Of a DNA stretch of 52,238 nt, positions 1 to 52,238 are shown one piece after another (position 1 is the first letter of the stretch; each line of letters starts with the position of its first letter). The stretch covers positions 1 to 52,238 of the forward strand of contig DAHUYP010000087.1 of assembly GCA_027315105.1 (NCBI GenBank), in the 5' to 3' direction. This stretch comes from Gammaproteobacteria bacterium (GTDB lineage Bacteria; Pseudomonadota; Gammaproteobacteria; Steroidobacterales; Steroidobacteraceae). The notes under the pieces are model-generated. The model ran no database searches. It was not told the origin of the DNA and worked only from the letters and a program-made list of their open reading frames with translations. The position numbers and the translations under genes are program-made.

Positions 1-342
1 GAAGTCGCGCATGGTGAGCACGCCTCGGATGGTGTCCGGCGAATAGCGCTCGCCGCGCGGATTGAGCGCTTCCCCGCCCTTCGCGATGATCTGCGCGGCG
101 AGGGGAACATCGGCCGTGATGACGAGATCGCCCGCCGCAGCGCGATTGGCAATCTCGTTGTCGGCCACGTCGAAGCCGGAGGCCACCTGCAGTACGCGCA
201 CGCTCGGGACGCGTGGGATAGCAAGGGGGCGATTTGCGACGAGCGTCACCGTGACACCGGTGCGTTCGGCCGCCCGGAAAAGGATCTCCTTGATCACTAT
301 CGGACAGGCATCCGCGTCGACCCAGATGCTGGCGGGGGCCAC
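1..342 (-). CDS. UPF0178 (YaiI/YqxD) family protein, 3' end cut by window
   Basis: The first 114 codons of a UPF0178 (DUF188) protein, a PIN-like fold family of unknown biochemical role. The N-terminus shows the family signature WVDADACP followed by [12 protein letters not shown], and later ITADVPLA and the LNPRGE-Y motif, which are typical positions in this family of about 150 residues. The C-terminus lies outside the window. I chose the GTG at 342, which has an AGGA-like ribosome site about 7 bases upstream; an in-frame GTG at 378 is also possible. Family assignment is secure and function is not known. Confidence 0.85.
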
Positions 343-490
343 ATTCTTTCCTTCGAGGCGAACAGGTTCGACACTCACGATATACCGATTCCGGCGTCCC
401 GGTGGTCAATTCCCCGACGCCGGGAACGGATTGGTTCTAGACTACCAGCGCCCAGCAAAGGCGGTACCGGCACCGCAAGGAGGAGAGCCA

Positions 491-610
491 ATGAGTAAAG
501 GTACAGATCGCAAGAAAGAGACCAAGAAGAAGCCGGCGAAGAGCCTGATGGAGAAGCGTGCCGCGAAGGCTGAGAAGCGCGAGCACAAGAAGCAGTGGCC
601 TACAGCCTGA
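491..610 (+). CDS. Small lysine-rich basic protein (39 aa)
   Basis: A 39-residue, strongly basic protein starting MSKGTDRKKETKKKPAK and ending KKQWPTA. A strong ribosome site (AAGGAGGAG) sits 7-8 bases before the ATG, which argues that it is really translated. About 40 percent of residues are Lys or Arg and there is no hydrophobic segment, so it is a cytoplasmic, probably nucleic-acid-associated or intrinsically disordered peptide. Similar short KKxxKSLxEKRAAK proteins occur in many proteobacteria without an assigned role. Function unknown. Confidence 0.7.
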   Translation: MSKGTDRKKETKKKPAKSLMEKRAAKAEKREHKKQWPTA

Positions 611-947
611 CGTGTAAGTAGGACCGCGAGGGTCCGCAGCGAGGCAGCCATTTCCGCATCGCGGCTGCCCGCGGCTGGCCGTAATGAGATCGTGAGAATC
701 GAGGATTGCGCGCCCCGCACGTCCCCGGCCGCCTCGGCGAGCGTTTCCAGATGGAATGAATAGCGTATGTCTTCGCGCCTTTCCTCGGCTGCGGGGGTGG
801 TGCGATCCGGATCGTTCCGCAGCGGAGACGTTCGGTGTCGGCCGGCGGAGGGGCATCCCGATATCGGGTGGTTCGGCGTTGCCTCGGAATGGCGGTAGCT
901 CGATCGGCCGCATCTGGCCGGTCGGCAATGCCCGCCGCACCTCCAGA
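611..947. other. Gene-free stretch with one hairpin repeat
   Basis: About 340 bases between the small basic gene and the 3' end of the first GNAT gene. Open frames exist on the minus strand but none gives a recognisable domain or a good ribosome site. The only structure I see is the hairpin repeat at 886-926. Confidence 0.5.
886..926 (+). repeat. 41-bp hairpin repeat, copy A
   Basis: Matches 3218-3258 at 39 of 41 positions. Its core is an imperfect palindrome: arms 901-909 (CGATCGGCC) and 916-924 (GGCCGGTCG) around a 6-base loop, with one G:T pair. It lies 21 bases beyond the stop codon of the GNAT gene at 948-1406, so it could act as a transcript 3' hairpin. There is no T-run on either side, so a classic intrinsic terminator is not supported. 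Most likely a REP-like dispersed element. Confidence 0.65.
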
Positions 948-1406
948 TCACAGAATCAAGTGAAGAAACTGACTGAAACCACTCGGGCGGTAGGCGGCAA
1001 ACGCCTTACCGTCCATGAATCCGCGTTTGCGATAGAGCGCCAATGCCGGCTCAAAAGCGGGGCTGCTCCCCGTCTCCAGACTAAGCCGCCGCAGACCGCG
1101 TCGACGCGCTTCGCCAATGATGTGCTCCAGCAGGGCAGTGGCAACACCCTTTCGTACATGTCTCGGATCAGTCCGCATCGATTTCAACTCGCCCGTTCCG
1201 TCGCCAAGTTCCTTTAGGGCGGCGATGCCAGCCAGCGCGGGTCCGTCCCATGCAGACCAGACGGTGACACTTGGTGCCTGCAATCCTGACAGATCGAGCG
1301 CGAACACATGCCCGGGAGGAGAGTTCTCGTGCATTCCGCCAAGGTGCAGGGCCAGGAGTGCCCGTGTCGGCTCGCCGGTGAGATCGTCCACATGTATATG
1401 GAACAT
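948..1406 (-). CDS. GNAT family N-acetyltransferase
   Basis: A 152-residue Gcn5-related acetyltransferase predicted to move an acetyl group from acetyl-CoA to an unknown amine. The core is clear: beta-4 MRTDPRHVRKGVATALLEHI, with the acetyl-CoA pyrophosphate loop R-K-G-V-A, then the alpha-4/beta-5 segment SLETGSSPAFEPALALYRKRGF. The length is normal for a single-domain GNAT. The ATG at 1406 has an AGGA about 12 bases upstream. It stands alone on the minus strand, convergent with the small basic gene, with hairpin repeat A after its stop. Substrate cannot be inferred. Confidence 0.85.
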   Translation of the reverse strand: MFHIHVDDLTGEPTRALLALHLGGMHENSPPGHVFALDLSGLQAPSVTVWSAWDGPALAGIAALKELGDGTGELKSMRTDPRHVRKGVATALLEHIIGEARRRGLRRLSLETGSSPAFEPALALYRKRGFMDGKAFAAYRPSGFSQFLHLIL

Positions 1407-1612
1407 TCGAATTGCCCATCCTGAGAGGCTGATCCTGACGCGGGCGAGCGCACCCGAGATTGTGCATGGCAGCGAGCTATTCTACGGCGGGTCAGACGCG
1501 GGAATTTCCGGTCCGGAATGGCGGGGCCTTTCGCAACGCAGAATGCGATGATGATATCGGAAATGGAGAATGCGGCGTAGCCTCCAGCAGTCACCGCACC
1601 CAAGGAGGGGTT

Positions 1613-2674
1613 ATGCGAGCAACTCACCTCGTTGCACTCATGGGCGTCTTCGGTTCGGCCTGGTCACTACCGGGCTGCGCGACGACGCAGCCGACGCCGA
1701 GAGCGGCCAGCGCCTCCACCGCGCGCATCACGGTGCTCTATGACGCGTTCGGTAAGGATGCGGCGATGACCAAGGACTGGGGCTACGCCGCGCTGGTGGA
1801 AATGAACGGCAAGCGCATTCTGTTCGATACCGGTGACGATGCGGCGGTGCTTGCGAAGAACGTGAAAGCCAAAGGCGTCGATCTCACCACGTTGGACTTC
1901 GTCGTGCTATCACACCGCCACAGCGATCATGTGGGTGGATTGTCCTATCTGCTGAGCGTGAACCCGAAGGTCAAGATCTACGCGCCCAAGGAAGGCTTCG
2001 GCATCTTTGGCTCCGACCTGCCGAGTAAGTTCTATCGCAAGGACGAATCACTGCCCGCCGAAATGCGCTACTACAACGGTGCGCCGCCGGAGACCATGAA
2101 GTTCGGCACCGTCTTTCCGGGCGCCAACATCGTGTTGATCGACAAGACCACGGAAGTGATGCCGGGCATCACGTTGATCGCGCTGGTTTCCGAGGCGCCG
2201 GGGACCAAGGAACTGAAGGAGCTGTCACTGGCCATCGAAACGCCGGACGGCGTAGTGCTGGTGGTGGGCTGTTCGCACCCCGGCATCGAGGCCATCGTTG
2301 CCGAGGCGGCCAGGATCAATCCGCACATTCACCTGGTTGCCGGCGGGTTCCACCTGGTGGTGGCGCAGGATCCAGTCATCGAGAAGGCTGTCTACGCGCT
2401 GCATGACGCCTACAAGGTGGATTACATCGCTCCCGGCCATTGCACCGGCGAACCGACCTTCACTGCGCTTCAAAAGGCGTTCGGCGACCATTATTTGTAC
2501 GCTGGTTTGGGGACCACGCTGAGTGTGGGTGCGAATCCGCGCGCGGCATCGAATCAAGGCGCGGCCCGTGTTCTGGACGACGGCGATTCGCACGGCTACC
2601 GCACGCTGCTCGCCCGGAGCGATGACCTGCATGAGAACGGCCTGGAGGCAGCGCGGCTGGCGCAGACGAAGTAG
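1613..2674 (+). CDS. Exported metallo-beta-lactamase-fold hydrolase
   Basis: A 353-residue MBL-fold protein of the COG1237 type (relatives include archaeal enzymes making dihydropterin ribofuranosyl-aminobenzene phosphate). The metal motif SHRHSDHVGG is at about residues 100-109, followed by the family segment VVGCSHPGIEAIV and a late APGHCTGEP. The start at 1613 is chosen because AAGGAGGGG precedes it by 3-5 bases. It gives an N-terminus MRATHLVALMGVF...LPGC, a hydrophobic signal with a lipobox-like Cys, although Pro at position -2 is atypical. It is therefore probably a periplasmic, possibly lipid-anchored hydrolase. Substrate unknown. It is transcribed in the same direction as the next GNAT gene, 101 bases away. 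Confidence 0.82.
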   Translation: MRATHLVALMGVFGSAWSLPGCATTQPTPRAASASTARITVLYDAFGKDAAMTKDWGYAALVEMNGKRILFDTGDDAAVLAKNVKAKGVDLTTLDFVVLSHRHSDHVGGLSYLLSVNPKVKIYAPKEGFGIFGSDLPSKFYRKDESLPAEMRYYNGAPPETMKFGTVFPGANIVLIDKTTEVMPGITLIALVSEAPGTKELKELSLAIETPDGVVLVVGCSHPGIEAIVAEAARINPHIHLVAGGFHLVVAQDPVIEKAVYALHDAYKVDYIAPGHCTGEPTFTALQKAFGDHYLYAGLGTTLSVGANPRAASNQGAARVLDDGDSHGYRTLLARSDDLHENGLEAARLAQTK

Positions 2675-2775
2675 CGGGCCGATCAAGAGGGCGCGCAGAG
2701 AGGGCGCGCCCGCACTTCTCCGGCACCCGCCGGCTACAATGGCGGCTCAGGTAAGTGGAGCGCGGAGAGTAACGA

Positions 2776-3180
2776 ATGCCCATCCTGTATTCACTGGAGC
2801 CGGATCTGACAGCCGATGAATTTCGAGCCGTGCTGCTGTCCTCAACGCTTGCGGAACGACGCCCGGCCGGGGATCTGTCGCGTCTCGGGAAGATGCTTCG
2901 GGAAGCCGATATTGTCGTCACGGCACGGGATGAAGGACATCTGGTCGGGATCGCACGGGCGATTACGGATTTTTCATACTGTTGTTACCTCTCGGACCTG
3001 GCGGTTGATGTGCAGTACCAACGTCAGGGTATTGGCAAACAATTGATTACAGAAACCCATCAAGCGGCCGGCACGATGACCACGTTGATACTCGTCGCTG
3101 CTCCGGCCGCCGAGTCCTACTATCCAAAGATCGGGATGCAGGAACTAAGAAGTGCTTGGGCGATTCCACGTACCGGGTAG
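2776..3180 (+). CDS. GNAT family N-acetyltransferase
   Basis: A 134-residue GNAT protein. Visible motifs are [21 protein letters not shown] (motif A with the Q-R-Q-G-I-G acetyl-CoA loop) and a C-terminal [12 protein letters not shown], the usual segment where a Tyr acts as general acid. A ribosome site GGAGAG lies 6 bases before the ATG. It resembles small stand-alone acetyltransferases of unknown substrate. It is not closely similar to the first GNAT in this window, but like it is followed directly by a copy of the hairpin repeat. Confidence 0.85.
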
Positions 3181-3217
3181 TCGCTGCAGAACAAAAAGCG
3201 ATGACAGCTTTGCAGCA

Positions 3218-3258
3218 GGAATGACGGTTGCTCGATCGGCCGCATCTGGCCGGTCGGC
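3218..3258 (+). repeat. 41-bp hairpin repeat, copy B
   Basis: Second copy of the repeat at 886-926 (two mismatches). Palindromic arms are 3233-3241 and 3248-3256 around GCATCT. It lies 37 bases after the stop of the second GNAT gene and about 100 bases before the enolase gene. Confidence 0.65.
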
Positions 3259-3361
3259 GATCGTGGGAGGCGCTGACCGGCGATCTGAGCGACGCCGTCT
3301 CGGCCGCGAAGAACCGGTTATAGTGTGCACAGGGGCACCTGCACGGCTGCCATGGGAACCA

Positions 3362-4633
3362 ATGCGCATGAGTTCTCGTATACGACTGATTCGTGCTCTG
3401 GAGATTCTGGATTCGCGCGGTGTTCCGACCTTGCGGGTCCGCGTGCACCTCGATGATGGTGTCATTGGCACCGCTTCCGTGCCCTCCGGCGCGTCCACGG
3501 GCGAGAACGAAGCGGTGGAGATGCGCGACGCCGAGGCAGGCCGGTATGGCGGCAAGGGCGTGCGGCAGGCGGTCGCGAACGTCAACGACGTCATCGGGCC
3601 GCGGCTGACGGGTCTCGACGCGACCCGGCAATCGCAGCTCGATCGGCTCATGATCGATCTCGACGGCACGGCGAACAAGTCAAGACTCGGCGCTAACGCG
3701 ATCCTGGGGGTTTCACAGGCCCTGGCGCGCGCTGCTGCCGCGACCAACCGGCAGCCGTTGTACGCTTACCTGGGCGGCGCCGGCGCGCGGCGCCTCCCGG
3801 TGCCGATGATGAATGTGATCAACGGCGGCAAACACGCTGATTCGAGCCTCGACTTTCAGGAGTTCATGATCGTGCCGCGCGGGGCGCCGAATTTTCGCGA
3901 GGCCTTGCGCTACGGAGCGGAGACATTTCAGGCTCTCAAGAGCCTGCTGCATGAGCGGGGGCTCAGCACGGCGGTCGGCGATGAAGGGGGTTTCGCGCCG
4001 CAGCTCAAGAGCAACGAGGAAGCCTGCGAGTTCATCGTGACGGCCATAGAGCGGGCGCATTACCGGCCGGGAAATGACATCGCGATCGCACTCGATCCCG
4101 CGGCCTCCTCGTTCTTCGAGAACGGCAAGTATCGTCTCACTCGAAGCCGCCAGGGCGACAGGAGTTCGGATGAGATGACGGCGCTGTATGCCACATGGAT
4201 CGATCGTTTTCCCATCGTGTCTCTGGAGGATGGGCTGGCGGAGAATGATTGGGAGGGATTTCGCCGGCAGACAGCGACGCTGGGCGGACGTATTCAGATC
4301 GTTGGTGATGATCTGCTGGTGACCAACCCGATCTACATCAGGCGCGGGATCGCCGAAAAGAGCTGCAATGCGGCTCTGATCAAGCTCAATCAGATCGGCA
4401 CGGTCACCGAAACGATCGACGCGATCCAGTTGTGCCGCCAGGCCGGCTGGGGGTTCATCGTCTCGCATCGCTCCGGCGAGACCGAGGACAGCTTCATTGC
4501 CGATTTCGCCGTAGCGATGGGCGGGGGTCAGATCAAGACCGGCTCGCTCTGTCGCTCCGAGCGCATCGCGAAATACCACCGCCTGCTCGAGATCGAAGAG
4601 GAGCTGGGGTGCGAGGCTGCGTTCGGCGGCTGA
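3362..4633 (+). CDS. eno: Enolase (phosphopyruvate hydratase), stand-alone paralogue
   Basis: Interconverts 2-phosphoglycerate and phosphoenolpyruvate in the cytoplasm. The 423 residues match the usual 420-435. Seen: N-terminal [20 protein letters not shown] loop, GDEGGFAP with Glu208, metal ligands in [13 protein letters not shown] and VGDDLLVTN, catalytic Lys341 in [17 protein letters not shown] and the late IKTGS. All catalytic residues appear present; unusual are INGGKHAD (commonly GGEHAD) and LDPAASSFF (commonly LDCAASEFY). It is not next to pyrG or kdsA, the usual enolase neighbours. Instead it directly precedes a fluoride-riboswitch operon, and enolase is a classic fluoride-inhibited enzyme. 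Start could also be the ATG at 3368; the ribosome site (GGGA) is weak. Confidence 0.93.
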
Positions 4634-4690
4634 GCGCCGGGGGTCGTCAGGCCCCGCACTTCGCGCCGACGCGACGCCTGCTCGAACGGG

Positions 4691-4719
4691 TTGTGTCGTC
4701 GGTATTTCTCTGAAAGAAT
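4691..4719 (+). promoter_or_regulatory. Candidate promoter for the fluoride riboswitch operon
   Basis: TTGTGT at 4691-4696 and AAGAAT at 4714-4719, separated by 17 bases. The match to consensus is modest (3 of 6 and 4 of 6). Position supports it: the expected transcript start near 4726 falls just before the first riboswitch stem at 4728. Confidence 0.35.
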
Positions 4720-4727
4720 GGATCCAT

Positions 4728-4805
4728 AGGAGATGGCATACCTCCTGTAACCGCCGCCTCAGCGGCTGATGATGCCTAGGCTTTGACCGGACGGTCAGCG
4801 TAGGC
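4728..4805 (+). promoter_or_regulatory. Fluoride (crcB-motif) riboswitch with candidate expression platform
   Basis: The aptamer fits the known fluoride riboswitch architecture. P1 is AGGAG (4728-4732) with CTCCT (4742-4746). The loop holds GGCAT (4735-4739), which pairs perfectly with ATGCC (4772-4776) to form the pseudoknot. P2 is GCCGC (4753-4757) with GCGGC (4762-4766), loop CTCA. The conserved single-stranded segments GTAACC before P2 and TGATG after it are present. Downstream, GCCTA (4774-4778) can pair with TAGGC (4801-4805) around an inner TGACC/GGTCA hairpin (4784-4797). That would compete with the pseudoknot and could be the expression platform, although no T-run follows. It heads the crcB remnant, DUF190, antiporter and universal stress genes. 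Confidence 0.9.
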
Positions 4806-4857
4806 GTCGCGCGCTCTGTCCGACTGCAGGTACGTGGACGGGTGCTGCTTGAATTCA

Positions 4858-5100
4858 ATGGTCGCGATCGTTGTTGGTGCAGGCTCGGGCGCTTTCCCGC
4901 CTCGGTGGCCGGCACTGGCGCGCAACGACTGCCTGCAGACGGTTCCGCCCGGCGTCCTGGCGGCCAATCCAATCGGCGGCTGCTGCATCGGTCTCGGCAG
5001 CGCTTTGCGGCGGTGGAAGAGCGCCGCAGACGCGGATTTGCGCCTGATCCGCCGCCATCGCGGGGGAGTGGGGGATCCGCGCGGCGGCGTGCGCGGTGCG
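4858..5100 (+). pseudogene. crcB: Decayed fluoride channel gene crcB
   Basis: The frame opened by the ATG at 4858 reads MVAIVVGAGSGAFPPRWP, then QTVPPGVLAANPIGG and CIGLGSA. This aligns well with the first third of CrcB/Fluc channels (GxGxGxxxRW, then PxGTLAANLIGxxxIG). After about residue 50 the hydrophobic helices are gone and the reading becomes Arg-rich, with only a possible trace of the LRLLxxTGFxGG region. The TTFSTFS channel motif and the later helices are missing. There is no internal stop before the frame runs into the next gene, so this is decay by substitution and deletion. It lies 80 bases after the riboswitch and just before DUF190, the normal crcB position. The alternative, a very divergent short protein, is less likely. 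The right boundary is approximate. Confidence 0.65.
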
Positions 5101-5158
5101 ATGCCGGCAAACGGCAATAACCACGATAAATGCACGGACCAACAAGGACGGCACCGCA

Positions 5159-5512
5159 ATGAACGGCTCATTCCTTCGATTCTATGTGCACGAGGGGCAT
5201 CGCCACCGTCATCAGCTGGTATGGGAGTGGTTGCTCGAGCGGGCCAACAAGCTCGGCATCCGCGGCGGCTCGGTCTTCCGCGCGCTGGCGGGCTTTGGGC
5301 GTCACCACACGCTGCACGAGGAGCATTTCTTCGAGTTGACTCGCACAGTCACCGTGGAGATCGAGTTCATCGTCACCGACGAGGAAGCGGGGCGGCTGCT
5401 GGCGCTGATCCACCAGGAGAAGATCCGGCTCTTCTATGCGCATATCCCGGCGCGCTTCGGGGTCATCAATCCCGACTCCGCCGATGCGCCAGCAGTGGCA
5501 GCCGATGACTAG
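5159..5512 (+). CDS. DUF190 family protein
   Basis: A 117-residue DUF190 (PF02641) protein. Visible family features are the N-terminal LRFYVHEGHRHRHQLVWEWLLERA, then GIRGGSVFRALAGFG and EFIVTDEEAGRLL. The fold is expected to be PII-like (ferredoxin type), which suggests ligand or nucleotide sensing, but no activity is established. DUF190 genes commonly sit beside crcB, and here one follows a crcB remnant behind a fluoride riboswitch. AAGGA lies about 11 bases before the ATG. The antiporter gene starts 71 bases downstream on the same strand, so co-transcription is likely. Confidence 0.85.
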   Translation: MNGSFLRFYVHEGHRHRHQLVWEWLLERANKLGIRGGSVFRALAGFGRHHTLHEEHFFELTRTVTVEIEFIVTDEEAGRLLALIHQEKIRLFYAHIPARFGVINPDSADAPAVAADD

Positions 5513-5583
5513 GCGGGAGCCGTCACGATGAATGCGATGCGGACCACAGGCGCGCCGGCATACCGTCGCCGGGAGGCACCGGC

Positions 5584-6798
5584 ATGACCGAGACCTGGCT
5601 ACTCGCCGCGCTCTGGCTGGGGCTCGCCCTGGTCGCCACCCTGCTATCGATCTGGTTGCGGGTGGCCACCGCGCTGTCCGAGATCGTCGTTGGAACGGTG
5701 GCCCAGCTGATCATTGGCGCCACGATTGGGACGGCGCTGCTGCACACCGATGATTCCTGGATCAAGTTCCTATCCGGCACGGGCGCCATCGTGCTGACGT
5801 TTCTCGCCGGGGCGGAACTGGATCCGGCCGTGTTTCGCACCAAGTGGCAGGAGGCCAGCCTCATCGGTCTGGTGGGTTTCGTTGCACCCTTCTTTGGCTG
5901 TACCGCCGTGGCCTACTGGCTGTTGCACTGGGATGTCCGGGCGTGCTGGCTGGCGGGTGTGGCGATGTCCACCACCTCGGTCGCGGTCGTCTATGCGGTC
6001 ATGCTGGAGTTCGGACTGAACGTGACCAATTACGGCAAGACGGTGCTGGCCGCCTGCTTCATCAACGACCTGCTGACCGTGCTCGCCCTGGGATTCATCT
6101 TCAGCCCGTTTACCTGGAAGACCGGTGCCTTCTTCGGCGGCGCAAGCATCGTGTGTGTGGTGCTGCCGTTCATTACGCCGCGGTTCTTCAAACGTTACGG
6201 TGGCCGGCCGTCGGAACTCGAAGCGAAATTCCTGCTGCTGACCCTCTTCGGTCTGGGCGGCCTCGCTACCTGGTCCGGCAGCGAGGCGGTGTTACCCGCC
6301 TATCTGGTCGGAATGGTACTGGCGGGGACGGTGGGCAAGGATCATGCGTTGATCCGTCGATTGCGCACCCTGACTTTCGGTCTGCTCACGCCGTTTTATT
6401 TCATCCGGGCGGGTTCGTTGGTCTCGCTGCCATCTCTTGCGGCCGCGCCCTTGGGCTTCATTGCGCTGCTGCTCGGCAAGATGATCAGCAAGAGCGTCGG
6501 CGTGTACCCTGCCACCCAGGTGTTTCGGGCGCCGAAACGGGAGGGCATTTACACGACCCTACTGATGTCCACGGGGCTGACCTTCGGCACGATTTCGGCC
6601 TTGTTCGGCTTATCGCACGGCGTGGTCACGCGGGCGCAATATTCGGCCCTGGTTGCGGCGGTGGTGGCGAGCGCGGTGGTACCGACGCTGATCGCCAATG
6701 CATTCTTTCTGCCGCGCCACCTGCTCAGGCCGAGCGGCCAAGGACGAGCGGCCGGCGCGACGGCGCCTGCAGAAACCGCGGCTGGGAGGGCGTCATGA
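5584..6798 (+). CDS. CPA2-type cation/proton antiporter
   Basis: A 404-residue inner-membrane protein with about a dozen hydrophobic segments and the monovalent cation:proton antiporter-2 fold (Kef/NapA-like). Recognisable parts are FLAGAELDP in the fourth or fifth helix, MSTTSVAVVYAVM, and FINDLLTVLALG, which carries the conserved Asp of the ion-binding core (N-D instead of the D-D of electrogenic members). There is no C-terminal TrkA-N domain. Na+/H+ antiporters are among the genes reported under fluoride riboswitches. Its role here may be pH or cation balance under fluoride stress, or export of fluoride-related ions; that is inference. GGGAGG precedes the ATG. Its stop overlaps the next start (ATGA). 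Confidence 0.85.
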   Translation: MTETWLLAALWLGLALVATLLSIWLRVATALSEIVVGTVAQLIIGATIGTALLHTDDSWIKFLSGTGAIVLTFLAGAELDPAVFRTKWQEASLIGLVGFVAPFFGCTAVAYWLLHWDVRACWLAGVAMSTTSVAVVYAVMLEFGLNVTNYGKTVLAACFINDLLTVLALGFIFSPFTWKTGAFFGGASIVCVVLPFITPRFFKRYGGRPSELEAKFLLLTLFGLGGLATWSGSEAVLPAYLVGMVLAGTVGKDHALIRRLRTLTFGLLTPFYFIRAGSLVSLPSLAAAPLGFIALLLGKMISKSVGVYPATQVFRAPKREGIYTTLLMSTGLTFGTISALFGLSHGVVTRAQYSALVAAVVASAVVPTLIANAFFLPRHLLRPSGQGRAAGATAPAETAAGRAS

Positions 6799-7223
6799 TT
6801 CGCAGCTTGCTGGTGGGTTACGATGGATCGGAGGCGGCGGCGTACGCACTGTCCCTCGCCGCGGATATGGCGCGTGCCTTTGGCGCGTCAATGCACGTAC
6901 TGGCGGTGGTGCGGCCGCCGGAGTTCGGCGGCATGGTGGAGACCGAGGCCGTGATCGAGCAATCGCGCCAGCATCACCAGAACATGCTGCGCGGAGTGCA
7001 AGCGAAGTTCGCCCAGGAACCCTTCAAGACCCATGTTCACATTGCGGTGGGGCATCCGGCCGAGCAGATCGTGCGTTTCGCAGAGTCTCACGGGACTGAC
7101 CACATCGTCGTGGGCCATAGGGGACATTCGTTGTTTGAGCGCTGGTTGATCGGCTCGGTGGCCCGACAGGTCGTCGCCTACGCGCACTGCGCGGTGACCG
7201 TCGTCAGGCAGCCGGCGAAATGA
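6795..7223 (+). CDS. Universal stress protein (UspA family, ATP-binding type)
   Basis: A 142-residue single UspA domain. It begins SLLVGYDGSEAAAYAL with the conserved Asp and ends with VVGHRGHSLFERWLIGSVA, which fits the G-2x-G-9x-G-S ATP-binding motif, so this is the nucleotide-binding (MJ0577-like) type. It overlaps the antiporter by 4 bases (ATGA), so translational coupling is expected. UspA genes are a known member of fluoride-riboswitch regulons. A functional pairing with the antiporter, for example ATP-dependent regulation of transport, is plausible but unproven. Confidence 0.9.
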   Translation: MIRSLLVGYDGSEAAAYALSLAADMARAFGASMHVLAVVRPPEFGGMVETEAVIEQSRQHHQNMLRGVQAKFAQEPFKTHVHIAVGHPAEQIVRFAESHGTDHIVVGHRGHSLFERWLIGSVARQVVAYAHCAVTVVRQPAK

Positions 7224-7536
7224 CCGCCGAGGCATCCAGGGCGTGCCACTGATGGATCAAGTGCCGTTGTACGCAGGAACGTCTTCGAGGCCAATCAGGC
7301 AGTAGGGCGAAAGCCGGTCCCGCCCTTGTCCGCCACGCGGCCCGGCTCGTTCTGGATCGCCACCAGCGTGCTCACGCCGCCCGAGATGACGGCCTTTCGC
7401 CATCGCACCGAGACGTTTCGTTCGCGCACAGGCTATCCGTACATATACGGATAGGGCAGGCCTTCAGGAACCGACGCAGGTGCCGATAAGCGCTCTGGCC
7501 AGCGACTCCCGCAGGGAGCAATCGGAGAATTTCGCG
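7224..7536. other. Intergenic stretch before the chemoreceptor
   Basis: About 310 bases with no recognisable gene. A short open frame (roughly 7260-7454) has no identifiable domain and no ribosome site. The notable structure is the perfect palindrome at 7433-7454. A likely ribosome site (GGAG at 7524-7527) precedes the chemoreceptor start. Confidence 0.4.
7433..7454. promoter_or_regulatory. Perfect 9-bp inverted repeat, candidate operator
   Basis: CTATCCGTA and TACGGATAG flank a 4-base spacer (CATA). The element is AT-richer than its surroundings and lies 83 bases upstream of the chemoreceptor ATG. Lack of a following T-run argues against a terminator; a regulator-binding site is the simplest reading. 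Confidence 0.35.
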
Positions 7537-9207
7537 ATGCGGCGGAACGGACCAGTCGTAGACCAGGAGTACGCATTGCGAGACGACGCGGTCATCATCA
7601 CGCACACCGATACCTCGAGCCGCATCACATACGCCAACCAGGATTTCGTCGAAAGCAGCGGTTTTGCGCTCGAAGAATGTGTCGGGCAGCCGCAGAATCT
7701 GGTACGCCACCCGGATATGCCGCCGGAACTATTCACCGACCTGTGGCATACGCTACAGGGCGGCCGGCCGTGGTCGGGATTGGTCAAGAACCGGCGCCAG
7801 GACGGCCGCTACTACTGGGTGCGCGTCAATGTATCGCCGATGATCCAGGACGGGCGCGTGGTCGGGTACATGTCCGTCCAGTTCAAGTCCGGCGCTGCCG
7901 AAAACAGCAGGGCCGCGGAAGCCTACAGCGCGCTGCGCGAGCGAAGGTGCCGTCACCTGCACCTGCGAGCCGGCGCGATCATCAATACGAGTCCGACAGG
8001 CCTCATCCGGCGCCTGGGTCATCTGTCGCTCAGTGCGGGCACGACCCTGTTCATCGGAGCGATTGCAGCGCTTTGTACCTCGATGGCCGTGGCAATCGTA
8101 ATGTCGGGCAGCATCCACGGATCTCTGGAAGCGTGGCTGCTGTCAATGAGCGCGGCGGCGAGCCTGATGGCACTATGCAATCTGATCTACGTGCATCAGC
8201 GCGTGGTGGGGCCGCTGCAGGACATGTGCCTGCGCGGCGAGCGCCTTCTGTCGGGCAACCTGAAGATCGATTTCGACATCGCAGGCGATCCACAGGTGCA
8301 AAGCCTGGGGGCGGTGTTCACGCAGATCAGCGCCAAGGTGCGCGGGGTGATCAACGACACGCTGGTTGCATCAAATGAATTGGCCGCCATCGTCGCGGCG
8401 ATCGCCAAAGCCAATGACAATCTGTCGGAGCGCTCGCTGCAGGCTGCGGCGAGTCTGGAGCAGACTGCCGCAACGATCGACCAACTCACCGCGGGGACAG
8501 CTTCCAATTCCGACAACTCGCGCAATGCCAGCACGCTGGCGCAGAAGGCCTCGAACGTCACATATCAGGGCGGCCAGTCCGTGGGCGATGTTGCCTCCAC
8601 CATTGCGGGCCTGTCGGCGACGTCGCAGGAGATCGGTACCTTCGTCGGCGTCATCGACAGCATCGCCTTCCAGACGAATCTTCTGGCACTCAATGCGGCT
8701 GTGGAGGCAGCCCGCGCCGGTGACAACGGGCGCGGGTTTGCGGTGGTAGCGCAAGAAGTGCGGATGTTGGCGGTGCGTTCGGGTGAAGCGGCCAACAAGA
8801 TCAGGCAAGTCATTGCCGGCTCCGTGCAATCCATCGGTCGCGCCATAGAGCTCGCCTCGGCGGCCAAGGCCACGATGCACGACTCGGTCGACGCGGTGCA
8901 GACCGTCGCGAAACTGCTCGGCATCATCGAGACCGCGAATCGCGAACAGGCCTCGGGCATCGAGCAAATGAATCAGGCGGTACTTCATATCGACCAGATC
9001 ACCCAGAAGAACGCCGGCATGGCGCAGGAGCTGTGCGTCGATACGCACCGCCTACGAAGCCAGTCCGAGCGGGTCGTGCAGGCCGCTTCGGCATTCGCGC
9101 TGCGGTACCGCGCGCCGATCGACGACGCACGGGACGGCAGGTTGCAGTCGCCTGGCCATCGCGGCGCCCGTCTGATGCGTGGTGATCGCCGCGAGCACGC
9201 GGCATAG
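7537..9207 (+). CDS. PAS-containing methyl-accepting chemotaxis protein (Aer-like)
   Basis: A 556-residue energy or redox taxis receptor. Residues about 1-125 form an Aer-type PAS domain ([46 protein letters not shown]), which in Aer binds FAD. Two hydrophobic segments follow at about 165-215, then a HAMP-like linker with no periplasmic domain between them. The signalling tip [22 protein letters not shown] is intact at about residues 375-395. The start at 7537 matches the Aer N-terminus and has GGAG 9 bases upstream. The C-terminal tail is Arg-rich without an NWETF methyl-transferase tether. Ligand binding is inferred from the PAS family, not seen. Confidence 0.88.
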
Positions 9208-9318
9208 TCCGTAGATCCCGACAGTGGCCGCCCGGGTTACGCGGCCTCGCCACTTGCGCCTGCGGCGGCGACGCCGCTATAAGACTCGCGGCTCACGCGG
9301 CGCGGGACGGGACGCTCC

Positions 9319-11211
9319 TTGAACACTCAACCCTTCGGGACCTGGCGCTCACCGATCGCAGCGGCGGATCTTGCGCGGGCGGCGATTTCGCTCAACTACG
9401 TTCAGAGTCTCGACGGGGTGCCGTACTGGGTGGAGAGCCGGCCGGCCGAGGGCGGCCGCTGCGTGATCATGACGCTGGCGGCGGACGGTGCGCCGGCCGA
9501 GCTGTCTCCGCCCGGGTTCAACGTCCGCACGCGCGTGCACGAGTATGGCGGCACGCCGTACTTCGCGACCCGCGAGGCGCTGTATTTCTGCCGCTTCGAG
9601 GATCAGCGCCTGCATGTCCGGCGCGCAGGGGGCGTTCCCACGGCGCTCACGCCCGAGGGCTGCCGCTACGCGGATTTCGCCGCGGACGGTTCCGCGGCCC
9701 ACCTGTACGCCGTCCGCGAGGATCACCGTCGCCCCGGGGAGCCGCGCAACGCGGTGGTTCGCATCGAAGTCGAAACCGGCCGCGAACAAGTGCTCTTCGA
9801 GGGCAGCGACTTCGTCGCCTACCCGCGCGTGAGCCGGGATGGCCGGCGCATCGCCTGGGTAGCTTGGAATCATCCCGACATGCCGTGGGATGCGACCACG
9901 CTGTACGTCGCGGAGCTGACGCCGCGGGGACCGGCCGGCATCACCGCGGTCGCGGGCGGAACGCGCGAGTCCGTGATGGAGCCGCGCTGGGCCGAGGATG
10001 GCACGCTGTACTTCATCTCCGACCGCTCGAACTGGTGGAATCTGTATCGCTTCCGGCAGGGACAAGTGGCACCGGTGTTCCGCCTCGAGGCCGAGCTCGC
10101 CTCTCCGCTCTGGACGCTCGGCCAGTCGAATTACGCCCTCACGGGGGACGGCCGCGCCGTCTTTCGCTACGGTATCAGGGCGCGCGACGGGCTGGGAGTG
10201 GTCGATCTGCAGTCGGGCCGCGTCACCCGTCTCGAGCTGCCGTTCGCGGGCCTGTCCAATGTCGAGCTGCTCTCGCCGGGCGCCGCGGTCGCGGTCGCGA
10301 GCTCGCCGCGCGCCGAATCCGCGCTGGTGGTCATCGATCTCGCCACCGGGCGGCACCGGGTCGCGCGCTCGGTGTCGCAGCTGAGGATCGACAGCGGCGG
10401 CATCTCCGTCGCCGAGTCCATCGAGTACGCGACCGCGGACGGTGAGCGCGCACACGCCTTCTTCTATCCGCCCGAGAATACAGACTTCCGCCCGCCCGCC
10501 GGCGAGAAGCCGCCGCTGGTCGTCAAGGTGCATGGCGGCCCTACCAGTCACGCCAAGCCGGAATTCTCGCTCGCGACACAGTACTGGACCAGCCGCGGTT
10601 TCGCGCTGCTCGACGTCAATCACCGCGGCAGCAGCGGTTTCGGCCGCGCCTACCGTGAACGCCTGAATGGCAACTGGGGGCTGATCGACGTCGCCGACGT
10701 CGTCGCGGCCGTGCGCCATCTGGTGCAGGCCGGCCGCGTCGATGGGCAGCGCGTCGCCATTCGCGGCGGCAGCGCCGGCGGATTCACGGTGCTGGCGGCG
10801 CTCGCGTTCCACGACGCGTTCAGGGCCGGTGCCAATTACTACGGCGTCAGCGACCTCGAGGCGCTCGCGCACGACACGCACAAGTTCGAGAGCCGTTACC
10901 TTGACCGCCTGATAGCACCGTTGCCGCAGGGTCGGGCCGTCTATGAGGCGCGCGCACCCATCCGCAACCTGCAGCGGTTCACCGCTCCGCTCATCACCTT
11001 CCAGGGTTCTGACGACAAGGTGGTTCCGCCCAGCCAATCGCGCGCGATCGTGGAGGCGCTGAAGCGCAAGGGCGTGCCGGTCGAGTATCTGGAGTTCGAG
11101 GGCGAGCAGCACGGTTTCCGGCGCGCCGAAAACATCGTTCGCTCACTGGAGGCGGAGCTCGGCTTCTACGGTCGGGTGTTCGGCTTCATGCCGGCCGCGG
11201 CACTCGAGTAG
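9319..11211 (+). CDS. S9 family prolyl oligopeptidase-like peptidase
   Basis: A 630-residue serine peptidase of the dipeptidyl-aminopeptidase/acylaminoacyl-peptidase branch. Residues 1 to about 380 form a beta-propeller (repeated strands such as DGTLYFISDRSNWWNLYR). The C-terminal alpha/beta-hydrolase domain has the triad Ser485 (GGSAGGF), Asp566 (GSDDKVVP) and His598 (GEQHGF), plus an oxyanion HGGPTSH. There is no signal peptide, so it is probably cytosolic and trims oligopeptides. The start is a TTG at 9319 with a weak GGGACGGGA upstream; no ATG lies near. This gene begins the high-GC part of the window. Single transcription unit. Confidence 0.9.
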   Translation: MNTQPFGTWRSPIAAADLARAAISLNYVQSLDGVPYWVESRPAEGGRCVIMTLAADGAPAELSPPGFNVRTRVHEYGGTPYFATREALYFCRFEDQRLHVRRAGGVPTALTPEGCRYADFAADGSAAHLYAVREDHRRPGEPRNAVVRIEVETGREQVLFEGSDFVAYPRVSRDGRRIAWVAWNHPDMPWDATTLYVAELTPRGPAGITAVAGGTRESVMEPRWAEDGTLYFISDRSNWWNLYRFRQGQVAPVFRLEAELASPLWTLGQSNYALTGDGRAVFRYGIRARDGLGVVDLQSGRVTRLELPFAGLSNVELLSPGAAVAVASSPRAESALVVIDLATGRHRVARSVSQLRIDSGGISVAESIEYATADGERAHAFFYPPENTDFRPPAGEKPPLVVKVHGGPTSHAKPEFSLATQYWTSRGFALLDVNHRGSSGFGRAYRERLNGNWGLIDVADVVAAVRHLVQAGRVDGQRVAIRGGSAGGFTVLAALAFHDAFRAGANYYGVSDLEALAHDTHKFESRYLDRLIAPLPQGRAVYEARAPIRNLQRFTAPLITFQGSDDKVVPPSQSRAIVEALKRKGVPVEYLEFEGEQHGFRRAENIVRSLEAELGFYGRVFGFMPAAALE

Positions 11212-11265
11212 CGGGCCGGCAGTGCTCGTCGTCGCCGTGTTCGTGAGTCCGGCGCGCACGAGCGT

Positions 11266-11469
11266 TCATGGCTCGCGGTTCCGGCTCCCCGGCAGGGCCC
11301 GCAGGGCCGCCGCACGCCGGATTTCGATGCGGCGCGCCGAGCTCGCGAGCGACCATTCGGCAATCTCGTCGATATGCCGGCGGCAGCCGGTGCAGAACTT
11401 GCGTGCGTCCAGCTGGCACACGCCGATGCAGGGCGAGGGCACCGCGGGCGCGCTCAACGGCTCGGACAT
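11266..11469 (-). CDS. DUF1289 family small protein
   Basis: A 67-residue DUF1289 protein. The family pattern PCIGVCQLD...FCTGCRRHIDEIAEWS is clear: four Cys in C-x3-C and C-x2-C spacing suggest a zinc or iron-sulfur site, followed by the W that typifies the family. Proteins of this kind are 60-90 residues long and have no established role. It is on the minus strand after the BtuF-like gene (35-base gap) and could be the last gene of that operon. Confidence 0.85.
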   Translation of the reverse strand: MSEPLSAPAVPSPCIGVCQLDARKFCTGCRRHIDEIAEWSLASSARRIEIRRAAALRALPGSRNREP

Positions 11470-11504
11470 GTCGCACCTGGGCGCATCGGCGTTGCCATCG
11501 TGGT

Positions 11505-12395
11505 TCAGCCTGGGAGTCCGGTGGTAACCGGCGGCCGCTCGCCTGCGGCCAGAGCAGCCGCATCGTGCCGCGCGGCCCAGCGCGCGATCACCTCGTGAAT
11601 GGCATCCAGCCCGTCGGTCAGGGCCGCCGGACCGGGCTGCAGAATCAACGGCGACTTGATCTCATGCAGCTCGCCGTCGCGCACCGCCGGGATGGCGTTC
11701 CAGCCCGATCGGGACGAGACCTGCTGCGGCCGAAAGCGCTTGCCGCACCATGAGCCCAGGATGATATCCGGCGCGCGGCGGACGACTTCCGCCGGATCGC
11801 CCAGGATCCGGTCCTTGGCCAGCGCGCAGCGCGCGCGCTCGGGAAACACCTCCTCGCCGCCGGCGATGCCGATCAGCTCGCTGACCCAGCCGATGCCGGT
11901 GATGAGCGGCTGGTTCCACTCCTCGAAGTAGACGCGCGGACGGCGGCGAAACAGGGCAGAGCGCTGCCTGACCGCCTCGATGTGTGCCTCCAGCTCGTGC
12001 GCATAATGCTCGGCGCGCGGCGCAACGCCGATCATGGCGCCGAGACGGCGCACGTAACCGAGGATGCCGTTCACCGAGCGGTGATTGCTGATCCAGACTT
12101 CGATGCCGGCTTTGATGAGGGCCTGCGCGATATCGGCCTGAATGTCGGAGAATCCGACCACGAAGTCGGGCTGCAGATCGAGGATGCGATCGATTCTGGC
12201 GCTGGTGAAGGCCGAGACTCGGGGTTTCTCGCGCCGCGCCGCGGCCGGCCGCACGGTGAAACCGGAAATGCCGACGATGCGATCCTGTTCGCCGAGCGCA
12301 TACAGGACCTCGGTGGGCTCCTCGGTGAGGCAGACGATGCGACGCGGATACCGACTCGTGGCCGGCGTCGGCGGCTGCGTAATGGCTTCGCGCAC
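11505..12395 (-). CDS. BtuF-like cobalamin-binding protein without export signal
   Basis: A 296-residue periplasmic-binding-protein-fold member of the BtuF/FepB group (PF01497). Typical parts are RIVCLTEEPTEVLYALG, DRIVGISGFTVRP, ILDLQPDFVVGFSDIQADIA and a C-terminal IHEVIARW. BtuF normally delivers vitamin B12 to BtuCD in the periplasm, but the N-terminus here (start GTG at 12395) goes straight into the fold with no signal peptide, and no BtuC or BtuD gene is adjacent. It starts 1 base after the stop of the acyl-CoA dehydrogenase, in an operon headed by a B12-dependent mutase, so a cytoplasmic B12-handling role is plausible. Ligand is inferred from family and context. Confidence 0.8.
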   Translation of the reverse strand: MREAITQPPTPATSRYPRRIVCLTEEPTEVLYALGEQDRIVGISGFTVRPAAARREKPRVSAFTSARIDRILDLQPDFVVGFSDIQADIAQALIKAGIEVWISNHRSVNGILGYVRRLGAMIGVAPRAEHYAHELEAHIEAVRQRSALFRRRPRVYFEEWNQPLITGIGWVSELIGIAGGEEVFPERARCALAKDRILGDPAEVVRRAPDIILGSWCGKRFRPQQVSSRSGWNAIPAVRDGELHEIKSPLILQPGPAALTDGLDAIHEVIARWAARHDAAALAAGERPPVTTGLPG

Positions 12396-12396
12396 G

Positions 12397-14190
12397 TTAG
12401 AACGCGGCCTGCGCCAGTGCAGCGGTGGCGCCGTGCACGATGGCGTGGGCCAGTCCCGGCGCCTGCGACAGCACATGATCGGCGTAGAAGCGCGCGGTCA
12501 CGATCTTGGCCTGGTAGAAGGCCGGGGTCTGGCCGGCCCGCTCCGGCTCGGCCAGGCGCTGCTGCGCGATGCCCGCCGAGCGCAGCAACTGCCAGCCACC
12601 GGCCACGATGCCGAACAGCTTCAGCAGCGGTACGGCACCGGCGGCGACGCTGCGCGGGTCGGCGGCGTGGTTGGCCACGGCGTACTGGAGCGAGCGCTCC
12701 AGCGCGTCGACTGCGGCACCGTACACGGTCGCCGCCGCGCCCAGCGCTGGTGCCTGCGCCAGCTCGGCCTGCAGCAGACGCATCTGCCCGATGAGCGCCA
12801 GCGCTGCGCGCCCGCCGTCGCGCGCGAGCTTGCGGCCGATCAGGTCGTTGGCCTGTATGCCGGTGGTCCCTTCGTAGATCGTCGTGATGCGCGCATCGCG
12901 CAGGTACTGCGCCACACCCGTCTCTTCGATGTAGCCCATGCCACCGTGGATCTGAACGCCGATCGACGCGATCTCCACCGAGGTCTCGGTGCACCAGCCC
13001 TTGACCACCGGAATCATCAGCTCGGCGAATGCCTGATGCCGCGCCCGCTCGCGATCCTCCGGATGCAAGCGGGCGGCGTCGAGCGCGACCGCGACCACGC
13101 CCGCCAGGGCGCGCATCGCCTCGAGCTGCGACTTGATCAGCAGCAGATTGCGGCGTACGTCCGGGTGACGCAGGATCGGCACCCGGTCGCCGCTGCGTAC
13201 ACCGGCCTCGGTGCCCTGCACGCGCTCGCCGGCGTACGCCAGCGCACTCTGATAGACGCGCTCGGCGACGCCGATAGCCTGCACGCCCACGGCGAAGCGC
13301 GCGGCGTTCATCATGATGAACATGTATTCGAGCCCGCGGTTTTCCTCGCCGACCAGCTCGCCGATGGCGCCGCCCTGAGCGCCGAAGGCGAGCACGCAGG
13401 TGGGACTGGCATGGATGCCGAGCTTGTGCTCGATGGATACGCAGCGCACGTCGTTGCGCGCGCCCGGCGCACCGTCGGCGCCGACCTGGAACTTGGGCAC
13501 CGCGAACAGCGACATGCCCTTGACGCCTGCGGGCGCGTCGGGGGTCCGGGCCAGCACCAGATGGACGATGTTGCCGGCCAGATCGTGCTCGCCATAGGTG
13601 ATGAAGATCTTCTGCCCCTCGAGACGGTAGCGACCGTCGCCGTTCGGCATTGCGCGGGTGCGCACCGCGGACAGGTCCGAACCGGCCTGCGCTTCGGTCA
13701 GGTTCATGGTGCCGGTCCACTCGCCGGTCACCATCTTCGGCAAATAGGCCTGTCTGAGCCGCGGCGAGCCGCACAGCTCGATGGCCTCGACGGCGCCGCG
13801 CGTGAGCATGGGGCAGAGCGCAAGCGCCATGTTGGCGCCGTGCCACATCTCCTCGACCAGCGCCGACACGGCCCGCGGCAGATTCTGGCCGCCGATGCCG
13901 CTCGCGCACGACAGCGCATTCCAGCCGCCGGCGACGAACTGGTCGTAGGCCTGCTTCCAGCCCCGGGCGGTGATCACCTCGCCATCGTGCCAACGCGCAC
14001 CTTCGAGGTCGCCGCTGCGGTTGAGCGGCGAGAGCACGCCGCGCGCGAATCTGGCGGCCTCCTCCAGCACGGCCTGGGCCAGGTCGGGCGAGACTTCGGC
14101 AAACCCCGGCAGGCGCGCGACCGACTCGAGGTCCGCGAGCTCGCGCAGCACGAACTGCATGTCAGCCAAGGGTGCCTGGTATTCGGGCAT
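12397..14190 (-). CDS. Acyl-CoA dehydrogenase, long form with C-terminal domain
   Basis: A 597-residue FAD-dependent acyl-CoA dehydrogenase of the roughly 600-residue class that also contains DmdC. N-terminal domain, then the FAD-contacting MNLTEAQAGSDLSAVRT and IFITYGEHD segments, the middle beta domain, and the catalytic base Glu440 in YEGTTGIQ. The C-terminal about 110 residues form the extra acyl-CoA dehydrogenase C domain of this class. It introduces an alpha-beta double bond into an acyl-CoA. Its place between IcmF (77 bases upstream) and the B12-binding protein (1 base downstream) suggests a short or branched acyl-CoA substrate, such as isobutyryl- or 2-methylbutyryl-CoA. Confidence 0.92.
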   Translation of the reverse strand: MPEYQAPLADMQFVLRELADLESVARLPGFAEVSPDLAQAVLEEAARFARGVLSPLNRSGDLEGARWHDGEVITARGWKQAYDQFVAGGWNALSCASGIGGQNLPRAVSALVEEMWHGANMALALCPMLTRGAVEAIELCGSPRLRQAYLPKMVTGEWTGTMNLTEAQAGSDLSAVRTRAMPNGDGRYRLEGQKIFITYGEHDLAGNIVHLVLARTPDAPAGVKGMSLFAVPKFQVGADGAPGARNDVRCVSIEHKLGIHASPTCVLAFGAQGGAIGELVGEENRGLEYMFIMMNAARFAVGVQAIGVAERVYQSALAYAGERVQGTEAGVRSGDRVPILRHPDVRRNLLLIKSQLEAMRALAGVVAVALDAARLHPEDRERARHQAFAELMIPVVKGWCTETSVEIASIGVQIHGGMGYIEETGVAQYLRDARITTIYEGTTGIQANDLIGRKLARDGGRAALALIGQMRLLQAELAQAPALGAAATVYGAAVDALERSLQYAVANHAADPRSVAAGAVPLLKLFGIVAGGWQLLRSAGIAQQRLAEPERAGQTPAFYQAKIVTARFYADHVLSQAPGLAHAIVHGATAALAQAAF

Positions 14191-14267
14191 GGGCGAGTGG
14201 TCCCCGGAAGCGTCAGCGGCCGCGAATCAAGCCCCGTGCTCTCTTGCGCCCGGACTTCATGCCGGCG

Positions 14268-17200
14268 CTACATGTTGCGGCGGTAGCGGCCGCCGACTTC
14301 GTACAGCGTGCGCGTGATCTGCCCGAGCGAGCAGCAGCGCACCGCGTCCATCAGCGCCTCGAAGGTATTGCCGTCCTCGATCACCGTGCGCCGCAATCGC
14401 TCCAGCTCCTGCGGGGCCTGCGGCGCGCCGCGCTGCTGGAACCGGGCGAGCCGCTCGAGCTGCGAGCGCTTCTCCGCATCACTCGAGCGCGCGAGCTCCA
14501 TGGTTTCGGCGAGCGCCTCGCCGCGCGGATTGCGGAAGGTGTTGACCCCGATGATGGGGCAGGAGCCGTCGTGCTTGCGCTGCTCGTAGTAGAGCGACTC
14601 GTCCTGGATCTTGCCGCGCTGATAGCCGGTCTCCATGGCGCCGAGCACGCCGCCGCGGCCGGCGATGGCGTCGAATTCCTTGAGCACCGCCTCCTCGACC
14701 AGATCGGTCAGCTCCTCGATCACGAAGCTGCCCTGGTTCGGATTCTCGTTCTTCGACAGCCCCCATTCGCGGTTGATGATGAGCTGGATCGCCAGCGCGC
14801 GGCGCACGCTCTCGTCGGTCGGCGTGGTCACGGCCTCGTCATAGGCATTGGTGTGCAGGCTGTTGCAGTTGTCGTAGAGCGCGCACAGCGCCTGCAGCGT
14901 GGTGCGGATATCGTTGAAAGCCATCTCCTGCGCGTGCAACGAGCGTCCGGAGGTCTGCACGTGGTACTTGAGTTTCTGGCTGCGCTCGTTGGCGCCGTAC
15001 TTGTGCTTCATCGCCACCGCCCAGATGCGGCGCGCGACGCGGCCGATCACCGAGTATTCCGGGTCCATGCCGTTGGAAAAGAAGAACGACAGGTTCGGCG
15101 CGAAGTCGTCGACCTGCATGCCGCGCGCCAGGTAGGACTCGACGTAGGTGAAGCCGTTGGCGAGCGTGAAGGCGAGCTGCGAGATCGGGTTCGCGCCGGC
15201 TTCCGCGATGTGATAGCCGGAGATCGACACCGAGTAGAAGTTCTGCACCTGGTGGCGCACGAAATATTCCTGGATGTCGCCCATCATCTTGAGCGCGAAC
15301 TCGGTCGAGAAGATGCAGGTGTTCTGGCCCTGATCCTCCTTCAGGATGTCCGCCTGCACCGTGCCGCGCACGGTGGCGAGCGTCCAGGCCTTGATCTGCC
15401 GGTGTTCGTCCGCGGTCGGCTGGCGCCCGTTCTGCTGCACGAACCCGTCAGTCTGCTGATCGATGGCGGTGTTCATGAACATCGCGAGGATCATCGGCGC
15501 CGGGCCGTTGATGGTCATCGACACCGACGTGGACGGCGCGCACAGATCGAAGCCGGAATAGAGCACGCGCATGTCATCCAGCGTGGCGATGGAGACGCCT
15601 GAATTGCCGACCTTGCCGTAGATGTCCGGGCGCAGCTCCGGATCGGAGCCGTACAACGTCACGGAGTCGAAGGCGGTGGACAGGCGGTGCGCCGGCATGC
15701 CTTCGGAGAGGCGCTTGAAGCGCTGGTTGGTGCGCACGGCATCGCCTGCGCCGGCGAACATGCGCGTCGGGTCCTCGCCGTCGCGCTTGAACGCGAACAC
15801 GCCGGCGGTGAACGGGAACGAGCCCGGCAGATTTTCCCTCATCAGGAATCGCAGGATCTCGCCGTCATCCTCGAAGCGCGGCAGCGCAACCTTGGGCACC
15901 CGGGTGCCCGACATCGACTCGTGGATCAGCCTGGTGTGCAGCTCCTGGTCGCGGATCTGCACCACATATTCGTCCTGCGCGTACAGCTCGCAGGTCTTCG
16001 GCCACTGCTGCAGCAGCTCGCGCGCGGCTGGCGTGAGCTCGGCAGCCTTGCTCGAGAGCAGCTGATCGACATCGGCGGTCGGCTTGCCGGAGCGCTCGAG
16101 CAGCGTCTTGGCGATCCGCAGCCCCTGGCGCTCGCGCGCAACGCGCGTCTGGCGCTCGATCTGCCGGTGGTAATCGCGCACCGTGGCGGCGATCTCGGCC
16201 AGGTAGCGCACGCGCTCGGGCGGCACGACGGCGCGGCCGCGCGAGGAGGCCTTGACGGCCACGGGGGCCAGCTTGCCGGGGCCGATCTTCAGCCCCTGCT
16301 CGCGCAGACGCGGCAGCATGGCCTGGTACAGCGCGCTCACACCGTCGTCGTTGAAGCGCGAGGCCATGGTGCCGTAGACCGGCATGGTGTCGGCGGGCTG
16401 CTGGAAGCGCCCGCGGTTGCGCTGGTATTGCTTGCGCACGTCGCGCAGCGCGTCTTCGGCGCCCTTGCGGTCGAATTTGTTGATGGCGACGAAATCGGCG
16501 AAGTCGAGCATGTCGATCTTCTCCAACTGCGACGCCGCGCCGAACTCCGGGGTCATGACATACAGCGAGGTGTCGACCAGCGGCACGATGGCGGATTCGC
16601 CCTGGCCGATGCCGGAGGTCTCGACCACGATCAGGTCGAAGCCGCTGAGCTTGCAGGCCGCGAGCACCTCCGGCAGGGCCGCGGACAGCTCGGTGCCGGT
16701 GTCGCGCGTGGCGAGCGAGCGCATGAAGATCCGATCGGAGTCGATCGCGTTCATGCGGATGCGATCCCCGAGCAGAGCGCCACCGGTGCGCTTGCGCGAA
16801 GGGTCGATCGAGATGACAGCCACCCGAAGCGCATCGTCCTGGTCGAGCCGCAGCCGCAGGATCAACTCGTCGGTGAGCGAAGACTTGCCCGCGCCGCCGG
16901 TGCCGGTGACGCCCAGCACCGGGGTCCTGATGCCGGCGGCGGCCTGCAGCAGCGCCTGTCGCGCCCGCATCGGATAGGCCTTGTTCTCCACTGCAGTGAT
17001 GGCGCGGGCGAGCTGCCGGCGGTTGCCTGAGCGCAGCGCGTCCAGCAGGTCCGTATCGGCGGGCGCGAGCGCGGACAGGTCGTAGTCACTGCAGCGAATG
17101 ACGTCATCGATCATGCCCTGCAGGCCCATCCGGGCCCCGTCCTCGGGGGAATACAGGCGCGTGACACCGTAGGCCAGCAAGTCGCGGATCTCGGCCGGCA

Positions 17201-17534
17201 CGATCACGCCGCCGCCGCCGCCGAAGACCTTGATGTTCTCGCCGCCGTCGCGGCGCAGCAGGTCGATCATGTACTGGAAGAATTCGACGTGGCCGCCCTG
17301 ATACGACGTGACGGCTATGCCCTGCACGTCCTCCTGCAGGGCGGCGTTGACGATCTCCTGCACCGAACGGTTGTGGCCGAGGTGGATGACCTCCGCGCCG
17401 GAGGCCTGCAGGATGCGGCGCATGATGTTGATCGTGGCATCGTGGCCGTCGAACAGTGAGGTGGCGGTGACCAGCCGCACCTTGTTCCTGGCCTGGTAGG
17501 GCTGCGGCTTGGCGGCGATGGTGACGGCGTTCAT
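14268..17534 (-). CDS. icmF: Fused isobutyryl-CoA mutase (IcmF), B12-dependent
   Basis: A 1088-residue adenosylcobalamin-dependent acyl-CoA mutase with the IcmF order of domains. Residues 1-140 are the B12-binding domain (FDGHDATIN, cobalt-ligand candidate His31; [12 protein letters not shown]). Residues about 190-400 are the MeaB-like GTPase chaperone (P-loop [16 protein letters not shown]). From about 540 onward comes the mutase barrel ([45 protein letters not shown]). It interconverts isobutyryl-CoA and butyryl-CoA, and may accept other branched acyl-CoAs; the fused GTPase distinguishes it from ordinary methylmalonyl-CoA mutase. The ATG at 17534 matches the family N-terminus. The TetR gene ends 7 bases upstream, so they are co-transcribed. 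Confidence 0.93.
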
Positions 17535-17541
17535 GGCGGCC

Positions 17542-18285
17542 TCAAGGTCTCGAGCGGGCTGCAGGCCGGCTGCGGGGCGCGCGGCGCCGGCGAGGCGTCG
17601 CCGCGGGCGATCGGGCCGCAGCGTTTCGCGGCGCCAGACCGAGATTGAAGAAGCGCACGAAGGCTTCGGCAATCTCGGCGGCGCTCATCGACTGGTTCTC
17701 CCGATACCAGTGGGCGATCCAATTGAGCGCACCGGCCAGCGCGAAGGCGGTCATCTTGACATCGTCGGTCGCGATGGAACCGTCGCGCACGCCGTCCTGC
17801 AACAGCCGCCGGATGCCCTGATCGATCTCGGACTTCAGCTGCTTGACGTGCGCCATCGACTCCGGTCCCAGGCCCAGATCCTGCGCGCGCACCATGCAGC
17901 CGCCGTACTCGGAGGCGATCGCCTGCGCGTAGTGGCGGATCATGTCGTTGAACTGCTCGCGCGCGCAGCGCCCGGGCTGACGCGGCTTTCGAAACGGCTC
18001 GAGCACGCGCTCGAGCCCGGCCAGGATGCACTGCAGCAGCAGCTGCTCCTTGTTGGCGACGTAATAGTAAATGGTCGGCTTGGTGACGTTGAGCGCCGCC
18101 GCGATGTCGTCGATCGAGGTGTTGTAGTAGCCGCGCGCATTGAATGCGCGCGCCGCCGCGCGGATGACCGCCTCGCGCTTGACATGGCGGTCCTGATGCC
18201 TGGCGTTGCGTGCGGGCCACGGCGAGGCCGACGAAGTGTCGTCGCTTTCCATACGCGCCGCAGAGGTCTTGTCTGCCTTGCTCAT
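17542..18285 (-). CDS. TetR family regulator of the mutase operon
   Basis: A 247-residue TetR-type repressor. The N-terminal helix-turn-helix is intact: [47 protein letters not shown]. The C-terminal half is the ligand-sensing domain with a trailing Arg/Pro-rich tail. It is first in the operon with IcmF and acyl-CoA dehydrogenase, and regulators in this position generally respond to acyl-CoAs. The tail after about residue 215 is low-complexity and probably disordered. An inverted repeat at 18353-18381 upstream may be its operator. Confidence 0.88.
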
Positions 18286-18744
18286 GAAGCTCCCGGTCCC
18301 GCCGCGTCTGGATGGCGCCGAGGGCGCAATCCAGGCAGGAGGATACTCTGCGGTAGATTATACCAGTGGGTAGAGTACTACGGAAGAGTAGATGCGCGGC
18401 AGAGGCCGCCACGGCAACGCGACCGGCGCGGCGGTGCCGGACCAGAGGGTACGGCGTCGCGGCGCACGGCATCCGGGCGGGAATCGCGCGCCTGCTCGAT
18501 TACGGCGCGCGCCTGGGAGCGGAACACACCCTGGCGCCGGAACTTCGATTGCCCGGCCGAATGACCGCGGACTCGCCGTAAGCCTCGATCGAAAGCGTGC
18601 AGTCACTGGAGCGGGCAGCCGGACCGGCCTGCGGTCCTGGCCACAACGGCGGCCGCGTGCCGTACAATTCCCGGCCAGGCGTCTTCATGCCCGGTTTGTC
18701 GTCGGGCTGAGCCGAGCGAGACGGCGAGCGAGGCGGGTGGATCC
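18286..18744. other. Divergent control region between TetR and MaoC genes
   Basis: About 460 bases between divergent operons. Open frames here give no domain on either strand. The part next to TetR (18340-18395) is AT-richer than the rest and holds the inverted repeat described separately. Otherwise I see nothing specific. Confidence 0.45.
18353..18381. promoter_or_regulatory. Candidate TetR operator
   Basis: Imperfect palindrome starting GTAGATTATACC and ending GGTAGAGTACTAC around a 4-base centre (TACC-AGTG-GGTA core). It is 68 bases upstream of the TetR start. The pattern is of the size TetR dimers bind. Assignment rests on position and symmetry only. Confidence 0.35.
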
Positions 18745-19203
18745 ATGGCGGGACTCTTCTTCGAGGAATTTCACGTCGGGCAGGTGTTCAAGCATGCCAT
18801 CCGGCGCACGGTGACGGAGGCCGACAACGTCTTCTTCAGCGCCTTGACCCACAATCCGGCCGCTCTGCATCTCGACGAGGAGTATTGCCGCACGGAGACC
18901 GAGTTCGGCCAGCGCATCGTCAATAGCGCCTTCACGCTCGGGCTCATGGTCGGCATTTCGGTTGGCGACACGACGCTGGGAACGACCGTTGCCAATCTCG
19001 GCTGGGACGAAGTGCGCTTCCCGAGGCCCGTGTTCCACGGCGACACGATCAGCGTCGAGACGGAGGTGGCCGAGATGCGCGAAAGCCGTTCACGGCCGCA
19101 GAACGGGATCATCGTGTTCGCGCACCGCGCCTTCAATCAGAAGGGGGTGCTGGTCGCGACCTGCAAGCGCTCGGCGCTGATGCTCAGGAAACAGCGGCCG
19201 TGA
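18745..19203 (+). CDS. MaoC-like acyl-CoA hydratase
   Basis: A 152-residue single hot-dog-fold MaoC hydratase. Typical pieces are [43 protein letters not shown] (the D-N-x-x-F-S..T.N..PxHxD pattern carrying the hydratase Asp/His pair) and [13 protein letters not shown]. It adds water to an enoyl-CoA. Its stop overlaps the start of the CitE-like gene (GTGA), so the two act together. Relatives in such pairs hydrate mesaconyl- or itaconyl-type CoA esters (for example the Rv2499c-Rv2498c pair of Mycobacterium tuberculosis). Exact substrate is inference. Confidence 0.88.
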
Positions 19204-20081
19204 CGGCGCGCTCGCTGCTGTTCGTTCCGGGTGACAGCGACCGGAAGCTGGCCAGGGCCGAGAGTTCGCGCGCCGACCTGCTGGTCCTCGATCTCGAGGA
19301 TTCGGTGGCCTCGGCTCACAAGGCGACCGCACGCGGCCGCGTGCGCGAGTTCCTCGCGTCGCACCCGGTGCGTGCGGCGACGCAGCTCTGGGTGCGGATC
19401 AGTCCGCTCGGCGCCGCGGCAGCGCTGGCGGATCTCGTGGCCGTGGTCGGTGCGCGGCCCGATGGCATCGTGCAGCCGAAGACGGCATCGCCCGATGACA
19501 TCATCCGGCTCGGATACTACCTCGATGTCCTGGAAGCACAGCACGGCCTCGAGCCGGGCGGGATCAGGATCCTGCCGATTGCCACCGAAACCCCCGCCGC
19601 CCTGTTCGCGCTGGCAGGATTCGCGCGCTGCGGGCCGCGATTGTACGGACTCACCTGGGGCGCGGAAGATCTCGCCGCGGCGCTCGGCGCGGGCGCCAAT
19701 AAGCTGCCGAACGGGGACTGGACCGCGCCTTACCAGCTGGCGCGGTCGCTGTGTCTGTTCGGCGCCAAGGCCGCCGCCGTGGCCGCCATCGATACGCTGT
19801 GCGCCGACTTTCGGGATCTGGAGCGGCTCAGAAGCTCCTGTGCGGATGCCCGGCGCGACGGATTTACCGGCAAGCTCGCCATTCATCCGGATCAGGTGAG
19901 TGTGATCAACGAGTGCTTCCGGCCGAGCGCGGAAGAATTGGCACATGCGGCGCGCGTGGTGGCGCTGTTTCGGGCCAATCCCGGGGCCGGGGTGCTCGCC
20001 CTGGACGGTCAGATGCTCGACCTGCCGCATCTGGCGCTGGCCGAACGGACACTGGCTCGGGCCGCCGCGCTCAGGCCTTGA
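19200..20081 (+). CDS. CitE-like CoA-ester lyase (HpcH/HpaI family)
   Basis: A 293-residue TIM-barrel lyase that cleaves a 3-hydroxyacyl-CoA such as citramalyl- or malyl-CoA by retro-Claisen reaction. Seen: [42 protein letters not shown] (metal-binding Glu), [14 protein letters not shown] (metal-binding Asp) and [13 protein letters not shown]. All key positions are present. The start is a GTG coupled to the MaoC stop. With MaoC it would turn an unsaturated C5 dicarboxyl-CoA into acetyl-CoA plus pyruvate if the substrate is itaconyl-CoA. That fits a protective role beside the B12 mutase, but is not proven. Confidence 0.88.
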
Positions 20082-20120
20082 GGCCGCTCGCGCGGGGTCG
20101 CCGGCCCGTGGTTGCCGATG

Positions 20121-20139
20121 CCCGGCGCCAGGCGCCGGG
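20121..20139. terminator. GC-rich hairpin between convergent genes
   Basis: CCCGGCGCC and GGCGCCGGG separated by one base; realistically a 7-8 bp stem with a 3-5 base loop. It lies between the CitE-like gene (ends 20081) and the chemoreceptor gene (ends 20142), so it could stop transcripts from both sides. No T-run is present, so efficiency is uncertain. Confidence 0.4.
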
Positions 20140-20141
20140 GG

Positions 20142-21656
20142 CTAGGCGGCGTCGCGCAGCGCGCGGGCCGCGGCAGCGGCGGGCGCGGCGTTGCCGGCGG
20201 GCGCGGCCGCGCCGATCCCAGGCGGGTGCTCGGCCGGGGCGCCGACGCTGAAGAACTCCACGGTGGTCCCGAGCTCATGGGCTTCGCCCTTCAGGTTCCC
20301 GGCGGTCGTCGTGTATTCCTCGACGATGGCCGCGGTGCGCTTGGCGGTCTGCTCGAGCTCGGCCAGGTGCCGGTTGATCTGCGCGAGACCGGAGTCCTGC
20401 GCCACGGTGGCCTCGTTGATCGTACCTATGATGCCGGTGACGCTCTGCACCGAGCTCACGATCTCGCCCATCGTCGTTCCGGCCTGCCGTACCAGCCGGC
20501 TGCCGGTTTCCACCCGCTCGACGCTGGCGCCGATCAGCTGCTTGATCTGCTTGGCGGAGTCGGCGCTGCGCTGTGCGAGACTACGCACCTCGGCGGCCAC
20601 CACCGAGAATCCTCGGCCCTGCTCGCCTGCCCGGGCCGCTTCGACGGCCGCATTCAGCGCCAGCAGATTGGTCTGAAAGGCGATGTCGTCGATGATGCCG
20701 GTGATATCGGAAATTTTCGCCGACGACTTCTGAATCTCATCCATCGTCGTCACCACCTGCTGCACCACGGTGCCGCCGCGGCTGGCCGTATCGCTGGCGG
20801 CCGTGGACAGCTCCTGAGCCTGACGGGCCGCCGCGAGATTCTGTTTCACCGTCTCCACCAGGTCCGCCATGGCCTGCAGCGTGCGCTGCAGGAACGCCGA
20901 CTGCTGGTCGGTGCAGGAGCCCAGCTCGGTGTTTCCAGCGGCCATCTCGTCGGCCGCGCGCTGCATCGACAGCGCCGAGCGCTTGATCTTGTCCGTGATT
21001 TGCAGCCAACGAGCCACCATCGAGCCCATGGCGAACAACATGCTCGACCGATCGGATCTTCGTAGCGCGATCCGTACTCCGAGGTCGCCGGAGCCGACGC
21101 GATTGGCGATGCTCACGGCATAGCCCGGATCGCCGCCGATCTGCCGCACCAGCCGATTCACCAGCCAGAGCAGCACCGGCGTCATGAGCAGCGCCATGAT
21201 CAGCGCCGCACCGAGCACCAGCACCAGCACGTGTCTGCGGCCGGCATCGATCGCATCGCGTCGATACGCCAGGGTGAACTTGCCGAGCATCGCTCCGGAC
21301 TTGTCCGTGATCGGATGCTCCACGTGCATGAGGTTCTGCGCATGCGCAGCCGGCTCGTCCGGCAACACGTCGGCCGTCAACGATTTGCCGTCGGCGTCGA
21401 AGAATTCCGCGTGCTCGAACTGCGGATCCTTGCTGAGCTGCTGGACGAAATTGCCGAGCGCCGTCAGATCGTAATTGCGGATGTAGCTGGCGGCGACCTC
21501 CGAGACGAATTGCGCGGTGCCGTTGACACGCTCTTCCAGGCTGACGGTCAGGGAGCGCACCATCTGCTGCGCGATCAGGACGCCAAAGATGGCGGTGGCC
21601 CCGAGCGTGATCAGCAGGACCGGGGCCAGCAACTGGGCTCTTATCGACTTGAACAT
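20142..21656 (-). CDS. Methyl-accepting chemotaxis protein
   Basis: A 504-residue transmembrane chemoreceptor. The first membrane helix is at about residues 8-30, a roughly 110-residue periplasmic sensor follows, then a second helix at about 140-165, a HAMP domain and the cytoplasmic coiled coil. The tip [24 protein letters not shown] is intact. The C-terminal tail is Ala/Pro-rich and lacks an NWETF-type pentapeptide. The gene lies 42 bases downstream of a periplasmic binding-protein gene on the same strand. The receptor may therefore sense that protein in its liganded form. Confidence 0.9.
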   Translation of the reverse strand: MFKSIRAQLLAPVLLITLGATAIFGVLIAQQMVRSLTVSLEERVNGTAQFVSEVAASYIRNYDLTALGNFVQQLSKDPQFEHAEFFDADGKSLTADVLPDEPAAHAQNLMHVEHPITDKSGAMLGKFTLAYRRDAIDAGRRHVLVLVLGAALIMALLMTPVLLWLVNRLVRQIGGDPGYAVSIANRVGSGDLGVRIALRRSDRSSMLFAMGSMVARWLQITDKIKRSALSMQRAADEMAAGNTELGSCTDQQSAFLQRTLQAMADLVETVKQNLAAARQAQELSTAASDTASRGGTVVQQVVTTMDEIQKSSAKISDITGIIDDIAFQTNLLALNAAVEAARAGEQGRGFSVVAAEVRSLAQRSADSAKQIKQLIGASVERVETGSRLVRQAGTTMGEIVSSVQSVTGIIGTINEATVAQDSGLAQINRHLAELEQTAKRTAAIVEEYTTTAGNLKGEAHELGTTVEFFSVGAPAEHPPGIGAAAPAGNAAPAAAAARALRDAA

Positions 21657-21698
21657 GCCACTAGACTCCGCAGCAGGCCCGATTCGTGGGATGTCGGC

Positions 21699-22841
21699 TC
21701 AATGCACCGCGATCGCCTTGCCGCCCGCTATCTCGGTCAGGAAGACGCGGTCGGAACCCTGATGATTGTTCGGACTGAAGCTGACGCGAAATCCGCCGAG
21801 ATCCGCAGTCAGGCCATCGAGCGTGTGCACCAGCGAGTCACCGCTCAGGCCGGCGCCCGTCTTTCTGAGCGCCGCGACCAGCACCGCGGCATCGGCGTAG
21901 CCCTCCAGCGCGGTATAGCCATGATTGCCGCTCTTCAGATCCTGGTTGAACTGCTTGACCAGCGGTACCGACATGTCGTCGGGCGCCGGAACGACCTGCG
22001 AGATGTAGACGCCGTCGCTGTCCGCGCCTGCCTCCTGAATGAATTCGGAGGTGCCGATGAACGACACGGTGGCGAACGTCGCGTGCAGGCCGGCGGCCTT
22101 GGCCTTCCTGACCGCGGCGGCGAGCGGCTTGTAGGTACCTACGAATATGACGACCTCGGGCGCGGCGCGCACGAGCTGGGCGATGCCGGCGTCGACCTCG
22201 ACCGTATTGCGCGTGTAGCGCGCCTCCTGCGTGACCTTGAGGGCGCGCTTTGCCAATGCGCGCGTGACGCCGGCCTTGCCCGCCTCGCCGAACGCGTCAT
22301 CCTGAATGAAGATGGCGATCTTGCTGAGCTTCATCTTCCGGGTGAAGTGCTCGACCAGCGCCTCGGTCTCGTCGAAGTAGGAGGCGCGCAGCGTGAACAC
22401 CCATTTGTTCACCGGATCGCGCAGGAACTCCGCGCCGGTGAACGGGAACAGGTACGGAATGCCCGTCTTGTCGACCAGCGGCAGCACCGCAGTCGAAGTC
22501 GGCGTGCCGACGTAACCGACCAGCGCCAGCACGTCGCCCGAGTCCAGCAGCTGCTTCGTGGCCGCCACGGTCTTCGCGGGCTCGTAGCCGTCGTCGACGC
22601 TCACCAGAGTGATCTTTCTTCCGTTCACGCCGCCCTCGGCGTTCACGCGATCGAACAGCGCCTGGGCGCCGTCCTTGAGCGCGGTACCCAGCCCGGAGGC
22701 CGGGCCGGACAGGGCATTCACCATACCGAGCCGGATCTCCTTGTCGGTGACACCGCTGGCTGCCTGCGCGGCGGCGCACCATGCGAATGCAAACCATACC
22801 GGGACGTCCATGGCGCGCGATCGAGCGTTGTGCTTGTGCAT
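21699..22841 (-). CDS. Branched-chain-amino-acid-type periplasmic binding protein
   Basis: A 380-residue type I periplasmic binding protein of the LivJ/UrtA class (Peripla_BP_6). Start of the mature part is VTDKEIRLGMVNALSGPASGLG, followed by VALVGYVGTPTS-like and TGAEFLRDP segments that line the ligand cleft. The N-terminus MHKHNARSRAMDVPVWFAFAWCAAAQAA resembles a signal peptide with AQA cleavage, if translation begins at 22841 (an ATG at 22811 would lose the basic region). No LivHMGF transport genes are nearby; a chemoreceptor follows instead. Ligand unknown, probably a small carboxylate, amino acid or amide. Confidence 0.87.
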   Translation of the reverse strand: MHKHNARSRAMDVPVWFAFAWCAAAQAASGVTDKEIRLGMVNALSGPASGLGTALKDGAQALFDRVNAEGGVNGRKITLVSVDDGYEPAKTVAATKQLLDSGDVLALVGYVGTPTSTAVLPLVDKTGIPYLFPFTGAEFLRDPVNKWVFTLRASYFDETEALVEHFTRKMKLSKIAIFIQDDAFGEAGKAGVTRALAKRALKVTQEARYTRNTVEVDAGIAQLVRAAPEVVIFVGTYKPLAAAVRKAKAAGLHATFATVSFIGTSEFIQEAGADSDGVYISQVVPAPDDMSVPLVKQFNQDLKSGNHGYTALEGYADAAVLVAALRKTGAGLSGDSLVHTLDGLTADLGGFRVSFSPNNHQGSDRVFLTEIAGGKAIAVH

Positions 22842-23139
22842 AATGTGACCCAGGCTGCTTGAGCGGTAACGACCCCGAATCCTGAGCGGAGCTCTCGAGA
22901 CTTTATCGTCCGCTGGGAGGGTTTCTTGAAGGCGGCGCCGAATATCGCGCCGGCAGGAGAACCGCGTCTCATTGCGGCGGGCCGCCGGGCGATACGGCAC
23001 GCGCGACGGGCCCGGGCGGCGAAGCCCCCCGAAGTCCGGCAACGAAGGGGTTCGCGCATGCATGGCGCGAAGCATCATCCCGGCCCGAGGGGGTTGCGAT
23101 CGCCGGCGCCGTGGACCTCGACCGACGGAGTGAAGCCTG
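22842..23139. other. Divergent intergenic region
   Basis: About 300 bases between the binding-protein gene and the multicopper oxidase gene, which diverge. It must hold both promoters, but I cannot identify convincing -35/-10 pairs or repeats. Confidence 0.3.
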
Positions 23140-24591
23140 ATGCTCGATCGACGCCGCCTGCTGAAGTACGCCGGGCTGATCCCGCTGGCCGGCGCCGCCC
23201 CGCGGCTGCTGCACGCTGCCGAGCAGCGCGGCGACGGCAAGGCGGACTACACGCTGCGCATCGCGACCGGATTGGTCGAGCTGTCGAGCGGGCACATCGT
23301 GTCGACCACGCTCTACAACGGACAGTTTCCGGGCCCTCTGCTGCGGTTCAAGGAGGGACGGCGGGTCGTGATCGATGTTCACAACGATACCGACACGCCG
23401 GAGCTGGTCCACTGGCACGGCCAGATGATCCCGAGCGACGTGGACGGCGCTGCCGAAGAAGGTACGCCGTACATCCCGGCGCGCGGCATGCGCCGGATCG
23501 CCTTCGTGCCAAGGCCCGCAGGCTTTCGCTTCTACCACACGCACGTCATGGCGGGAGACGATCTGAATCGCGGTACCTACACCGGCCAGGCCGGACCGGT
23601 CTATATCGAGCCCAGGGACGATCGCGGCGCCTACGAGCGCGAAGTCTTCCTGGTCCTGAAGGAATTCGCGCCGACGTTCAGCCGTGGCGGCGACATGGCG
23701 ATGGATGTGCTGGCGGGCCGCCCGATCGAGGCCCTGCAGCAGATCGGCGCGACGGCCGACAGGCAGGCGAAGACGCGCGTCAAGGGCTATGAGGTGGGCT
23801 ACGATCTGTTCTCGATCAACGGCCGCATGCTCGGACACGGCGAGCCGCTGCGCGTGAAGCAGGGCGAGCGCCTGCTGCTGCACGTGCTGAATGCGAGCGC
23901 AACCGAGATTCGCAGTCTCGCTCTGCCGGGACATGTGTTTCGCGTCGTCGCGCTCGATGGCAATCCGGTGCCGACGCCGGCGGAGGTGCCCGTGCTCTGG
24001 CTCGGCACGGCGGAGCGCGTGTCAGCTGTGGTCGAGATGAATCGCCCGGGCGTGTGGGTGATGGGCGATCTGGCCGACGACGATCGACGTCATGGCATGG
24101 GCGTCGTGGTCGAATACGCCGGCCAGAAGGGCAAGCCGCAGTGGCGGCCACCGGCGCCGTTCCGATGGAATTACGCCGCATTCGGCAGCGTCGCCGCGCT
24201 GCCGGCCTCACCGGACGAGACGCTGGAGATCACGGTCGTCAAGCACAACGCGGCACTCCATGGCTTCAACCAATGGACCTTGAACGGCGAGGCATTCTCG
24301 ATGGCCGCGATGAAGCCGCGCTACCGCGTGCGTCAGGGGCGCCGCTACCGCCTGAAGTTCCGCAACGCCAGCGACGACATACACCCGCTGCACCTGCACC
24401 GGCACAGTTTCGAACTCACGCGCATTGGCGGTCAGCCGACCGCCGGCGTGCTCAAGGACGTGGTGATGCTCGGCGGCTTTCAGGAGATCGAGTTCGACTT
24501 CGTGGCCGACAACCCGGGACCGACGCTGTTCCATTGTCACCAGCAACTGCACATGGATTTCGGATTCATGGCGCTGTTCGACTATGTGTAG
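23140..24591 (+). CDS. Multicopper oxidase, Tat-exported
   Basis: A 483-residue periplasmic multicopper oxidase. The N-terminus MLDRRRLLKYAGLIPLAGAAP has a twin-arginine-like signal. The four copper motifs are present: HWHG at 91-94, YHTH further on, HPLHLHRH near the C-terminus, and HCHQQLH at 465-471, so type 1 and trinuclear sites can form. The residue five after His471, which is axial to type 1 copper, is Phe476; Phe or Leu there usually goes with higher redox potential. No Met-rich segment typical of CueO is seen. Substrate may be phenolic compounds or metal ions. It is transcribed alone, divergent from the binding-protein gene. Confidence 0.9.
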   Translation: MLDRRRLLKYAGLIPLAGAAPRLLHAAEQRGDGKADYTLRIATGLVELSSGHIVSTTLYNGQFPGPLLRFKEGRRVVIDVHNDTDTPELVHWHGQMIPSDVDGAAEEGTPYIPARGMRRIAFVPRPAGFRFYHTHVMAGDDLNRGTYTGQAGPVYIEPRDDRGAYEREVFLVLKEFAPTFSRGGDMAMDVLAGRPIEALQQIGATADRQAKTRVKGYEVGYDLFSINGRMLGHGEPLRVKQGERLLLHVLNASATEIRSLALPGHVFRVVALDGNPVPTPAEVPVLWLGTAERVSAVVEMNRPGVWVMGDLADDDRRHGMGVVVEYAGQKGKPQWRPPAPFRWNYAAFGSVAALPASPDETLEITVVKHNAALHGFNQWTLNGEAFSMAAMKPRYRVRQGRRYRLKFRNASDDIHPLHLHRHSFELTRIGGQPTAGVLKDVVMLGGFQEIEFDFVADNPGPTLFHCHQQLHMDFGFMALFDYV

Positions 24592-24671
24592 CCCATGCGG
24601 CCGGCGGCGCAACATCGCCGCCGCGGTCGCACTCGTGCGCGCCACGGGCGGGGGCTGGTCGCGCGATGAGC

Positions 24672-25547
24672 TCAGCCGCCCGGCAGCGCCGTGACCCGCG
24701 GCTGCCAGGTGCCCTGGTCGATACATCGTCGAACGTGGGCCGCAATCTCGGCCAGCGGCGCGAACCACACCTTGCCCTTGGCGAGCATGCGGCCGATCAT
24801 CCGATGTGTCTGCTGCCAGCGCGCAAGACGCCCTGACAGGAACGGGTGCCACACGGGGACCCACAGGCCACCGTATTCCCACATCGCCTCGAACTCTTCC
24901 CACCAGTTCTCCCAGGCGCGCCCCGCGGACTGGATCGGCATTTCGAAGTCGAGCTCGCCGCTGTGCATGAAGGCCGGCCAGTCATCCATGCCCCAGTGCG
25001 ATGGCAGTTCGAGCAGCCGGCCGTGCGGCGTGTCCAGCAGATAGGGCACGTCGTCACCCATCAGCGAGGCGTCATAGACGATGCCGGCCTCGAGCAGCAG
25101 CTGCGCCGAACGGTGCGAGAACTTGTAGAGCGGCGCGCGCCAGCCGGCGGGCATCGCGCCGGTGACGACTCGCAGCGCCTGGATGCTGCGCCCCAGCCAG
25201 TAGCGCTCGTCCTCGTCCGACAGCTCGTTCGGATGCTCATGCAGGTATCCGTGCGCCGATACCTCATGGCCGTCGCGCAGCATCGCCTCGACGGCGTGGG
25301 GATAGCGCTGCGCGCACCATCCGGGCACGAAGAAAGTCTGGCGGATGCCGTAGTGCCGGTAGCTGTCGAGGATCCGCGGCACGGCGATGTCCGGGCCGTA
25401 GCGCAACATCGAGGCGGCCGAAACCATGGCATGGGCGCGCTGCGGATGCGCCAGGTGCAGAATGCTCTCGGCATCCATATCGAGCGTGAAGGCGGCGGCG
25501 CACCTGGCGCCGTCGGGCCACGGAACCGGATTGCGGATCATGCGCAT
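24672..25547 (-). CDS. Polysaccharide deacetylase family protein (PuuE-like)
   Basis: A 291-residue NodB-homology (carbohydrate esterase 4) protein closer to the PuuE/allantoinase-like group than to chitin deacetylases. Visible are AAAFTLDMDAES (metal Asp motif), QTFFVPGWCAQRYP, GHEVSAHGYLHEHP (H-x-x-x-H metal pair), GWRAP and the terminal WHPFLSGR. No signal peptide, so it acts in the cytoplasm, probably as a C-N amidohydrolase rather than a cell-wall enzyme. The ATG at 25547 (or 25541) lies 19 bases after the stop of the SDR gene, so it belongs to the desaturase operon. Substrate unknown. Confidence 0.85.
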   Translation of the reverse strand: MRMIRNPVPWPDGARCAAAFTLDMDAESILHLAHPQRAHAMVSAASMLRYGPDIAVPRILDSYRHYGIRQTFFVPGWCAQRYPHAVEAMLRDGHEVSAHGYLHEHPNELSDEDERYWLGRSIQALRVVTGAMPAGWRAPLYKFSHRSAQLLLEAGIVYDASLMGDDVPYLLDTPHGRLLELPSHWGMDDWPAFMHSGELDFEMPIQSAGRAWENWWEEFEAMWEYGGLWVPVWHPFLSGRLARWQQTHRMIGRMLAKGKVWFAPLAEIAAHVRRCIDQGTWQPRVTALPGG

Positions 25548-25566
25548 GCGCCTGATTCGAGCGGCA

Positions 25567-26382
25567 TCACCGCGCCGTCTTGCCGCCGTCGACCGACCAG
25601 CTGGCGCCGCTGACGAACGCCGCCGCATCGCTGGCCAGAAAGGCCACCACGGCGGCGATTTCCGCGGGCGTTCCCAGTCGCCGCAGGGGGACGCTGGCTA
25701 TCTCCGCGCTGCGCGCCAGCGATGCGTCGCCTTGCGCCGCGAATTCCTCGCGCAGCATCGCGGTGTCGGTCGGCCCGGGACAGACCGAGTTGACGCGAAT
25801 GCCGTCGGCGGCCAGCTCGACGGCGAGCGCGCGGCTCCAGGCGAGCAGCGCGCCCTTGCTGGCGCTGTAGGCCGTATAGCCGCACTGGCCGATCAGCGCC
25901 AGCTCCGAGGCGATGTTCACCACGGCGCCGCGGCCGCTCGCGCGCAGCGCGGGCAGCAACGTGCGGGTCAGGCGGAAGGGCGCCCCGACGTTGACCGCCA
26001 GCAGCAGCTCCAGCAGCGCGTCGTCGCTGTGCGGGAACGGGCGCACCCTGCAGATCGCGGCGTTGTTGACCAGCACATCGCAGCGGCCCGCGAGCTGCTC
26101 GAGCAGAGCTTGCAGCGCGCGCGCGCTGTTGGCGCGCTCCGCAAGATCGACCGCGTGCGCGAAGAATCGCCCGTCGGCGCCGATGTCCGCGGCCAGGCGC
26201 GCCAGGCCCGCGCGGTCCCGATCCAGGGCATGAACCTGTGCGCCCTGCGCCACGAGCAGCCGCACGATGGCGCTGCCGATGCCGCCGGCCGCGCCCGATA
26301 CCACGGCGCGCACGGCCGCCAGCGGCCGGGCCGGGCCCTCGCCCGGTGCGGCGGCCGACGGCGGCATCAGCGGCGCAGCCAT
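25567..26382 (-). CDS. Short-chain dehydrogenase/reductase
   Basis: A 271-residue SDR oxidoreductase. It has the nucleotide-binding motif VVSGAAGGIGSAI, the acidic HALDRDRAG that favours NAD(H), NNAAI, catalytic Ser (NIASELALIG), the YSASK pair in YTAYSASKGALL, and the C-terminal VSGASWSVDGG. An extra N-terminal 20 residues rich in Ala/Pro may mean the true start is a later codon. It sits 9 bases after the desaturase and 19 bases before the deacetylase, so the three are one operon. Substrate unknown. Confidence 0.88.
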   Translation of the reverse strand: MAAPLMPPSAAAPGEGPARPLAAVRAVVSGAAGGIGSAIVRLLVAQGAQVHALDRDRAGLARLAADIGADGRFFAHAVDLAERANSARALQALLEQLAGRCDVLVNNAAICRVRPFPHSDDALLELLLAVNVGAPFRLTRTLLPALRASGRGAVVNIASELALIGQCGYTAYSASKGALLAWSRALAVELAADGIRVNSVCPGPTDTAMLREEFAAQGDASLARSAEIASVPLRRLGTPAEIAAVVAFLASDAAAFVSGASWSVDGGKTAR

Positions 26383-26391
26383 GCGCGTCGC

Positions 26392-27417
26392 TCAGACGAC
26401 GGTGAGAAACGACACGCCGTGCGCACCGACGAAGTCGTCGGCGCGGCGCGGGCCGGCGCCCGGTACGCCGTAGTCGTCCGCTATCACGCGGCGAACGCGG
26501 TTGCGATACCAGGTGGACAGCAGCTCCGGCAGCGGCAGCACCGACAGGGCGTGCTCGCCATAGAGATCGCGGTGGACGGCCGGCAGGCGATACCAGGCCA
26601 CCGAGGGGCGCTGATGATGGGCATTGTGGTAGCCAAAATTCAGCGTCAGCAGGTTGAGCCAGGGATGGCGCCGGGAGATCAGGTTGGAATAGGTGTTGCG
26701 CTGTTCGTAGGCGCGGTCGCGGCCGTGCAGTGGCACGGGCTGCTCCGGCTCGACGAAGTACTGTTCGAAACTGTGATGGAAGGCATCGAAGAAATTGAGG
26801 ACATGCAGCTGCAGCAGCAGCGCGAGCAGGTAGAGCAGCAGCGCCTTCAGCGACCAGAGCCCGAGCAGCGCCAGCAGTGCGCCGCGCAGCAGCAGCATGC
26901 CGGCGGCGCGCGGCAGATGCCGGCGCCGCGAGCGATGCGCGAACGGCCGCCATATCACTTGCAGATGCATCAGCAACTCGGTTGCCGGGATGTAGGCCCA
27001 TTCGAGAATCTGCAGAGTGCGGCGCAGGCCGGGATGGCGCTGCATCAGCCCCTTGAAGTCGAAGCAGGTCAGGTCGGCTCGATCGAGATGATGCCGAATA
27101 TGCATGTGGCGGATGCGCTCGAAGGACGCATAGCAGGATCCGGCCACGAAGTTCATCGCTTCGCCGACCCGGCGATTGGCCTGCGGAAGCGCGAACAGCG
27201 TCTGATGGGCCGCCTCGTGGATCAGATAGGCCGCCAGTACCATGGTGTGCGCGCACAGCAGCACGCCCGCAGCATTGAGCAGCACGCCGTGCGCGCCCAT
27301 GAGGACAAAGGATGCGAGCCAGCCGGCGGCGGTCCAGAGCAGCACGAGCGTGTTGGCGCGCGCGGCTAGCCGGTCGCGGTACAGCGCCTGCGGGGCGCTC
27401 TGTGCGGCGGTGATCAT
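26392..27417 (-). CDS. Membrane fatty acid desaturase/hydroxylase
   Basis: A 341-residue integral membrane di-iron enzyme. The three histidine boxes are clear: HEAAHQ (about 67-72), HIRHH (about 105-109) and HNAHH (about 265-269), with hydrophobic segments near 24-65 and 170-205. It introduces a double bond or hydroxyl into an acyl or lipid-like chain in the inner membrane. GAGG precedes the ATG. It is the first gene of a three-gene operon with an SDR and a PuuE-like amidohydrolase, and faces a MarR-type regulator gene, which probably controls it. This set is more like a modification pathway than general phospholipid desaturation, but that is inference. Confidence 0.9.
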   Translation of the reverse strand: MITAAQSAPQALYRDRLAARANTLVLLWTAAGWLASFVLMGAHGVLLNAAGVLLCAHTMVLAAYLIHEAAHQTLFALPQANRRVGEAMNFVAGSCYASFERIRHMHIRHHLDRADLTCFDFKGLMQRHPGLRRTLQILEWAYIPATELLMHLQVIWRPFAHRSRRRHLPRAAGMLLLRGALLALLGLWSLKALLLYLLALLLQLHVLNFFDAFHHSFEQYFVEPEQPVPLHGRDRAYEQRNTYSNLISRRHPWLNLLTLNFGYHNAHHQRPSVAWYRLPAVHRDLYGEHALSVLPLPELLSTWYRNRVRRVIADDYGVPGAGPRRADDFVGAHGVSFLTVV

Positions 27418-27502
27418 GCGACAATCCTCGTTGGCGGCGCCGTACGCGTGGCGGCGGCGGGGGAATTCGCTCCGACGTATAGCACAGGGCCGCGAAGAAA
27501 GC

Positions 27503-27530
27503 TATAATCTACATGTAAATATATATATAA
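27503..27530 (+). promoter_or_regulatory. AT-rich promoter/operator of the MarR-like gene
   Basis: A perfect -10 TATAAT (27503-27508) is followed by the palindrome TACATGTA and an ATATATATATA run up to 27530, in an otherwise GC-rich region. The predicted start near 27515 lies inside the palindrome, and the leader to the ATG at 27538 would be only about 20 bases. A regulator bound here would block this promoter and could also affect the divergent desaturase operon. Confidence 0.5.
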
Positions 27531-27537
27531 AACGATC

Positions 27538-27978
27538 ATGAATGCACCACGAAAGATCATCGGCGGCGGCCGCGCGGCGACCAGGGCGGTTGGTCGCGCC
27601 CAGCGCGAGACGCGGACGCGCTTCCTGCTCGCGCTGCGCGAGCTCGATGACGCCTGGGTCGCGGCATTTCATCGCGCCGGCTTCGGCGACGTCTATTTCT
27701 CCCGCTTGTTCACCGAGTTGTGGCTGCGCGACGCGGCCGCGGTCGCCAAGACCGACGCCTACGCGCTGGTGCAGGGGGTGGGCGCCCAGACGGCGATGAA
27801 GTACGTGCGGCGGGCGATCGCCGAGGGTTACCTGGAAGAGGTGGACAATCCGGCCGACGGCCGCTCGCGGTTGCTGCGCATGTCGCCGCGGCTGCGCGAG
27901 CAGTTTGCGCAGGTCATCGATCGTGCGGCGGCGGCCTTCGGCGCCGTATTGCCCGCCGGCGGCGCCAGGCGATCATGA
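27538..27978 (+). CDS. MarR-like winged-helix regulator
   Basis: A 146-residue MarR-type transcription factor. The winged-helix part is recognisable: VGAQTAMKYVRRAIAEGYLEEVDNPADGRSRLLRMSPRL, where DGRS is the characteristic wing. The N-terminal 30 residues are Arg-rich. No clear ribosome site precedes the ATG, so leaderless-like initiation or a later start is possible. Divergent from the desaturase operon across an AT-rich palindromic region, so autoregulation and control of that operon are likely. Confidence 0.75.
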   Translation: MNAPRKIIGGGRAATRAVGRAQRETRTRFLLALRELDDAWVAAFHRAGFGDVYFSRLFTELWLRDAAAVAKTDAYALVQGVGAQTAMKYVRRAIAEGYLEEVDNPADGRSRLLRMSPRLREQFAQVIDRAAAAFGAVLPAGGARRS

Positions 27979-28006
27979 GAGGGAACCGTGATCGCCCACG
28001 GGCCGC

Positions 28007-28789
28007 TCAGCGCGGTGCCATGCGAATCGCGCCGTCGAGCCTGATCGTCTCGCCATTGAGATAGCCGTTGCGAATGATCTCGAGCACCAGCGAGGCGTAG
28101 TCCTCGGGCCGGCCGAGGCGCGGTGGAAACGGCACCGATGCCGCCAGCGCGTCCTTCACCTTCGGGGGCGCCGCCTGCAGCAGGGGAGTATCGAAGATTC
28201 CCGGCATGATGGTGTTCACGCGAATGGCTTCTCTGGCCAGATCGCGCGCCACCGGCAACGTGAGGCCGAGCAGGCCGCCCTTGGAGGCGGAGTAGGCCGC
28301 CTGCCCGATCTGCCCGTCCTCTGCGGCCACGGAGGCGGTGTTGACGATCACGCCCCGATCGCCGTCGGGCAGGGGATCGAGCGTCAGCATGCCGGCCGCG
28401 GATTTGGCCATGCAGCGAAAAGTGCCGACCAGATTGACCTGCACCACGGCGTTGAAGGCATCGAGTGGAAAATGACGGATCGCGCCGCTCTGCTTGTCAC
28501 GGCTGGCGGTCTTGATGGCATTGGAGATGCCGGCACAATTGACCAGAATCCGTTCCTGGCCGTGGCTGGCGCGCGCGCGCGCCAGCCCGGCGTCGACCTG
28601 CTGCTCCGAGGTGACGTCGACACGGCAGAAGACGCCTTCGATGCCCGCGGCCACCGCCTGGCCGATGTCCTCGTTCAGGTCGAAGAGCGCGACCCTGGCG
28701 CCCTGTGCGGCGAGCAGGCGCGCGGTCGCCGCGCCCAGACCGGAGGCGCCGCCGGTGACGACGGCGGCAATGTCGCTGTTCAGATGCAT
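28007..28789 (-). CDS. 3-hydroxyacyl-CoA dehydrogenase type II (HSD10-like SDR)
   Basis: A 260-residue SDR of the 3-hydroxy-2-methylbutyryl-CoA/3-hydroxyacyl-CoA dehydrogenase type. It has VVTGGASGLGAAT, FDLNE (NAD preference), NCAGI, NTASVAAEDGQIG, YSASK and the C-terminal NGETIRLDGAIRMAPR that marks this subgroup. It oxidises L-3-hydroxyacyl-CoAs in beta-oxidation or isoleucine degradation. The ATG at 28789 gives the standard N-terminus. It is probably transcribed after the EAL gene (142 bases upstream) or from its own promoter. Confidence 0.9.
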   Translation of the reverse strand: MHLNSDIAAVVTGGASGLGAATARLLAAQGARVALFDLNEDIGQAVAAGIEGVFCRVDVTSEQQVDAGLARARASHGQERILVNCAGISNAIKTASRDKQSGAIRHFPLDAFNAVVQVNLVGTFRCMAKSAAGMLTLDPLPDGDRGVIVNTASVAAEDGQIGQAAYSASKGGLLGLTLPVARDLAREAIRVNTIMPGIFDTPLLQAAPPKVKDALAASVPFPPRLGRPEDYASLVLEIIRNGYLNGETIRLDGAIRMAPR

Positions 28790-28931
28790 GGCAGGGTCCC
28801 CATGGCGCACGGGCGCGCGAAGACCCTGACTACCACCAGTTCGATCGGGCCGCAAGGCGCGCGCACGGCTCGGCCGATCGCGGACGGCGCCTGAGCAGCC
28901 GCGTCGCATCCGCGGCTGCGTGCAATGGCCG

Positions 28932-30284
28932 CTAAGCCAGAAGCGCTGGCAGTTCGGCCAGCGGCCGGGGCTTGGAGAAGCCGAAGCCCTGCGCAAAGTC
29001 GACCCGCAGTGCCGCCAGCCAGCGCTGAGTCTGCGTTGACTCGATTGCCTTGGCGCAGGTGTGCATGCCGAGTATGCAGGCCATCTGCGCGATGCCGCCC
29101 ACGATGGCCTGCCGCCGCTTGTCCTCCCCGATCGAGCTGGTCAGCGTCGGATGCAGCTTCAGCATGCGCAGGCCCTTCAGCCCGAGCAGCTCGAGGTGGC
29201 CGTCGTGCAGCGTAAAGTCGTCCAGGATGATCGTGCAACCGAGGGCGGCAAGGAACTCCGCGACTTCCATGGTCCGACCGAGGTGCTGCGCGCACAGGTT
29301 GGCGTCGAGCTCGAAGGCGATCATGCCGCGCGGCAAATCGGCCTTCGACAGGCACAGTTCGACGAATTTCAGGAAGTGCCGATCGATCAGCGCCGTTGCC
29401 GACAGATTGACCGACAGGGCAACCGGGCTGGTACGCCAGACGTCGGGGTTGCGCGCCAGCCAGATGACGAGCTCGGTGACGACCCGGCGGTCGACCACCG
29501 AACCGAGCCCGCGTCTGGCGGCGGCCTCGAGCATGGCTGTCGGCGCATGGGTGCGGCCGTGCTCGGAATCAGTGCGCAGCAGGGTTTCGAAGCGTCGAAT
29601 ACGGCTGCCGGCGTTGATCGGCTCCAGGCGCTGCACGTAGAGAACGATCGGCTGCGTGCGCAGCGCCGCGAAATGCCGGTCCAGCGCCGGGTCGATCGAT
29701 GCGCCCCGATTTGCCGGCACGTTCGCGGCGCTTGCGGCTTCGCCGCTCTCGGGCGTGTCATTGGGCGTGGCGCGGGTTGCGATGGGCTCCAGTTCGAGCT
29801 GCAGCTCGTGCACGGCCGGATCCTGCAGCGCGCGCAGCCGCGCCTGCGTCGCGGACACATCATCGGCGAGCCATTTCGCGTATTCGTCGATGGCACCCTG
29901 GAGGCCGGCGGAGCCTTCGGCCAAGAGGGGTGCGCGCGGGCTCGCCAGGGCCTTGCGCTCGACGATGATCATCGCGAGGCCAAGCACCGAGCCGCCCGGG
30001 TGACCGGCGCGCAGGGTGACGGCGATGCGGCCGTCGCCAAATTCGTACTGGTGGCGCTTGGGCGCGCCCTCGCCGGCAAACACCTCGAGGGAGGCACGGA
30101 CGGCTTCGTGCTCGTCGGGGCCCAGCACCCCCTCATTGAGCCAGAGCACATCCGCGTGCTCATCGTGCAGCGACAGGCTCCAGACGCGGACGGCACTTAG
30201 CGCGCCCAGGATCCGCCCGGCAATGGCCTCCAGCGCACCCTGCGTGCGTACGCTGGTGCGGCTGGCCGGCATTCCTTGGCTCAT
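28932..30284 (-). CDS. Degenerate EAL-domain protein
   Basis: A 450-residue protein with an N-terminal GAF-like sensor part (about 1-125), a helical linker, and a C-terminal EAL domain (about 205-450). Compared with active c-di-GMP phosphodiesterases, it keeps the first Glu (RFETLLR), Asn (SVNLSA), DDF, a Lys (LKLH) and QGFGFSKP. It has lost the second Glu of E-x-x-E (now ELDA), the GTGYSS loop after DDF (now TLHDGH), the Asp of LKID and the AEGVE pattern (now AKAIES). It is therefore probably a c-di-GMP binder or scaffold and not an enzyme. The ATG at 30284 has AAGGA 9 bases upstream. Confidence 0.82.
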   Translation of the reverse strand: MSQGMPASRTSVRTQGALEAIAGRILGALSAVRVWSLSLHDEHADVLWLNEGVLGPDEHEAVRASLEVFAGEGAPKRHQYEFGDGRIAVTLRAGHPGGSVLGLAMIIVERKALASPRAPLLAEGSAGLQGAIDEYAKWLADDVSATQARLRALQDPAVHELQLELEPIATRATPNDTPESGEAASAANVPANRGASIDPALDRHFAALRTQPIVLYVQRLEPINAGSRIRRFETLLRTDSEHGRTHAPTAMLEAAARRGLGSVVDRRVVTELVIWLARNPDVWRTSPVALSVNLSATALIDRHFLKFVELCLSKADLPRGMIAFELDANLCAQHLGRTMEVAEFLAALGCTIILDDFTLHDGHLELLGLKGLRMLKLHPTLTSSIGEDKRRQAIVGGIAQMACILGMHTCAKAIESTQTQRWLAALRVDFAQGFGFSKPRPLAELPALLA

Positions 30285-30549
30285 CGCTCTGCGTCCTTGT
30301 TGCAATGCTGAAGTTATGGTGCATCGGCCGGACCGCGCTGGCCTTGATCGGCGTCTCAAAACGGCCCCGTGGGGCGCCTGCGGCACCCTCCTGGGGCGTT
30401 CGGCGCCCCGGATCCGGCCCCGGGTAGCGGTTTCGATGGATCCGGCGCGCCAGGGGCGCGGCGAGCACGACTGTACTCTGCGGCTGGAGCGCGAGGGTCT
30501 ATACTCGCGGCACGATGGCGCGTGCAAGGCGCGCGACGGGGGCGAGTCC

Positions 30550-30996
30550 ATGGCGTGGTGGAGCTGGGTCATCGGCGGCGCGATATTTCTCGGCGCAGAG
30601 CTCGCATTCGTGAATGCGCAGTTCTACTTCGTGTTCGTCGGCAGCGCGGCGATCGTGGTCGGGTTGATCGCGGCCGGGAGTCCCGGGCTCGCGGCGTGGC
30701 TGCAATGGGCAATCTTTGCGGCGCTGGCGTTGGTCTCGATGGTGCTGTTTCGCCGCCGGCTGTACGGGTGGCTGCGCGGCCACCCGCCCGCGGTGGCCGC
30801 CGGACCGGCCGGCGGTACGCTCACCTTGCCGGCTGCGCTCGAGCCCGGACAGACCTGCCAGGCCGAGCACGGCGGCTCCTTCTGGGCCGTGCGCAACGAC
30901 GGCCAGACGGCGATGAGCGCCGGCACACGCGTGCGCATCGTGCGCGTCGACGGGCTCACGCTGCTCGTGCGGGCCGAGCATCCCCAGACAACCTAG
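30550..30996 (+). CDS. NfeD-like membrane protein
   Basis: A 148-residue NfeD-family protein (short form, YbbK/YuaF type): two or three N-terminal membrane helices (about 5-30 and 30-75) followed by a C-terminal OB-fold domain (GGTLTLPAAL..., SAGTRVRIVRVDGLTLLV). It typically partners the SPFH protein encoded next to it, which here starts 13 bases downstream. Together they form flotillin-like membrane assemblies. A TATACT at about 30501-30506 upstream could be its -10 box. Confidence 0.85.
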   Translation: MAWWSWVIGGAIFLGAELAFVNAQFYFVFVGSAAIVVGLIAAGSPGLAAWLQWAIFAALALVSMVLFRRRLYGWLRGHPPAVAAGPAGGTLTLPAALEPGQTCQAEHGGSFWAVRNDGQTAMSAGTRVRIVRVDGLTLLVRAEHPQTT

Positions 30997-31009
30997 CAGG
31001 GGTCCAGGC

Positions 31010-31936
31010 ATGGAAATCTCCTACGTCTTCATCGTCGTGGCCATCGTGGCCGTCATCGTGGTGGCGCGCACGGCGACCGTGGTGCCGCAGCAGAGTGCCT
31101 TCGTCATCGAGAGCCTTGGCAAGTACAGCCGTACGCTGCAGGCGGGTTTCCACATCCTGATTCCGTTCGTCGAGCGCGTGGCCTACCGTCACAGCCTCAA
31201 GGAACAGGCGCTCGACGTCGCCGAGCAGGTCTGCATCACGCGCGACAACGTCCAGGTGGGTGTCGATGCGGTGCTCTACATGCAGGTGCTGGATCCGCAT
31301 CTGGCTTCCTACGGCATCACCAACTACAACTTTGCGATCGCGCAGCTCGCCCAGACCACGCTGCGCAGCGAGATCGGCAAGATCGAGCTCGATCGCACCT
31401 TCGAGGCGCGCGGAATCATCAATGCCAATGTCGTTGCGGAGCTCGACAAGGCATCGGGCGCCTGGGGCGTGAAGGTCATGCGCTACGAGATCAAGAACAT
31501 CGCGCCGCCCAAGGACGTGCTCTCGGCGATGGAGAAGCAGATGCGGGCCGAGCGCGAGAAGCGTGCCGTGGTGCTGGCCTCCGAAGGCGAGCGGGACGCC
31601 AAGATCAACCAGGCCGAGGGCGACAAGCAACGCGTCATCAAAGCTTCCGAGGCCAACCGGCAACAGCAGATCAACGAGGCCGAGGGCCAGGCTGCGGCCA
31701 TCCTCGCGGTCGCCCACGCGACGGCCGAGGGGCTGCGACAGGTCGGTGGCGCCCTGAGCGATCGCGGCGGCATCGAGGCCATGCAGTTGCGGATCGGCGA
31801 GGAGTACGTGCGCCAGTTTGGCAAGCTGGCGAAGGAGAGCACGACGCTGGTCGTACCCGGCAACCTCAGCGACCTTGCGGGAGTCGTCACGATGGCGACC
31901 AGCATCATTCGTCGGCCGCAGGCCGAGAAGTCCTAG
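31010..31936 (+). CDS. qmcA: SPFH/stomatin-like protein (QmcA)
   Basis: A 308-residue SPFH (band 7) protein anchored by one N-terminal helix (ISYVFIVVAIVAVIVV). The SPFH domain is at about 20-190 (VVPQQSAFVIESLGKYSRTLQAGFH, VGVDAVLYMQV). A coiled coil rich in Glu/Ala/Lys follows at about 190-260 (REKRAVVLASEGERDAKINQAEGDKQ), where oligomers form, then a conserved TTLVVPGNLSDL end. Together with the NfeD gene upstream it forms a membrane quality-control or microdomain scaffold; in E. coli, QmcA associates with the FtsH-HflKC system. Confidence 0.92.
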   Translation: MEISYVFIVVAIVAVIVVARTATVVPQQSAFVIESLGKYSRTLQAGFHILIPFVERVAYRHSLKEQALDVAEQVCITRDNVQVGVDAVLYMQVLDPHLASYGITNYNFAIAQLAQTTLRSEIGKIELDRTFEARGIINANVVAELDKASGAWGVKVMRYEIKNIAPPKDVLSAMEKQMRAEREKRAVVLASEGERDAKINQAEGDKQRVIKASEANRQQQINEAEGQAAAILAVAHATAEGLRQVGGALSDRGGIEAMQLRIGEEYVRQFGKLAKESTTLVVPGNLSDLAGVVTMATSIIRRPQAEKS

Positions 31937-32055
31937 CCGCGGGCCGCCGCTGGGGCTCACCGAGGTTTCCGGCCGCGTCGCAGCGAGCGAATCGCCTTTG
32001 GGGTACAAGAGCAGCGGATGAGATGAGCAGGGCGGTACATCCATCGGGAGGCCAG

Positions 32056-32709
32056 ATGCGCAGCACAGCGGCCGGCATCGCAATGATCCTCACACTCGCC
32101 GGCTGCGCGGGGCCGAAGCTCGTGCCGTTCGATAAGGCGGACGCTCAACTGCACGGGCGCACGATAACGCTCGTGCATCGCGAGATGCCGAGCTTCTCGG
32201 CGGCAACTCCCGGCAAGGCCAGCTTCGCATTGGTCGGCGCCTTTGCCATGCTGGAGGCCGGCGACAAGATCGTGAAAGAGGACGGCATCGAGGATCCGGC
32301 CGTCCGGATAGGCGAAGACTTGCTGCAGGCGATCGCTGCCAGCAACGGCATGCGCATCGTCAGCAACGACGAAATCGCCGTCACCGCCGAGGTCTCGAAG
32401 CTGGCGAAACAATACCCGATGGCCGACCTGGTGCTCGATGTGGAGACGGTCAGCTGGAGTTTCGTCTATTTTCCGACCAACTGGACCCACTACCGCGTCG
32501 TCTACAACGTGCAGCTGCATCTGATCGATACCAAGCGCGCGACGTTGCTCGCCGACGGGCACTGCGCCCATGTGCCGTCCGAGACGCGCGATGCGCCGAC
32601 CTACGAGCAGCTGCTGGAAGACCACGGGGCGCGCCTGAAGCAGGAGCTGGCGGCCGCCGCCGATCAGTGCATCGGCGAGCTGCGCTCCAAGGTCCTGCTG
32701 TTGAGCTAG
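32056..32709 (+). CDS. Lipoprotein of unknown function
   Basis: A 217-residue secreted lipoprotein: signal MRSTAAGIAMILTLAGC with lipobox L-A-G-C at position 17. GGGAGG precedes the ATG at 32056, which I prefer to an upstream ATG at 32023. The mature part has no motif I recognise; it is mixed alpha/beta, with three more Cys-free stretches and a late HCAHVPSE. Probably anchored in the periplasmic face of the outer membrane. It may be read through from the NfeD-QmcA pair (119-base gap). Function unknown. Confidence 0.78.
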   Translation: MRSTAAGIAMILTLAGCAGPKLVPFDKADAQLHGRTITLVHREMPSFSAATPGKASFALVGAFAMLEAGDKIVKEDGIEDPAVRIGEDLLQAIAASNGMRIVSNDEIAVTAEVSKLAKQYPMADLVLDVETVSWSFVYFPTNWTHYRVVYNVQLHLIDTKRATLLADGHCAHVPSETRDAPTYEQLLEDHGARLKQELAAAADQCIGELRSKVLLLS

Positions 32710-32724
32710 CCCGGGCCGCCCGGG
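32710..32724. terminator. GC-rich hairpin between convergent genes
   Basis: CCCGGG, three bases, CCCGGG directly after the lipoprotein stop and just before the 3' end of the helicase gene. Symmetric, so it could end both transcripts. No T-run. Confidence 0.3.
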
Positions 32725-32730
32725 CCGGCC

Positions 32731-34518
32731 TCACGGCCGCTTGGGCCGCGCGAGCCGCGAACTCGCGCCATGCCCCTGCTGGCGGGTGATCGCCAGCGCT
32801 CGGCCGCGCACCCGCACGCGCGCCAGCCGCTCGAGCATTTCCGGCGGCATTCCGGACGGCAGGCGCACGAGACTGTGATCCTCGCGCAGCTTCAGGCCAT
32901 TGATCTCGGTGCCGTCGAGGCCGGCCTCATTGGCGATGGCGCCGACGATGTTGCCGGCCTGCACGCCGTGCATGCGCCCCACATCGAGCCGATAGGTGTC
33001 CTGCGGCGCGAATCGGCCCGGGTGCCGGCGGGACGACGGCGCTTCCCGGCGCGCACGCCGCTCGGGGCGCGCGCCGATGGCCGGATGCGCGCCCTCGGGC
33101 GGTGCGAAGTGCCCGCCGGTCGGCGGAGGCGGGGCGCCGTCGCCGCCGGTCTTCGGCGCCGATGCCCGGGACCGGTCCGGCTGTTCGTGCTCGCGCAGCA
33201 GCAAGGGCGCCTTGCCGTGCGCGAGCGTGGCCAGCGCCGCGGCGACGTCCGCCGGCCCGGCACCCGTCTCCCGCACCAGTTCCTCGACCACGCCGCGATA
33301 CACGTCGGGCAAGCCGTGTTCGAGCACCGCCGCGACGCGGCGTTTGAATTTCGTGACGCGCGTGGCATTCACATCCGCGATCGTGGGCAGGTCCATCTGC
33401 CGGATCGGCTCGCGGGTGGCGCGTTCGATCAAGCGCAGCAGATTGCGCTCCCGCGGCGCGATGAACAGGATCGCCTCGCCGCTGCGGCCGGCGCGGCCGG
33501 TGCGACCGATGCGATGCACGTAGGATTCCGTGTCGTGAGGCACGTCGTAGTTCACCACGTGGCTGATGCGTTCCACGTCGAGCCCGCGGGCGGCGATGTC
33601 GGTGGCGACCAGGATGTCGATCTGCCCGGTCTTCAGCCGTGCCACGGTGCGCTCGCGCTCCGATTGCTGCATGTCGCCGTTGAGAGCCGCGGCGGCGAAG
33701 CCTCGCGCCTCGAGACGCTCGGCCAGCTCGATGGTGGCGAGCTTGGTGCGTGCGAACACCAGGATGCCGTCGAAGGGCATGACTTCGAGCATGCGCGTCA
33801 GCGCGTCGAGCTTGTGCATGCCGCTGACCAGCCAATAACGCTGGCGAATGTTGGCGGCCGTCGTCGCCTTGCCGCGGATGGTGATTTCGCGCGGTTCACG
33901 CAGATGGCGTTGGGCGATGTGGCGGATCGGTGCCGCCATGGTGGCCGAGAACAAGGCCACCTGGCGCTGCGGCGGGACCTTCGACAGGATGCTCTCCATC
34001 GCCTCGACGAAGCCCATTGCCAGCATTTCGTCGGCCTCGTCGAGCACCACGAAGCGCACGCCGCGCAGCGTCAGCGTGCCGCGGTCGAGATGGTCGATCA
34101 CGCGGCCCGGCGTGCCGACGATGACGTGCGCGCCGCGCTTGAGCGCGACCAGCTGCGGCGTATAGCTCTGCCCGCCGTATATCGGCAGCACATGAAAGCC
34201 GGGCAGGTGCGAGGCGTATTTGCGGAATGCTTCCGCCACCTGAATCGCGAGCTCGCGCGTCGGCACCAGCACCAGCGCCTGCGGCTCGCGCTGCGCGAGC
34301 TCGAGCCGCGACAGCAGCGGCAGGGCGAACGCGGCGGTCTTGCCGGTGCCCGTCTGTGCCTGTCCCAGAACGTCGCTGCCGGCCAGCAGCGCCGGAATCG
34401 TTGCCGCCTGGATCGGCGTCGGTGATTCGTAGCCTACCGCAGCCAGGGACTGCAGGACCGGGCCGCTCAGACCGAGATCGGCGAATGGGGCGCTGGGCCC
34501 CGCCTCTGGAGCATTCAT
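32731..34518 (-). CDS. DEAD-box RNA helicase with DbpA-type RNA-binding domain
   Basis: A 595-residue ATP-dependent RNA helicase of the CsdA/DeaD type. Helicase motifs in order: Q-motif YESPTPIQ, Walker A AQTGTGKT, PTRELAIQ, DEAD (VVLDEADEML), SAT, ARGLDVERISHVVNYD and HRIGRTGRAG. After about residue 390 an acidic/basic linker is followed by a DbpA RNA-binding domain (about 485-560, YRLDVGRMHGVQAGNIVGAIANEAGL). It unwinds RNA in ribosome assembly or mRNA decay, often in the cold. Single gene, convergent with the lipoprotein gene. Confidence 0.92.
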   Translation of the reverse strand: MNAPEAGPSAPFADLGLSGPVLQSLAAVGYESPTPIQAATIPALLAGSDVLGQAQTGTGKTAAFALPLLSRLELAQREPQALVLVPTRELAIQVAEAFRKYASHLPGFHVLPIYGGQSYTPQLVALKRGAHVIVGTPGRVIDHLDRGTLTLRGVRFVVLDEADEMLAMGFVEAMESILSKVPPQRQVALFSATMAAPIRHIAQRHLREPREITIRGKATTAANIRQRYWLVSGMHKLDALTRMLEVMPFDGILVFARTKLATIELAERLEARGFAAAALNGDMQQSERERTVARLKTGQIDILVATDIAARGLDVERISHVVNYDVPHDTESYVHRIGRTGRAGRSGEAILFIAPRERNLLRLIERATREPIRQMDLPTIADVNATRVTKFKRRVAAVLEHGLPDVYRGVVEELVRETGAGPADVAAALATLAHGKAPLLLREHEQPDRSRASAPKTGGDGAPPPPTGGHFAPPEGAHPAIGARPERRARREAPSSRRHPGRFAPQDTYRLDVGRMHGVQAGNIVGAIANEAGLDGTEINGLKLREDHSLVRLPSGMPPEMLERLARVRVRGRALAITRQQGHGASSRLARPKRP

Positions 34519-34654
34519 TTGGGTGCCTGCGGGAGTCGATCGGGTGGAGCGGCACGCCAGCGGCTCGCCGCGCCCCGGGGCCGACTGGAAATCGCGCCCT
34601 GGAGCAATTGTTCGCAGTATATACCAAATACCGCGCCGGTTCCGCGGCTGCGTG

Positions 34655-36202
34655 CTAGGCGTGATAATCCGCCGCGACGGTCTCGTCGAGCGCCACCCGC
34701 CGCGCCGACATCGCGTTGAACACCAGGGTCAGCACCACGGTCACGACCAGGTTTAGGATGACCGTGTAGAGCGCGGCGTAGCCGGGGAACTTGTAGGCCC
34801 CGATCGTGAGCGCATAGGTCGGCGTCAGGTGCGCCGCCACCGCCATGGCCGTGCCCGCGAACGTGCCGACCGCCCAGCCGATGAGCAGCGCCCAGTCGTT
34901 GAACCATCGGGTATAGGCGCCCAGCATCACGGCAGGCATCGTCTGGATGATCCAGATGCCGCCCAGCAATTGCAGCTGAATGGCGTACTGGGTGGGCACG
35001 AACAGAATGAAGATCAGCGCGCCGAGCTTGACGATCAGCGACACCCACTTTGCCATCTGGGCTTCCTGCCGGTCGGTCGGGTTCTTGTTGATGAACTCGC
35101 GGTGAATGTTGCGCGTATAGAGGTTGGCCGCCGCGATCGACATGATCGCCGCCGGCACCAGGGCGCCGATGCCGATGGCCGCAAAGGCAACGCCGACGAA
35201 CCACGACGGGAAGCTGTGCAGCAGCAGCGCCGGCACCGCGAAGTTGTTGCCGAAATGCTTGAAGCCGTCGGCGTACTCGGGCAAGTGGGCGACCCCGGCG
35301 GCGATCGCGAAGAAGCCGAGCAGCGCGAGCAGGCCGAGCACGAAGGAATAACCCGGCAGCAGGGCGGCGTTGCGGCGGATGGCGTGGCCGCTGCTGGCGC
35401 TCAGGATGCCCGTCAGCGAGTGCGGATACAGAAATAACGCCAGCGCCGAGCCGAGCGCCAGGGTGGCGTAGGCGCCGTAGGCACCGGTGGTGTTGGCCCC
35501 GGGAACCGCCAGCAGCACCTTCTGCGCCGGCACCGCGGCGAAGATCTTGCCGAAGCCGCCTAATTCGCCCGGAATGACGATCACCGCGGCGAAGGCGGTG
35601 ATATAGATCAGGATGTCCTTGACGATCGCGATCGATGCCGGGGCGCGCAGGCCGCTCGAGTAGGTAAAGGCAGCCAGCACGATGAAGGCGATGATCAGCG
35701 GCAGATCGGCGGCCAACCCGGTCCCGGAGATGCCGAGTGCGCCGACCACGACCTGGATGCCGACCAGCTGCAGGGCGATGTACGGCATGGTCGCGACGAT
35801 GCCGGTGATGGTCACGGCCAGCGCCAGCCAGCGATTGCCGAAGCGGCCGCGCACGAAATCACCTGCGGTGATGTAGCCGTGTTTGTGGCAGACGTTCCAC
35901 AGCCGCGGAAAGACCAGGAACAGGATGGGATAGATGACGATCGTATAGGGTACGGCGAAGAAAGCCACCGCGCCGGCGCCGAAAGCCAGTGCCGGAACGG
36001 CGATGAAGGTGTAGGCGGTGTAGAGATCGCCGCCGACCAGGAACCAGGTGATCAGCGTACCGAAGCGCCTGCCGCCCAGACCCCATTCGTGCAGCAGGTC
36101 GAGATCGCCCCGGCGCCATCTGGCGGCCGCGAAGCCGAGCCAGGTGATGAAAGCGAACAGCAGCACGAAGATGGTGAGCGCAACCCAGTTCACTTCCTGC
36201 AC
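34655..36202 (-). CDS. mctP: Monocarboxylate transporter MctP (SSS family)
   Basis: A 515-residue sodium/solute symporter with about 13 hydrophobic helices. It resembles rhizobial MctP, which takes up lactate, pyruvate, acetate, propionate and similar acids. Early features are WLVGGDLYTAYTFIAVPALAF-like helix 2 and RFGNRW; the later YPHSLTGILSASS segment is typical of this branch. Start is a GTG with GGGGGA upstream. A small DUF3311 gene lies 72 bases upstream, the usual arrangement for this transporter. Substrate range is inferred from the family. Confidence 0.88.
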   Translation of the reverse strand: MQEVNWVALTIFVLLFAFITWLGFAAARWRRGDLDLLHEWGLGGRRFGTLITWFLVGGDLYTAYTFIAVPALAFGAGAVAFFAVPYTIVIYPILFLVFPRLWNVCHKHGYITAGDFVRGRFGNRWLALAVTITGIVATMPYIALQLVGIQVVVGALGISGTGLAADLPLIIAFIVLAAFTYSSGLRAPASIAIVKDILIYITAFAAVIVIPGELGGFGKIFAAVPAQKVLLAVPGANTTGAYGAYATLALGSALALFLYPHSLTGILSASSGHAIRRNAALLPGYSFVLGLLALLGFFAIAAGVAHLPEYADGFKHFGNNFAVPALLLHSFPSWFVGVAFAAIGIGALVPAAIMSIAAANLYTRNIHREFINKNPTDRQEAQMAKWVSLIVKLGALIFILFVPTQYAIQLQLLGGIWIIQTMPAVMLGAYTRWFNDWALLIGWAVGTFAGTAMAVAAHLTPTYALTIGAYKFPGYAALYTVILNLVVTVVLTLVFNAMSARRVALDETVAADYHA

Positions 36203-36274
36203 GACATCCCCCTAGTTTCGTCTCATCTCGATTCTTATCGATTCTCAGGGCCCCGGGTCCGGCGGGACGGCGTG

Positions 36275-36481
36275 CTAACGCTCGGTAGCCAGATAGACGG
36301 TCGCGGTGATTACCGCGCTGATGATTACCCACAGCAGCTGGTACCAGTAGAAGAACGGCAGGCCCAGCAGGCGCGGCTCGGCACTGTTGAAGAACGGCGG
36401 CCAGAGCACGCCGACGAATTGCACGACGAACAGCAGGTACCACCAGCTCCGTGCGCTGCGCTTGCCGGGTGCGTCATGCAT
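36275..36481 (-). CDS. DUF3311 small membrane protein
   Basis: A 68-residue protein with two membrane helices (WWYLLFVVQFVGVLWPPFF and FYWYQLLWVIISAVITATVYL), matching DUF3311, which commonly precedes SSS symporter genes and is thought to be a small accessory subunit. The ATG at 36481 has GGAGGG 7 bases upstream, better than upstream alternatives. Co-transcribed with mctP. Confidence 0.85.
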   Translation of the reverse strand: MHDAPGKRSARSWWYLLFVVQFVGVLWPPFFNSAEPRLLGLPFFYWYQLLWVIISAVITATVYLATER

Positions 36482-36790
36482 TGCGAGACCCTCCGCTGTT
36501 CGATTGCCGGGCGAGGTGCCCAATCGCCGGACGTTTTAGGGCAATTTATACTCATGCCACTGGCGTTGCCAGTGGCAGCAGCGAAAGGGCGGCGGCCGCG
36601 CGTCGGCCGGCAGCCGGCTCGGCGGCTTCCCGGCATTGCGGCCGGCCGGCGCGCCGGAACGCGCCGGCGCCGCGTTCGAGGCCGGACCGGCGGGTCCGAT
36701 GGGGGCGCGAGGCGCGCCGTTGGGGCCGATCGAGCGTTGGGTTCGAGCGGCGGTATGGCCGCGCCGCGCGGCGCACTGCGAGGAGCTTCG
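36482..36790. other. Divergent region between DUF3311 and VOC genes
   Basis: About 310 bases. It contains the strong hairpin and TATAAA box described at 36545-36577. The remaining 200 bases toward the VOC gene are GC-rich, of low complexity, and hold no gene I recognise. Confidence 0.4.
36545..36577 (-). promoter_or_regulatory. Hairpin/operator over the DUF3311-mctP promoter
   Basis: A perfect 10-bp inverted repeat TGCCACTGGC-GTT-GCCAGTGGCA at 36555-36577. Directly next to it on the minus strand is TATAAA (36550-36545), a good -10 box for DUF3311-mctP, whose -35 zone would fall inside the palindrome. A regulator bound here would control that operon. No convincing -35 sequence is visible, consistent with an activator-dependent promoter. 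Confidence 0.4.
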
Positions 36791-37555
36791 ATGTTCACCT
36801 ATGTCTGCCTGGGCACCAATGATCTGGCGCGGGCCGCGGCGTTCTACGATGCGACCATGGCCGTACTGGGGCACGCGCGCTGCGACGTTTCGGACGAGTC
36901 GGAGTTCGAGGGCTGGCTCGGCTGGGGCACGTATCAGCGCGGCGGCGCGGTCGAGGATGCCATCTGGCTCTGCAAGCCGTTCGATGGCCGGCCGGCGAGA
37001 CCCGGCAACGGCGCCATGCTCGCATTTCCCGCCAGCTCGTGGCAGCAGGTGGATCGCTTCCATGCCGCAGCGTTGGCGCACGGCGGCACCTCGGAAGGGC
37101 AGCCGGGGCTGCGTGCCCGCTACGGCCCGGACTTCTACGCCGCCTACGTGCGCGATCCGGACGGCAACAAGCTGGCCGCCGTGTGCCGGGGATTCACGGC
37201 TCCCCAAGGCTCCCGAGCGCATGCGCCCGTACGCAGCGGCGCGCCGCGCGCGCCTGCCGCAGTGCCGCTTCAGGCGTGTCCGGGCGGCGGCGCCAGCGCC
37301 GCCAAACCCGCCAGCGCGAAGTCCACCAGGTGGCGCGTGATCTGCGGTGCGGCTTCGGCCTCGAGATTCAGGTCGGGCAGCAGGCGCTGCAGCTTGCGCC
37401 GGTTGACCAGCAGCAGCATTGCGCACGGCGCCATGATGCTGATGCAGGCGCGCGCCACCAGCGGGTCATCGGCCGGCCGCGCGATCAGTGCGCCGACGAT
37501 CGATCGCAGGATCCGTGCCCTCGCCGCCAGCGCGCGATCGTGGGCGCGCCCATAG
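36791..37555 (+). CDS. VOC/glyoxalase-family protein with unusual run-on C-terminus
   Basis: The first about 135 residues are a complete VOC domain (FTYVCLGTNDLARAAAFYDATMAVLG at the start, RDPDGNKLAAVCRG at the end), similar to small glyoxalase/bleomycin-resistance proteins that use a metal for small-molecule chemistry. No stop codon follows the domain. The frame continues another about 119 codons, the last 95 lying antisense to the convergent TetR gene, with Arg/Ala/Ser-rich content. AGGAG is 5 bases before the ATG. Real protein probably about 254 residues with a non-conserved tail, unless the true gene was altered. Substrate unknown. Confidence 0.65.
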   Translation: MFTYVCLGTNDLARAAAFYDATMAVLGHARCDVSDESEFEGWLGWGTYQRGGAVEDAIWLCKPFDGRPARPGNGAMLAFPASSWQQVDRFHAAALAHGGTSEGQPGLRARYGPDFYAAYVRDPDGNKLAAVCRGFTAPQGSRAHAPVRSGAPRAPAAVPLQACPGGGASAAKPASAKSTRWRVICGAASASRFRSGSRRCSLRRLTSSSIAHGAMMLMQARATSGSSAGRAISAPTIDRRIRALAASARSWARP

Positions 37556-37971
37556 ACCCTGGTGGGGCTGGTGAACTCGCGCCCGAACAGCCGGCCGGCC
37601 CAGGAGCGTGACACGCCGCCGGTCAGTGCGCGCACGATCAGGCCCAGGAAGGCTTCGAGCCGGCGGCGCGGATCGCGTTCGGCCGCGACCGCAGCAGCAA
37701 GCGCATCGGTCGTCACCAGCCGATGGGAGGCTTCCTCGAGCACCGCGCGGTACAGGCCGGCCATGCCGCCGAAGTAATACACGATCGCGGCCGGATTGAC
37801 CGCGGCGCGGCGGCAGATGTCCTGGCCAGTGGCGCCGTCGAAGCCGCGCTCGGCAAACATCCGGCCTGCGATCTCGATCAGCTGCGCGCGGGTACGACGA
37901 CCGCGCGCGGCGATACGGCGGCGTGCGCTCGCCGGCGCGCCGTCTGTGCGAATGATCTTGCGCCGCTTCAT
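37270..37971 (-). CDS. CecR-like TetR family regulator
   Basis: A 233-residue TetR regulator of the CecR (YbiH) type. The helix-turn-helix is in RTRAQLIEIAGRMFAERGFDGATGQDICRRAAVNPAAIVYYFGGMAGLYRAVL, followed by the family's ligand-binding domain (SRSWAGRLFGREFTSPT). In E. coli, CecR represses the divergent ybhGFSR exporter operon; the same layout is seen here, with the exporter starting at 38139. The start at 37971 fits the family length. The intervening region holds a perfect AT-rich palindrome that is the likely operator. Its 3' end overlaps the VOC frame by 286 bases. Confidence 0.9.
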   Translation of the reverse strand: MKRRKIIRTDGAPASARRRIAARGRRTRAQLIEIAGRMFAERGFDGATGQDICRRAAVNPAAIVYYFGGMAGLYRAVLEEASHRLVTTDALAAAVAAERDPRRRLEAFLGLIVRALTGGVSRSWAGRLFGREFTSPTRVYGRAHDRALAARARILRSIVGALIARPADDPLVARACISIMAPCAMLLLVNRRKLQRLLPDLNLEAEAAPQITRHLVDFALAGLAALAPPPGHA

Positions 37972-38065
37972 GGCCCCGACCCGGTGGCGCGCGCTGCAAG
38001 CCGCGCCCACAATGCTGCTCCAGACCGGCACTTAAGCACGTTGGCGGGCCGGTTTCAAATGCAAT

Positions 38066-38081
38066 TCAAATTTAAATTTGA
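38066..38081. promoter_or_regulatory. Perfect 16-bp palindrome, probable CecR operator
   Basis: TCAAATTTAAATTTGA is a perfect palindrome, preceded by a half-site repeat TTTCAAATGCAA at 38053-38064. It lies between the divergent TetR and exporter genes, 95 bases from the TetR start and 58 from the exporter start, in a GC-rich background. Position and symmetry make it the best candidate for binding by the adjacent regulator. Confidence 0.6.
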
Positions 38082-38138
38082 GTCCTGCTTGACTGCGGAC
38101 TGCGACTGATCTTAACTGCGCGCAAGGCAGGTGACCGC

Positions 38139-39206
38139 ATGTCGAAGATTGCGCGACTGGCCGTTCTGCTCGTGGCCGTAATGCTGGTCGCAGCAGGGTG
38201 GTGGTGGACGATGGATCGAGGCCGCAGCCCCACCGAGCTCACCCTGTACGGCAACGTCGATCTGCGCCAGGTGGATCTGCCGTTCAATGGCAGCGAGCGC
38301 ATCGCCGAAGTGCTCGCGCAGGAGGGCGATCGCGTCAAACGCGGTCAGCTGCTGGCGCGGCTCGAGACCAGGCGTCTCGCGCCGCAGGCGGCCAAGGCCG
38401 AGGCCGATGCCGCCGCGCAGCAGCAGGTGGTTGCGCGACTGCATCACGGCAATCGGCCGGAGGAGATCGCGCAGGCGCGCGCCAACGTCGACGCCGCACT
38501 CGCCGATGCCGTCAATGCGGGCGCGCAATACGAGCGGCTGCGCGTCCTGGCGCAGAGCTCCGCCGGCCGCGCGCTCAGCCGCCAGGACCTGGACGCGGCC
38601 AAGGACGCCTTCGACGCCGCGCAGGCCAGGCTGCAGGTGAATCGCAAGGCACTGGAGCTCGAGCTGGCGGGTCCGCGCAAGGAGGATGTCGCGCAGGCCG
38701 AAGCGCAATTGCGCGCCGACCTGGCCCAGCTGGCGCTGCTGCGCCAGCAGCTCGACGACGCCGATCTGCGTGCGCCGCTCGACGCGGTGGTGCGCTCGCG
38801 CATCGTCGAGCCGGGCGACATCTCCTCGCCGCAGAAGGCCGCCTTCACGCTCGCCATCACCGATCCAAAATGGGTCCGCGCCTATGTCGCCGAGCCCGAC
38901 CTCGGCGCGGTGCACGAGGGGATGCGCGCCAGCGTGACGGTGGACGCCTTCAAGGGCCGCGCCTTCCCCGGCTGGATCGGCTTCATCTCCCCCATGGCGG
39001 AGTTCACGCCCAAGTCGGTCGAGACCACCGAGCTGCGCTCGAGTCTGGTGTACGAGATTCGCGTGTTCGTGGCCGATCCGGGTGACGAGCTGCGCCTGGG
39101 CATGCCGGCGAGCGTGCATGTGCCGCTGGCAAGCGGCCGCGAGGCGGCGGCGGGCGCGCATGATGCGCGCGAAGCGCGGCCTGCCGCGCAAGCCGGCAGC
39201 CCATGA
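38139..39206 (+). CDS. ybhG: HlyD-type membrane fusion protein (YbhG-like)
   Basis: A 355-residue periplasmic adaptor. One N-terminal anchor (ARLAVLLVAVMLVAAGWWW), a biotinyl-lipoyl-like part (LYGNVDLRQVDLPFNGSERIAEVLAQEGDRVKRGQ), a long helical hairpin (about 85-200, many Ala/Gln/Arg) and a beta-barrel end (ADLRAPLDAVVRSRIVEPGD). It links the inner-membrane ABC exporter with an outer-membrane channel. The stop overlaps the next start by ATGA. First gene of a five-gene exporter operon. Confidence 0.9.
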   Translation: MSKIARLAVLLVAVMLVAAGWWWTMDRGRSPTELTLYGNVDLRQVDLPFNGSERIAEVLAQEGDRVKRGQLLARLETRRLAPQAAKAEADAAAQQQVVARLHHGNRPEEIAQARANVDAALADAVNAGAQYERLRVLAQSSAGRALSRQDLDAAKDAFDAAQARLQVNRKALELELAGPRKEDVAQAEAQLRADLAQLALLRQQLDDADLRAPLDAVVRSRIVEPGDISSPQKAAFTLAITDPKWVRAYVAEPDLGAVHEGMRASVTVDAFKGRAFPGWIGFISPMAEFTPKSVETTELRSSLVYEIRVFVADPGDELRLGMPASVHVPLASGREAAAGAHDAREARPAAQAGSP

Positions 39207-41002
39207 ATGCGTCTGCCGGCGAGCCGCCCGCGCTGCTCGCGCAGTCGCTGCGCAAGAGCTTCCGGCGCGCCGAGCAGGCGGCGCCGGTGGCGGCGCTCGA
39301 CGGCGTGTCGTTGCGGGCGCACCACGGCGAGCTCACCGCGCTGGTGGGCCCGGATGGCGCCGGCAAGACCACGCTGATGCGGCTGGCGGCGGGTCTGCTG
39401 CGCGCCGACGGCGGCACGCTGCAGGTGCTCGGCATCGACGTCGCCGGCGAGCCGCAACAGGTACAGGATCGCATCAGCTACATGCCGCAGCGCTTCGGTC
39501 TGTACGAGGACCTGAGCGTGGCCGAAAACCTGGATCTGTACGCCGACCTGCATGGTGTCGGCGCCGACGAGCGCGCCGAGCGCTATCCGGCGCTGATGGC
39601 GATGACCGCGCTCGCGCCGTTCAGGACGCGCCTGGCAGGCCAGTTGTCGGGCGGCATGAAGCAGAAGCTCGGCCTGGCCTGCACGCTGGTGCGCTCGCCG
39701 CAGCTGCTGTTGCTCGACGAGCCGACGGTCGGCGTCGATCCGCTGTCGCGGCGCGAGCTGTGGGACATCGTGCGCCGGCTGGTCGCCGAGCAAGGGCTGA
39801 CGGTACTGCTGAGCACCGCCTATCTGGATGAGGCCGAGCGCTGCGGCCGGGTGATCCTGCTGCATCAGGGCCAGGTGCTGTTCGAGGGTGCTCCGCAGCA
39901 GGTGGCCGATCGTGCCATGGGGCGAAGCTTTACCGCGGTACCGGCGCCGGGCCAGCCGGCGCGCATGCTGCAGGCGCGGCTGCTGGATCAGCCCGACATC
40001 ATCGACGCCGTGCCCGATGGTGCGCGGGTGCGCTTCGTGCGTGCCGCCGCCGCGCCGGCCGGCGATGATTCGCTGCGCAATCTCGACGCCGCTGCCGTGC
40101 CGCCGCGATTCGAGGATGGCTTCATGCTGCTGCTGCGCTCCCATGCCGAAGGCGGGCGCTCGGCGAGCATCTCGGTCAGCCGACCCATCGCCCACACCCG
40201 GGAAGCGGTGGTCAGCGTGCAGCAGCTGGTCAGGAGATTCGGTGCCTTCGTCGCGGTCGATCGCATCACCTTCGACGTGCGGCGCGGAGAGATTTTCGGG
40301 CTGCTCGGACCCAACGGCGCGGGCAAGACCACGACCTTCCGCATGCTGTGCGGGCTGCTCGCGCCGAGCGACGGGGCGCTGTTCGTGGCCGGTGCCGACG
40401 TGCGCTCCGCGCCCGCGTCGGCGCGCGCCCGACTGGGCTACGTGGCGCAGAAGTTCTCGCTCTACGGCCCATTGAGCGTGCAGGAGAACCTCGAATTCTT
40501 CGCCAGCGCCTACGGGCTGCGCGGTGACGGCAAGCGCGAGCGCATCGCCTGGGCGCTGCGGCAGTTCGAGCTCGGCGCGCAGGCGCGTACCACCAGCGCG
40601 CAGCTTCCGGCCGGCTTCCAGCAGCGCCTCGCGATGGCCGCGGCGCTGCTGCACGAGCCGGAGATCCTGTTTCTCGACGAGCCGACCAGCGGTGCCGATC
40701 CGCTCGCACGCCGCGCCTTCTGGCGCCGCATCACGGCCCTGGCCGAGCAGGGCGTCACGGTCATCGTGACCACGCACTTCATGCAGGAGGCGGAGTACTG
40801 CGACCGCGTCGCCATCATGGATGCGGGCCAGGTGCTGGCGCAGGGCTCGCCAGCCGAGGTCCGGGAACTCGCACGCACCGACGCGACGCCCGAGCCGAGC
40901 ATGGAGGATGCGTTCATCGCCGTGGTGGAGCAGGCGCGCGCGCGGTCGCGCGCTGCCGGGAGCGTACCCGGAGAGCAGCACACGCAGGCGGCGCCGCGAT
41001 GA
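39203..41002 (+). CDS. ybhF: Double ABC transporter ATPase (YbhF-like)
   Basis: A 599-residue fusion of two ABC ATPase domains, as in E. coli YbhF. Domain 1 (about 10-235): Walker A GPDGAGKTT, signature LSGGMKQKL, Walker B LLLLDEPTVGVDP. Domain 2 (about 335-560): GPNGAGKTT, signature LPAGFQQRL, ILFLDEPTSGADP. Energises export through the two permeases encoded next; its stop overlaps the first permease start (ATGA). In E. coli the YbhFSR system has been linked to cephalosporin and Na+/Li+ efflux. Confidence 0.92.
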   Translation: MNASAGEPPALLAQSLRKSFRRAEQAAPVAALDGVSLRAHHGELTALVGPDGAGKTTLMRLAAGLLRADGGTLQVLGIDVAGEPQQVQDRISYMPQRFGLYEDLSVAENLDLYADLHGVGADERAERYPALMAMTALAPFRTRLAGQLSGGMKQKLGLACTLVRSPQLLLLDEPTVGVDPLSRRELWDIVRRLVAEQGLTVLLSTAYLDEAERCGRVILLHQGQVLFEGAPQQVADRAMGRSFTAVPAPGQPARMLQARLLDQPDIIDAVPDGARVRFVRAAAAPAGDDSLRNLDAAAVPPRFEDGFMLLLRSHAEGGRSASISVSRPIAHTREAVVSVQQLVRRFGAFVAVDRITFDVRRGEIFGLLGPNGAGKTTTFRMLCGLLAPSDGALFVAGADVRSAPASARARLGYVAQKFSLYGPLSVQENLEFFASAYGLRGDGKRERIAWALRQFELGAQARTTSAQLPAGFQQRLAMAAALLHEPEILFLDEPTSGADPLARRAFWRRITALAEQGVTVIVTTHFMQEAEYCDRVAIMDAGQVLAQGSPAEVRELARTDATPEPSMEDAFIAVVEQARARSRAAGSVPGEQHTQAAPR

Positions 41003-42153
41003 CGGCGCCAGCCTCCGGCTCGAGTTCCGGCGCCTGGCGCGCGAAGTGGCGGCGCGTGCGCGCCCTGGTGCTCAAGGAGGCTCATCAGGTCGTGCGCGAT
41101 CCCTCCAGCATCGCAATCGGCGTCGTCTTGCCGGTGATCCTGATCCTGCTGTTCGGCTACGGACTGTCGCTCGACGTCAAGAATGTGCCGCTCGCGGTCG
41201 TGATCGAGCAGGCCACGCCCGAGGCGATCGATCTGGAGGCGGGCTTCGCGCTGTCGCCGTATTTTCGTCCCCGGATCACGCAGGCGATGCCGCCCGCGCA
41301 GCTGCTGCTGCTCGAGCATCGGGTGGACGGCATCGTGCGCATCCCGGCGGATTTCTCGCGCCACGTCAGCAGCGGCGACGCCGTGCTGCAGCTGATCGTG
41401 CACGGCGGGGACGCTAACCGGGCGCGCATCATCGAGGGCTACGTGCAGGGTGTGGTCGCCGACTGGTCCGCGCGGCAATCGGCCGCGGGACAGCCGGGCG
41501 CGAGCGCAACGGTCAACGTGCAGTCGCGGCTGTGGTTCAACGAAGCCGACAACAGCAGCTACTTCCTGGTGCCCGGGCTGGTGGTGCTGGTGATGACGCT
41601 GATCGGCGCGCTGCTGACGGCGATGGTCATGGCGCGCGAATGGGAGCGCGGCACGCTCGAGGCGCTGCTGGTCACGCCGGTGCGCAGCGAGGAGATCCTG
41701 CTCGGCAAGACGCTGCCGTACTTTCTGCTGGCGCTGATCGGCTTTGCACTGTGCGTACTGGCCTCGCAATTCCTGTTCCACGTGCCGTTGCGCGGCTCGC
41801 TGTGGGTGCTGCTGGGCGCCTCGATGCTGTACGTGCTGGTGGCGCTCGGCATCGGGTTGCTGATCTCCTCCTGGGTCAAGAACCAGCTGGTCGCCAGTCA
41901 GCTCACCATGCTCGCGACCTTCATGCCGGCATTCATGCTGTCAGGCTTCCTGTTCGATCTGCGCAGCATGCCGATCGTGGTGCGCCTGATCACCTACGCG
42001 CTGCCGGCGCGCTACTACGTGGCGCTGCTGCAGAGCGTGTTCCTCGCCGGCGACGTCTGGACGGTGATCGTGCCGAACACGCTGGCACTGGCGGCGATGG
42101 CCGCGGGGCTGGCGCTCGCCAGTCGCGCCGCCATGAGCAAGAGCCTGGAGTAA
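40999..42153 (+). CDS. ybhS: ABC exporter permease (YbhS-like)
   Basis: A 384-residue ABC-2 type permease: one N-terminal helix after the SIAIGVVLPVILILLFGYG segment, a large periplasmic loop (about 55-190) and five C-terminal helices. The MAREWERGTLEALLVTPVRSEEILLGK coupling segment is typical of ABC-2 proteins. Overlaps ybhF by 4 bases. Forms a heterodimer with the next permease. Confidence 0.9.
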   Translation: MTAPASGSSSGAWRAKWRRVRALVLKEAHQVVRDPSSIAIGVVLPVILILLFGYGLSLDVKNVPLAVVIEQATPEAIDLEAGFALSPYFRPRITQAMPPAQLLLLEHRVDGIVRIPADFSRHVSSGDAVLQLIVHGGDANRARIIEGYVQGVVADWSARQSAAGQPGASATVNVQSRLWFNEADNSSYFLVPGLVVLVMTLIGALLTAMVMAREWERGTLEALLVTPVRSEEILLGKTLPYFLLALIGFALCVLASQFLFHVPLRGSLWVLLGASMLYVLVALGIGLLISSWVKNQLVASQLTMLATFMPAFMLSGFLFDLRSMPIVVRLITYALPARYYVALLQSVFLAGDVWTVIVPNTLALAAMAAGLALASRAAMSKSLE

Positions 42154-42158
42154 GCGCG

Positions 42159-43277
42159 ATGCTCGCGGCATGGCTACGCATCCTGGCACTCTCGCGCAAG
42201 GAATTGCTGGCCGTACTGAAGGATCGGCGCAGTCGCCTGAGCCTGCTGGTTCCGCCGATCGTGCAGGCGCTGATCTTCGGCTATGCGGCCACCTACGATC
42301 TGAACCACGTGCCGTACGCGGTGCTCGACCAGGACCACAGCGCGGCGTCGCGACAATTGCTGTCGGGCCTCGACGGCTCGGGCGTGTTCGAGCGCGTCGC
42401 CGATCTGCAGCGGCTCGGGGATATCCGGGCCTTCATCGACGCACGCCGCGCGCTGCTGGTGCTGCAGATCGACCAGAACTTCGAGCGCGATCTGCTCTCC
42501 GGTCGCGGCGCCGCCCTGCAGCTCATCGCCGACGGGCGCAATTCCAATACGGCCGGGACCGCCATGGGCTACGTGACCAGCATCGTCGGGCGGTTCAGCG
42601 CCGACTGGGGCGCGGCTCACGGTTTTGCCCCGCCTGCGGTGCAGCTGATCAGCCGCGCCTGGTTCAATCCGAATCTGGAGACGCGCTGGTTCATGATCCC
42701 CGGCATGATCGGCATGCTGACGCTGATCCAGACCATGATGCTCACGGGAATGTCGGTGGCACGCGAGCGCGAGCAAGGCACGTTCGATCAACTGCTGGTG
42801 ACCCCGTTCCGGGCCTACGAGATCATGGCCGGCAAAGCCCTGCCGTCGATGCTGGTCGGCGCCATCCAGGCCGCCGGCGTGCTGCTGGTGGCGCAGTTCT
42901 GGTTCCACATTCCGTTCGCCGGCTCGTACCTGACACTCTTCATCGGCCTGCTGCTGTTCCTGCTGGCGGCCGTCGGCATCGGCCTGCTGCTGTCGGCGGT
43001 CGCCGCGACGATGCAGCAGGCGATGCTCTACTCGATGCTGCTGATCACGCCGTTCTCGCTGCTCTCCGGCCTGAGCACGCCGCTGAGCAGCATGCCGAGC
43101 GCGGTGCAGTATCTGACCGCGATCAATCCCCTGCGCTACGCGATCGACATCACGCGCCGCGTGTATCTCGAGGGCGCAGGGCTGGGCCTGCTGCTGCCCG
43201 ACCTGTGGCCGCTGGCACTGCTCGCGGCGTTGACGCTGGCCACGGCCTCCTGGATATTCCGCCACCGCATGCAGTGA
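42159..43277 (+). CDS. ybhR: ABC exporter permease (YbhR-like)
   Basis: A 372-residue ABC-2 permease with the same layout as its neighbour: N-terminal helix, periplasmic loop (DQDHSAASRQLLSGLDGSG...), and a C-terminal bundle with AREREQGTFDQLLVTPFRAYEIMAGK as coupling segment and NPLRYAIDITRRVYLEG near the end. It starts 5 bases after ybhS. Its stop lies next to the outer-membrane channel gene, so the four are co-translated in sequence. Confidence 0.9.
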   Translation: MLAAWLRILALSRKELLAVLKDRRSRLSLLVPPIVQALIFGYAATYDLNHVPYAVLDQDHSAASRQLLSGLDGSGVFERVADLQRLGDIRAFIDARRALLVLQIDQNFERDLLSGRGAALQLIADGRNSNTAGTAMGYVTSIVGRFSADWGAAHGFAPPAVQLISRAWFNPNLETRWFMIPGMIGMLTLIQTMMLTGMSVAREREQGTFDQLLVTPFRAYEIMAGKALPSMLVGAIQAAGVLLVAQFWFHIPFAGSYLTLFIGLLLFLLAAVGIGLLLSAVAATMQQAMLYSMLLITPFSLLSGLSTPLSSMPSAVQYLTAINPLRYAIDITRRVYLEGAGLGLLLPDLWPLALLAALTLATASWIFRHRMQ

Positions 43278-43282
43278 TCACC

Positions 43283-44956
43283 ATGACCCGCAACCAGCAC
43301 CGCATTCGCGTCCTCGTGCCGAGCCTCGCCGGCGGCATCGCGTTGCTCGGCGGCTGCACCCTGGGTCCGGATTTCGTGCGGCCGACTCCGCCGGCGCCGG
43401 ACCACTGGTCGGAGCAGGCGACCGCGCCGCTGGCGGGCGCGGCGCGAGCCGGCAGCGTCAACGAGCAACCGGCGGCCTCGACCGACTGGTGGACGGCTTT
43501 CAAGGATCCGACGCTCAACTCGCTGATCGAGCGTGCACTGCGCTCGAATCTGGACCTGCGCGCCGCGGTGCTGCGCATCGAAGAGGCACGCGTGGAGCGC
43601 AACATCGGCAGCGCGGCCTACTGGCCGGGGCTCTCGGCCAACGCCAGCTACAGCCGCAATCGCATCAGCGAGAGCACGCCGACCGGCGCGCTGCTGAGTT
43701 CGGCCGGCAACATCCGCCTGCCCGGCGGCGCCGGCATCAGCATCCCCAATCCCTACAATCAGTATCAGCTCGGGGCCGATGCCTCGTGGGAAATCGATCT
43801 GTTCGGGCGCGTGCGCCGTTCGGTCGAAGCCGCCGAGGCGAGCCTGCAGGTCTCGGTGGAGGATCAGCGCGCGGTCCGGGTCGCGCTGCTGGCCGATGTG
43901 GCACAGAACTACCTGGCGCTGCGCGGTGCACAGGCGCGCCTGGGCGTGACCAAGGACAACCTCGCCACCATCGAGGAGCTGCTGGAGCTGGCGCAGCAAC
44001 GCCGGGCTGCGGGCCTGACCACGCACATCGACGTGGCCAATGCGCTCGCGCAGGCGAGCCAGACGCGCGCCGAGCTGCCGGCCATCGAGCAGCAGATCAC
44101 GCTGAGCATCAATCAGCTCAGCGAACTGCTGGCGCGCGAGCCCGAAGCGCTGCGCGCGGAGCTTGCGGCCGCGGCGCCGATACCGCCGGCGCCGCCGCAG
44201 GTGCCGATCGGCGTGCCCGCGGACCTGGCGCGCCGCCGGCCCGATATCCGCGAAGCCGAGGCCAGCCTGCATGCGGCCACGGCGCAGATCGGCGTCGCCG
44301 TCGCGGATCTGTTCCCGCGCCTGACGCTGACGGCCGGCGGCGGGTTTCAATCCGAGAGCACCGGCAATCTGGTCGACTGGGCGAGCCGCTTCGGCTCGCT
44401 CGGGCCCGGGCTGACCTTGCCGGTATTCGATCGCGGCCGCTGGCAGAGCGTGAGCCTGTCGAACGTGCGTTCGCAGCAGGCCGCGCTCGCGTATCAGCGC
44501 ACCGTGCTCAACGCGCTGCACGAAGTCGAGGACGCGGTCGCGGCCTACGACGCCGATCAGCAGCGCCGCACCTGGCTCGAGGCCGCCGTCGCCGAGAACG
44601 CCGATGCGCTCGCGCTCTCGCGCCAGCGCTACGAGAGCGGCGTGGCGAGCTTCATCGATGTGTTGAACGTCGAGCGCTCGCTGCAGCAGAACCAGGCGGC
44701 GCTGATCGACACCCAAACGGCGATCGCGACCGATCTGGTGCGCCTGTATCGGGCGCTCGGTGGCGGCTGGCAGCAGGCCGGAGGGCCGGAAATCGAGGAC
44801 GGCGCGCCGATCGCGCGCGCAGTGATGCGCGGCAACGCGCACTCCGTGACACTGCATGCACGCGACGAAGGGCGTGCCGGCGGCGCCCGCGGCGCGGACC
44901 TGCAGGACGGATTGCCGGACGGTTGCGCCGGGCTCACCGGCGTCGGGCTTGCGTGA
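43283..44956 (+). CDS. NodT-family outer-membrane efflux lipoprotein
   Basis: A 557-residue TolC-like channel of the NodT/OprM type. The signal ends in a lipobox (ALLGGC), followed by the typical CTLGPDFVRPTPPAPDHW and DWWTAFKDPTLNSLIERAL starts, two repeated helical-barrel halves, YQLGADASWEIDLFGR and PADLARRRPDIREAEASL, and a C-terminal YESGVASFIDVLNVERSLQQNQAALIDTQ. The last 40 residues after GGGWQQ are a non-conserved tail. A GTG at 43274 could be an alternative start. Completes the exporter from the inner membrane to outside. Confidence 0.9.
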   Translation: MTRNQHRIRVLVPSLAGGIALLGGCTLGPDFVRPTPPAPDHWSEQATAPLAGAARAGSVNEQPAASTDWWTAFKDPTLNSLIERALRSNLDLRAAVLRIEEARVERNIGSAAYWPGLSANASYSRNRISESTPTGALLSSAGNIRLPGGAGISIPNPYNQYQLGADASWEIDLFGRVRRSVEAAEASLQVSVEDQRAVRVALLADVAQNYLALRGAQARLGVTKDNLATIEELLELAQQRRAAGLTTHIDVANALAQASQTRAELPAIEQQITLSINQLSELLAREPEALRAELAAAAPIPPAPPQVPIGVPADLARRRPDIREAEASLHAATAQIGVAVADLFPRLTLTAGGGFQSESTGNLVDWASRFGSLGPGLTLPVFDRGRWQSVSLSNVRSQQAALAYQRTVLNALHEVEDAVAAYDADQQRRTWLEAAVAENADALALSRQRYESGVASFIDVLNVERSLQQNQAALIDTQTAIATDLVRLYRALGGGWQQAGGPEIEDGAPIARAVMRGNAHSVTLHARDEGRAGGARGADLQDGLPDGCAGLTGVGLA

Positions 44957-45338
44957 TGAGCACGGCGAATTCGGAGAGCCGCATACAACGGCGATCTCCT
45001 GCGGCATTTCCGCTGCTCGAGAAATCCCATCGCGAAGCGGCCTGCGGCGACGATGCCGGAGCGGCAAGCGCCGTTGCCGAAGCCGCTCGCCGATCGACGA
45101 ATTGCCGGCGCTGAAGGTGCCGGAGCAGCGCGATCGGATCATCGCCGAGCGCCGCCGCGCGCCAGACGAGCAGCGCCTGGCCGGGCACGGAGGTTTCGTT
45201 CCGCATCAACGACCTATCGCCAGACGTGACCGCGGTCCGTTTCCTTGGGGGGGGTGTTCCTATAGAATGTTAAGTTGCGTCATTACCTTCTAGCTCGTTG
45301 ACCTGACAGGCTTTTTCAGAACCCAAGCGGGTACCCCC
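44957..45338. other. Gap before the 2-oxoglutarate dehydrogenase operon
   Basis: About 380 bases. A 52-codon frame (44956-45114) overlaps the channel gene stop by one base, but has no recognisable domain and mediocre codon use. A run of eight G (45247-45254) and TATAGAAT at 45261-45268, a possible -10 box for sucA about 70 bases before its ATG, are the only notable signals. Confidence 0.4.
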
Positions 45339-48284
45339 ATGCCTCAACCGTTGTCCGAGCAAATCGCCGCCAGTCCGCTCTCGGGCGCCAACGCATCGTT
45401 CGTGGAGGCGCTCTACGAGCAGTATCTGCAGAAGCCCGACAGCGTCGATGCGGCCTGGCGCCGCTATTTCGACTCCCTGCCGCCCGCCGGCAAGCCCGAG
45501 CGCGCGCACGGCCCGGTGATCGCCGGTGTAGCTGCGCGCACGCAGGCGAGCGTCGGCGCCGGTGGCGCCGCGCCGCCGGTGGCCGCGGCGAGCGAGAAGC
45601 AGGCCGCCGTGTCGAGGCTGTTGCAGATCTACAGCAATCGCGGACACCTCATCGCCGACATCGACCCGCTCGGCCTGCTGCAGCGTCCGCGCCCGCGCGT
45701 GCTCGATCTGGACTATGCCGGCTTGAGCGAAGCGGATCTGGACACCGAGTTCTACACCGCGACGCGCAACGACTGGATCCCCAGGCGCGCAACGCTGCGC
45801 GAGATCATCGCCCGCCTCGAACACGTGTACTGCGGGCATATCGGCGCCGAGTTCGCGCACGTATCGGACAGCGACGAGCGGCTGTGGCTGCAGGACGAGT
45901 TCCAGCTCGGACGCATGCAGTACCGGCTGGCGGCGCCCGAGCGCCGCAATCTGCTCAATCAGCTGACTGCGGCCGAGGGACTCGAGCGCTATCTGCATAC
46001 CAAGTACGTCGGCCAGAAGCGCTTCTCGCTCGAGGGCGCGGAGGCGCTGATCGCATCGCTCAACGACCTGGTCCAGAACGGCGGCACGCAAGGCATCGAG
46101 GAGTTCGTGCTCGGCATGGCGCACCGCGGCCGCCTCAACGTGCTGGTCAATGTGCTCGGCAAGTCGCCGGCAGAGTTGTTCTCCGAGTTCGAGGGCAAGT
46201 ACGACCAGAACCACATACAGGGTTCCGGCGACGTGAAGTACCACAAGGGCTTCTCGGCCGACGTGCGCACGCCGGGCGGCAACGTGCACGTCGCGCTGGC
46301 GTTCAATCCCTCGCACCTCGAGATCGTCAATCCGGTGGTCGAGGGCTCGGTGCGCGCGCGCCAGGAGCGCCGCAACGACGCCCAGGGCGACAAGGTGGTG
46401 CCGGTGCTCATGCACGGCGACGCGGCGTTCGCCGGCCAGGGCGTGGTCATGGAGACGCTGCAGCTCTCGCAGGCGCGCGGCTACCGCACCGGCGGCACGG
46501 TGCACATCATCGTCAACAATCAGGTCGGCTTCACGACCTCCGATCCGCGCGATGCGCGCTCGACCACCTACTGCAGCGATGTCGCCAAGATGGTCGAAGC
46601 GCCGATCTTCCACGTCAATGCCGACGATCCCGAGGCGGTGGTGTTCGTGACGCGCCTGGCGCTGCGCTATCGGCAGCATTTCCACAAGGACGTGGTCATC
46701 GATCTGGTGTGCTACCGGCGCCTCGGTCACAACGAAGCCGATGAGCCGGCGGCCACCCAACCGGTCATGTATCAGATCGTCCGCCGGCACCCTTCGGTGC
46801 GCCAGCTCTATGCCGAGCGGCTGGTCGCCGACGGCGTGCTGACTGCGGCCGAGGTCGAGCAGATGGTGGCGCAGTATCGCCAGGCGCTCGACTCGGGCCG
46901 GCTCGAGCTGCACCCGGCCCTGGGTCTGATCGGCAACCAGTACACCGTCGATTGGACGCGCTATTCGCAGGCGGATTGGTCGGAGCGCGTGCGCACCGGC
47001 GTGGAGAGCGAACGCCTGGCGGCGCTCGGCCGGCGCCTGCGGCAGCAGCCGCAGGACCTGGTGCTGCATCCGCGCGTGGCGCAGGTGATCGGCAATCGCG
47101 CCAGGATGATCGGCGGTGAGATGCCGCTCGATTGGGGCGCGGCCGAGACCCTGGCCTACGCGTCGCTGCTCGACCAGGGGGTCGCGGTGCGCATCTCCGG
47201 CCAGGACAGCGGCCGCGGTACCTTCTTCCATCGACACGCGGTGCTGCACGATCAGAACACCGGCCGGCGCTTCATCCCGTTGCAACACATCAAGGACGGC
47301 CAGCCGCGCTTCACGGTGATCGACTCGGTGCTGTCGGAGGAAGCCGTGGTCGGCTTCGAGTACGGCTACGCCACCACCAGCCCGGATTGCCTGGTGATCT
47401 GGGAAGGACAGTTCGGCGATTTCGTCAACGGGGCGCAGGTCGTGATCGACCAGTTCATCTCCTCGGGCGAAGCCAAGTGGGGCCGGCTGTGCGGATTGGT
47501 GCTGTTCCTGCCGCACGGCTACGAAGGGCAGGGTCCGGAGCATTCCTCGGCTCGTCTCGAGCGCTTCCTGCAGCTGTGCGCGGAAAACAACATGCAGGTC
47601 GTGGTGCCGTCCACGCCGGCGCAGATGTTTCATGTGCTGCGCCGTCAGGCGCTGCAGCCGCTCCGCAAGCCGCTGATCGCCTTCACCCCCAAGAGCCTGC
47701 TGCGCCACGAGCTGTCGGTGTCCTCGCTCGCCGATCTGAGCGGGCACAGTTTCGCCACCGTGATCGACGAGATCGACGAGATCGCGCCCGCGCAAGTGCA
47801 GCGCGTGGTGTTCTGCAGCGGCAAGGTGTACTTCGATCTGCTCAAGGCGCGCCGCAATGACGGCCTGCGCAACGTCGCGCTGGTGCGCATCGAACAGCTC
47901 TATCCATTCCCGGTCGAGGAGTATCAGGCCGTGCTGGCGCGTTACGCCGACGCCACCGATCTGGTCTGGTGCCAGGAAGAGCCGCAGAACCAGGGCGCTT
48001 GGTATCAGATTCGCCACCGGCTGCAGGATCTGGCCGGAGCACGCCCCGTGTATTACGCGGGCCGAGCGGCGGCGGCCGCACCGGCCACCGGACTGAGCAA
48101 GATTCACGAGGCCGAGCAGCGGCGTCTGGTCGACACCGCGCTCAACGCGGTGTCGATCGAGCAGACCATGCGCAACACACCGCGGCTGACGCTCCCGGCC
48201 GCCGGTACCATCGGCGTGCCGCCCGGCGTCGGTGCGGTGAGCGGCGAACGCACCCCCACCCTCATAAGGAAGAAGAGTTCATGA
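45339..48284 (+). CDS. sucA: 2-oxoglutarate dehydrogenase E1
   Basis: A 981-residue thiamine-diphosphate enzyme that decarboxylates 2-oxoglutarate in the TCA cycle. The N-terminal [25 protein letters not shown] (E2-binding helix) and a low-complexity Ala/Gly linker precede the core: [57 protein letters not shown] and [23 protein letters not shown]. It is about 45 residues longer than the E. coli enzyme, mainly in the linker. Its stop overlaps sucB by 4 bases (ATGA). Confidence 0.95.
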
Positions 48285-49531
48285 GCGTCGAGATCCGGGT
48301 CCCGCAATTGCCCGAGTCGGTTGCCGATGCCACGCTGGTGGCCTGGCGCAAGCAGCCCGGCCAGAGTGTCAGCCGTGACGAGAATCTCGCCGATCTGGAG
48401 ACCGACAAGGTGGTGCTCGAAGTGCCGGCGCCCATCAGCGGCGTGCTGCGCGAGATCAAGGTGCAGACCGGCACGGCGGTCAGGAGCGGCGACCTGCTGG
48501 CGGTGATCGACGATGGCGCCGTGGCGACGGCCACGGCCACGGCCACGGCCTCGACCTCGACCTCGGCCTCAACCAAGGCCGCGGCGGCAACGGCGCCCAA
48601 AGCCAATCCGGCCGCACGGCGCGTGATCGAGGAGAGCCGGCTCGATGCCGGCGCGATCGCGGGCTCGGCGCCTGGCGGCCGCATCACCAAGAACGACGCG
48701 CTGCAGGCGGCACAGGCGGCGATACCGGCCGGCGGTGCCGCCGCGGCGGCCGCTGCCGCGGCGCCGAAGCCGGCGGCCGCCAAGGCGCCGCCGCCGCCAT
48801 CGCCATCGCCCCCGGCACCGGTCCGCACCGGGCGCGTGGACCAGCGCGTGCCGATGACGCGGCTGCGCGCGCGTATCGCCGAACGGCTGGTGCAGGCGCA
48901 ATCGACGCAGGCGCTGCTCACGACCTTCAACGAGGTCGACCTGACGGCGGTGCAGGACATGCGCGCACGCTACAAGGACGGGTTCGAGAAGAAGCACGGC
49001 GTCAAGCTCGGTTTCATGTCGTTCTTCGTCAAGGCGTCGGTCGAGGCGCTCAAGCGCTTCCCGGTCGTCAATGCCTCGGTCGAGAACAACGACATCATCT
49101 ATCACGAGTACTTCGACATCGGTGTCGCGGTGTCGACCGAGCGCGGATTGCTGGTGCCGGTGCTGCGCGACTGCGATGCGATGAGCTTCGCCGACATCGA
49201 GAAGGGCATCGCGGGCTTCGCCGCGCGCGCGCGCGCGGGCTCGATCACGCTCGAGGACCTGACCGGCGGCACCTTCAGCATTACCAACGGCGGCATCTTC
49301 GGCTCGCTGCTGTCCACACCGATCGTCAACGTGCCGCAGAGCGCCATCCTCGGCATGCACAAGATTCAGGAGCGGCCGGTGGCGGTGAACGGCGCGGTCG
49401 CGGTGCGGCCGATGATGTATCTGGCGGTGACCTACGATCATCGCATCGTCGACGGCCGCGAAGCGGTGCAGTTTCTGGTCGCGGTCAAGGACTGCCTCGA
49501 GGATCCGGGCCGTCTGCTGCTCGGAGTCTGA
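48281..49531 (+). CDS. sucB: Dihydrolipoyl succinyltransferase (E2 of OGDH)
   Basis: A 416-residue E2. Lipoyl domain at 1-78 with the target Lys in [11 protein letters not shown], a long Ala/Thr/Ser linker, the E3-binding domain ([32 protein letters not shown], about 108-140), a Pro/Ala linker and the catalytic domain from about 185 ([28 protein letters not shown] with His and Asp). AAGGAAGAAGAG precedes the ATG. The first linker is encoded by short tandem repeats. Confidence 0.95.
48526..48570 (+). repeat. Hexamer tandem repeats in the sucB linker
   Basis: About 3.7 copies of GGCCAC (48529-48550), followed by TCGACC-like hexamers to 48570, encoding Ala-Thr and Ser-Thr dipeptides between the lipoyl and E3-binding domains. 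Whole-codon units, so length changes would stay in frame. Confidence 0.7.
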
Positions 49532-49535
49532 CACC

Positions 49536-50963
49536 ATGGCCGACGCGTTCGATGTGGTGGTGATCGGCGGTGGTCCGGCCGGATATCCGGCGGCGATCCG
49601 TGCCGCGCAGAACGGACTCAAGGTCGCCTGCATCGACGCCTGGAAGAATCGCGACGGCGGCACGGCCTTCGGCGGCACCTGCCTGAATGCCGGCTGCATT
49701 CCATCCAAGGCGCTGCTCGAGTCCACCGAGTTGCTGCATCGTGCGCAGACCGAATTTGCCGCGCACGGCATTGCGGCGTCGGGCGTCGCGGTGGATCTTG
49801 CGGTCATGCAGAAGCGCCGCGCCGGCATCGTGCGCAGCATGACCGGCGGCATCGCCTCATTGTTCAAGGCGGCCGGCGTGACGGGCATCTTCGGGCGCGG
49901 CCGGCTGCTGGCCGGGCGGCGGGTCGAGGTGACCTCGCACGACGGCGCCAAGAGCGAGCTCGCGGCTCGCCACGTGGTGCTCGCCAGCGGCTCGGCGCCG
50001 ACCGAGCTCAAGTCGCTGCCCTTCGATCATCAGTACATCATCGATTCCTGGGATGCACTGGAATTGGCCGCCGTGCCGAACAAGCTGTGCGTGATCGGCG
50101 GCGGCGTCATCGGTCTGGAGCTCGGCAGCGTCTGGCGGCGACTCGGCGCCGAAGTCGTGGTGCTGGAGGCGCTGGAGGATTTCCTCGCCATCGCCGACCA
50201 GCAGCTGGCGGGCGAGGCGGCGCGCCAGTTCAAGAGGCAGGGACTCGAGATCCGGCTCGGCGCCAAGGTAACCGGTGCAGCGGCGGCCAACGGTGCGGTC
50301 ACGGTGAGCTATGCCGACCGGACCGGCGCACAGAGGCTGAGCGCCGACAAGGTGATCGTGGCGGTCGGACGCCGCCCGTATACGACCAACCTGCTGGCAC
50401 CCGACAGCGGCGTGGCGCTCGACGAGCGCGGCTTCATTCGGGTCGACGAGCAATGCCGCACCGGTGTCGAGAACGTCTGGGCGGTGGGCGACTGCGTGCG
50501 CGGCCCGATGCTGGCGCACAAGGGCAAGGAGGAGGGCATGGCGGTCGCCGATCGCATCGCCGGCCGCTACGCGCACGTGAACTACGCCGTGATCCCCTCG
50601 GTGATCTACACCGCGCCCGAGATCGCCTGGGTCGGCCAGACCGAGCAGCAGCTCAAGGCTGCAGGCACCGACTACAAGAGCGGCGTGTTTCCGTTCGCGG
50701 CCGCCGGCCGCGCGCGCGCCATGGAGGCCGGTGCGGGGTTCGTGAAGCTGCTCGCCTCGCGCGCCACCGACGCCATCCTCGGGGTGCACATCATCGGAGC
50801 GATGGCGGGCGAGCTGATCGCCGAGGCGACGCTGGCGATGGAGTTCCAGGCCAGCGCCGAGGACCTGCAGCGCACGATTCACGCCCATCCGACCCTGGCG
50901 GAGGCGCTGCACGAGGCGGCGCTGGCGGCCGACAGGCGCGCGATCGACAGCATCAACCGCTAG
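49536..50963 (+). CDS. lpdA: Dihydrolipoyl dehydrogenase (E3)
   Basis: A 475-residue flavoprotein disulfide reductase. FAD-binding VVVIGGGPAGYPAAIRAA at the start, the redox-active pair in GGTCLNAGCIPSKALLEST, NAD-binding VIGGGVIGLELGSVW, and the C-terminal HAHPTLAEALHEAA carrying the active-site His-Glu pair. It starts 4 bases after sucB and serves the oxoglutarate complex; it may also serve other complexes, such as the branched-chain one encoded nearby. Confidence 0.95.
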   Translation: MADAFDVVVIGGGPAGYPAAIRAAQNGLKVACIDAWKNRDGGTAFGGTCLNAGCIPSKALLESTELLHRAQTEFAAHGIAASGVAVDLAVMQKRRAGIVRSMTGGIASLFKAAGVTGIFGRGRLLAGRRVEVTSHDGAKSELAARHVVLASGSAPTELKSLPFDHQYIIDSWDALELAAVPNKLCVIGGGVIGLELGSVWRRLGAEVVVLEALEDFLAIADQQLAGEAARQFKRQGLEIRLGAKVTGAAAANGAVTVSYADRTGAQRLSADKVIVAVGRRPYTTNLLAPDSGVALDERGFIRVDEQCRTGVENVWAVGDCVRGPMLAHKGKEEGMAVADRIAGRYAHVNYAVIPSVIYTAPEIAWVGQTEQQLKAAGTDYKSGVFPFAAAGRARAMEAGAGFVKLLASRATDAILGVHIIGAMAGELIAEATLAMEFQASAEDLQRTIHAHPTLAEALHEAALAADRRAIDSINR

Positions 50964-50990
50964 TCGCGCGGCATCGCGCGGCGCGGGCCT

Positions 50991-51284
50991 TCAGCGCAGC
51001 AGCTCGATCTCGAGAAATGCGAATTCGAAGGTGTTCGCAGTGACGACGTTGTGCTCGACGCCCGCAGCGCGGGCGTACGGCTGGTGCGCCAGCAGCTCGG
51101 CAATGCGCGCGGTACCATCCGGTTGCTCGAGCCGCAGCTTGCCGTCGAGCAGCGGTACGACCACGTAGTCGTGGTCGTGGCGATGCCAGCCGGTCTCGGC
51201 GCCCGGCGCAAAGCGGTATTCGGTGACCCGGACATGCGGTGCATCGATCTTGACCGTTCCGACGGCTGCTGCCCGATCGCTCAC
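50991..51284 (-). CDS. Small cupin-domain protein
   Basis: A 97-residue single cupin. The first cupin motif is GWHRHDHDYVVVPLLDGKLRL and the second is the weaker VEHNVVTANTFEFAFLEIELL; the His residues suggest a metal site. Start is a GTG. It is convergent with lpdA and upstream in direction of the E2 gene by no clear operon. Function unknown. Confidence 0.8.
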   Translation of the reverse strand: MSDRAAAVGTVKIDAPHVRVTEYRFAPGAETGWHRHDHDYVVVPLLDGKLRLEQPDGTARIAELLAHQPYARAAGVEHNVVTANTFEFAFLEIELLR

Positions 51285-51320
51285 GTCGTTCCTGCGCTCA
51301 GCGATGCTCGAAGCCGGCGA

Positions 51321-52238
51321 TCATGCGGCGATGAAGATGGTCGCCGGATGCTCCAGGCAGTCCTTGAGCGCCTGAATCATGGCGGCGGCGTCGAAGCCGT
51401 CGACGAAGCGGTGATCGAACGAGGCCGACAGGTTCATCATCTGCCGGACCGTGATGGCACCCCGATGCACCACCGCCCGCTCGGTCATCCGATTGACGCC
51501 GACGATCGCGACTTCCGGCGCGTTGATGACCGGGGTCGAGGCAATGCCGCCCAGCTTTCCGAGGCTGGTGACGGTAATGGTCGAACCGGTCAGATCCTCG
51601 CGCGTGGCGCGATTGTTGCGCGCGGCCTCGGACACGCGCCGGATCTCGGCCGCCAGCAGCGGCAGCGGCAGCGACTCGGCGTGGCGCACCACCGGGACCT
51701 TCAGTCCGTCGCGCGTCTGGGTCGCGATGCCGACGTGCACGGTGCGGTAGCGGATCACCGTCTCGCGTGCCTCGTCGTAGTGGGCATTGCACTGCGGGAA
51801 GCGCTCGAGGACGTGGCCCATCGCGGCGACGATGAAGGGCAGCAGAGTCAGGCCGGGTTGCCCGGCGCTCTGCCGGGCGTTGAGGTGCTGGCGCAGCGCT
51901 TCGAGCTCGGTGACGTCCACCTCCTCGACGTAGGTGAAATGCGGGATGCTGCGCTTGGCCGTGCTCATGCGCTGCGCGATGTCCCGGCGCACCCCGATGA
52001 CCTTGAGCTCCTCGGTGCCGGTGCGCGGCGCGCGCGCTGGGACCGGCGGCAGAGCCGGCGGCGCCGGCGAGCCCGGCGGCGCCGGTCCGGCATCGCTGCG
52101 TGCGGCCAGTTCGCGGTTCAGATCACCCGGCAGGATGCGGCCGCGCGGTCCCGAGCCGCTGAGCGCGTGCAGGTCGATGCCGGCCTCGCGCGCCCGCCGC
52201 CGGGTGGCCGGCGAGGCACGCACCGGGGCGCCGGCGGG
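51321..52238 (-). CDS. 2-oxo-acid dehydrogenase E2 (branched-chain type), 5' part outside
   Basis: The C-terminal 305 residues of an E2 acyltransferase; the lipoyl domain lies beyond the right edge. It shows an E3-binding domain (RASPATRRRAREAGIDLHALSGSGPRGRILPGDL), a Pro/Ala linker and a catalytic domain with IPHFTYVEEVDVTELEALR, GGIASTPVINAPEVAIVG and the active-site SFDHRFVDGFDAA. The IPHFTY.EEVDVT segment is typical of branched-chain 2-oxo-acid dehydrogenase E2 (BkdB) rather than SucB. It would produce isobutyryl-CoA and related acyl-CoAs, the kind of substrates used by IcmF in this window. Confidence 0.88.
   Translation of the reverse strand, partial: PAGAPVRASPATRRRAREAGIDLHALSGSGPRGRILPGDLNRELAARSDAGPAPPGSPAPPALPPVPARAPRTGTEELKVIGVRRDIAQRMSTAKRSIPHFTYVEEVDVTELEALRQHLNARQSAGQPGLTLLPFIVAAMGHVLERFPQCNAHYDEARETVIRYRTVHVGIATQTRDGLKVPVVRHAESLPLPLLAAEIRRVSEAARNNRATREDLTGSTITVTSLGKLGGIASTPVINAPEVAIVGVNRMTERAVVHRGAITVRQMMNLSASFDHRFVDGFDAAAMIQALKDCLEHPATIFIAA

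Follow-up and report, generated by a model that had tools for sequence, protein, structure and literature searches.

A fluoride riboswitch locus with a truncated crcB gene and intact DUF190, antiporter, and UspA genes in a member of the Steroidobacteraceae

The window analyzed here is a stretch of 52,238 nucleotides (contig DAHUYP010000087.1) from a gammaproteobacterial draft genome of the Steroidobacteraceae (GCA_027315105.1), an assembly of 2.79 Mb in 91 contigs that is 86.69% complete. It contains a fluoride riboswitch followed by genes for coping with fluoride, with the exporter gene cut to half. The aptamer occupies positions 4720 to 4785 of the forward strand. Behind it, on the same strand, lie a remnant of crcB (Fluc) at about 4861 to 5046, within an open reading frame at 4834 to 5508, and three intact genes encoding a DUF190/COG1993 protein (5159 to 5512; 117 amino acids [aa]), a cation/proton antiporter (5584 to 6798; 404 aa), and a universal stress protein, UspA (6795 to 7223; 142 aa). 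A second enolase gene, with an inferred start codon, lies in front of the switch on the same strand (3362 to 4633). Matches to PF02641 (67.2 bits), PF00999 (128.5 bits), PF00582 (116.4 bits), and TIGR01060 (622.1 bits) bear out the gene assignments of an earlier note made from the sequence alone, and together with the riboswitch match they confirm its claim of a fluoride-response locus.

A cmscan search of the whole window gave a full-length match to the fluoride riboswitch model RF01734 (crcB RNA motif) with 45.5 bits (gathering cut-off, 34) and an E value of 1.8e-9. This was the sole match at the gathering score in the window and the sole RF01734 match in the 2.79-Mb draft at an E value of ≤0.001. 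The aptamer showed no difference from the model, with a conserved core and the 5-bp pseudoknot that the earlier note had described; GGCAT at 4735 to 4739 pairs with ATGCC at 4772 to 4776 in all five positions. Across 22 riboswitches, that of the window and 21 from relatives, 98.2% of pseudoknot cells were paired and two of the five pairs had changes on both sides, with two of five pair-count measures (pairs with changes on both sides and further pair types) not above shuffles. Minimum-free-energy folds predicted an anti-aptamer hairpin at 4771 to 4808 (4771 to 4778 with 4801 to 4808, forward strand), which would sequester the 3' arm of the pseudoknot and is likely the expression platform. Sequestration of this arm by downstream sequence was found in 105 of 135 scored riboswitches, the window included, compared with 42.8 expected from shuffles. 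The locus and hairpin counts exclude the three weakest model matches (L142, L041, and the 5263 site of L040), none of which lies upstream of any counted antiporter. The stability of the fold was unexceptional (z, -1.37), and the hairpin is not followed by a T-run. An intrinsic terminator 3' of the aptamer was rejected as a candidate, as no terminator-like site was called. A sigma-70-like promoter was looked for and not found.

The unusual feature of this locus is the broken exporter gene. The open reading frame at 4834 to 5508 matched the NCBIfam CrcB model NF010792 with an E value of 1.6e-7 over positions 2 to 67 of 127 only, and its 31.5 bits are far below the cut-off of 125 for a full-length CrcB; the crcB remnant named in the earlier note is thus an N-terminal half. 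Our own CrcB profile, made without the window frame, matched 4861 to 5046 over positions 1 to 65 of 118. In comparison with the six best intact CrcB proteins of the fetched loci, the remnant is 39 to 56% identical over 45 to 62 residues. The Pfam CRCB model did not match the open reading frame. A CrcB piece in another forward frame of 4786 to 5165 was also considered and rejected, since the other two frames gave no match at an E value of ≤1. When 12 other crcB-less cassette gaps were searched for remnants, one gave a weak match and 11 gave nothing below an E value of 0.6. The weak match was in Paraburkholderia humisilvae (L134; profile positions 73 to 99; E value, 0.0015), and crcB is full length at the corresponding place in L151, a related locus.

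No other CrcB was detected in the draft genome, which is about 87% complete, and its true absence from the organism is likely, judging from the searches. None of the four CLC proteins encoded elsewhere in the genome looks like a CLC-F. They are 25 to 31% identical to the riboswitch-linked CLC cluster over long stretches, with higher values over short ones (38% over 86 residues and 36% over 121), and the GNNL and GREGT motif pair is present in none of them. A riboswitch-linked CLC at another locus, L132, falls outside the CLC-F cluster and lacks its motifs, and this test can therefore miss exporters.

The DUF190 protein scored well above the PF02641 cut-off of 23.4 bits. It is weakly PII-like (20.2 bits for P-II, under the cut-off of 25), and TM0021 (1o51; E value, 3.2e-10) is a solved homologue. 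The antiporter has a Na_H_Exchanger domain and the NapA/KefC fold and belongs to a riboswitch-linked clade. Its score for the CPA2 subfamily model TIGR00932 was 100.6 bits against a cut-off of 238.3, and a CPA2 label would express resemblance only, as the best match. The best solved sequence match was the K+/H+ exchanger KefC (E value, 1e-9), while NapA was the better structural match. The fold and the length of the membrane domain are the same as in KefC and NapA. However, the antiporter here has a separate UspA partner and riboswitch control, whereas KefC carries a further cytoplasmic domain. The antiporter retains D162 and K303. D162 was conserved in 41 of 41 sequences and aligns with the second Asp of the NapA Asp-Asp pair, which binds the ion; it is preceded by Asn or Thr in place of the first Asp of NapA. 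Because a single invariant acidic residue is left at the ion site, the exchange is probably electroneutral.

The Usp domain spans the whole UspA protein (PF00582 positions 1 to 141 of 141), with 1wjg as a solved homologue (E value, 8.4e-11). The antiporter and UspA reading frames share 4 nt at their junction, an arrangement that the earlier note took as translational coupling and a sign of a joint machine. The tight spacing was also seen elsewhere, as the two genes overlap at 24 of 69 scored loci and are 0 to 20 nt apart at 33 of them. A joint machine is suggested by this arrangement but goes no further than that, as no fusion of the two proteins was present among the best 80 of 263 loci.

We examined the conservation of this arrangement in the 80 most similar of 263 antiporter relatives, a sample in which the riboswitch share may be higher than among more distant ones. 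A same-strand riboswitch lay upstream of the antiporter at 74 of the 80 loci, within 300 nt at 43 and within 1,500 nt at 69. None was found at L048, a 51% relative. UspA was encoded within 200 nt at 72 loci, and DUF190 less than 500 nt upstream at 31. Neither is an obligatory partner, since UspA is missing nearby at 8 loci and DUF190 at 49. The order crcB-DUF190-antiporter-UspA was present at 21 of these 80 loci, with a riboswitch within 1,800 nt in 18 of them, so the gene order is conserved, as the reading in the earlier note required. Six loci (L093, L107, L112, L117, L125, and L155) have riboswitch-DUF190-antiporter without crcB just upstream; among them, crcB stands behind another switch at L107 and L117, UspA is missing at L125, and the DUF190 match is split at L117. 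The combination, which the earlier note thought possibly undescribed, is therefore not new but a widespread cassette, found in genomes filed under many phyla by their record titles and on plasmids. The following counts speak for its horizontal spread. The antiporter was present in the window's own genome only among 60 relatives (E value, ≤1e-10), in 7 of 369 genomes of the class, own included (E value, ≤1e-40), and in 40 plasmid records, 20 of which are predicted to be conjugative.

The available sections of a review (PMC11139923) place Na+/H+ antiporters as the next commonest riboswitch-associated class after exporters and give them a role in pH. Together with the available part of a second paper (PMC5533749), they agree with the earlier note that antiporters, enolase, and UspA are known fluoride riboswitch associates. 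For DUF190, no paper tying it to fluoride riboswitches was found in the literature searched, and in one abstract the matching term was DUF1908. The fluoride operon of Enterobacter cloacae FRM GI3, ppaC-uspA-eno-gpmA-crcB-orf5249, is similar in its single fluoride riboswitch, uspA, extra enolase, and grouped tolerance genes (PMC5533749). In contrast, that operon includes a pyrophosphatase, a phosphoglycerate mutase, and a full, fluoride-induced crcB, and the gene table in the portion of the paper available lists no antiporter or DUF190 (PMC5533749). The genes and their order here are thus not those of the E. cloacae transcript. The enolase also differs in position, being inside the transcript in E. 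cloacae but ending at 4633 here, upstream of the switch, so that the switch does not govern it. A second switch serving the enolase was rejected, as the window held no other match to RF01734 at the gathering score or to our own model at an E value of ≤0.05. Compared with 28 distinct enolases of other loci (L019/L029 and L010/L040 being the same genes seen twice), this enolase is 69 to 79% identical to 12, 64 to 69% to 3, and 51 to 61% to 13. Some fluoride-locus enolases resemble it more closely (up to 79%) than the genome's other copy does (56%). Two Enterobacteriaceae plasmid islands (NZ_CP094842.1 and NZ_CP011133.1) share riboswitch-antiporter-UspA, with antiporters 70.1 and 71.4% identical to that of the window. 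They differ in having crcB, eno, phosphoglycerate mutase, and MutS-like genes annotated nearby, and no DUF190 was found in the stretches fetched.

We interpret the locus as a fluoride-induced stress operon carrying an ion and pH homeostasis module (probability about 0.78). Fluoride would stabilize the pseudoknot and block the anti-aptamer hairpin, allowing the downstream genes to be expressed. The antiporter would swap a monovalent cation for H+ and so reset the cytoplasmic pH and ion balance upset by HF entry. UspA, produced in step with it, probably modulates the antiporter or the stress state through nucleotide binding, and a PII-like regulatory role is probable for the DUF190 protein. The genes probably arrived as a mobile cassette once containing crcB, the exporter later decaying and the remainder being retained.

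The antiporter might instead acidify the cytoplasm, moving K+ or Na+ out and H+ in rather than pumping H+ out, and thereby cut the pH difference that traps F-. This is conceivable but doubtful. KefC, the best solved sequence match, acidifies the cytoplasm when activated, and having just one acidic residue points to neutral exchange by the antiporter. However, NapA is the better structural match, and the review in its available sections assigns antiporters the opposite task of countering acidification (PMC11139923). We also regard it as unlikely that the organism has an intact crcB, elsewhere or collapsed in assembly, that is missing from the draft. The assembly is incomplete and in 91 contigs, and CrcB was present in 51 of 60 searched genomes, this one being among those without. 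Against this, the half gene sits within a continuous contig, and the hemD neighbourhood, the site of crcB in four of eight fetched same-genus loci, is assembled here without crcB. The hemD comparison is a limited test, and a DUF885 gene, from the far side of hemD-crcB, had no match in this genome in a search run without a positive control.

The truncated crcB, and a riboswitch match in 11 of the 60 genomes searched from the group (this one counted), would fit a decaying, nonfunctional island in which crcB was lost first and the other genes are drifting. This is improbable, as the riboswitch, DUF190, antiporter, and UspA have good family matches, with open genes and D162 and K303 kept, and the six loci named above retain riboswitch-DUF190-antiporter without crcB just upstream. 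Very improbable, in our view, is that the antiporter itself expels fluoride, by F-/H+ or cation-coupled transport, as a substitute for the lost Fluc channel. In favor of this, no transporter gene behind the switch other than the antiporter is intact, in a genome with half a crcB and no CLC-F-like protein among its four CLCs. Also, 22 of the best 80 of 263 loci lack crcB, and among the 21 genomes behind them, 5 had no CrcB match at all, 4 of these also having no CLC-F query match at an E value of ≤1e-10. However, the completeness of these genomes is not stated, the CLC test can miss exporters, and the fold and motif are those of a cation/H+ exchanger. Moreover, the antiporter normally works beside an exporter, since crcB is present at 58 of the 80 loci and elsewhere in 16 of the 21 remaining genomes.

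A broken crcB with no other exporter seen raises a direct question, whether the antiporter-UspA pair alone is protective against fluoride. It is a long shot that the pair, with DUF190 as regulator, constitutes a third bacterial fluoride removal system used where Fluc is lost and CLC-F is lacking. If this were true, the genome would be a natural knockout in which the antiporter system is able to stand alone. No functional test of the antiporter or DUF190 of this cassette was found in the literature searched. For DUF190, a family whose function is unknown, the cassette provides a concrete context.

From its sequence, we read the window locus as an operon with a fluoride riboswitch and as one case of a widespread cassette, crcB-DUF190-antiporter-UspA, the parts of which are ordinary. 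The fluoride riboswitch (RF01734) at 4720-4785 is the sole Rfam match at the curated score in the window (45.5 bits, E 1.8e-9), and its own genome, a 91-contig draft of 2,793,577 bases (86.69% complete), holds no second match at E<=0.001. Eleven of the 60 searched genomes of the group, our own counted, have an RF01734 match, 10 of them over the cut-off. The proposed structure was examined in 22 riboswitches, namely the window riboswitch and 21 from relatives, all collected with the family model itself; 91.9% of cells were paired, compared with 84.2% after shuffling and 37-71% when the structure was slid. Within the pseudoknot, two of its five pairs showed changes on both sides. Over the same 22 riboswitches, neither both-side-changed pairs (5 versus 4.3 in shuffles) nor further pair types (11 versus 12.3) were in clear excess.

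The enolase (3362-4633), DUF190 (5159-5512), antiporter (5584-6798), and UspA (6795-7223) genes of the window, all on the plus strand, gave clear family matches. Relatives of the antiporter were collected by a pattern-based scan of one genome per species (84,980 species), and the best 80 of the 263 found were kept, which biases the sample toward close relatives. Some loci are cut by contig ends, and taxon labels, some perhaps wrong, are as given in the records, which include many MAGs. A riboswitch model made from our riboswitch alignment was applied to these 80 loci and 7 others. Among the best 80, a same-strand riboswitch lay upstream in 74 loci (within 300 nt in 43, 1500 nt in 69, and 4500 nt in 73), and none was found in the remaining 6 (L084, L085, L108, L119, L142, and L149). 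A UspA match within 200 nt of the antiporter was present in 72 of the 80, DUF190 less than 500 nt upstream of it in 31, a CrcB match within the locus in 58 (one cut by a contig end; 23 within 1500 nt upstream), and an enolase match in 26 (three partial). The full gene order was found in 21 of the 80, with a riboswitch within 1800 nt in 18 of these. The riboswitch scan gave no match in L048, the locus of a 51% antiporter relative from the class search. Three DUF190 genes follow crcB in 12 loci that are acidobacterial by record title (L087, L095, L101, L105, L106, L110, L113, L121, L128, L137, L143, and L152). At L139 (1611-2756), the antiporter match falls into two same-frame pieces, suggesting an intervening stop.

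A nearly complete UspA gene lies behind the antiporter in 70 loci, 69 of which could be scored with start codons picked by rule: the two genes overlap in 24 (by exactly 4 nt in 20), are 0-20 nt apart in 33, and are further apart in 12. No antiporter-UspA fusion was found in the best 80 loci.

The 3' arm of the window pseudoknot (4772-4776) also falls within a predicted hairpin that pairs 4771-4778 with 4801-4808. Of 146 riboswitches remaining after the 3 weakest hits had been dropped, 135 were scorable, with related loci each counted; downstream sequence takes up the 3' arm in 105 of them, against an expectation of 42.8 when only the portion 3' of the arm was randomized. This excess supports a predicted anti-aptamer switch principle, which may act on either transcription or translation. 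No terminator was called behind the window aptamer, and a T-run lies within 60 nt in 44 of the 146 riboswitches.

The window locus is unusual in having a broken exporter gene, for which no substitute was detected. The crcB trace at 4861-5046 is genuine, but it is half a gene. The NCBIfam CrcB match (E 1.6e-7) covers only profile positions 2-67 of 127, and a CrcB profile of our own, made without the window frame, matches over positions 1-65 of 118; the six best intact CrcB proteins shown against the remnant are 39-56% identical over 45-62 residues. The Pfam CRCB model did not match it. The channel phenylalanine residues of Fluc lie in the lost half, and the product should therefore not work as a Fluc channel. 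A possible second remnant, a C-terminal part (E 0.0015), lies between riboswitch and DUF190 at L134 (7065-7340; Paraburkholderia humisilvae); in the related L151, crcB is full-length.

A search of the draft genome (86.69% complete) found no CrcB at E<=10, and CrcB is present in 51 of the 60 searched genomes and absent in 9, our own counted. Eight same-genus loci were fetched, and in 4 of them crcB is the neighbor of hemD. The hemD region of this genome is assembled, and searching its frames with a profile gave no crcB at E<=10. It may be rearranged, since the DUF885 gene, which flanks the far side of crcB in this neighborhood, was not found in the genome. The genome encodes four CLC proteins. 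None resembles the reference cluster, which comprises six CLCs drawn from fetched loci (a riboswitch adjoins five of them; 45-98% mutual identity, with GNNL and GREGT motifs), identities being only 25-31% over long stretches, and a search with one cluster member gave 68% in the positive control genome, G425, and 27-31% here. This test can miss exporters, because a riboswitch at L132 (13784-16025) precedes a CLC outside the cluster, 22-27% identical to its six members and without either motif. The 22 antiporter loci without crcB come from 21 genomes of no stated completeness, of which 16 carry crcB elsewhere and 5 have none; among these five, the CLC query gave a 40% match in one and none at E<=1e-10 in four.

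The antiporter was found at E<=1e-10 in our own genome only (1 of 60 searched) and at E<=1e-40 in 7 of 369 class genomes, our own counted. Forty plasmid records carry a relative; in all six fetched plasmid stretches counted, a same-strand riboswitch lies upstream of an antiporter of 49-76% identity, in one case 3.4 kb away, a count that leaves out a seventh stretch, from Rhizobium (antiporter 51%). G+C content is 62-65% over the initial 9 kb of the window and 64-71% over the remainder, a weak sign of horizontal spread. A tRNA-like gene of unclear anticodon was called by ARAGORN at 36603-36697.

The enolase gene lies upstream of the riboswitch, with 86 nt in between. Its product is 79% identical to the enolase of L029 (a locus from the same family, where the gene lies beside riboswitches), 73-76% identical to those of L148, L084, L147, L127, L146, and L097, and 56% identical to the other enolase of its own genome. 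Because it is nearer to some fluoride-locus enolases than to that other copy, it is probably a cassette member by descent, though upstream of the riboswitch. Against 28 distinct enolases of other loci, identities split into 12 at 69-79%, 3 at 64-69%, and 13 at 51-61%, indicating that fluoride loci contain more than one kind of enolase, as judged from sequence identity.

At L034 (G006:C92, 4236-9956), from a same-genus genome, a riboswitch precedes membrane and NuoCD-like genes which, assigned by eye, resemble a formate-hydrogenlyase-like complex. Two 17-kb Pandoraea loci, L078 and L079, have seven and six fluoride riboswitches, respectively; at either locus, one of these is next to a CLC-F-like gene. 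Divergent riboswitch pairs about 120-150 nt apart occur at L034 (911/1121), L035 (8722/8900), and L029 (1090/1294).

Excerpts of PMC11139923 describe Na+/H+ antiporters, tied to pH homeostasis, as the next commonest riboswitch-associated class after exporters, and enolase as frequent in fluoride-riboswitch operons. A fluoride-induced operon containing uspA and eno is described for E. cloacae in part of PMC5533749, and the history of the riboswitch motif is treated in sections of PMC2864571 and PMC7266159. Our literature search, outside of which the 2012 discovery paper lay, found no description of DUF190 with fluoride riboswitches or of the cassette gene order. The locus makes any role of the antiporter, UspA, and DUF190 in fluoride tolerance directly testable.
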